Shown here in pieces: positions 1-39,719 of a stretch of 39,719 nucleotides of DNA (positions are counted from its first letter, which is position 1; every line of letters begins with the position of its first letter). The translations under genes were made by a program, and so were the position numbers. The DNA comes from Gammaproteobacteria bacterium (lineage in GTDB: Bacteria > Pseudomonadota > Gammaproteobacteria > Pseudomonadales > Azotimanducaceae): positions 1 through 39,719 of the forward strand of contig JAFIFL010000007.1 in the NCBI GenBank assembly GCA_020832055.1, read 5' to 3'. The notes below the pieces were generated by a model, which had not been told where the DNA came from, ran no database searches, and worked only from the letters and a program-made list of their open reading frames with translations.

Positions 1-1
1 G

Positions 2-172
2 CTGATACGGGAAGGATACTCCGACGACGAGGCACGGGAACTGATTGCGGTCGCGCTGGCCGTCGAGATCTACAACTCGGCCAACGACGGCTATGACGAG
101 GCGCGTTACCGCGCCGGTCTCGACGGGTTGCCGGAGTTGCCGCTCGATGATGAGGATGAGTCGGGTACCTAG
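2..172 (+). CDS. C-terminal fragment of a hypothetical protein (runs off the left edge)
   Basis: Open frame from base 2: LIREGYSDDEARELIAVALAVEIYNSANDGYDEARYRAGLDGLPELPLDDEDESGT*; acidic tail, coding-like composition, no start in window. Confidence 0.5.
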   Translation: MIREGYSDDEARELIAVALAVEIYNSANDGYDEARYRAGLDGLPELPLDDEDESGT

Positions 173-216
173 GCTGCCGCCGGGCACGAGCCCAACCCTG
201 CCCCTTTTCTGCCGGA

Positions 217-654
217 TCAGTCCGGATTGACTGCCTCCGCCCCCTCATGCTCGAGCGGCTCGAGGTGGACGATCCGGCGCGGTGGGAACCCCGCCTTGAA
301 GCGAAAGCTCAGACTCAGCGGGCGTGCCTGGTCCACGCGTTCGAAGGTCTCGCCCTCCACCGGGACAGCACGATAGGGCCGCGTCTCGCCGTCCATCGTG
401 ATTTCGACCCCGGGATTGTCGAGCAGCCGCCGGTACCACATCCTCGGCCAATGATTCACCCCGACGTAGAGTTCATCATCAACCCAGATCTGGGTGAGGA
501 TGCGGTCGTGGCCTTCACCGTCGGCGTCGAAGGTGGTGATCCTCATTGTTCGATCGGATTCGGGCTGGGTGATGCCGAGCCAGGTCTCGAAGTACACGAC
601 TCTGCCGATATAGGCCAGGACCAGCAGTACTGCGATGATCTTCAGATAGCGCAT
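217..654 (-). CDS. Nitroreductase/deazaflavin-type (DUF385-like) small membrane-anchored protein
   Basis: 145 aa ORF with N-terminal TM helix (MRYLKIIAVLLVLAYIG) followed by a split-barrel-like sequence; family assignment from memory. Confidence 0.55.
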   Translation of the reverse strand: MRYLKIIAVLLVLAYIGRVVYFETWLGITQPESDRTMRITTFDADGEGHDRILTQIWVDDELYVGVNHWPRMWYRRLLDNPGVEITMDGETRPYRAVPVEGETFERVDQARPLSLSFRFKAGFPPRRIVHLEPLEHEGAEAVNPD

Positions 655-712
655 GGTTTTCTCCCTCCCTCTCAGCCCTTGCTGAGCCGCCGAAACCCGA
701 ACGACTCCGAAG

Positions 713-832
713 CTAGAGCATTCCGCCGCTGGTCACAATCCGCTCCGGCGGTGCCCACTGCGGACAGTTCGGGCCCATCCCGCTCAGCAGCACGAGCAGG
801 AGCACCCACAGCCAGCACAGCAGGATCCGCAT
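713..832 (-). CDS. Small hydrophobic/lipoprotein-like peptide (39 aa)
   Basis: MRILLCWLWVLLLVLLSGMGPNCPQWAPPERIVTSGGML; hydrophobic N-terminus, lies inside a same-strand gene run. Confidence 0.35.
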   Translation of the reverse strand: MRILLCWLWVLLLVLLSGMGPNCPQWAPPERIVTSGGML

Positions 833-848
833 GATCGAGCCGGTGCCA

Positions 849-1241
849 TCAGGGATCACCGGTGCGGTTCTCGATGCGCAGCAGGCGCAGTTCCAGCCGC
901 TTGATCTCCCGCAGCACCCGGTTGGCCTGGAGCTGCCTGCCCATGAAGCCTTTGAGCATGACCGCAAGCTGGAAGAGCAGCACAGCGGCGATGCCCCAGC
1001 GCAGAGCGACGAGCACCTCTTCGCTGGCGAAAACCTGCCATAGCGAATAAATGCAGGCGGCGAACGCCACCAGCCCTGCGACGTAGCTCAACCACATCAC
1101 CCAGCCCAGAGTGCCGCTGAACAAGCCGAAGGCCTGCCTGACATAGCCCGGCTCACGGCCGTAGCGTTCGAGCAGGTCCCGCTCCTCTGCGGACAGGGTC
1201 TCCTCGATCATGGCATCGATATCGCGATCAACATTACGCAT
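849..1241 (-). CDS. DUF6768-like membrane protein, candidate partner of the adjacent sigma factor
   Basis: 130 aa with two TM segments and a charged C-terminal helix; directly downstream of the ECF sigma gene. Confidence 0.65.
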   Translation of the reverse strand: MRNVDRDIDAMIEETLSAEERDLLERYGREPGYVRQAFGLFSGTLGWVMWLSYVAGLVAFAACIYSLWQVFASEEVLVALRWGIAAVLLFQLAVMLKGFMGRQLQANRVLREIKRLELRLLRIENRTGDP

Positions 1242-1273
1242 GCTCGACTCCTTCAGCTCTCAGTCCTGCGTTC

Positions 1274-1819
1274 TCAATTCCCAATGCTCTGGCGCAGCTT
1301 GCGGCGCGCATGCATGAGCCGGGTCTTCACTGTGCCCGGGGGCACGTCGAGCGCCACGGCGACTTCTGCCACGCTCATGTCTTCCAGGTAGAACAGCCCG
1401 AGTGCGGACTTCTGGTCTGGCGGCAGCTCGGCCATTGCCGCGAGGACAGACTCGAACTCGGCGCTCTGCTCGCCCTCGTTCACGGGCGCAGAGGCTTCGG
1501 GCTCGCGGGCCAGTTCTTCGAGGGTCTGGCGCCGGCGTTGGCGACGGCCGATTGCCTTCGCCGCCCGCCGGGTGACGATACGCATGGCCCAGGCCGGGAA
1601 GGCCCGCGCATCATCCAGGGCAGCGAGCCCGCGCAGCATCTCGACCCAGGCCTCCTGGGCCACATCCCGGGCCAGTTCGCCGTCCCCGGTGAGTCGCCAG
1701 GCGTGGCCCAGCAGTTTTGGCTGCCAGCGTTGCGCGAGGCGCGCGAGGGCAGGCCGGTCTCCGGCGCGGGCGGCGGCGGCGAGGTATTCGTCGTAGAGCC
1801 GCTCCTTTTCCCTCCGCAC
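1274..1819 (-). CDS. RNA polymerase ECF-type sigma-70 factor
   Basis: Region 2 (ARDVAQEAWVEMLRGL, AFPAWAMRIVTRRA) and region 4 (LPPDQKSALGLFYLEDMSVAEVAVALDVPPGTVKTRLMHARRKLR). Confidence 0.9.
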   Translation of the reverse strand: MRREKERLYDEYLAAAARAGDRPALARLAQRWQPKLLGHAWRLTGDGELARDVAQEAWVEMLRGLAALDDARAFPAWAMRIVTRRAAKAIGRRQRRRQTLEELAREPEASAPVNEGEQSAEFESVLAAMAELPPDQKSALGLFYLEDMSVAEVAVALDVPPGTVKTRLMHARRKLRQSIGN

Positions 1820-2088
1820 GATGATCTGCTCCCGTCTGCTGGCGATCTGGCCGGCTCGAATCTTCAGCCTTCAGGATATAGGTGGCCGGCAGGCGGCATC
1901 CGGTTCAATCGCCGTGGAAGCATCGGCTCGGCGCGTCGGGCAGTGGCTGGCCGCGGCAGGCGATGGCCGGCAGCCAGGCGTGGCCAGCGCCGGGGGCGAC
2001 CGCCAAGGTGGGCTGTGCTCGCAAGGGTTCGCATTGGACTCGTCACCGCGCCAAACTGGGGCGACTGACTCGCGTACCGGAGCACCCC

Positions 2089-2469
2089 ATGTCCGCCATC
2101 GACGCCCGTCCGGCGATGTTCCGCAATCACCCGTTCGGATTCATCCTCTGCCTGCCGCTGATCCCGGCTCTCGGGCTCGGTATCCTGATCCTGCTGTGGT
2201 GGTATCTGCAGACGCGTTCGGTCCGTTTGCGTATCGATGCCGATCAGGTCCATCTGGAGCGAGGCCTACTGAGCAAGAGCCATGTGGACCTCGACATCGG
2301 GCAGATCCGCACCGTGAAGGTGGAGCAGAGCTTCTTCGACCGGATTTTCCGCGTCGGTGCCATCGCGGTGTACACCACGGGTGACAATCCCGAGTTTCGC
2401 GTCAAGGGCATTCCCGATCCCCATCGGGTTCGCGACCACGTACGGGAGCGCCGCGAGGCCGCGGCATGA
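2089..2469 (+). CDS. Bacterial PH-domain membrane protein (YdbS/YdbT-like)
   Basis: TM segment then TRSVRLRIDADQVHLERGLLSKSHVDLDIGQIRTVKVEQSFFDRIFRVGAIAVYTTG, typical bPH2 pattern. Confidence 0.75.
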   Translation: MSAIDARPAMFRNHPFGFILCLPLIPALGLGILILLWWYLQTRSVRLRIDADQVHLERGLLSKSHVDLDIGQIRTVKVEQSFFDRIFRVGAIAVYTTGDNPEFRVKGIPDPHRVRDHVRERREAAA

Positions 2470-2789
2470 GTCGTACGGACCGCGGCGACAGCCGCCTGGC
2501 ACTGCGCGTCCTGCTCGGTACCTCAGCCCTGGCTGCCCTGCTGGTCGCCCTCCTGGTGCTGGCCGCGGCGGTGTCCCTGCCGGGGTTGTCGGATTGGGTC
2601 GCCGTAACCTTCGATGACGGTATCGGGCTGAAGAATGCAGCCGTGGTGGCTGCGATCGTCTCGGTGGTGGTCTCCATTGTTTTTGCGCTCGCAGCGGGCG
2701 ACGGCCTGATCGGCGAACTTCAGTTCATGATCCCCGGCTTTTTCCTTTTCTTCGTGTTCTTCTGGCTGATGCTTGCCTGGATCTTTTGA
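2466..2789 (+). CDS. Small integral membrane protein
   Basis: 107 aa, three hydrophobic segments; ATGA overlap with the upstream PH-domain gene suggests translational coupling. Confidence 0.65.
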   Translation: MSRTDRGDSRLALRVLLGTSALAALLVALLVLAAAVSLPGLSDWVAVTFDDGIGLKNAAVVAAIVSVVVSIVFALAAGDGLIGELQFMIPGFFLFFVFFWLMLAWIF

Positions 2790-3069
2790 CAGCAGGCCGG
2801 CCGCGGCCGCGCGAGGGAGTGCGTCCTGGCAGTGGCCGGGCGCGAAAACCTGCCCTGGCGTGCGCGGCAGGCCCGCTCGGCGGCTGGCACTGTCAGCGAC
2901 CATGGGCTGGCACAGGACTCGCATCGAGGCTTGACGTTGTGCCCAATTTCGTGCAGAAATGACATTCTGCGTCACACTCTGACGGTAAAGCGCGAGAGTG
3001 GGCGGCCGGGTTTCATATTGAAAAGCAGCTCAGCTGGCTGTGGGAATAGTTGGCGTCAGGAGCGTTCAC

Positions 3070-3459
3070 ATGACTGTCACGGTTAACGAAGCGGTTCGCA
3101 GCGAGGGCCTCAAGCGCGCCCTCGAAGACCTCAATCTGCCTCCCCGGCCCCGTGTCTTCTTCCGGGACCTCAGTGCCGCATGGCGCCGAGAGACGGGCCT
3201 GCGGCAGACTGATCTCGAGCAGAGCCTCGGCGAGATTGCGGCGCGCGGCGCTGTGTGCATCCACGAGCACGAGCAGGATCAGCTCATCGAGTTCACTGAC
3301 TCCGCCGCGGATGTGCTCTCTGCGTCCACGGATGTCCTCGGATGGCTCTACGCGACCTGGGTGCTCCGGCGGACCCGACGGCGCTATGCGCACGAAGGCA
3401 GGGACACCGCGTCGGCAGAGGTCCGGCGGCGAGAGGCGGATCAGGCCTTCAACGCCTGA
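3070..3459 (+). CDS. Hypothetical protein, possible winged-helix-like segment
   Basis: 129 aa coding-like ORF (GLRQTDLEQSLGEIAARGAVCIHEHEQDQLIEFTDSAADVL); family unknown to me. Confidence 0.55.
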   Translation: MTVTVNEAVRSEGLKRALEDLNLPPRPRVFFRDLSAAWRRETGLRQTDLEQSLGEIAARGAVCIHEHEQDQLIEFTDSAADVLSASTDVLGWLYATWVLRRTRRRYAHEGRDTASAEVRRREADQAFNA

Positions 3460-3708
3460 ATCGAGCCGGGGCCCGAGTGCTGGTCGAACCGGCGCGTAGA
3501 GGCAATTGTCCGCCGAACCACGCTCTTCCGGAGGCTCGGCCCGGTCTGGCAACAGGCCGAGCCCGTGGCTGAGCTGCACCGATCATTTCTGCACCGATCA
3601 TTGATGAAGCAGCGTTCTTCACGCTCCTTTTCCACCCACCGCATCCCCGCCAGCTTCTCCCCGACATCCGTTCATCGCCACATTGGCGGGAATGGCTGAA
3701 GCTCAGCC

Positions 3709-4875
3709 ATGGGCAAGGGCAACGTTTCGTTCTGGCCCATTGACGGGGTTTGCGACAGCCGGTTTGGCTCCCTCCGGGACGCGTTCCTCACCAACTTCAC
3801 CACAGACGGCGACTGCGGCGCAGCGGTTTGCCTCATGCTCGACGGGCGGGTGGCGATCGATCTTTGGGGCGGTTATCTCGACCTCGCCCACACCATCCCC
3901 TGGCAGCGCGATACTCTGGTGAACGCCTATTCGGTGGGCAAGGGAGTCTTGTCCATGCTGGCGCTGGACAGCATCGCACGTCGTGAACTCGATCCGGCAC
4001 AGCCGCTGACCACTGTCTGGCCCGAACTCGGGGCTGCGGGCAAGGACAGGCTCTCGCTGCAGATGCTGCTCAGCCACCGTTCCGGGTTGCCGGCCGTCCG
4101 GGAACGCCTGCCTGCCGGTGCGAAGTACGACTGGGAGCGGATCTGCAGGGCCCTGGCGGCACAGGCACCGTTCTGGGAACCTGACAGTGCCCATGGTTAC
4201 CACGCCAACACCTTCGGCTTCCTGGTGGGTGAGGCCGTCGCCCGGGCGGCGGGTCGCCCGCTGCGGCGCCTGCTGCGGGAGCGACTGACGGCCCCGGGAG
4301 AGCTGGCCTACTACTGGGGTGTGCCGCGGCGGCTGCAGCCGCGCATCGCGCCCATGCTTCTGCAGCACGACATCTCCACTCGCGAACAGCAGCGCCGGGC
4401 GCAGGCACAGCCAGCGGATGATGCCATCGACGGGTCTGCCCTGCGCTGGCGCTGCTATTTCAATCCGCCCGGCATCAGCGGCTTCGGTGCGGTGAATACC
4501 CGTGCATGGCGCTCGGCCGTCATCCCTTCGACCAACGGCCATACCCACGCGCGGGCATTGGCTGGGCTTTACGCTGCATTCCTCTCCGGCACCGATGCGG
4601 GGTTGCTGGCCGAAGCCACACGGGCGCATTCCGATGGTGTCGATCGGGTACTGGAGCGCCCGAGCCGTTTCGGCCTCGGCTTCCAGCTCAATCATCCCAA
4701 GCAGGCCATGGGGCCGGGAACCTCGGCGTTCGGACACTTCGGCTACGGTGGATCTCTGGGGATGGCAGATCCCGACGCCGGGCTGGCGTTTGCCTATGTC
4801 ACCAACCGGCCCGCACCCCGTTTCCACGTTGCCAGGACCAGTCGCCTGCTCGAGGCGATCTACGCCAGCCTCTGA
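3709..4875 (+). CDS. Serine hydrolase, beta-lactamase/class C (EstB-like) family
   Basis: SxxK motif (YSVGKG), Y-x-N-like motif (GYHANTFGF), C-terminal HFGYGGS; 388 aa. Confidence 0.88.
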   Translation: MGKGNVSFWPIDGVCDSRFGSLRDAFLTNFTTDGDCGAAVCLMLDGRVAIDLWGGYLDLAHTIPWQRDTLVNAYSVGKGVLSMLALDSIARRELDPAQPLTTVWPELGAAGKDRLSLQMLLSHRSGLPAVRERLPAGAKYDWERICRALAAQAPFWEPDSAHGYHANTFGFLVGEAVARAAGRPLRRLLRERLTAPGELAYYWGVPRRLQPRIAPMLLQHDISTREQQRRAQAQPADDAIDGSALRWRCYFNPPGISGFGAVNTRAWRSAVIPSTNGHTHARALAGLYAAFLSGTDAGLLAEATRAHSDGVDRVLERPSRFGLGFQLNHPKQAMGPGTSAFGHFGYGGSLGMADPDAGLAFAYVTNRPAPRFHVARTSRLLEAIYASL

Positions 4876-5310
4876 GCGAGTCCTGCCGGCGTCGGCGAAA
4901 GCGGATCCGCACGACGTGGCTTGCCGGCCGGAATCTGCAGGGCCCTGCTGCTGCTGTTGTGCTCTGCGGGGATGTCAGCGACCGCCCTTCCGGGCGACTT
5001 GCGCCGTGCCATTCAGGGCTATCCCGGGACAGGTTCAGGGTATCCCGCAGATCCTGTCCCGCAAGGAGCACGTGTTACTCTCCAAGGACCCACGGTCGAT
5101 TGTGGTCAGGAAGCACCAAATGATGCCGTGGAGCCGCGTGCCGAACGACTCGGCCCGCTTTCTGGAGCGTGCCGGCTTCGCGGTTGCCACCGCGCCGGAC
5201 GGCACCGCCGCCCGGGAGCTGCTCGCTGCGGCGCTGAGATCGATCCCGATTTGTGGCACCGTAGGCCCATTCAACCCTGCGGCAGGAGTGCGCCCATTAA
5301 GAAGGCCAAG

Positions 5311-5493
5311 ATGATCATCGCCATCGTTCTGGCCGTATTGATCGTGATCTTTGCGTTCCAGAATTCGGAAACCGTCGGCGTCAAGTTTCTCCTTTGGACC
5401 TGGACCGCATCGCGCGCACTGGTGCTCCTGCTGGTGTTTCTTGCCGGCGTGGGAGTCGGCTGGCTCGCCCGTGGCGCACGGGGACGATGGTAA
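5311..5493 (+). CDS. LapA/DUF1049-domain small membrane protein
   Basis: MIIAIVLAVLIVIFAFQNSETVGVKFLLWTWTASRALVLLLVFLAGVGVGWLARG: classic two-TM DUF1049 pattern with FQN motif. Confidence 0.75.
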   Translation: MIIAIVLAVLIVIFAFQNSETVGVKFLLWTWTASRALVLLLVFLAGVGVGWLARGARGRW

Positions 5494-5548
5494 GGCCACC
5501 GACACCTGATCGACCACACCGCTGCGTACGTCAGGGAGATGGTATGAG

Positions 5549-6835
5549 ATGAGGGCGCCGCCGAGCATGGGCTTTGCCCTGTTGGGGGCCGGGCTCGTCG
5601 CCATCAGTTACGGACTCGCGCGCTTCGCTTTCGGACTGTTCGTCCCGCCCATTCGCGCTGAGCTGGAACTTTCGTCGTATGCCGTCGGCATCATCGGTGC
5701 GCTGCCGCTCGTCAGTTTCGCGCTGGCCACCCTGGTGGCGCCGTTCGCCGCCAATCGGCTGGGTGCCCGCAACACGGCGGTGCTGTCTGGTGGGTTTGCC
5801 GTTGGCGGCCTCTTGCTGATCAGTCAGGCTGTGGGCGCGGTGTCCCTGGGCCTCGGTGTGTTCGCTTGCGGCATCTGCACCGGCCTGATGATGCCCGCGC
5901 TGACGGCCGCCATGCAGGCGCTGGTGAAGCGCTCACTGCACGGGCGGGTGAGCTCCGTCATGAACGCGGGGACCAGTATGGGTGTGATCGTCGCTGTTCC
6001 GACGGTGCTGTTCATGGCGGGGGCCTGGCGATTCGCCTATGCGTCCTTTGCCGTCCTGGCGGGCATCGGGGTCCTGGCCGCCTGGTACTTCATCCCCTCG
6101 GTGTCGCGAATCCTCCCGGCGAACGCAGGACCGCCGCCACCGATCAGCGCGCTGCAGTTGTCGCGTCTCTTCAGGCTGTCGCTGTTCGCCTTCGCGATGG
6201 GCTTCGTGTCTGCGGCCTACTGGATCTTCGCGCCGGATCTGGTGGTCACCCTCGGTGAACTGTCGGCCGGCGAAACCGGGTGGCTGTGGCTCGCGGTGGG
6301 CATTGCCGGCCTCGGCGGTGCCGTGGTGAGCGATCTGGCCGATCGCAACAACCCGCCCATCACGCACGCACTGATGCTGGTGATGCTCTCCGCGAGTCTT
6401 GCATTGCTTGCCGCGAGTCCCGGTCAGCTGGTGCTCGCTGCGTTTTCCGCGCTGGTCTTCGGCCTCGCCTACATGAGTCTGACGGGGTTGTATCTGCTCA
6501 CCGGCATCCGGCTGCTGCCGGGGCGACTGGCGATGGGGCCGGTGCTGCCGTTCCTGGCCTGCGCGCTCGGGCAGGCGGCAGGCTCTCCGGTCATCGGCGT
6601 GCTGGTGGACGCGTTCGGCTATGCCGATGGGTTTGCCATGTTCTCAGCGATCGGCATTCTGGTGGCGATCGCCTCGCCATGGTATCCGCGCTACCTTTAC
6701 CAGGGGGACCCCGGGCCCGAGGAAGCGGAACAGGAGGAGGAGGCCACCGGCCTGCAGGCGGCATTCGACTATCAGCTCCAGGGTGAGGATGGCGAGCCGC
6801 TCGATGTCGCCGTCGAGGTCACCAGGTCGCCATAG
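5549..6835 (+). CDS. MFS transporter (YbfB/YjiJ-like)
   Basis: 428 aa, about 12 hydrophobic helices, GLARFAFGLFVPPIRAELELSSYAVGIIGALPLVSFAL start typical of the family. Confidence 0.8.
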   Translation: MRAPPSMGFALLGAGLVAISYGLARFAFGLFVPPIRAELELSSYAVGIIGALPLVSFALATLVAPFAANRLGARNTAVLSGGFAVGGLLLISQAVGAVSLGLGVFACGICTGLMMPALTAAMQALVKRSLHGRVSSVMNAGTSMGVIVAVPTVLFMAGAWRFAYASFAVLAGIGVLAAWYFIPSVSRILPANAGPPPPISALQLSRLFRLSLFAFAMGFVSAAYWIFAPDLVVTLGELSAGETGWLWLAVGIAGLGGAVVSDLADRNNPPITHALMLVMLSASLALLAASPGQLVLAAFSALVFGLAYMSLTGLYLLTGIRLLPGRLAMGPVLPFLACALGQAAGSPVIGVLVDAFGYADGFAMFSAIGILVAIASPWYPRYLYQGDPGPEEAEQEEEATGLQAAFDYQLQGEDGEPLDVAVEVTRSP

Positions 6836-6848
6836 GCGACGATCTCCC

Positions 6849-7601
6849 ATGGCGGACATGACGGATCTGATCCTCTGGACAGCATTGGCGACACTTCTGC
6901 TGGTGGGCGTCCACCTGCTGGCCGCGCGCTTCCACCACCTCGTCGGCCCGCGCAGGAGTCCTGTCCATTCCTGTCTTGCCGGGATCACGACCGCCTATCT
7001 CTTCCTCAAACTGCTGCCCGAACTCGGAGCGCCGGGTCACATCGCCGGTGAGGAACCTGATATAGGTGGACGTCGGTTGGCCTTCGCCATTGCTCTACTG
7101 GGTTTCGTCATCTTCTATGCCGCAGAGGTTTGGGCGCATCGGCGTCGCGCAGCGGAGACGGTCGGGCGGGAGAACGAGCGGGTCTATCGCCTGCTGCTGT
7201 GCACCTTCGCCCTGTTCAACGGGGGCCTGGCATTCCTGCTGCCGCATCAGGTCGCGACCCACGGACCCTGGATCACCGGAATCTATGTGGTGGCCATCGG
7301 CGTGCATCTGCTGGTCCTCGATCACGCCATCGCCGAAGTGCACAGGGGCGAATACGGTATCCATGCGCGTGCGATCCACTCGGCAGGACTCGTCTGCGGC
7401 TTCATCCTCGCGATCGCGCTGGGGCCGGAGGCCTGGGAGCGGGCGGCGCAACCGCTGATCGCCTTCCTCGGCGGCGTGATCGCGCTGCAGGTCTTTCGTG
7501 AGGAGATCCCGGCCTACAAACAGAGCCACCCGGTCGCGTTTGCGCTGGGTGCCGCGATCCTCGCGGCACTGCTGCTGCTTGCGGAGCGGCTGCCGCACTG
7601 A
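6849..7601 (+). CDS. Multi-spanning membrane protein of unknown function
   Basis: 250 aa from ATG 6849, multiple TM helices, His-containing helices (HHLVGPRRSPVHS, LDHAIAEVHRGEYG). Confidence 0.7.
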   Translation: MADMTDLILWTALATLLLVGVHLLAARFHHLVGPRRSPVHSCLAGITTAYLFLKLLPELGAPGHIAGEEPDIGGRRLAFAIALLGFVIFYAAEVWAHRRRAAETVGRENERVYRLLLCTFALFNGGLAFLLPHQVATHGPWITGIYVVAIGVHLLVLDHAIAEVHRGEYGIHARAIHSAGLVCGFILAIALGPEAWERAAQPLIAFLGGVIALQVFREEIPAYKQSHPVAFALGAAILAALLLLAERLPH

Positions 7602-7670
7602 TCCTCAACTTTTGTCAGGTTGTTTGAGGTTTCGAATCATTCGGCATTGTCCAGTGGGGCGTATCAGTAC

Positions 7671-8822
7671 CACCAAACGAGTCTCGGGGTAATGTCCATC
7701 TCCACCACGAATCAGGTCATTCTGATCGCGGTCATCACGATCACGGCCACGGTGTCCGCGGCCACCCGCCTCGAGCGCGGCATCCGGCGCCTGAGTGAGC
7801 TCAACCTGAGCCTGGCGGGGCTGCTGCTGCTGTTCGTGTCGCTCACCGGGCCGGCGATCTTCCTGATCTCCTCGTTCATCGGCAACGTCGGCCGCTACGC
7901 CTCGAATCTGGTGGATCTCACCTTCCGTACCGACGCATTCATCGGCCTCGACTGGCAGAAAAGCTGGACGATGTTCTACTGGGCCTGGTGGATCTCCTGG
8001 TCGCCCTTCGTCGGCATGTTCATCGCGCGGATTTCCCGCGGCCGTACGCTGCGCGAGTTCATCGGTGGCGTGCTGCGGGTACCGGCTACGCTCACCTTTT
8101 TCTGGCTGACGGTTTTCGGCGGTACGGCACTGCACATGGAACTTTTCCAGGGCGTGGCGCTGGCGGAAGCCACCCAGGCGGACCTCTCCACTGCGATCTT
8201 CGTCATGCTCGAGGAGTTGCCGCCGGCCTCGCTGAGTTCGGCTCTGGCGGTCGTGGTGGTGACGATTTTCTTCGTCACCTCGGCGGACTCCGGTGCACTC
8301 GTGATCGATACCATCAGTTCGGGAGACCATCCCGAGCGGTCGAGCTATCAGCGCATCGGCTGGGCCTTCGCCGTCGGTGCGGATGGACCCTGGCAGGACC
8401 GGTTGAGCGGGGTTCTCGAGGCGGTCGGCGAACGCCGCCCGGTGGAGTCTTCAGTCGAGCGGGCGGAGGCCAGCGTAGCTGCGTTCATCGAGAACACCGT
8501 TGTGCCGGCATTCAGGGAGCTCGGTGAGCAACTCGAGACACGTGGTCGCGAAGTGCGCGTCGAGCACGACCACCGTTAAGCGGCGCTGATCGTCCTCTAT
8601 GGCGGAGAGGAGGAGATTGCCTATGCGATCTCAGGTCACGTCTACCGTCGTTCGCACGCTGCGTTTCCCAAGATTCCGGTGGCGGGAGAGGAGGATCTGC
8701 AGGAGACCGCGGAAGTCGTCCTGCGGACGGGACGCCGCAAGGAGTACGCGATCAGCCAGTGGACCCGGCAGGGCATCATCAACGACTTCCTCGAGTCCTA
8801 CGTGAAGTGGATGGGCTGGTAG
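7671..8822 (+). pseudogene. BCCT-family (betaine/carnitine/choline) transporter remnant
   Basis: Signature FYWAWWISWSPFVGMFIARISRGRTLREF and TSADSGALVIDTISSG, but homology begins near TSLG with the N-terminal half absent, the last TM segments appear deleted after YQRIGWAF, and an in-frame TAA (8577-8579) precedes the homologous C-terminus AALIVLYGGEEEIAYAISGHVYRRSH...YVKWMGW*. Confidence 0.85.
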
Positions 8823-8846
8823 TGCGAATCGAGGGTCGTGCTCACG

Positions 8847-10082
8847 TCAGCTGTAACGTGGCGCAGCCCGGCTTTCGGCGCTGTCCTTCCTGGCGGCGTT
8901 CAGCGCCCACTGAAGGTCGGCGAGATAGATGTCGGCCACTTCGGCATGGAACGGCGACAGCATCAGGTGTAGCCCCCGCGGTTCGGTGGTGACACCCGTG
9001 AACCAGCCCCGCTCGTAGAGCTTCGCCCACACGGCGATGGGGTCCACTTCCGGGTGGCCGAAGGCCATGAGGCCGAGCTGCGGGCGGCCCATGATTTCGA
9101 ACCCGAGCGATTGCGCGCCCGCTTCGATGCGCTCGCGGGTATCGGTGACCAGCTTCTGCTTCGCCCGATAGCCCGCTTCGCCGAGGAAGTTCATGACCGC
9201 CCAGGCCGCCGCAATGGCGCCACCCGGCCGGGTCCCCGCCAGCGTCGGCGTCGTCATCTTGCCGCCGGGCCAGTCCGAGCAGTGAAACATCATGTGCTCG
9301 CGCAGGGCTTCGCTGCGGAACAGGACCGTGGACGCACCCTTGGCGCAGTAGCCGTACTTGTGCAGGTCCGCCGACATGGAGCGGACCGCCGGAATCTCGA
9401 AATCGAACGGGGCGATATCTGATCCGTTCATGCGCACGAACGGGGCGAGATAGCCGCCCACGCAGGCATCCACATGCAGCCAGACTCCCTTGCGTTCGGC
9501 CACTTCGCCGAGTGCTGCGATTGGATCCATCAGGCCGTAAGGGAAACAGGGTGCGGAGCCCACCAGCATGAGGGTGTTGTCGTCGATGGCGTTTTCCATC
9601 GCTGCCGGGTCAGCCAGCAGCTCCCGGCACGGCACGCGGCGGATCTGAAGGTCCATCATCATCGCTGCCTTGTCGAACGCCGGATGGGCGGAGTAGGGCG
9701 CGACGATGTTGCCCTGGCCGCTGAGACCGCGTTCGGCTCGGGCGAAGTCCCGCGCGGCCTTGATCGCCATGGTGATGGAGTCGGTGCCGCCGGAAGTGAT
9801 GTTGCCGGCGGCGCCCGCCGGCCCATGCAGCAGTGACAGCCCCATGCCGATCACTTCGTCTTCCATCTGCTTGAGGCTCGGGAACGCCAGCGGGCCGAGG
9901 CCGTTCTCCGACATGAACATCGCGTAGGCTTCCTTCTGCACCTTGGCGACTTCGGGGCCGGCGTTGAACACGTAGACCGCGGTTTTGCCATCGCGCCACT
10001 TCACGTCGTGACTGCTGCGCTCCTCCATCTGCGTCTTCAGGGTCTGCCAGTCAGTGCCTTGTTTCGGCAGTTCCATGGTCAC
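8847..10082 (-). CDS. PLP-dependent decarboxylase/aminotransferase-fold enzyme (sphingosine-1-phosphate lyase/glutamate decarboxylase-like)
   Basis: GNITSGGTDSITMAIKAARD and PLP-lysine motif SADLHKYGYCAKG; GTG start at 10082 or ATG at 10076. Confidence 0.88.
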   Translation of the reverse strand: MTMELPKQGTDWQTLKTQMEERSSHDVKWRDGKTAVYVFNAGPEVAKVQKEAYAMFMSENGLGPLAFPSLKQMEDEVIGMGLSLLHGPAGAAGNITSGGTDSITMAIKAARDFARAERGLSGQGNIVAPYSAHPAFDKAAMMMDLQIRRVPCRELLADPAAMENAIDDNTLMLVGSAPCFPYGLMDPIAALGEVAERKGVWLHVDACVGGYLAPFVRMNGSDIAPFDFEIPAVRSMSADLHKYGYCAKGASTVLFRSEALREHMMFHCSDWPGGKMTTPTLAGTRPGGAIAAAWAVMNFLGEAGYRAKQKLVTDTRERIEAGAQSLGFEIMGRPQLGLMAFGHPEVDPIAVWAKLYERGWFTGVTTEPRGLHLMLSPFHAEVADIYLADLQWALNAARKDSAESRAAPRYS

Positions 10083-10257
10083 TACTCCCGTTCCGTCTGC
10101 TTTGCGCTGCCGTCTGCGACGTGCTTGATGACGCCGTCGACATTCTCAATCAGCAGATTGAACATCAATAGGGCCAAGAAGTAATGGGCTATGGGGTCGG
10201 ACCACGGTAAGTGGTTGATTGGCTTGAGTTGTGATCCTTAGGTGCGGCACCACGGAG

Positions 10258-10299
10258 CCTTAGATGTGCCATTTCGGGCCGGAAAACCGCACTCTAAGG
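10258..10299. repeat. Imperfect palindrome 1 (CCTTAGA...TCTAAGG)
   Basis: CCTTAGATGTGCCATTTCGGGCCGGAAAACCGCACTCTAAGG; arms match with small bulges. Confidence 0.75.
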
Positions 10300-10329
10300 C
10301 ATTGAGACGCGGAGGCGTTTCCGATTCCG

Positions 10330-10369
10330 CTTAGAGGCCCCTTTTCTGGGCGAGAAAAGCGCATCTAAG
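10330..10369. repeat. Imperfect palindrome 2 (CTTAGA...TCTAAG)
   Basis: CTTAGAGGCCCCTTTTCTGGGCGAGAAAAGCGCATCTAAG; same half-site motif as palindrome 1. Confidence 0.75.
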
Positions 10370-10392
10370 CCTTAGAAAAGCGCGATCTAAGG
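10370..10392. repeat. Short palindrome 3 (CCTTAGA-9 nt-TCTAAGG)
   Basis: CCTTAGAAAAGCGCGATCTAAGG; perfect 7-bp arms. Confidence 0.7.
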
Positions 10393-10528
10393 TTCAAAAG
10401 TACCAGTCGCCAACACGTTACGGTGGTCTGACCCGATCTATGATCACGGCCTCCCCCCAGTTTGGGGGATGGCCGTGCCAACCTGCCTGCGGTTCCATTC
10501 GAGCGGTTCACACTGGGTGGAGACCGGC

Positions 10529-12544
10529 ATGCCGAAGTTCATGATCTCATCAAGGCTCTTCATCGCCTTGCTCGTCAGTATGCTGCTCGTCGCATGCGGA
10601 GGCAGCAGTCGCGACGATCCGGCTGATCCGGCACCGCAACCCGACCCGGTGGCCACTCAGGAGATTGTCGTTTCGCCATCTCTCGGACGCATCAATCGGG
10701 GTATCGCCCGTGCGTTCGCACTCAACGGCGATGCGCTGAGCGATGCTGTCACCGTGGGCGATGATGGCACGGCCACTCTGGAGATTCCCGCCACCCATGA
10801 CGAACCGCTGCTGGTGGAAGTGGTCGGAGCCGATGACGCCGACTACTTCGACGAATCCGCCAACACCACCCTGCCTTTTCCTGCCGACCAGAGCCTGCGC
10901 GCACTGCTGCCGGGCCCGCGGGACGGAGTCGGTGTGTCGATTCTCACGGAACTCGCGGTGATTCTCGCTGAGGCGGCGGGCGAGACCATCGATCTGGAAC
11001 TGATCGAGATCGCCAATGAGCGGATCCGCGCAGCCCTGGCTGCGGACGTGGCGGATCTGCTGACGCCGCCGGTGATCGTCGATGGGGCCACCGCCGCGGG
11101 TATGCTCAGCGACGACGATGCAGGTCGCTTGGCTGCCCGCCTCGGCGCTCTGGCCATGCTGGCGGAAGGCGCGGCCACACCGGCACTGACCATCCTGAGG
11201 CAGCTTGCCGAAGACATTGCCGATGGGACCATCGACGGTGTGGGCCTGCAAGGCGTCATTGAGGATCTGGTCTACGACCGGGTGACGTTTGCCGCGGATT
11301 TTCTGGCCGCGATCCAGGCCTTCGCCGCCGCCTTCGGCACCGAGGAACTGCAGGCCCATGCCGCGAGCGTGACTCCTCCGCTTACGGCCATCGGCCGGGC
11401 CACGCGTCCCGGCGCGACGCAGTCTGCCACCATCAACCCGGACCTCGTCGGAGACTATCTGCTGACGTATTTCGAAGCCGCAGCCGGTGGTCCCTTCACC
11501 GAGGGCGAGACGGTCATGGTCATCGTCGGTGCCGACAACACGCTCCGGGTTGGCGAACTGCAGCTCGAAGACCCTTTCCACTTCGTTCAGGACGATGGCT
11601 TCGTGTTCGAATCGGAGATCAACTGGCGCGACGAAGCCACCGGTGTCATCTACGCCCTGAGCCTCAACGACACCGGTGTATTCAACGAAATCAATGTCGG
11701 TGACGGCAACCAGATCCAGCAGAACGGCTTCCCGCTCTTCCTCGGGCAGCTGTTCGAGGACGAAGGTGAGGCCGGCGACGAAATCGGTGCAACCACCACC
11801 GATCCGAATCTGATCGTTAGGGCCAGTTTCGAGGGCCTGGAAGCAGGCAAGCTTCAGGGCCAGGCCGATGGTGCCGGCGACATGGGTTGGGACGAGCAGG
11901 CGTGGCTGGATCTGAGCTTTGACGTGGAGCGGCCGGAGGTCGTGGATACATCGGCGAACCCGTTGATCTACGCATTCTCCGATGGCTCGACACTCCATGG
12001 TGGTGACCGGGCGCTGAAGTTCTTCGGTCAGGGTCAGCAGTCGTCCCCGTCCAGCGCCGGCGGCCGGCCCTTTGAGGAGACTTTCGACGACACCTTCTTC
12101 ATGGCTTTTCTCGTCCGCGTCGACAACATCCCGTCGGGCTTCTCAGTGAGTTCGACCCTGGCGCTGCGACCCAACAGCTTCGGGGGCGATACCATCAACG
12201 TCGGTATCCGATTCACAGGTTTCAGTGCTCGCCTGGCCACCGACATCGGCGTTCAGATGGGTTTTGGACCGGCGATCGAGGTGGGCGAGACCTATCTCGT
12301 GGTCACGCGCCTGGCGAAGGCCGGCGGCAGCACCCGTTTCAATCGCATGGACATCTGGGTCAATCCACCGTCCATGGATGTCCCCCCGGATGAGCCGGAT
12401 CTCACGCTGCAGGAGAGCAGTTCGCAGCAACCGACTCGACTCGATCAGCTCAGGCTGCAGAATGAGGGGCAGCCGACGCAGATCATGCTCTACGATGAGA
12501 TTCGCTTCGCAGGTAGCTGGGCTGGCCTGTTCCAGGAGCCGTAG
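10529..12544 (+). CDS. Large secreted lipoprotein of unknown function
   Basis: Signal peptide with lipobox (LLVACGGSS) then a ~650 aa acidic extracellular sequence. Confidence 0.8.
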   Translation: MPKFMISSRLFIALLVSMLLVACGGSSRDDPADPAPQPDPVATQEIVVSPSLGRINRGIARAFALNGDALSDAVTVGDDGTATLEIPATHDEPLLVEVVGADDADYFDESANTTLPFPADQSLRALLPGPRDGVGVSILTELAVILAEAAGETIDLELIEIANERIRAALAADVADLLTPPVIVDGATAAGMLSDDDAGRLAARLGALAMLAEGAATPALTILRQLAEDIADGTIDGVGLQGVIEDLVYDRVTFAADFLAAIQAFAAAFGTEELQAHAASVTPPLTAIGRATRPGATQSATINPDLVGDYLLTYFEAAAGGPFTEGETVMVIVGADNTLRVGELQLEDPFHFVQDDGFVFESEINWRDEATGVIYALSLNDTGVFNEINVGDGNQIQQNGFPLFLGQLFEDEGEAGDEIGATTTDPNLIVRASFEGLEAGKLQGQADGAGDMGWDEQAWLDLSFDVERPEVVDTSANPLIYAFSDGSTLHGGDRALKFFGQGQQSSPSSAGGRPFEETFDDTFFMAFLVRVDNIPSGFSVSSTLALRPNSFGGDTINVGIRFTGFSARLATDIGVQMGFGPAIEVGETYLVVTRLAKAGGSTRFNRMDIWVNPPSMDVPPDEPDLTLQESSSQQPTRLDQLRLQNEGQPTQIMLYDEIRFAGSWAGLFQEP

Positions 12545-12569
12545 ATGGGCTTGGAGTGACGCCGTTCCA

Positions 12570-12596
12570 CGACGCCCGCCGCAAGGACGGGCGTCG
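12570..12596 (+). terminator. Hairpin downstream of lipoprotein gene
   Basis: CGACGCCCG-CCGCAAGGA-CGGGCGTCG, perfect 9-bp stem; no strong T-tract. Confidence 0.5.
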
Positions 12597-12656
12597 ATCT
12601 GCGTTCAGCGTTCCCAGCGAACTTCTGGTATCCGGCGAGCGGACAGTCCTCCGTAT

Positions 12657-13799
12657 TCAGATGAAAATCGTGCCGCGGGCATAGCCGCGCAGTGCCTCGC
12701 GGCGCCCGTGGTCGTCGCGGTGGAGTGTCGCGTCAGCTACGGTGGCTGCATACCGGTAGGGCGCCTCGGCAGGACGGTGCGCGTGGCGCGCATCGATGGC
12801 CAGCTGCATGACCCCGGCCCGCTCCGCGATGGCCGCGGCGTCATAACGGCGCCTTCCCGCGGGGGCGTTCCTTGCCGGTCGCGGCATCTCGACTTCGACG
12901 CCCTCCACAGCGCTGCGCGGGAAGAAGCCCCAGACGAAGGAGATGCGCGGGTCAGGTGACGCGTTGGCGAAGGAGCCGTGGACGCATTGGCGGTTCTGCA
13001 CGGCGATATCACCCCGTTCACAGAGCATGGGCACGGCGTCCGGCAGACGAGTGGAGTCACCGTTCGCAGCTACCCGCGCGCGCAGATCGACGCGGCCGTT
13101 GCGATGGGTCCCTGGAACCGTCCACAGGGCATTGGCGGGAGTGGTACGGCGGAGCTGGGCCATGAAGTTCACGCCGTGCACCAGCGGGTGCCAGGCGGGG
13201 CTGTCCCAGTGGGTGGTGCCGTCCTGATGCCAGGCGATGGAGGCACCGAGGCCTGGTTCCTTCAGGAAGATGCTGTCGTTGTAGGGCACGAAGTCGCCTC
13301 CGCAGATCGCCTCCGCAACCCGCAGCACGTCCGGATGCGCTGACAGGCGCAGTGCGGAGTCCATGCACTCGAACAGCCCGAGCATCAGAAAGATCGCCGA
13401 CTCCGGTGCCGCGGTGTCTGCCGTCGGTTCCTCCATGCGAACGGGGTGGCGTCCGTTGAGCAACTCGGTCCCGCCCCAGGGGTCGGCAAGCGGTCGGGCC
13501 CAAAGCAGCTGCGGCAGACGTGCTTCAGGATCGACAGGCCGGCCGCGACGATCGAGCTGTGCACCTTCCGTGCGCGGTGTCCGGGCAAGCAGTGCGTCGA
13601 GGTCGGCGTCCAGCTCCGCGAGCTCGGCGTCGTCGAGCAGACCCTCGAAGATGTAGAAGCCGATGTCGTCGAAGGCCTCGCGAATCTCCGTCGCCAGACG
13701 CCCGTCGGCGTCGAAGCGCAGCGGTCCGCGGTTGTCCAGTGCCCGGGCGCGTTCGAGGCCCGCAGCGAAGTAGTCGTCGGTGTCCGATTGCATCGTCAT
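12657..13799 (-). CDS. Phytanoyl-CoA dioxygenase (PhyH) family protein
   Basis: IAWHQDGTTHWDSPAW (HxD) and VHGSFANASPDPRISFVWGFF (distal His/Arg) match Fe(II)/2OG dioxygenase PhyH pattern. Confidence 0.85.
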   Translation of the reverse strand: MTMQSDTDDYFAAGLERARALDNRGPLRFDADGRLATEIREAFDDIGFYIFEGLLDDAELAELDADLDALLARTPRTEGAQLDRRGRPVDPEARLPQLLWARPLADPWGGTELLNGRHPVRMEEPTADTAAPESAIFLMLGLFECMDSALRLSAHPDVLRVAEAICGGDFVPYNDSIFLKEPGLGASIAWHQDGTTHWDSPAWHPLVHGVNFMAQLRRTTPANALWTVPGTHRNGRVDLRARVAANGDSTRLPDAVPMLCERGDIAVQNRQCVHGSFANASPDPRISFVWGFFPRSAVEGVEVEMPRPARNAPAGRRRYDAAAIAERAGVMQLAIDARHAHRPAEAPYRYAATVADATLHRDDHGRREALRGYARGTIFI

Positions 13800-14071
13800 G
13801 ACATGGCCCTCCCTCTTGGCGACGGGCAGCAGCGACCCGCCGACCACTGTGATCGGCCGTCGCGCCGCCAGGGCCCAGCTTGCCGGGGATCACCGAGAAA
13901 GCCCAGTGTGGGGCAGCACAGGTGGGTGACGATCGCAGCGGCGCTGACGTACCAGCCCAGGCGCGCTCTTTGCGCAGGTCCTGTCCTGGGGTCGTCAAGC
14001 GCGTGTTGCGCGCAATGTGAATGCGATTCTCGACCGCTTGTCGACGCAAGCGACGTCAGCGTTGCCTGGGG

Positions 14072-14602
14072 TCAGCAGGGGATGAAGGGCAGCGCCCGGA
14101 CGAAACGGCGTACCTCGTGGGTGTTGTTGTCCTTCAGTCTGACCAGGGCGAGTGTGTTGCCATCGAGGACGACGCCTTCCCTGATTTCGCGCTCGTCGGG
14201 CCCTTGGTAGGCGATCTCGTAGGGGCCGACGAACTCGTAGCTTGCCTGCCACTTCGCCCCGCTGCGGTCGGTCACGTCCAGCGTGCCATCGCGATGGAAG
14301 CGGATCGTCGCGATCGTGGTATCGACGAACTTGATCTTCGGAGCCGCCGTCCGGTCGCTTTCTGCGACGGCGTCTGCGATGGCATCCTCGACGCCGTCGT
14401 TGGCGTCCGCGGTGGCGATTCCGGGCGCAATCTGGAAGCCGCCAGCGCGCAGGAAAGGTGTTTCTGCATCGCCCGTGAAGCCGCACCAGGCGCGGGCCAT
14501 CTTGGCATCAGCGTCCCGGTCGCAACCGGTCAGAAACAGGGCGGCAGCCAGCAACCCTGGCAGGAGTGAAGGAAGCGGTATCGAAGTTGGAGCAATGCGC
14601 AT
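14072..14602 (-). CDS. Lipoprotein of unknown function
   Basis: Signal peptide and lipobox FLTGC; 176 aa. Confidence 0.75.
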   Translation of the reverse strand: MRIAPTSIPLPSLLPGLLAAALFLTGCDRDADAKMARAWCGFTGDAETPFLRAGGFQIAPGIATADANDGVEDAIADAVAESDRTAAPKIKFVDTTIATIRFHRDGTLDVTDRSGAKWQASYEFVGPYEIAYQGPDEREIREGVVLDGNTLALVRLKDNNTHEVRRFVRALPFIPC

Positions 14603-14681
14603 GGTGCCTGCGCCCCCTGACCGACCAGTTGTTCCGAATCAGTCCGAACTGACGTCCGCAAAAATGGTGCCGGGAGGAGGC

Positions 14682-14718
14682 GACCGGGTCAACCCGAAGC
14701 GGTCAGCTTGACCCGGTC
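14682..14718 (-). terminator. Hairpin at the 3' end of the second PhyH gene
   Basis: GACCGGGTCAA - 15 nt - TTGACCCGGTC, perfect 11-bp arms. Confidence 0.5.
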
Positions 14719-15655
14719 AGGCGAAACCCAGCGCCAGACGCTGGATCTCGTCGAGGTCTTCGCAGCCGGCGGGGAGGGCGGGAAGCTGCAGCTTGTAGCG
14801 CGTCTCGGTGGGGGCATCCAGCGGCAGGTAATGGAAGGTGAGCACCAGCCGATCCTGAGTGTTGCCGCGGCTGCCGTAGTGCAGGCAGCGTGAGCTGTCC
14901 AAGACCACGCCGCTGCCTGCGGGGCCGAGGACGCGTTCCACATCAGCTCTGGCGCCGGTACCGTCGATTGCCACATCGGCCAATCGTCCGGTGCGGTGGC
15001 CCAAACCTGATCGCACTTCCTCCGAGCGCCGAGCGGGAATGTAGTGAAGCGGCCCCTGCTCTGCGGTCACTTCCAGGCAGTTCAGCTGCACCTTGACCTG
15101 ACGTGGTGCAAGCTCGTCGATGTGCCAGGTCTGGCTCGATTTCGTCGATGTATTGGGTGGGGTCCACCACAGCGCCATGCCTTCCACGATCGGAACGGTT
15201 CCGAGGTAGCGGCTCGCCGACTCGATCAGCGGTCTGGCCACGGCGAAGCGCAGGAGCTCCGGGTGGTCGGCGAACTCGTTGCCTGCTATCAGCGACAGCA
15301 GGAAGGGCTTGTTGCGGTTGCGCTGCAGCAGGGCGTCTCCTTCGCCGCTGCCACGAAACGCCTCGTAGTGTTCCGCGCAGTGCCGTGCAGTCTCCAGCGC
15401 GCCGGGAATTTCGTCAGGCTGAAACTGCCGGCAGGCCCGGTCCTCATCGAGCTCGATGGCACCCGGAGCCGGCGCTGGCAGTGCCTGAGCGAGCGCTGCA
15501 CGCATGGCGATCTGCTCGCGGACGGTGGCCCGCTTGGTGGCGCTGAGCGCGCTGTGCAGCCAGGGGCGTGGCAGGGCGAGCAGCTGCAGCCCCCGGTAGA
15601 TGGGTCTGGCGTTGAAGGGGCGACGCAGGGGCGGGAACTGATTCGGAGTGGTCAT
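14717..15655 (-). CDS. PhyH-like putative 2OG-Fe(II) dioxygenase
   Basis: TWHIDELAPRQVKVQLNCLEVTAEQGPLHYIPARRS and CLHYGSRGNTQDRLVLTFHYLP; ATG at 15655. Confidence 0.75.
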   Translation of the reverse strand: MTTPNQFPPLRRPFNARPIYRGLQLLALPRPWLHSALSATKRATVREQIAMRAALAQALPAPAPGAIELDEDRACRQFQPDEIPGALETARHCAEHYEAFRGSGEGDALLQRNRNKPFLLSLIAGNEFADHPELLRFAVARPLIESASRYLGTVPIVEGMALWWTPPNTSTKSSQTWHIDELAPRQVKVQLNCLEVTAEQGPLHYIPARRSEEVRSGLGHRTGRLADVAIDGTGARADVERVLGPAGSGVVLDSSRCLHYGSRGNTQDRLVLTFHYLPLDAPTETRYKLQLPALPAGCEDLDEIQRLALGFA

Positions 15656-15732
15656 GAATCGTGTCGCTCCACGGTCAGGAAAGCCGAACGTGGAGAGTAT
15701 AGCGCCACAGGCCACCACTCCGCGGCAAAGTG

Positions 15733-17109
15733 CTAGCCCGTTCCCGAGAGTTCGAACGCACTCTCGGCAATGGCCCGCACGCGAACCCCTTCGAAGCGCC
15801 CGAGCAGGGCGCCGAAGCGCGCCACTGCGGTTTCCGCTTGTGAGGCCGTCACTTCGGGGAAGATGCGGTCGCGGTACCTCGGGTGCTGCTTGCTCAAAGG
15901 CAGCGCCCCGAGTGCCTGGCGGACACCGCGTCGTGCGTGGGCCTGCATCGTGGCGCCGGCCCGCCGGACGGACGAGACCGGCGATGGGGAAGCCTCTGCC
16001 ACAGGCGCGAGGGCATCGAGAATGCGCGCGCAGGCGGTGGGGCCGTCGACCGAGGCGATGTGCCGGCGAACATAGTCCAGGCGTTCGGTGAGCAGGGCGT
16101 CGAATTCGCAGCGGGAGCCGGCGTACGCCCTTTCCACCGCGGCAAACAGACTGTCGTGGTCGCAGGCCTGCACGCTGAGAGAGTTCGGCAGTTCGAAGTC
16201 GAACCGTTCAGAGACTTCGGGGCGATAAGCGATGGCCGGCCGGTCGAGCAGGAAGCTTTCCACCGCCGTGGTGCAGCCGTTGTGCACGGTCACCCGGGCA
16301 GCCTGGAGCCAGGCGACGATGTTGCCCTGCTGGACGACCCGGACATTGTCGAGGTCGGCCGCGATCCGGTGCCAGAGATCCGCATTTTCGGAAGGATGGG
16401 GGCGAATCACGAAGGGCAGGTCGGGAAACTTCCGGGCGAGATGCGGAACGAGGTTTTGGAAGTGCTCGAACAGCCGGGCCTTGTGGGCTGCCAGGCCGAC
16501 CCGCGGATCCTCGGTCGTGGTGACGGCGGCGCCACCGTCCCGCAGCAGCTTCTGCTGGCGGTTCTGCTGTTCGAAGTAATGGTTCAGGCGCGAGAAATTG
16601 GTGTTGATCAGCAGGAAGTCGCCATAGGCCTCGCGCAGGGCATCGGCTTCCGCGCAGAAGTAGCCGCGCAGTTCCGGGCGCAGCAGGTCGCTGCGCGGGT
16701 TGCCGGTGATCGCAATCTCTGTGCCGTTGAAACGGGGGTGTGCGCTCCAGGCCGCCGCGTTCTCCTCGCCCCAGGCCAGCAGCAGCTCCGGCATCCCGAG
16801 CGTCGCATCGCCGACCTTGGTGAGCCGGTAGAGCTCCCGGTTGGCGTAGACCAGCCCTTCTTCATCCCAGGCCACCAGTCGATGACCGAGGTCGCGGACA
16901 ATGCTGTAGAAGCGCGCGTTGCGGTAGGTCAGGCTCTTGCCGACATAGATGCCGGGTGGGATCTGCGGGGCGTGGAAGTCGAGGCTGCGCTTGTAGCCGA
17001 CGAAAACCCGCCAGCCTCGCTCCACAGCGTGACAGGCAAGCAGCAGTTTGGCGTCGAACTCGCGTACCCGCGTCTCGCAGGGGAGAATCAGAACAGGACG
17101 TGGGGGCAT
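15733..17109 (-). CDS. Surface carbohydrate biosynthesis protein (glycerophosphotransferase/glycosyltransferase-like)
   Basis: 458 aa; LPFVIRPHPSENADLWHRIAADLDNVRVVQQGNIVAWLQAARVTVHNGCTTAVESFLLDRPAIAYRP motif typical of this family. Confidence 0.8.
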   Translation of the reverse strand: MPPRPVLILPCETRVREFDAKLLLACHAVERGWRVFVGYKRSLDFHAPQIPPGIYVGKSLTYRNARFYSIVRDLGHRLVAWDEEGLVYANRELYRLTKVGDATLGMPELLLAWGEENAAAWSAHPRFNGTEIAITGNPRSDLLRPELRGYFCAEADALREAYGDFLLINTNFSRLNHYFEQQNRQQKLLRDGGAAVTTTEDPRVGLAAHKARLFEHFQNLVPHLARKFPDLPFVIRPHPSENADLWHRIAADLDNVRVVQQGNIVAWLQAARVTVHNGCTTAVESFLLDRPAIAYRPEVSERFDFELPNSLSVQACDHDSLFAAVERAYAGSRCEFDALLTERLDYVRRHIASVDGPTACARILDALAPVAEASPSPVSSVRRAGATMQAHARRGVRQALGALPLSKQHPRYRDRIFPEVTASQAETAVARFGALLGRFEGVRVRAIAESAFELSGTG

Positions 17110-17118
17110 GCTGCGGCC

Positions 17119-18033
17119 TCAGTCACTGCCGAGTGCGTAACCGAGGCAGGGGTCGAGATGGTCCGTCACGTAACGCTCCATCGCCCGAACTTGGGCCTCA
17201 TCGAAATAGTCGCGATAGCCGCCGACCTTCGCCCGTCGGACCTTGTAGGAGTCCGGGTCATCAGGGTCGCGGGCGGCGAGCCGTGAGTTGTGGTAGAAGT
17301 TTTCCTTCTCCTTGCGCTTCATCGCATCGAAGCGGCACTGTTCGACGGCCCGCTCGATCTGCCCCGGGTCGAACGGCGAATCGATGTGGGCGATCACCCG
17401 GGCGAGTTCGCTCTCGGGTGCAGTGCGCATGTCTTCGTAGCGTACTGTGATCGCAGTGGGCAGTTCTGCGATCCGCTTCACGACGGTATTCATGTAATGG
17501 ACGATGACCGGCAGCCCGACCGGACCGCTCATGACGAAGTCGAACATCGGTGCTGGCGTGTCGACCCCCCACATCTCGCGCTTGTAGGCGCTTGCCCGGC
17601 GGGTGGACTGAAAGTACTCCGAGACGGCCACGTCGCAGGGATTGCGGATCAGGAACACCAGCGGCTTGTCCTCCTGCCAGAGTTCATGCCCGGGTGTCTC
17701 GAACGCATCGGCCAGGGCATGGCCATGGGCAAAGGACACCTTCGGTACCCGCCGATCCAGGCGATGAAGATTGTCGAATTCCAGCAGCAGATTGTCGGGC
17801 AGGCCATAGCGCTCGTGGTAGCAGGCCGAGATCATCGCCCGCAGCCAGGTCCGGCCGCTCTTGGCCCGCGAAAGGATGATGGCATCGGCGCGCCGGCAGC
17901 GGGCCAGTTCGATGCCGCTGCGTCCCTTCAGTCGCAGCCGCTTGCGGCTGCTCTTCGGTAGCGGTGCAGTGGCGAGCCAGATGCCTGCCTTGAGCAGCTT
18001 TTCCCGATTGATGGTTTCGTCCTCGCTGGTCAG
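17119..18033 (-). CDS. Sulfotransferase; true start uncertain (no ATG/GTG/TTG in the open frame upstream of the P-loop)
   Basis: PAPS loop AIILSRAKSGRTWLRAMIS, then LVFLIRNPCDVAVSEYF and TVRYEDMRTAPESELARVI; first ATG (17835) lies inside the P-loop region. 18033 is a provisional CTG. Confidence 0.75.
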   Translation of the reverse strand: MTSEDETINREKLLKAGIWLATAPLPKSSRKRLRLKGRSGIELARCRRADAIILSRAKSGRTWLRAMISACYHERYGLPDNLLLEFDNLHRLDRRVPKVSFAHGHALADAFETPGHELWQEDKPLVFLIRNPCDVAVSEYFQSTRRASAYKREMWGVDTPAPMFDFVMSGPVGLPVIVHYMNTVVKRIAELPTAITVRYEDMRTAPESELARVIAHIDSPFDPGQIERAVEQCRFDAMKRKEKENFYHNSRLAARDPDDPDSYKVRRAKVGGYRDYFDEAQVRAMERYVTDHLDPCLGYALGSD

Positions 18034-18443
18034 TGACGTACGACCTGCCTCGCCCTCGCCCGCTGTCGACAGTCGGCCATCAAGTGGCTGCGCCGGTGAG
18101 TGCGGGGGAGCAGAGCGGATCTTCCTCAGTGTGCATGGTCGCCACAGCCCCGGATCGGGCAGTATGGCGGATGGTGCCGGTGCCGGTGCCGGTCGAAAGA
18201 TTGCCCAACAGCACCCTGGCGGTCAAATGCGGGGCGCCGCGGCCGCTGCGGACATCACGGGCTGTGCCATGCATCCGCCCCGGACATGAAGGGTCAGCAG
18301 CCGGTGAAGTTGCCCTTGCGCAATGCCCGCGTCATGCTCGGGCTCCGGGAGGTGGTCACGGTGGGATTACCGGCCATGCCGGATCGGATCCCCTTGCGGG
18401 CATGCTGTTGAAGGCAGGCGGAGGAAGCAGAGGAGAGTAGGAG

Positions 18444-19385
18444 ATGAATATGTTCCGATCGGCCCTGTTGGGCGTGGTGCTGGCCGTAGCCATGGGGGCC
18501 GGTGCCCATCCCCCCGTGCTGGAGCGGGAGGCGTTTTTCGAGGCTTTCGGCTGGGATACGGATCAGGCCGAGATCACAGTGGAGACGCTGGCACCGGGCC
18601 GCCATGTCCTGTTCGGTCTCGGGGGCAACATCCTCGTGAGCGTTGGCGATCAGGGCACACTGCTGGTGGACAATCAGATTCCCGAAATCCGCGACCGGAT
18701 CGATGCCGCCCTGGCCGAACTCGGCAGTGAGCGGGTGGACTTCACCATCAATACTCATTGGCACTTCGATCACGCCGACGGCAATCTCGCCTACGGGCCG
18801 GACGGCACTTGGCTGATCGCCCATGAGGAATCCCGCCGCATGCTCACCGGTGACCGCATCATCAACATGGTCGGGGTTGCCTATGAACAGGCTGCCTACC
18901 CGCCGGACGCGCTGCCGGTCATCACCTTCGATGACCGCATGCAGTTGCACTTCAACGGTGAGCGCATCGACCTGATCCATGCCGGCCCGGCCCACACGAC
19001 GGGCGATACGGCCGTGATCTTCCGGGGCCATGGCATCGTCCACATGGGCGACGTGTTTGTCATGGGGATGTGGCCGTTCATCGATTTCGACTCCGGCGGT
19101 GACCTCGACGGCATGATCCGTTTCGTGCGCGCAGTGCTTGATGAAATCGATGACGACGCCATCGTCGTGCCGGGCCACGGGCCGGTGGCTGACCGCACGG
19201 CGATGGTCGCCTATGTGGAGAATCTCGAGACCGTACGCGGGCGCATCGCCGAACTGATCGAGGCCGGAGCGGACCTCGAAGCCGTCTTGGCCGCCGCACC
19301 CATGGCCGGGTTCGAAGACATGGAGGGCGATCCCACGCTGTTCATCGATCGCGCGTATCACAGCCTGCTGCGGCCGGCAGAGTAG
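18444..19385 (+). CDS. Secreted metallo-beta-lactamase-fold hydrolase
   Basis: Signal peptide; THWHFDHADGN metal motif, AGPAHTTGDTAV, VVPGHGPVADR. Confidence 0.9.
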   Translation: MNMFRSALLGVVLAVAMGAGAHPPVLEREAFFEAFGWDTDQAEITVETLAPGRHVLFGLGGNILVSVGDQGTLLVDNQIPEIRDRIDAALAELGSERVDFTINTHWHFDHADGNLAYGPDGTWLIAHEESRRMLTGDRIINMVGVAYEQAAYPPDALPVITFDDRMQLHFNGERIDLIHAGPAHTTGDTAVIFRGHGIVHMGDVFVMGMWPFIDFDSGGDLDGMIRFVRAVLDEIDDDAIVVPGHGPVADRTAMVAYVENLETVRGRIAELIEAGADLEAVLAAAPMAGFEDMEGDPTLFIDRAYHSLLRPAE

Positions 19386-19411
19386 TCGCCGGGATCACGA
19401 TGCGGGTTGCA

Positions 19412-19452
19412 GTGCATCGGCGTCGGCTGGCGGTAGACGCCGACGCCTGCAC
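19412..19452. terminator. Bidirectional hairpin between convergent genes
   Basis: GTGCA-tc-GGCGTCGGC ... GCCGACGCC-TGCAC between convergent MBL and baeRF genes. Confidence 0.6.
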
Positions 19453-19468
19453 CACGCTGCGCCCCTTT

Positions 19469-20593
19469 TCAGATCGGGTAGCGCAGCACCGCGGCAAGTG
19501 AACCCTCGTTCGGGATGTTGGTCCGGCGCTCGCCGATCACCTTGCCGCCTGCCGCCAGGGTCCGGCCGGCAATTTCGTCGACGATGCCGTAGGTGTCAGC
19601 GCTGGCCTCATCGGCAAAGGTTACGGCGCCCGACTTTTCATCGATCCTGCCGATGACGACTTCGTCGATGTCCACCATCAGGGTGTCGATGGCACCGAAG
19701 GTGGCGGCGCGGGCGGCCATGGCCACGTCGGTGGTCGCCCGTCCGTCGTTTTCGCGTTCGCGATAGAGGGCCGTGAACGCCTCGATGGTTTTCGCGTGAC
19801 GCTGGTCGAGAATCGGGCGCGCGGCCTTGGCCAATTCATGCTCGGGGATGCGTACGGGACTGGTTTCGATCGCCTGGGATGCGAACTCCGGATAGGTATT
19901 CACCGAGCGATAGATGGACAGCAGCGGCTCCGCTGCCGCCAGGATCAGGGGCTCATGGCGACCGGACAGAACCGGCCTCAGGGCCGCATCGAGCTTGCGG
20001 CAGAACTTGCGCAGGTTGACCTTCTGACCTTCGCTGCCGTGCAGGCGACCGGATGAGTGGGAGCGCGTGTTCACCGTCGCGGTACCCACCGCCGACGCTG
20101 CGTCCCTGGGCATGTCGGGTACCCGGACCTCGGCAGCCGGCATGTCGCTGAACACCTCGATCAGGCGCACCTCGTTCTCGGCAACGGCGAGGACGAAGGC
20201 ATGCTGCTCGACGCTGACAGCGCGAATCAGCGGCTTGAGATGAAAGCGGTCAGCCACCTGGACCATGGGAGTCAGCTTGTTCGGCAGGCGATAGCTGCGA
20301 TGGGACTCCGGGGTGGCAAAGATGGCGAGGCTGTTGGCCTGAAACTTCCAGAAGTCCTCGTCCTCCGAGACCTCTTCGAGCTGTTCGACGATGGCCCAGC
20401 GCTCGCGCTTGTCGACTCCGGCCGCTTCGAGCTGGCTGTCGGCCTCCTTGATCAGGTTGGACAGGGCGATGGCGGCCTCACCGATATGCTGGGTTTGCGG
20501 TGTGGTTGCCAGATAGATGGACACACTGGCCTGGTGGCGCTGAGCAAACAGGGTCTGGATTTCGGGCAGGGTCGGAATGTCGACGTGAAGCAT
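19469..20593 (-). CDS. baeRF-family (bacterial archaeo-eukaryotic release factor-like) protein
   Basis: 374 aa; MLHVDIPTLPEIQTLFAQRHQASVSIYLATTP... DRFHLKPLIRAVSVEQHAFVLAVAENEVRLIEV ... FGAIDTLMVDIDEVVIGRID; matches remembered baeRF pattern. Confidence 0.72.
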   Translation of the reverse strand: MLHVDIPTLPEIQTLFAQRHQASVSIYLATTPQTQHIGEAAIALSNLIKEADSQLEAAGVDKRERWAIVEQLEEVSEDEDFWKFQANSLAIFATPESHRSYRLPNKLTPMVQVADRFHLKPLIRAVSVEQHAFVLAVAENEVRLIEVFSDMPAAEVRVPDMPRDAASAVGTATVNTRSHSSGRLHGSEGQKVNLRKFCRKLDAALRPVLSGRHEPLILAAAEPLLSIYRSVNTYPEFASQAIETSPVRIPEHELAKAARPILDQRHAKTIEAFTALYRERENDGRATTDVAMAARAATFGAIDTLMVDIDEVVIGRIDEKSGAVTFADEASADTYGIVDEIAGRTLAAGGKVIGERRTNIPNEGSLAAVLRYPI

Positions 20594-20994
20594 GCAGAGT
20601 GTTCCTTCAAGTAGAGGGTGACGGCGGGTCTATGGTCCGGGATGCGCGGTGGCGTCCCTGGACGCTTCCGGGTCCGGCCGCGGCCGAAGAGGGCAGTGCG
20701 CCTGAAGCCCCGAACCTCGTCGGGCGCCGCGGTGAGCCAGCATAGAGCAGGTGAGGCCGGCCGTCATGGGCGATGACAGTCGGCGTGCCTGGGTCGGTGA
20801 GCAGCGATGCCGCGGTGGGCGTGCGCGAACTGCCGGAGGGCCGCATCCCTCCTGATCGGTCCCGTGCCGTCAAGTCATGCTGCGAGGCAGGCAGCGTCTT
20901 CCGGATTGAAGCGAAGGCCGGGGGCCGGATCCTGTGCGCGACGACGAATGGTCTGCCCCCGTCCGGCTGCGGACTGGCATGATGGCTGGGGGCG

Positions 20995-21666
20995 ATGATC
21001 GGGAGCTGCCAATCCATGAACGGCGGAATGCGGGAACGGGCGAAAGCCCACATGCCCATGGTCCTGTTGACGCTGCTCAGCATCATCCAGGCCCTGGCGC
21101 TGGAACTCACCTGGGAACACATCAGCGATCAACCTCAGCTCTTCGAGGCGACCTGGACTGCGACACTCGCCTGGATTCAGGTGGTGACCACGCTGCTCGG
21201 AATCCTGCTGATCTGGCTGCTCTACAGCACCATGGTGATGCGTTTTCGCTGGGTGCCGTCGACCAGCGACACGTTGTTTCCCTTCGCCATCGGCCTCATC
21301 GAGTTCACGCTGATCGCCATGCTGGGGCCTGAGCATTACATGGGCTGGTTCCTCGTCCTGGCGCTGCTCTTCGCGATTACCCACTGGTCGATCCAGCGGA
21401 TCATGGTCCAGGCCAGGATGGACGATGAGAATGCAGCGTTCTTTTCCAAGGTGAGCCCGGCGATTCTGCGCGACTTCATGCCCACCATCGCCACCTGCAC
21501 GGCGCTGGCCGGATTCGGCATCGCACTCGGTCTCACTGGTCATCAGGGCATCTTTGCGCTGATCGCGCTGTTGCTGGCAGCGGTGGCCATCATTTTTCAG
21601 ATTCACCTCAACGCCCGGTACTGGCGACAGGCCATGGCGCTGGATGGCGAATCGGACCCAGGCTGA
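20995..21666 (+). CDS. Multi-spanning membrane protein
   Basis: 223 aa, six or more hydrophobic helices; start could be a downstream ATG. Confidence 0.65.
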   Translation: MIGSCQSMNGGMRERAKAHMPMVLLTLLSIIQALALELTWEHISDQPQLFEATWTATLAWIQVVTTLLGILLIWLLYSTMVMRFRWVPSTSDTLFPFAIGLIEFTLIAMLGPEHYMGWFLVLALLFAITHWSIQRIMVQARMDDENAAFFSKVSPAILRDFMPTIATCTALAGFGIALGLTGHQGIFALIALLLAAVAIIFQIHLNARYWRQAMALDGESDPG

Positions 21667-21814
21667 TGGCAGGACGCATGCTCGTGGCTCGAACCATTGC
21701 CCGGGCCTGGACCGCAGGTGGTGTGCTGGAGCCCTATGTCATGTGGCTGTCTGCACCCGCCGCAGCGTACTGCGATCGCAACCTTACGGACTGCCGGATC
21801 CCCAGGTCTTCTCC

Positions 21815-23890
21815 ATGCTGGACGACGGCCTGGGCGGCATCTGGATGAGCGACACCCTGCGGGTCTTCGGTGAACTTGGCTACACTTCCGGTCAGAGCCG
21901 GCGCAGCGTGATCCAGAACGGGTTCTTCGACCTGCTGTATGGTTCGCCGGAGAACCCCTTCCTGCCGGAGGAGTTCCGGGGTACCAGCGCCATGCAGCCG
22001 GGTGGCTTCGCCGGGGCCGTCACGGGGCTTCCGGGCGGGCTGTTCATCACCCGGGATCCCACGGACTCTGGCGGATCACGAACCAATGTGGACCGGGAAA
22101 CGATCCGGGCCCTGGTGGGCGTCGAGGGCGAACTCAACAACGGCTGGACCTACGAAGTGGTCGGCTCCTACGGTAATTTCGAGCGCAAGGACAACTTCAA
22201 TACCATCATCCTCGACCGCTTCTTTGCGGCCATCGACGTCATCAGCGACCCGGTGACCGGCGAGCCGGTGTGCCGGTCCGATGTCGACCCTGACGCGGTG
22301 CCTTTCACCACCCTGTTCGACATTCCGACCTTCGACGCCGGCATCTACAGCTTCACTCCCGGGGACGGGCAGTGCGTGCCGGCGAACATTTGGGGCGGGC
22401 AGGACTCCATCAGTCCGGAGGCTGCAGCGTTCTTCAATCCAGGGCTGCGCGACAAGTTCGAGTATCGCCAGAACTTCTTCAGCGCCCTGCTGGTCGGAGA
22501 CACGGCCGATTTCATCAACCTGCCGGCGGGCGCGATCGGCTTCGCAGTGGGGGTCGAGTACCGGGAGGAACGCGCGAAGACCACGCGGGATCCGTTCTTG
22601 AGGGGCGTCCTTCCTGCAGGGTCCCCTTTCCCCGCAGGCACCATGATCTCCGACGTCAGCGGGAACAATTCGCTCGGGTTCGACAACCTGTTCATTTACG
22701 AGAACTCCTCGTCCACCCTGAAGTCACGCGAGGCGTTCATCGAGGTGAGTGTGCCGCTGCTGGCGGATCGGGAGTTCGCACGTGAGCTGACCCTCGATGC
22801 CGCATGGCGGGTGGCGGATTACAATACGGTGGGTACGGTGGACGCCTGGAAGCTCGGCCTCATCTGGACGCCCGTCGAAGACGTCAGCTTCCGGGGCACG
22901 CTGTCCCAGGCGGTCCGGGCACCGAACCTGCGCGAGACGTTCATTACCAATCCGGGAGTGTTCCGGCCGACGGATCCCTGTGATGCGTCAGAGATCGGTA
23001 ATGCCGCCGACCCCGAACTGCGGGCGGCCAACTGTCAGGCTGGCGCTGTGGGTGCAGGGCTGCCGTTGCCGGCACTGCCCAGCGGGTACACGGATCCGCT
23101 TTCAGCCCGCTTCCCAGGTGTCGTAGGCGGCAATCCGGACCTGGAAGAAGAGACCGCCGATACCTTCACGATCGGGGTGGTGTTCCAGCCGCGCTTCCTG
23201 CCCGGTCTGGCGATGACCGTCGACTACTGGGATGTGGAGATCAAGGACGGCATCGAACTCGTCACGGCCCAGGAGACGGTGGATACCTGCTACGACGCCA
23301 CGGACTTCCCGAACAACGACTTCTGCCAACTGTTCACCCGGGAAACGGATTCGTCCAGCGCCCAGTTCGGTGGCTTCCGGTTCCTCAATCAGACCTTCGT
23401 CAATTTCGCGTCGCTGAAAGCCAAGGGCGTCGACTTTTCGGGGAATTACAGCTTCGAGCTCGGTGGCAATGAGTTCGGGCTGCGCGTGATCGGTTCGCGA
23501 CAGCTGAAACTCGATCGCTTCACCAACCGCAGTGATCCCTCGGTCGTGGATCCGCGCCTCGGGGAGCTCAGAACGCCGAAGTGGAATGCCCAGGCCAGCC
23601 TCAGCTGGCAGCGGGGTCCGTTCGCGGCAGGCTGGCAGACCCTGTATCAGAGCAGCCAGGCGCTGGTGACGGGAGACGTCGAGCAGACCCAGTCCCAGCT
23701 CGGCGATGCCGGGTTCGCCAGCAGTTCCTACGTCCACAACGTCAACGGCTCCTACAGCTTCACCGATGGGCTTCGGGTTTACGGCGGCATCAACAACGTC
23801 ACCGACCGGGATCCGTTCATCACATCGGCAAGCTGGCCGGTAGGACCGCGGGGCCGGTTCCTGTTCCTCGGGGTTCAGGCCGAGTTCTAG
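21815..23890 (+). pseudogene. TonB-dependent receptor, 5'-truncated (beta-barrel only)
   Basis: Barrel features (AVRAPNLRETF, DPELRAANCQAGA, LEEETADTFTIGVVFQPRFLPGLAMTVDYWDVEIKDGI, C-terminal GPRGRFLFLGVQAEF), but no signal peptide, TonB box or plug domain upstream. Confidence 0.75.
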
Positions 23891-23910
23891 CCCAACGGAT
23901 CCGTGGGCCT

Positions 23911-23939
23911 GAGGGTCGGAGCGATCTGCTCCGGCCCTC
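23911..23939 (+). terminator. Hairpin downstream of TonB-dependent receptor
   Basis: GAGGGTCGGAGC-gatct-GCTCCGGCCCTC (one wobble). Confidence 0.55.
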
Positions 23940-24209
23940 GGCGCTTAGGGCCGCACCATCCGGGACGCCTCAACTGGCGGCTGTCGCAACAAGCACCCAT
24001 GAATGTCAAGGTCTGGCCCGCATGCGCCTGCTGGGTTAGGCTGCACCGCACCTTGGGGAAGCCCTGTATCCCGAACGCCGCGACAGCCGTCCCAAGCCAC
24101 CTCGAAGATGCTTTTGCGCTGTCATGACCGGCGCAGCAGGCGGTGGCGTGCGCCGTCCCCTGCAGCGGCCGACGCCCGTGCCCCGCCTGGCGATCACTCA
24201 GGAAGACAG

Positions 24210-25495
24210 ATGAAGAGACCGATTTTCTACGGCTGGTACCTGGTGGGCCTGACCCTGTTCCTGCAGAGCGTCGGCGTCGGAACCACGCTCTACATGTACA
24301 GCGTCATCGCCAGCGCCATCGGCAGCGACATGCCCAGCGCCCGGTCGGTACTCATGCTCGGCTCCACGGGCATGCTGGTGGTGGGGGCGCTGCTGTCGCC
24401 GTTCGTCGGCCGCCTGCTCGACCGCCATCCCATGAAGTGGATCATCGTCGGCGGTGGAGTTGCCCTCGGTGTGGGCTTCGTGCTGCTCGGCTTCAGCACC
24501 CGGATCTGGCATGTCGTCCTTTGCTACGTTCTGTTCATGGGAGTGGGGCTGACGGCCCTGGGATCGGTGGTGGCTTCCACGCTTCTGGCGCGCTGGTTCA
24601 CGCGCTATCGGGGCCTGGCCATCGGCATCTCGGCCTTGGGCACGCAATTCGGGGGCTTTGCGTACACGCCCATGCTGGCCGCCCTGATCGAGGTCCAGGA
24701 CTGGCGCATTGCGGTCATGGTCATGGGTTCGGTGATCCTGATTCTGGTGCCTGTTGCCGCCTACCTCTGGGTGGTCGACTACCCGGCGCAAAAGCAGCTC
24801 GAGCCCGACGGCGAACCGGCACCTCCGACCGAACCTGCGGCATCCACCAGTGGCACTGAAACGCCAGCCGATCTGCGCCCGGCTCTGCCTGTTCACAAGC
24901 TCATGCTGCAGCGCAACTTCATCGTCCTGTTCATTTTCGCGGGCAGTCTCGGCGGGATGGTCAACAGCGCCGTCATCGCCAACCTGTCGCTGTTCGCCAC
25001 AGATCTCGGCGAGTCGGTGACCCGCGGTGCCTTCCTCGTCTCCCTGCTGGCGTTCATCGGCCTGTTCACCAGTCCCCTGACCGGGTGGCTTGGGGACCGC
25101 ATCAACATCAAGATCGTCGCCGTGGGCCTGACGCTCCTCATGGCCGTGGCGTCCCTGCTCTACAGCGTTGCCGACTCCTACCCCGTGCTTCTGGTCGCCA
25201 CGGTATTCCAGGGCATGGCCGGTGGCGGCTTCTTCCCCCTGTGGGCGCTGCTGGTCGCCCGTCTTTATCACTTGAGCGTCTACGGCCAGATCATGGGCAC
25301 GACCGCCGTGGGCCGCCGCGGGCGGGGCCGGCCCCCCCCGCGGGCGCCGCGTGGGGGGGCGCCGCCATCGGTCCGGTGTTCGCCGGCTGGCTCTTTGATC
25401 TCACCGACAGCTATCGGCTGGTGTTCCTGATCTTCCTGGTCCAGATGCTGGTGGTCACGGGTCTGGTGACGATGCTGCGACCGCGGGAACGCTGA
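24210..25495 (+). pseudogene. MFS transporter (monocarboxylate-porter-like) with frameshift at ~25310-25365
   Basis: Frame from 24210 reads MKRPIFYGWYLVGLTLFLQSVGVG...YHLSVYGQIMGT; homologous C-terminus GAAIGPVFAGWLFDLTDSYRLVFLIF...RPRER* continues in a different frame. Frameshift may be an assembly error. Confidence 0.8.
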
Positions 25496-25566
25496 CCCGC
25501 TGGTGATGGCGTGGAGGGCTGAGGATGGCGCTGCAGCCGCTCCGGGGCCGTCACGCAGGCCACAAC

Positions 25567-25962
25567 TCAGCTCATGGAGCTCTCGGGATCCTGCTGAAAT
25601 TCCATGATGTTGCCGCAGGGATCGTGGATCCAGACGATCCGGTGAACACCTTCGCCCATCACCCGCATGGGGATGCCCTTCACCTCGAGATGGCCCACGG
25701 TCTCGTCGATGTCGCTGACGTACCAGGAAACGTGAAAGTGGGTGGGCTCGGGGGAGCCGCCCAAGGGCTCGCGGCCGATGACGTGCATCTGCACGCCCTG
25801 TTTTTCCACCCAGAAGCCGAAATCCGACCCGGTGACCGGCTCGCGCCCGGGGATCCGGATCGGCACCTCGGGCAGGCCGAGGGTGTCGAGATAGAATTCG
25901 CGAGCCTCGGGTACGTGGCCTAGGACGTTCACGGCGGCGTGGTTCATGCGTGTGATGTTCAT
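25567..25962 (-). CDS. VOC-family (glyoxalase/dioxygenase superfamily) protein
   Basis: MNITRMNHAAVNVLGHVPEAREFYLDTLGLPEVP...RIVWIHDPCGNIMEFQQ. Confidence 0.85.
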   Translation of the reverse strand: MNITRMNHAAVNVLGHVPEAREFYLDTLGLPEVPIRIPGREPVTGSDFGFWVEKQGVQMHVIGREPLGGSPEPTHFHVSWYVSDIDETVGHLEVKGIPMRVMGEGVHRIVWIHDPCGNIMEFQQDPESSMS

Positions 25963-26038
25963 GGTTCACTCTCTTCGATGACTCCGGGACGCGAACGCGA
26001 CGTCATGCCCACGGCCGCTCGTTCGAGAGTAGCACTGA

Positions 26039-26773
26039 CGTCGGCCTCCCGCAGCGCAGAAACCTGCCGCAGACCCGCCGGCGCCACGGGTCATCGAGCG
26101 CCAGGAGATTGCACCGGACCTCCTGCGGCTGCGGGTCGAGAAGCCCTCCGGGCTGGACTTCCGCGCCGGCCAGCACATCAAGTTCGGGCTGCCGGGCAAC
26201 ATGCGCTCGTATACCCTGGCGTCCGCCCCGCAAGACCCTGAACTCGAGTTCTTCATCGAACGGGTGCCCGGCGGCCGGCTGTCGGGGCCTCTGCGTTCGG
26301 TGGCCGCAGGCTCCCGCATGGCCCTGGGTGCCGCCGCGAAGGGTTCCTTCGTCGTCGATCCTTCGGTGTCCCATCATGTCTTCGTTGCGACGGTGACCGG
26401 GATCGCGCCCTTCGTTTCCATCCTCCGTGATCAGGCCCGGCGTGGCTTTCCCGCCGGCCGCTTCGTCGTCCTGCACGGCGCCAGCTACGCACAGGAACTC
26501 GGCTACGGTGACGAACTCGCTGCGCTCGCGGCCGCACACCCTGATCGCGTCGAGTATCTGCCCACGGTCAGCCGCCCGGCCGAGAGCCGCAATCGCGGCT
26601 GGACCGGGGCCACCGGCCGGGTCGACAGCCGGGTTGCCGAGGCCCTGGGCAGCCGCGGGCTGCCCACGGGTGATACCGCGGTCTATGCCTGTGGCAACTC
26701 GGAGATGATCCGCAACGTCCGCGCCGTTGCCGGTCGCGAGGGTCTGCCGTTCCACTCGGAAGCCTTCGACTGA
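26039..26773 (+). CDS. Ferredoxin-NADP reductase-like FAD/NAD-binding oxidoreductase; start codon not identifiable
   Basis: RVIERQEIAPDLLRLRVEKPSGLDFRAGQHIKFGLPGNMRSYTLASAPQD...VFVATVTGIAPFVSILRD...YACGNSEMIRNV; in-frame stops at 26030 and 26036 and no ATG/GTG/TTG before the FAD-domain homology. Confidence 0.75.
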   Translation, partial: RRPPAAQKPAADPPAPRVIERQEIAPDLLRLRVEKPSGLDFRAGQHIKFGLPGNMRSYTLASAPQDPELEFFIERVPGGRLSGPLRSVAAGSRMALGAAAKGSFVVDPSVSHHVFVATVTGIAPFVSILRDQARRGFPAGRFVVLHGASYAQELGYGDELAALAAAHPDRVEYLPTVSRPAESRNRGWTGATGRVDSRVAEALGSRGLPTGDTAVYACGNSEMIRNVRAVAGREGLPFHSEAFD

Positions 26774-26816
26774 CCCTGGGTTTCGACGCGCAACAGGCCG
26801 TTGTGCGGCGCCTTCG

Positions 26817-29324
26817 TCAGCCCCCCTCCCAGTCCGACAAGGTCTCTGGCGGTGGCGGCGGCAAGTGGGCCTCGAATGGCGACAGCTCATTGAATTCCTG
26901 CAGGAACTGTTCGGCGAGCTCGGTTCGGCCGAGGCGGGACAGAACCGCATAGTGATAATAGCTTCTGCCGGCCTGGACGTAGCCGATCTGGGCGGCCTTA
27001 AGGGCCGTCAGATAGGGATCCCGGTCAGGCGGTACGGCGCGCAGCAGATCCTCGTAGAGCAGCGCTGCGTGGTGCCCGGTGAGGAAGCTGTCCTGACCCG
27101 CCTGAACCCGCCTCTGGCTCCTGGGAGCCTCGTATTCGATCAGCGGCCGATCGTCGGTGTTCACCGGCAGATCATCGAACAACCCGGAGGCGCTGGCGTT
27201 GCCGCCGTAGAAGCGCAGCGACACGGCTGACAGCAGATCTGCCGGCAGGTCCGGATTGCCGGCCAGACGCCGGCCATGGGTCACTGCGGCATCGGGATCG
27301 AGGGGCTGCGGTTCGTTGTAGCCCACCAGCGCGACGATGGAGCGCTGCGGGATCAGGTCGCCCCGCCACAGCACCACCTGGGGAAACACCTCCATCATGG
27401 TCCTCGTGATGATGCCGAATTCCCTGCGGGTGACCTGATACATCGGCACCCATTGCACGTAGGCCCCACCGGGCTGCAGGCGGTGGCTGGCGGTGGCGTA
27501 GTGCTCGCGGGTGTAGAGGTTGCCGGTGCCGGCCTTCCAGGGGGTGAACAGGTCGGCGATGATCAGATCGAAACGCTCCGTGCTGCGGCGCAGGCAGTTG
27601 CGGCCGTCCTCGGCATGAATCTGCACGCGATCGTCTTCGAACAAATCCAGCGTCCAGTCGCCGAAGTGTTCCCGTGCCAGGGTGACCACTTCCGGCAGCA
27701 GTTCACACACCACCACCCGGTCGACGGGAAACAGCAGACCCGCGCCGGCGGTGATGCCGGTACCCATGCCCAGATAGAACAGCGATCGCGGCTCGGGATG
27801 AGTGAGCAGCGGCACCAGCGACTGATTGCGCTCGGAGTCCAGCGCTCCGGTGCCGCCCAGCACGTAGTAATTGTCGACCCGGATCAGGCGATGGCCGTCG
27901 CGCTCGACCACGGCCACGTTGGCCTGCCGTCCCTCGACGAAGGCCAGCAGCTGCTCACCGCGTTCGGTGTCGAGCCGCAGGCGCTGCAGATCACCGAAAT
28001 GGAACACCGGTACCGCGACGGCGACGACGACGGCCGCAGCCGCCCAGGCGGGTCGGCGTCGCGCCAGCAGAATCATGCCGGCAAGCCCGAAGTAAGCCGC
28101 GCCGAGCAGCGCCATGCTTTGAGCGCTGCCCAGCATCGGCAGCAGCAGGAAGCCGGCGGCCAGGGCGCCGAAGATGGAGGCGCCTGTGTTCCAGGCGATC
28201 AGGCGGCCGATGGTCTCGCCTGCCCCGAGCCGGCTTTGCTGCGCCGTGCGCAGCAGCCAGGGCAGCAATGTGCCCAGGACCATCACAGGAAGGAACATCG
28301 TCAGGGCCGCGGTGGTCACGACGGCCAGCAGGTAGCCGCCCCAGCCTCGACCACTGCCGACGTAGCCCAGGCCATCCGTCACGAGATGAAACAGCCCGGG
28401 CGCAGCGGTCAGGACCAGGCCACCGCTCACCGCGAGGCCGGCCAAGACCCACTCCGGTTGCAGGTTCTGCAGGCGACACAGGCGATTGGCCAGTGCTGAA
28501 CCCGCCGCCAGAGCCAGCAGGAAGGTCACCAGCACCAGGGCATAGGTGTAGGCCGAGTTCTGCAGCACCTGCGCGAACATTCGCGTCCAGATCACCTCCG
28601 CCGCCAGCGTCGCGAAGCCGGAAATGGCGGCTGCCGCGATCAGCAGGGGCGGCAGATCCTGCGGTTCCCCGGGACGCGGTGGCGGCGGGGCGGTGGGTTT
28701 CGCGATCGGCCAGCGCCTCGCGAGCATAATGGCAGTCGCGCCCACCAGCAGATCGACACCGACGGCCAGCAGGTAGGCGTTGGAAAAACCCAGCAGCAGC
28801 GGCAGGATGAAACCCGCGGCAAAGGCGCCGCAGGCCGCCCCGGCCGTGTTGACGAAGTAGAGCAGGGAGCCGACCTCACCGAGGCGATCGGGATCCCGGA
28901 CCAGATACTGCCCCATCGCCGGCAGGGTGCCGCCCATGAGCAGGGACGCGGGCAGCAGCAGCGTAGCCGTGATGAGGATCTTCGCCAGCGTTTCCAGTAT
29001 CGGGTGATCGGCGCCGTAGGCATGCAGGGCGGGGTAGAGGGCATGGTAGGCGTCGAGCAGGACGAAGTGGCTCAATGCCGCGATGGCGACACCGATTTCG
29101 AGCCAGCCGAAACCTGCCAGGGGGTGACGCCAGGACGCTGCGCGTCGGCCGAACCAGGCGCCGCCGCCGGCGATGCCGGCAAAGAAAACGGCCAGGGTGA
29201 CCGCTGCGGCTTCTGCCGTACTGCCGAACAGCAGGCTGAGTTCCCGGACCCACAGCACCTGATAGACCAGCGCAGCGGCGCCGGACGCAAAGAACAGGAG
29301 CAGGATGATCAACCGCGGTGGCAT
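26817..29324 (-). CDS. Membrane-fused spermidine synthase-like protein (multi-TM N-terminus plus aminopropyltransferase-like C-terminus)
   Basis: 835 aa; numerous TM helices then YLGMGTGITAGAGLLFPVDRVVVCELLPEVVTLAREHF...DDRVQIHAEDGRNCL...FDLIIADLFTPWKAGTGNLYTREHY. Confidence 0.85.
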   Translation of the reverse strand: MPPRLIILLLFFASGAAALVYQVLWVRELSLLFGSTAEAAAVTLAVFFAGIAGGGAWFGRRAASWRHPLAGFGWLEIGVAIAALSHFVLLDAYHALYPALHAYGADHPILETLAKILITATLLLPASLLMGGTLPAMGQYLVRDPDRLGEVGSLLYFVNTAGAACGAFAAGFILPLLLGFSNAYLLAVGVDLLVGATAIMLARRWPIAKPTAPPPPRPGEPQDLPPLLIAAAAISGFATLAAEVIWTRMFAQVLQNSAYTYALVLVTFLLALAAGSALANRLCRLQNLQPEWVLAGLAVSGGLVLTAAPGLFHLVTDGLGYVGSGRGWGGYLLAVVTTAALTMFLPVMVLGTLLPWLLRTAQQSRLGAGETIGRLIAWNTGASIFGALAAGFLLLPMLGSAQSMALLGAAYFGLAGMILLARRRPAWAAAAVVVAVAVPVFHFGDLQRLRLDTERGEQLLAFVEGRQANVAVVERDGHRLIRVDNYYVLGGTGALDSERNQSLVPLLTHPEPRSLFYLGMGTGITAGAGLLFPVDRVVVCELLPEVVTLAREHFGDWTLDLFEDDRVQIHAEDGRNCLRRSTERFDLIIADLFTPWKAGTGNLYTREHYATASHRLQPGGAYVQWVPMYQVTRREFGIITRTMMEVFPQVVLWRGDLIPQRSIVALVGYNEPQPLDPDAAVTHGRRLAGNPDLPADLLSAVSLRFYGGNASASGLFDDLPVNTDDRPLIEYEAPRSQRRVQAGQDSFLTGHHAALLYEDLLRAVPPDRDPYLTALKAAQIGYVQAGRSYYHYAVLSRLGRTELAEQFLQEFNELSPFEAHLPPPPPETLSDWEGG

Positions 29325-29349
29325 GGCTCAGTAATCGAACGAAAAGTCG

Positions 29350-29372
29350 CAGCGCCGCCTCGGCAGGCGCTG
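29350..29372 (-). terminator. Weak hairpin between ZnuA-like and aminopropyltransferase-like genes
   Basis: CAGCGCC-9 nt-GGCGCTG, followed on the minus strand by CGACTTTTCG. Confidence 0.4.
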
Positions 29373-29405
29373 CTCATTGGGAATCCGGCCGCGACGGCTA
29401 TTCCC

Positions 29406-30287
29406 TCAACCTGACATGGCCTCGACCCAGGCCTCGATGAGGTCCAGGTAGTCCTCGGCCGTGCCATCGAGCGCGACGTTGGTCGGCAGGGCATGCGCTG
29501 CCCAGCCCAGCTGTTGCTGGATGAACCCCGGCGCGCGGGAGGACTCGAAGCTGGCATGAGCGATGGTGCCTTCGGGGCGACCCTGCATCCGGCTCACCAG
29601 ATCACGCAGATGCCGTGCCGTAGGCGGGACGCCTGGGATCGGTTCGATGTAGCCGAGGACCTCGGCATCGAGCAGCCGCGCCAGGTAATCGACGTCCTTG
29701 TGGTAGAGGATGACCCCGTTGGAGCCGCGAGCACGCTCCTGCCAGCGGGGCACGCGCTCCGCCACCTTTTCACTGAAGGCCTGCGCCCGGGCTCGAAAAT
29801 CCTCGGCATGGGCCGGATCGAGTTCCGCCAGCCGTTCTGCGAGGGCCTCGCCGACACGGGCAAAGCGCGGCGGATCGAAGTAGACGTGGGGGTTGCCGGT
29901 GGGGTGCACGTCGCCGAGCCGGCGATCAGCGGGCTGGCCTTCGTCGATCAGACTGACCTGCGCGGCCGCCTCGAAATAACCGCGCCGACCGGGATGGACG
30001 TGTGGGTTGGCTGCGCCCTGGGTGGCAGCTGGCAGCCAGCCGACCTCCAGTTCCGCGCCGACGGCGACCACTAGATCGGCCCGCCGCAAGGCGGCCATCA
30101 TGCTCGGCCGTGCTTCGAGATAATGTGCGTCGCGGTCCGGCGGCGCCATGACCCGCACCTGGACGGCATCACCGCCGATGGTGCGCGCCAGCATGCCCAT
30201 GTTGCTGGTGGTGGCCGCTATGTTGAGCTGGGCTTCTGCCGCACCCGCGGCCAGCAGCAACGTGACCCATATCAGAATTCTGGCCAT
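29406..30287 (-). CDS. znuA: Metal (zinc) ABC transporter substrate-binding protein, ZnuA-like
   Basis: Signal peptide; DAHYLEARPSMMAALRRADLVVAVGAELEVGWLP, GNPHVYFDPPRFARVGEALAERL, YHKDVDYLARLLDAEVLGYIEPIPGVPPTARHL. Confidence 0.85.
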   Translation of the reverse strand: MARILIWVTLLLAAGAAEAQLNIAATTSNMGMLARTIGGDAVQVRVMAPPDRDAHYLEARPSMMAALRRADLVVAVGAELEVGWLPAATQGAANPHVHPGRRGYFEAAAQVSLIDEGQPADRRLGDVHPTGNPHVYFDPPRFARVGEALAERLAELDPAHAEDFRARAQAFSEKVAERVPRWQERARGSNGVILYHKDVDYLARLLDAEVLGYIEPIPGVPPTARHLRDLVSRMQGRPEGTIAHASFESSRAPGFIQQQLGWAAHALPTNVALDGTAEDYLDLIEAWVEAMSG

Positions 30288-30317
30288 CTGCCTTGACCTC
30301 CCATGGAAATGAATGAA

Positions 30318-30349
30318 GGCCGGCGTCCGACGGTACTCGGACGCCGGCC
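30318..30349 (-). terminator. Perfect 12-bp hairpin between the outer-membrane protein gene and znuA
   Basis: GGCCGGCGTCCG-acggtact-CGGACGCCGGCC; possible partial terminator/attenuator. Confidence 0.6.
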
Positions 30350-30360
30350 CAGAAGCACAA

Positions 30361-31998
30361 TCAGAAGCTGTGAGCGCCGTGTACGCCCAGGCTCATGTTG
30401 TACTGCAGCAGGAACGACCAGACACTGCCGTGTTCGTCGGTGTCGAAGTCGCTGTAGTTGACCTGCCCCCGCAGCATGGAGAACTCCGTCGGCCTGAAAG
30501 TCAGCACACCGGAATGACGCCAGGATTTGCTGGCCCGCTCGAAGGCATTCTCGGAGCGATCGGGTTCCAGCGTGCGGTTGCGCAGGCCGAGTCCCTCGGT
30601 GCGCAAGCCAGCCTGCCAACGGGGAGCAATGCCGTAGAGTCCCTGCAGGTAGAAGCCGTCCTGCTTGGCCGTGCCCGAGAAGACATCTTCCACGCCACCG
30701 GCCGCCGTCGGCGTCAGGGTGCCGAAGTCCGAGAAGTTGCGGCTGGCATAGTCGGCATCGATCTCGCGGTAGAAGTACTCGCCTTGGAGGACGAAGTTGC
30801 CGGCGCCGAAGCTGCGGCCGGCATCGTACTTGTAGACGGCATCCACGCCGGCAAACCAGGCATCGCCATCCCAGGTTTCGACACGGCCGCTGCTGTGGGT
30901 GACCACATTCTGCCAGGAGCGGGAGATCCCGCCGGAGGCACCGAGCTGGATCGCATGGTCGTGGCCGAGGTCAGGGGCGATGGTGACGAAGCCGGTGAAC
31001 AGACGCGGGCCGGTTTTCTCGCTCATCCCGAGGTGGTCACGCCAGCGAATGCGGTTCGGTGCACTCGAGACGGGTACCGGCTCTCCGGTTACCGGGTCGA
31101 TGGCGAAGTCGGGCAGCAGGGTCACCAGGGTGTATCTTTCATCGCCCTCGTACTGGGCGATGCCAGATGTTTCGCCCTGCAGCACTTCGATACCGAAGCG
31201 CGTGTAGGTCTCCGTGGGCGCGACCCAGGAGACCTGCACACCGTTTTCCTGCAGACCGTGATCGCCGAACAGGAATTCGTTGACCAGCGTGCGATCGGCG
31301 AAATCCCAGTCGTGCAGGTGCTGTTTGTTGATGTAACCGACGTCGGACAGGAAGCGCCCGAATTTCACTTGCCAGCCAGCGGGCAGGCTGTTGGTGACGA
31401 GATAGGCTTCCTCGATCTCTACGTTGGAAACGCCCTCGACGGCGAGCATGACCAGGGCATCGAAGTAGTTGTCGATACTGGCCGTGAACGTGATCTCGGT
31501 CTCACGCAGATTGAACCCGCGCTCGATCCCGCCATGACCCCCGTGGCCGCCATGACCATGATCGTGGCCTTCGAAGCCCTCGGGAGATTCGATTTCCGCC
31601 CGGTTTTGCCCAACATAGAGGCCATCCATGATCACGGAAATCGCCGGGTTGAAGGCGGTGCCCGATGTCACGGCGCCGTCACCGAGCGCACGCGCGCGCG
31701 TCCGGTAGCTTTCGCGATCGAGGGGGGCCCGTTGCGGTCCCTGGGAGAGCTCCGTCGGCGCTTCCCGGCGCCGTTCTTCGACCACCCGTTCGGTCACGGT
31801 CTCCTGCGCCCGCGTCTGGGCTTCCCGCGCCTCGCGCAATTCCTGCTGCAGCGTCTCGAGTTGACGCTGACGCTCCCGGTCACGCTGTTCGAGTCTTTCC
31901 AGCTGTTCCATCAGCTGCGTCAGGCTCGGTCCGTTTGCTGCCTGAGCACCCCCTGCAAGCAGGGCGAGTGCCAGCAGCGCACCACCTAGTTTCTTCAT
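30361..31998 (-). CDS. Outer-membrane porin-like protein with coiled-coil N-terminus and His-rich loop, putative zinc uptake
   Basis: Signal peptide MKKLGGALLALALLAGGAQA; coiled coil; GFEGHDHGHGGHGGHGGIERGF; aromatic C-terminus ending HGAHSF. Confidence 0.75.
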   Translation of the reverse strand: MKKLGGALLALALLAGGAQAANGPSLTQLMEQLERLEQRDRERQRQLETLQQELREAREAQTRAQETVTERVVEERRREAPTELSQGPQRAPLDRESYRTRARALGDGAVTSGTAFNPAISVIMDGLYVGQNRAEIESPEGFEGHDHGHGGHGGHGGIERGFNLRETEITFTASIDNYFDALVMLAVEGVSNVEIEEAYLVTNSLPAGWQVKFGRFLSDVGYINKQHLHDWDFADRTLVNEFLFGDHGLQENGVQVSWVAPTETYTRFGIEVLQGETSGIAQYEGDERYTLVTLLPDFAIDPVTGEPVPVSSAPNRIRWRDHLGMSEKTGPRLFTGFVTIAPDLGHDHAIQLGASGGISRSWQNVVTHSSGRVETWDGDAWFAGVDAVYKYDAGRSFGAGNFVLQGEYFYREIDADYASRNFSDFGTLTPTAAGGVEDVFSGTAKQDGFYLQGLYGIAPRWQAGLRTEGLGLRNRTLEPDRSENAFERASKSWRHSGVLTFRPTEFSMLRGQVNYSDFDTDEHGSVWSFLLQYNMSLGVHGAHSF

Positions 31999-32164
31999 GA
32001 TCATTGGCCTCTGAATGTGATTCCCCTGTCGAATGCACTCCTGGTCCGGCTGCACGATACTTGGCGACAAGAGGTCGGGACTGGCTCCACCCCAAAGCAG
32101 GCATGGCCTGCATTGGGGTGCGGAGTCCAGTGGAGCTGACCGGTAGAGCAGCGAACCAGAAGGC

Positions 32165-32186
32165 CAATTATGATATAACATATCAC
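32165..32186. promoter_or_regulatory. Candidate Zur box in the divergent zinc-uptake promoter region
   Basis: CAATTATGATATAACATATCAC; contains the TATAACAT half-site and a perfect TGATAT-AAC-ATATCA inverted repeat (32171-32185); AT-rich island in high-GC DNA. Confidence 0.55.
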
Positions 32187-32312
32187 TTGAGTCGACCAGT
32201 CCACGCTCCACCTGCACGCCCCACCTGCATTGGACGGCGCACCTGCAGTAAGCTGCGCGCCCGGTGGCGCTGCGGGGATCACCGCGGACAGATCTGCACA
32301 AATGGGGACGGC

Positions 32313-32891
32313 ATGCTGGAGTACAAACAGGTCGTGGCGGGCTACAGTCAACCGGTCATCGGACCCGTGTCGTTCCGTATCGAGGCTGGTGAAGTGGTCG
32401 GCCTTTCCGGCCCCAATGGCATTGGCAAGAGCACCCTGTTCCGGGTCCTGTCCGGCGAAGCCCGGCTTTTCAGCGGCGGCATCCATCGCCAACCGGGGTT
32501 GCGTCTGGCCCACCATCGACAGGAGCCGGTGCGCTCGCAGGAGAATCCACTCACCGGGTCGGACCTGCTGGCGGTGAACCGGGCACCGGCGCCACCACGC
32601 GAACATCGTCTCACGCCGCTGCTCGGGTGGCGGATCGATCAGCTCAGCGGCGGCCAGCTGCAACTGCTGGAGCTTTGGTGCGCGCTGAACGGCCCCGCCG
32701 AACTGGTCCTGCTCGACGAACCTACGCATCACCTGGATCACGAGGCTCACGAACAACTGGCCTGCCTGCTTGCCGAGGCCCGGGCCGGTCGACGGGCCGT
32801 GCTGATCGTCAGCCATGAACCGGCGTTCTGCAGACGCGTCTGCAGCCGGCAGATCGACCTCGGTGCCGTCACCGCTGCCCGGGAGCCCTGA
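32313..32891 (+). CDS. znuC: Metal ABC transporter ATP-binding protein, ZnuC-like
   Basis: Walker A GPNGIGKST, signature LSGGQ, Walker B ELVLLDEPTHHLD; 192 aa. Confidence 0.85.
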   Translation: MLEYKQVVAGYSQPVIGPVSFRIEAGEVVGLSGPNGIGKSTLFRVLSGEARLFSGGIHRQPGLRLAHHRQEPVRSQENPLTGSDLLAVNRAPAPPREHRLTPLLGWRIDQLSGGQLQLLELWCALNGPAELVLLDEPTHHLDHEAHEQLACLLAEARAGRRAVLIVSHEPAFCRRVCSRQIDLGAVTAAREP

Positions 32892-32892
32892 G

Positions 32893-33687
32893 GTGGAACT
32901 GCTGCTCGACCCCATGTTCCGGATGCCGTTTTTCAGCGGCCTGCTGCTGGCGCCCCTGGCCGCGCTGCTCGGCGTCTATCTGCGTCTGCGTACGGAATGG
33001 CTGGCGGCCCTGGCGTATACCCAGCTCGCTGCCGCAGGCGGCATGCTGGCCGTGGTCCTGCACCTGCCGGTGCTGGCCGGTGCGCTGACGGCTGCGGTAC
33101 TCACCGCGGGCGCCAAGGGCTTAAGCGGCCGCACGGGCAACGATCACTTCGCGCTGGCCTTTCTGCTGGCATGGGGGGTGACGCTGCTGCTGGCCGGATT
33201 CAGTCACCATGGCAGCCATATGGGCACCGCACTGCTCGACGGCCAGCTCTACTTCACCGGTCCGGCCCACCTCACGGCCGGCCTGCTGCTCGCGCTCGCC
33301 ATTACCCTGCTGCTGCCCTGGCTGCATCGCCCGCTGCTGCTCGGCCGGCTTTATCCCGACCACTTCGACCTCAATCAGCAGCGCGGTTGGCATTACGGGC
33401 TCATGTTCGACCTGCTGGCCGTGCTGACGCTGGCCGTGTGCGCCACCGCCTTCGGCGTCATGGCCACCTTCGCGCTGGTGTTCATCCCCCCCTGGCTGGC
33501 ATGGCACCTGGCAGTGGGCTGGCGTCAGACCCTGCTCCTGGCCATGTTGCTGGCGCTGGGGGCCTATCTCGCCGCCTTCGTCCTGGCCATCGCAGTGGAT
33601 CAGCCCTTCGGCCCGGTGCTGGTCGTCCTCCTGGGCTTGATGGCCATGCTGCGACTCCTGCCGCGCCGGGGCATGCGCCGCGACTGA
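32893..33687 (+). CDS. znuB: Metal ABC transporter permease, ZnuB-like (GTG start)
   Basis: Eight or so TM helices; MFRMPFFSGLLLAPLAALLGVYLRLR...YTQLAAAGGMLAVVL...ATFALVFIPPWLAWHLA; starts 1 nt after the znuC stop. Confidence 0.82.
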   Translation: MELLLDPMFRMPFFSGLLLAPLAALLGVYLRLRTEWLAALAYTQLAAAGGMLAVVLHLPVLAGALTAAVLTAGAKGLSGRTGNDHFALAFLLAWGVTLLLAGFSHHGSHMGTALLDGQLYFTGPAHLTAGLLLALAITLLLPWLHRPLLLGRLYPDHFDLNQQRGWHYGLMFDLLAVLTLAVCATAFGVMATFALVFIPPWLAWHLAVGWRQTLLLAMLLALGAYLAAFVLAIAVDQPFGPVLVVLLGLMAMLRLLPRRGMRRD

Positions 33688-33710
33688 GCGCCGTCCTGTC
33701 CACCGGCGCT
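33687..33710 (+). terminator. Hairpin at the end of znuB
   Basis: AGCGCCG-10 nt-CGGCGCT overlapping the stop-codon region. Confidence 0.45.
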
Positions 33711-33890
33711 GCCAAAGGACTTCGTTGCTTCGCATGGGACGGCCGGGCATGCTCGGAGCAGGGTGCAGGCGGACCCTGGCTTCATTCCCGGCAGGCTGAT
33801 CGCCGGCGCCGGAATGCCCGCAGGTTCGATGGCCGTGGACTCTGAAAGCTTTGTTGCCGCCGAGAGGGCAAGCAGCGACAGGATGACGTC

Positions 33891-34838
33891 ATGAGCAGTT
33901 GGGATAACGCCTTCACCGGCAAGCCCGGCACCGGCGCCGTCAATGCGCACAGCTATGGCGGTGCGGTCAGTTTCTTCAGGACCCCCTTCGGACGCGATCT
34001 CTCCGGTATCGATGTCGCCGTCATGGGCGTGCCGCTGGATATCGCCACCACCAACCGGCCCGGCGCCCGTCTCGGACCCCGTGCCATCCGCAATGCCTCT
34101 CTGTCCCTGGCCTGGGAACGCCCCTGGCCCTGGAAGACCGATCCGCTGCAAGCCCTCAAAGTGGTCGACTACGGCGACTGCGAAAACCGGCAGAGCGGCG
34201 ACCTCAGCAGTGTGGGCCATATCGAATCCTGGGTCAGGGAGATTCTGGATGCCGGTACCGCAACGCTGCTGCTTGGGGGCGATCACTTCATCTCCTACCC
34301 CAGTCTGCGTGCGCACTGCGACAAGCATGGCCCCATGGCCCTGATCCACTTCGACGCCCACACTGATACCTGGCCGTCCTCCGGGGATGGCGTCAACCAC
34401 GGCACCATGTTCTACCAGGCGGCGAAGGAAGGGATCGTGCTGCCGGAGCACTCCATTCAGATCGGCATTCGCACCACCAATGACGACACGCTGGGCTATG
34501 ACATCGTGTCGGCCCCGGACGTCCACGAGCAGAGCGCTGCTGCCATCACCAAGCGCATCAGGGAGCGGGTGGGGGACCACCCGGTCTACATCACCTTCGA
34601 CATCGACTGCCTCGACCCCGCGTTTGCCCCCGGCACCGGCACACCGGTTCCCGGTGGTCTGTCTTCCCTCGAGGCACTCAGCATCGTTCGCGGACTGGTG
34701 GGCATCCGTCTGGTGGGCATGGACGTGGTGGAAGTCGCGCCCGCCTACGACCACGCTGAATTGACGGCGCTGGCTGCGGCGCAGATCGCCATCGAACTGC
34801 TGGCGCTGTATGCCGAGTGTCAAGACAGGAGGGAATGA
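33891..34838 (+). CDS. speB: Agmatinase
   Basis: Ureohydrolase motifs LLLGGDHFISYPS, ALIHFDAHTDTW, ITFDIDCLDPAFAPGTGTPVPGG. Confidence 0.92.
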   Translation: MSSWDNAFTGKPGTGAVNAHSYGGAVSFFRTPFGRDLSGIDVAVMGVPLDIATTNRPGARLGPRAIRNASLSLAWERPWPWKTDPLQALKVVDYGDCENRQSGDLSSVGHIESWVREILDAGTATLLLGGDHFISYPSLRAHCDKHGPMALIHFDAHTDTWPSSGDGVNHGTMFYQAAKEGIVLPEHSIQIGIRTTNDDTLGYDIVSAPDVHEQSAAAITKRIRERVGDHPVYITFDIDCLDPAFAPGTGTPVPGGLSSLEALSIVRGLVGIRLVGMDVVEVAPAYDHAELTALAAAQIAIELLALYAECQDRRE

Positions 34839-36785
34839 ATGACTGCTGCCCGCGATAGCGCCTGGACCCTGCAGGATGCGCGTGACCTCTATGCCATGGA
34901 CGTCTGGGGAGACGGTTTCTTCGGCATCAACGACAAGGGGCATGTCAGCGTTCAACCCATCGAGGGTGAGGCCATCAGCGTCGATATCAACGACGTCATC
35001 GAGGAGGCCCTGCAGGAAGGTTCCACCCTGCCGCTGATCATCCGCTTTCAGGACATCATCAGCTCACGGGTCAAGCGCCTGAACCGCAAGTTCCGGGAGG
35101 CCATTGCCGCAGCCGAGTACGACGGCAGGTACCGCAGCATCTTCCCGATCAAGGTCAACCAGCTGCAGGAAGTGGTGGCCGAAGTGATGGATGCCGGCCG
35201 TGAGTTCGACACCGGCCTCGAATGCGGTTCCAAGGCGGAGCTGATGGCGGCCCTGCCCCTGATCGGCACGGATACCCTGCTTTTGTGCAACGGCGTCAAG
35301 GATCACGTGATGCTGTCGCTGATGCTCAACGCCCAGCAGCTTGGACAGCAGGTCGTACCCATCATCGAGAAGTATTCGGAATTCGACCAGCTGCTGACCC
35401 TCGGGCAGCAACGTGGCCTGAATCCGCGCCTGGGCGTGCGCGTCAAGCTGAATACCCGTGGCGCCGGCCGCTGGTATGAGTCCGGCGGCGCCCGATCGAA
35501 GTTCGGGCTGACCATCCCCGAACTGCTGCGTCTGGTGAAGACGCTGGACAGACTCGGCAAGGGCGACTGTCTGGAGCTGCTGCACTTCCACCTCGGCAGC
35601 CAGATTTCGGACATCCAGGTGTTACGCAGCGCGGTCAAGGAGATCACCCAGATCTATGCGGATCTGGTGCTGCGAGGCGTGAAGGTCAGGTTCCTGGACG
35701 TAGGCGGTGGCCTCGGCGTGAACTACGGTGGTGACTACGACAATCCCGAGTCCTCCATCAATTACGGTCTGCGGGAGTACGCCAATGTGGTGGTGTACGC
35801 GGTCAAGGAAATCTGTGAGGAGCGTGGTGTCCCCGTGCCCACGCTGCTGTCGGAAAGCGGCCGCGCGCTGACAGCCCACCACTCCATGCTGGTGGTGCCG
35901 GTGCTGGGCGTTCACCGCCCGGACAGCCCGCCGATGAATGACGAGCCGCCTGAAGATTCACCGTCCGTGGTCAAACGGATGGAGACGGCCTACCAGGAGG
36001 CCTGTGACGCCGAAGTCCCCGGCATGCTGCTGGAGAGTTATCACGATGCCCGGGAGGCCCGGGAGGAAGCCGATCAGCTCATGCGGCTGGGTTTCATGAA
36101 CCTCGACGAGCTCGCACACACCGACAGCCTTTACTGGAGCATCTGCCGGGAGGTGCTGCGCAAACTGGCGGCGGCGGAGTTGACGCCACCGCCCACCGAA
36201 CAACTGGAACTCGAAGAACAGCTCACAGACCTCTATCTGTGCGACTTCTCCGTCTTTCACTCCATCATCGACCATTGGGCCATTGAACAGGTGTTTCCGG
36301 TCATGCCGCTGCACCGCCTGGACGAACGGCCCCGGCGCCGGGCTCAGGTGGTGGACCTGACCTGCGATTCGGACGGCAAGATCGATCAGTATGTGGTCGG
36401 CCATGGCAATACCAGCTGGTTGCCGCTGCACAACCACATCGACGGCGAGCCCTACCACATCGGCATCTTCCTGGTCGGTGCCTACCAGGAGATCCTGGGC
36501 GATGCCCACAACCTGCTCGGCCGGGTCGACGAGGTGCATGTCTACGCCCGTGCAGACGAAGCCGGCAACTTCTGGATCGAGGAGACCCTGAAGGGGATCA
36601 GCATCAAGGACATGCTCGGGCAGGTGCAGTATTTCTCCAACGACCTCGACCGCCGCATGAGCGAACTGGTGCGCAAGCAGATCAATGCCGGCGTGATCAA
36701 GGCGGCCGACGCCTCGAAGATCCTCAACAACTACACGCGGCGTCTGGAAGAGAGCACCTACTGCACGACGGACGTGGTGACGTAA
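34839..36785 (+). CDS. speA: Biosynthetic arginine decarboxylase
   Basis: 648 aa; YRSIFPIKVNQLQEVV, GLECGSKAELMAAL, LLHFHLGSQISDI, FLDVGGGLGVNYGGDY, C-terminal YTRRLEESTYC; directly abuts speB. Confidence 0.95.
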   Translation: MTAARDSAWTLQDARDLYAMDVWGDGFFGINDKGHVSVQPIEGEAISVDINDVIEEALQEGSTLPLIIRFQDIISSRVKRLNRKFREAIAAAEYDGRYRSIFPIKVNQLQEVVAEVMDAGREFDTGLECGSKAELMAALPLIGTDTLLLCNGVKDHVMLSLMLNAQQLGQQVVPIIEKYSEFDQLLTLGQQRGLNPRLGVRVKLNTRGAGRWYESGGARSKFGLTIPELLRLVKTLDRLGKGDCLELLHFHLGSQISDIQVLRSAVKEITQIYADLVLRGVKVRFLDVGGGLGVNYGGDYDNPESSINYGLREYANVVVYAVKEICEERGVPVPTLLSESGRALTAHHSMLVVPVLGVHRPDSPPMNDEPPEDSPSVVKRMETAYQEACDAEVPGMLLESYHDAREAREEADQLMRLGFMNLDELAHTDSLYWSICREVLRKLAAAELTPPPTEQLELEEQLTDLYLCDFSVFHSIIDHWAIEQVFPVMPLHRLDERPRRRAQVVDLTCDSDGKIDQYVVGHGNTSWLPLHNHIDGEPYHIGIFLVGAYQEILGDAHNLLGRVDEVHVYARADEAGNFWIEETLKGISIKDMLGQVQYFSNDLDRRMSELVRKQINAGVIKAADASKILNNYTRRLEESTYCTTDVVT

Positions 36786-36848
36786 GGGCCAACAGCTCAT
36801 CCTGGCGGCAAGGCCCGACAGCGTGCGGGCCGGGAAGGGGAGGAGACC

Positions 36849-37190
36849 ATGTGTCCGGGACACTGGTCTGCGGTACAGACGCGCGCGCCGGCCGTCATCG
36901 ACGCCGCCAACGGCTTCGTACTGACGTGGGCGGAGCTCGACGTGCAGTCGAAGCGCATCGCGCGCTGGCTGGCGGGTCGGGGACTCGTTCCGGGTGACCA
37001 CGTCGCCCTGTTCATGAAAAACCATCTTCAGTTCTTCGCCGTGTGTTGGGCGACACTGCGATCCGGCCCCCACGTGTATGCCATTTCCGCTGACCATTCC
37101 TCCCCTCAGTGGGCAGCCGCAGCGACATTCGGGCGTGGTGGTTTGGGGAACGTCTCATGTCCCGGCCAGGCGCTCGCATGCTGGTTGTGA
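36849..37190 (+). pseudogene. N-terminal fragment of an acyl-CoA synthetase (AMP-binding) gene
   Basis: GHWSAVQTRAPAVIDAANGFVLTWAELDVQSKRIARWLAGRGLVPGDHVALFMKNHLQFFAVCWATLRSGPHVYAIS matches the family N-terminus, then homology stops abruptly. Confidence 0.75.
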
Positions 37191-37265
37191 GTGCGTGTCG
37201 TGAATGTGTTGCGGACCGCAAACTAATGGCATAGATTGCGTCAATAGATTGGGGGGAGATGAGTC

Positions 37266-38276
37266 ATGGACGTGCTGCGTACGCCGGATGAGCGCTTCGA
37301 GGGCCTGGCAGGCTTTGGGTTTGCGGCTCATTACACCGAGATCGCAAGTGGTGACGGGCAGACGCTCAGGGTGCACCACATCGACGAAGGTCCCCGGGAT
37401 GGTGAGGTCCTGCTTTGCATGCACGGCCAGCCCACCTGGTCCTACCTTTACCGCAAGATGATTCCGCCGCTCACCGCGGCCGGCTATCGGGTCGTTGCCC
37501 CTGATCTGGTGGGATTCGGACGTTCGGACAAGCCGGCCGCTCAGGATGATTTCACCTACGCACGCCATGTGCAGTGGATGACGACATGGCTGCAGGCGCA
37601 GGATTTCGATCAGGTGACGCTGGTCTGCCAGGACTGGGGAGGATTGGTCGGTCTGCGTCTGGTGGCCGCGTGCCCGGAAAGATTTGCGCGGGTCGTGGTC
37701 GCGAACACCGGGCTGCCGGATGCGGAGGGCCTCACGCCTGACATGGCGGCACCCATGCGCGAGTTGCTGGCTTCCGTGCCTGTGGTCACCGTCGAAGAAC
37801 TTGGCAGCAGGTTCCTGGACAAAAGCGGTGCGCCGGGGTTTCTCTACTGGATCAAGTTTGCCGCCGAACAGCCGGACTTCAAAGTGGGTACTCTGGTGCA
37901 GTTCAGCGCTGGGGGCGCCCTGAGCGAAACCGAGATGGCGGCCTACGATGCGCCGTTTCCCGACGAGCGCTACATGGCCGGGGCGCGCCGGTTCCCGAGC
38001 CTTGTGCCGATCTTTCCCGATGATCCGGAGATTCCGGCACAGCGGGCAGCCTGGGAGGTACTGCGGAAGTTCGACAAACCCTTCCTCACGGCGTTCTCAG
38101 ACGCTGATCCCGTCACGGCTGGTGGCCATGAGCGATTCCAGCGCGAGGTGCCGGGAGCGCAGGGACAGCAGCATGTCACCATTCAGGGCGCCGGTCACTT
38201 TCTCCAGGAGGACCAGCCCGAGGCTTTTGCCGCAGCCATCATCGCGTTCGCGAGGGCCAATCCGCTGCGGAAGTGA
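37266..38276 (+). CDS. Haloalkane dehalogenase (HLD-I/DhlA-like)
   Basis: CMHGQPTWSYLYRKMIPPL, GFGRSDKPAAQDDFTYARH, nucleophile VCQDWGG, acid DADP, GAGHFLQED. Confidence 0.85.
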   Translation: MDVLRTPDERFEGLAGFGFAAHYTEIASGDGQTLRVHHIDEGPRDGEVLLCMHGQPTWSYLYRKMIPPLTAAGYRVVAPDLVGFGRSDKPAAQDDFTYARHVQWMTTWLQAQDFDQVTLVCQDWGGLVGLRLVAACPERFARVVVANTGLPDAEGLTPDMAAPMRELLASVPVVTVEELGSRFLDKSGAPGFLYWIKFAAEQPDFKVGTLVQFSAGGALSETEMAAYDAPFPDERYMAGARRFPSLVPIFPDDPEIPAQRAAWEVLRKFDKPFLTAFSDADPVTAGGHERFQREVPGAQGQQHVTIQGAGHFLQEDQPEAFAAAIIAFARANPLRK

Positions 38277-38325
38277 GTAAGCCGGCACAATCAGGCCGGG
38301 CGGCCGCAGCCATCGGTGTCCGGTG

Positions 38326-39471
38326 TCATCGCACCGACACTGCCGGATGCTCATTGGCGAACGCATCTGCCAGATAGCGTGCCATCTCCTGCCGCCTGCC
38401 AGCGTCCGTGGCGAAACTCTGCTCGAGAAAGGCATACAGCGCCAGGCGCGTGAGCATCTGCTGCTCAGCAGGCCGCATGGCGCGCTCGAAATGCTCCATG
38501 GAGCACGGGGGCTCGCCGGCGGTCGAGATGCCGAGATCGGGATCGGGTGCAAGCATCTGTTCAGCCTCTTCGCTCTCCCGGTCCAGACTGCGCAGCAACA
38601 GCGGACATAACGGTTTGTCCGGATGCCGGAACCAGCGCATGTAGATGCGGGCCACGTCCGCAAAGCCCACGTGACTGCCTTGGTGCAGGGTGACCAGTTG
38701 GCTGTTGCCCACCTTGTCGGGAATGGGTGCGGCGTTGTCCCCGTAGGGGATGATGGCGTCGGCGCTGCCGGCGATCATCATGAAGGGGATGCTCGCGGTC
38801 TCGAAGAACCTCGGCTCGAGAAAAGAACTCGGGCCGGCGATGGAGACTGCGGCGGCGAGGCGTGGATCGCGCAGGTCCCGATGGTAGGCGGCGAACGTCG
38901 TCGTCAAACCCCCGAGAGACAGGCCCACGGCGGCGATGCGCGACGGATCGAGCACTCCGTAGAGGCTGTCCTGTGGATCAGCATTGCGGGCCAGCAGGGC
39001 ATCGATCAGGAAGGAGACGTCGCCGGGCTGGTTGACGACATCCCCGGCGTTGGCACCGCCGGGTGCGCCGCCGTGGGTGAGCGGATAGTTGACGGCGATG
39101 ATGGCGTAGCCCTTGGGCACCAGAAATTCGACCAGATACTGCGGCTCGGCCACCGACGACATGAAACCGTGGCTGTAGACGATGAGCGGAAAGGGTCTCT
39201 GCGCCCGGCGGTCCGGGATCCAGAGGTAGCCGTTGAGTTCACGAACCGGGCTGCCTTCGAAGTCCCCATTGGGGTGGGTGGGCCGGGACGGGTCCGTCAG
39301 GGCAATGGACTGGCGCGCAACACCCAGCGCTCCAGGCTCATAGAACACGGCACTCTGCTCGCCGTCCGGAGTGGGCAGGCGTGGATTGAGCACGTAGATC
39401 GTGACCAGGATCAAAGCCGCGGCCAGGCCCAGGAGAATCTTGAACAGGAGACGCATCGGAATAGATTCCAT
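38326..39471 (-). CDS. Membrane-anchored alpha/beta hydrolase (PAF-acetylhydrolase/dienelactone hydrolase-like)
   Basis: N-terminal TM; LIVYSHGF, nucleophile GLSLGG, GSADAIIPY, HQGSHVGF. Confidence 0.82.
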   Translation of the reverse strand: MESIPMRLLFKILLGLAAALILVTIYVLNPRLPTPDGEQSAVFYEPGALGVARQSIALTDPSRPTHPNGDFEGSPVRELNGYLWIPDRRAQRPFPLIVYSHGFMSSVAEPQYLVEFLVPKGYAIIAVNYPLTHGGAPGGANAGDVVNQPGDVSFLIDALLARNADPQDSLYGVLDPSRIAAVGLSLGGLTTTFAAYHRDLRDPRLAAAVSIAGPSSFLEPRFFETASIPFMMIAGSADAIIPYGDNAAPIPDKVGNSQLVTLHQGSHVGFADVARIYMRWFRHPDKPLCPLLLRSLDRESEEAEQMLAPDPDLGISTAGEPPCSMEHFERAMRPAEQQMLTRLALYAFLEQSFATDAGRRQEMARYLADAFANEHPAVSVR

Positions 39472-39651
39472 TCATCGGGGTGCGGGGAGGAGGGGAACTC
39501 TGCGTGCCGTGTGTGCATCGTCCAGGTAAGCCGTGCAGACTTGGTAGAGCAGGCTGAATCGTACCAGGACTGCTGCCTGTCGCAGCGTGCTCTGGTGAAC
39601 ATGACCGCCGGGGAGGCCGCGCTCACCCTGCCGACACGCCATTGTGGGAGA

Positions 39652-39677
39652 GCGCTATTTCGCACAGCGAAATGCGC
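39652..39677. repeat. REP-like hairpin near the right edge
   Basis: TTGTGGGAGA followed by GCGCTATTTCGC-aca-GCGAAATGCGC (one mismatch). Confidence 0.45.
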
Positions 39678-39719
39678 CGATCTCGATGACATGCGGCGAA
39701 GGCAGTGACAGCAGCTTCG

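What the first reader, a model, noticed from the sequence alone, without database searches (positions are those of the whole stretch)
10193..10434. MITE-like element made of terminal inverted repeats plus multiple copies of a TTAGA...GCGCTTTTC half-site
Ends carry related inverted repeats (GGGTCGGACCACGGTAAGTGGTTG versus GGGTCAGACCACCGTAACGTGTTGG). Inside, at least five copies of a ~16-nt motif (TTAGATGTGCCATTTC, TTAGAGTGCGGTTTTC, TTAGAGGCCCCTTTTC, TTAGATGCGCTTTTC, TTAGATCGCGCTTTTC) alternate in orientation, giving three palindromes, and a sixth degenerate copy (CCTTAGGTGCGGCACC) sits near 10238. There is no ORF. This is the organisation of a non-autonomous transposable element or REP cluster. 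The GGGGTC-GACCAC termini could be recognised by a REP-associated (RAYT/Y1) or other transposase in trans (inference).
Basis: partly seen in the sequence, partly recalled or inferred. Interest (0 to 1): 0.7.

Follow-up and report, generated by a model that had tools for sequence, protein, structure and literature searches.

The report
RAYT-linked two-unit mobile repeat
A 243-base non-coding stretch between two genes is a miniature mobile element made of two inverted copies of a 108-base repeat; the same repeat flanks genes for a REP-associated (Y1) transposase in this genome and in distant bacteria, so it is probably a passenger of that enzyme family and belongs to a little-studied branch of the bacterial REP/TIR repeats.

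Summary
Window 10193-10435 is a head-to-head dimer of a 108-bp unit (10193-10300 +, 10328-10435 -). A profile built only from Alcanivorax/Alloalcanivorax units finds both window units (E 3e-13, 1e-10). The genome holds about 35 units; all five congeners carry them, 53 other relatives none. Two inverted units flank a RAYT (Y1/HUH transposase) gene in this genome, and the motif flanks RAYT homologues in gammaproteobacterial, desulfobacterial and other genomes (0 of 364 control windows). Near-identical recent copies end 2-14 nt outside the terminal motif, without target-site duplications. It is a non-autonomous dimer, probably mobilised in trans by a RAYT. The known kind is the TIRtron/TIRYT of Di Nocera 2013. 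Differences: the RAYT clade has YIDLNM instead of the class-2 Y---NP motif, no detectable C-terminal HTH, and the internal "palindrome" lacks compensatory pairing. The window copy is diverged and probably inactive. Mobilisation is inferred, not shown.

The parts
10193..10435 (.). Whole element: two inverted 108-nt units with a 27-nt centre
   Evidence: TIR pair; unit matches at both halves
10193..10300 (+). Left unit
   Evidence: leave-out profile E 6.8e-19; Alcanivorax/Alloalcanivorax profile E 3.1e-13
10328..10435 (-). Right unit
   Evidence: leave-out profile E 7.9e-17; Alcanivorax/Alloalcanivorax profile E 1.4e-10
10193..10210 (+). Left terminal motif GGGGTCGGACCACGGTAA
   Evidence: exact in C15 and C136
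10418..10435 (-). Right terminal motif CGGGTCAGACCACCGTAA
10237..10253 (+). Degenerate half-site (CTTAGGTGCGGCACC..), left unit
   Evidence: sequence, position conserved in unit alignment
10259..10275 (+). Half-site CTTAGATGTGCCATTTC, left arm of left dyad
10282..10298 (-). Inverted half-site, right arm of left dyad
10330..10346 (+). Half-site CTTAGAGGCCCCTTTTC, arm of right dyad
10354..10369 (-). Inverted half-site (CTTAGATGCGCTTTTC), arm of right dyad
10375..10392 (-). Inverted outer half-site (CCTTAGATCGCGCTTTTC), right unit

Best explanation
The element is a non-autonomous dimer (REPIN- or MITE-like) of a 108-bp RAYT-associated repeat unit. Shown: fixed anatomy; many dispersed copies as dimers and solo units; the same units on both sides of a RAYT gene in this genome; the same arrangement in distant bacteria; presence/absence at an orthologous site for a sister copy; recent duplicates whose identity stops next to the terminal motifs, with no target-site duplication. 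Inferred: a RAYT of the YIDLNM clade recognises the unit, nicks DNA just outside GGGGTC with its HUH/Tyr active site, and copies or moves the dimer as single-stranded DNA during replication, acting in trans. The window copy matches no other copy closely (72% at best), so it is probably an old, inactive insertion.
For: Same terminal units around RAYT gene L034:369-1127 and a second RAYT beside a dimer. 52 versus 4 terminal motifs. Units in 6 of 6 genomes of the genus and 0 of 53 other relatives at E<=1e-4. Motif 5' of 22 of 33 and 3' of 24 of 31 RAYT homologues, both in 19, against 0 of 364 control windows. Same dimers, 216-242 bp, in Alloalcanivorax/Alcanivorax. RAYT model closest to TnpA-REP 4er8. 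Copies 89-98% identical with identity ending 2-14 nt outside the motif. C17b dimer absent at the orthologous site in two congeners. No target-site duplication in 40 dimers; pyrimidine before GGGG at 74 of 80 ends.
Against: No biochemical link between this RAYT and the unit. Window copy is diverged and single at high identity. The dyad lacks covariation, unlike hairpin REPs. Unit/RAYT co-occurrence among relatives is largely one genus, so it is not phylogenetically independent; G028 has a 46% identical RAYT but no detected unit. Some RAYT homologues lack the motif.
Confidence: 0.85

Rival explanations
1. Classical MITE: a deletion derivative of a DDE-type insertion sequence, mobilised by cut-and-paste on its terminal inverted repeats.
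For: TIRs, size, no ORF.
Against: No target-site duplication in 40 dimers, 0.95 versus 0.70 +/- 0.17 for shuffled flanks; identity of recent copies runs 2-14 nt past the TIR; the gene found between such TIRs is a Y1 RAYT.
Confidence: 0.05
2. Static host element: the units are protein-binding or chromosome-organising sites kept by the host (as proposed for some REPs), with RAYT association a relic.
For: Fixed box spacing over 108 nt across families; RAYT neighbourhoods are syntenic among congeners, suggesting vertical inheritance.
Against: Recent dimers in unrelated flanks and presence/absence differences; copy number varies 13 to 61 among congeners.
Confidence: 0.07
3. Structured RNA or regulatory leader that happens to be repetitive.
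For: Strong fold, z -7.3.
Against: No Rfam match; no covariation in the dyad; the two units of a dimer are no more alike than random units, 0.51 versus 0.51; the element lies between divergently oriented genes.
Confidence: 0.02

Closest known systems
TIRtron / TIRYT and their dispersed TIR repeats (Di Nocera et al. 2013, PMC3733652)
   Same: RAYT-like gene flanked by long TIRs instead of GTAG REPs; TIR with a GGGGWSAS-type motif (GGGGTCAG fits); TIRs also dispersed as singles, dimers and groups
   Different: GGGGTCGG variants miss one position of GGGGWSAS; a defined 108-nt unit with internal half-sites is not described in the text read; most published TIRYTs have a C-terminal HTH (PMC6006769), not detected here. 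Published figures could not be viewed.
REP / REPIN / BIME with RAYT (Nunvar 2010 PMC2817692; Bertels and Rainey 2011 PMC3116915)
   Same: Units around the RAYT gene in inverted orientation, dispersed solo units and inverted doublets, single-copy vertically kept RAYT
   Different: Unit is 108 nt rather than 20-40 nt, has no GTAG tag, and its dyad lacks compensatory pairing
IS200/IS605 insertion sequences (IS608, ISDra2)
   Same: Y1/HUH catalytic fold; no target-site duplication
   Different: Those have subterminal hairpins and a Y---Q motif; here TIRs and a RAYT-type protein with a C-terminal extension
MITEs of DDE insertion sequences
   Same: Small, non-coding, terminal inverted repeats
   Different: No target-site duplication; cognate enzyme is Y1

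Membership tests
TIRtron/TIRYT-associated TIR repeat (Di Nocera 2013) | RAYT-like gene flanked by TIRs rather than GTAG REPs | tested here: met
   C15 RAYT between inverted units 1126 bp apart; both sides in 19 homologues
TIRtron/TIRYT-associated TIR repeat (Di Nocera 2013) | TIR motif GGGGWSAS | tested here: inconclusive
   GGGGTCAG copies fit, GGGGTCGG copies (including the window's left end) differ at one base
TIRtron/TIRYT-associated TIR repeat (Di Nocera 2013) | TIR repeats also dispersed as singles or dimers | tested here: met
TIRtron/TIRYT-associated TIR repeat (Di Nocera 2013) | RAYT binds and cleaves the unit; movement depends on RAYT | not testable with these tools
   needs biochemistry and genetics
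TnpA-Y1 subclass 2.1 / RAYT group 1 (Quentin 2018) | C-terminal HTH-type domain (Bac_DnaA_C, HTH_23, HTH_28) | tested here: not met
   0 of 31 homologues match such a Pfam model
TnpA-Y1 class 2 (Quentin 2018) | Y---NP catalytic motif | tested here: not met
   YIDLNM or a close variant; N124 and M125 invariant in 31 of 31
TnpA-Y1 / RAYT superfamily | HUH motif and catalytic tyrosine in a Y1 fold | tested here: met
   H60, H62, Y120 invariant; Y1_Tnp in 31 of 31; 4er8 top structural match. NCBIfam REP_Tyr_transpos below its cut-off
Classical REP/REPIN | 20-40 nt palindrome tagged by GTAG | tested here: not met
   unit is 108 nt with CTTAG boxes, no GTAG tag
Classical REP/REPIN | Two units in inverted orientation forming a mobile doublet | tested here: met
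   dimers and their recent duplicates
DDE-type MITE | Target-site duplication of fixed length | tested here: not met

The most novel reading that the evidence does not exclude
A separate RAYT clade (YIDLNM motif, no recognisable HTH) uses a 108-bp, multi-box target with fixed spacing, read as sequence boxes and at least partly as double-stranded DNA rather than as a REP hairpin, and has spread it as dimers in several lineages, with the same gene-flanking arrangement in desulfobacterial and other genomes. This would be a RAYT recognition mode not described so far.
Probability: 0.3. Interest if true: 0.65.

Novelty: new variant of a known kind. Interest (0 to 1): 0.48.

Why it matters
RAYT target recognition has been worked out for short GTAG hairpins, while the TIR-type branch has been left without a well-defined target. 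A fixed 108-nt unit, found around the gene, as solo copies and as dimers, and present in a named strain (Alloalcanivorax marinus NMRL4), gives that branch a concrete substrate to test. It would also explain a class of unannotated intergenic repeats in these bacteria.

Tried and rejected
Rfam gave nothing. RNAalifold on 25 units found no dyad stem, only 2 pairs in the terminal motif, and the forced dyad showed no covariation, so a structured-RNA reading was dropped. Fold-back between the two units was tested through left/right similarity and not supported (only four dimers). Target-site duplications were searched and not found. The 61 and 110 matches include self-matches of the dyad on the opposite strand; about 35 full-length units are counted in the own genome, and the later sequence-only model gave 37 and 61. 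The pair L270 is a repeated stretch without the terminal motif and was not used. The TIR sequence gave no relevant paper; only two papers on this topic use TIRYT or TIRtron. Exact empty-site breakpoints could not be read because intergenic spacers are too diverged. The third Y1 gene of the genome (C258) is another RAYT kind without such units and was set aside.

Full report
WHAT IS THERE. Window 10193-10435 carries terminal inverted repeats of 27 nt (78% complementary) 193 nt apart and several internal inverted half-sites. It folds far better than shuffles (RNA z -7.3; DNA z -5.8), has no ORF of 100 aa or more and no Rfam match. It lies between a pyridoxal-dependent decarboxylase gene on the minus strand (8847-10082) and a divergently oriented gene of unknown family ending at 12544 (no Pfam or NCBIfam match).

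COPIES IN THE GENOME. GGGTCNGACCA occurs 52 times against 4 for the reversed pattern. Inward-facing pairs define dimers of about 238-278 bp on contigs C17 (two), C66, C77, C95 (two), C136 and C158, one of about 344 bp on C15, and other longer or shorter pairs. One pair, 1126 bp apart on C15, encloses a Y1_Tnp gene (L034:369-1127 minus). A second RAYT gene of the same clade (C136, L053:1126-1866 minus) lies next to a dimer. Solo units also exist.

THE UNIT. Twenty-five units align over 108 positions with a single one-base gap column: GGGGTCRGACCAC, AA at 17-18, TTGATT near 23-28, a half-site CTTAG.. at about 45, then CTTAGA-N7-TTTT and the inverted AAAA-N7-TCTAAG ending at about 106. A second size class has about 11 nt more between the terminal motif and TTGATT, so the dyad starts at 76-77 instead of 66. 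The dyad is conserved as boxes: the outer and inner boxes match in most copies, but the seven positions between them pair in only about 24-52% of copies, and the structure shows no more pairing than shuffles (64.9% versus 66.4%).

VALIDATION. A profile built without the two window units finds them at E 6.8e-19 and 7.9e-17. A profile from Alcanivorax/Alloalcanivorax units alone finds them at 3.1e-13 and 1.4e-10. The reversed window gives nothing better than E 1.9.

DISTRIBUTION. With the combined profile (R2) all six genomes of the genus carry units (37, 61, 13, 17, 24, 15) and none of the 53 other family and order relatives does at E<=1e-4; Infernal's stricter filters applied there. Alloalcanivorax marinus NMRL4 and an Alcanivorax MAG have 38 and 43 GGGGTCGGACC against 9 and 6 controls, many as inward pairs 216-242 bp apart, and these pairs have the same box positions.

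THE ENZYME. Homologues come from gammaproteobacterial, desulfobacterial and a few other records, mostly MAGs. In 33 of them the motif lies upstream in 22 (18 of them 106-129 nt from the start codon), downstream in 24 of 31, and on both sides in 19; 0 of 364 control windows have it. Of 24 loci checked from the broader RAYT search, only three contain the motif, and one of those is the genome's own clade member. The predicted structure (pLDDT 83) is closest to the REP-associated transposase 4er8, then IS608 and ISDra2. HUH residues and the tyrosine are invariant, but the motif reads YIDLNM rather than the class-2 Y---NP, and no HTH model matches in 31 proteins.

MOBILITY. Two dimers on C136 are 98% identical in unrelated flanks, others in congeners about 89-95%; identity stops 2-14 nt outside GGGGTC. 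Dimer C17b is missing from the orthologous intergenic region in two congeners. In 40 dimers (a few sharing an end) no target-site duplication is seen (0.95 versus 0.70 +/- 0.17), and the base before GGGG is a pyrimidine at 74 of 80 ends. This fits single-strand Y1 chemistry and does not fit a DDE MITE; the chemistry itself is inference from the known TnpA-REP and IS200/IS605 enzymes (PMC8266576).

CONTEXT OF THE WINDOW COPY. Its best other copy is only 72% identical over 105 nt. In congener G001 the homologues of its left and right neighbours are 7.4 kb apart with no unit detected in the fetched stretch, so the copy lies at a synteny breakpoint. It is probably old and inactive.

KNOWN OR NEW. 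Di Nocera et al. 2013 described TIRYT genes, TIRtrons and dispersed TIR families with a GGGGWSAS motif, and Quentin et al. 2018 placed most of them in subclass 2.1 with a C-terminal HTH. The finding works like a TIRtron derivative. It differs by the long fixed unit and by the enzyme signature, so I class it as a new variant of a known kind. I could not see the published figures, so an identical TIR may already be drawn there.

Noticed in passing
window 10445-10477: Near-perfect hairpin CACGGCCTCCCCCCA-GTT-TGGGGGATGGCCGTG just outside the element and upstream of the divergent gene.
   Followed up: no
window 10093-10453: Synteny breakpoint: the homologues of the genes left and right of the element are 7.4 kb apart in congener G001.
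   Followed up: partly
L109, L119, L123, L141 upstream of the RAYT start: In relatives the 5' unit's dyad ends in TCTAAGG/TAAGGAGG directly before the start codon, overlapping the likely ribosome-binding site; self-regulation of the RAYT is conceivable.
   Followed up: no
L259 (contig C136) 2659-2924, 7316-7581, 8444-8709: Cluster of dimers beside the second RAYT gene; two are 98% identical and 1128 bp apart.
   Followed up: partly
L187 (G004:C333) 607-997 and 2260-2634: Two near-identical composites with three units each (two forward, one reverse), 89% identical over about 418 bp.
   Followed up: partly
L131, L136, L192, L195, L197 (congeners): A second RAYT lineage (about 50% identical) flanked by, and sometimes repeating in tandem, GGGGTCGGACCARATCAA / GGGGTCGGACCAATTCAAG with a different interior.
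   Followed up: no
own genome units, all: Two spacing classes (66 and 76-77 nt from terminal motif to dyad), differing by about one helical turn.
   Followed up: partly
L120 (Methanococcoides MAG JAIORD01): A RAYT of this clade with both flanking motifs in a record labelled archaeal; horizontal transfer or binning contamination.
   Followed up: no
L052 (contig C258) 54-704: Third Y1 gene of the genome, a typical REP_Tyr_transpos (above the NCBIfam cut-off) without these units; its own repeats were not sought.
   Followed up: no
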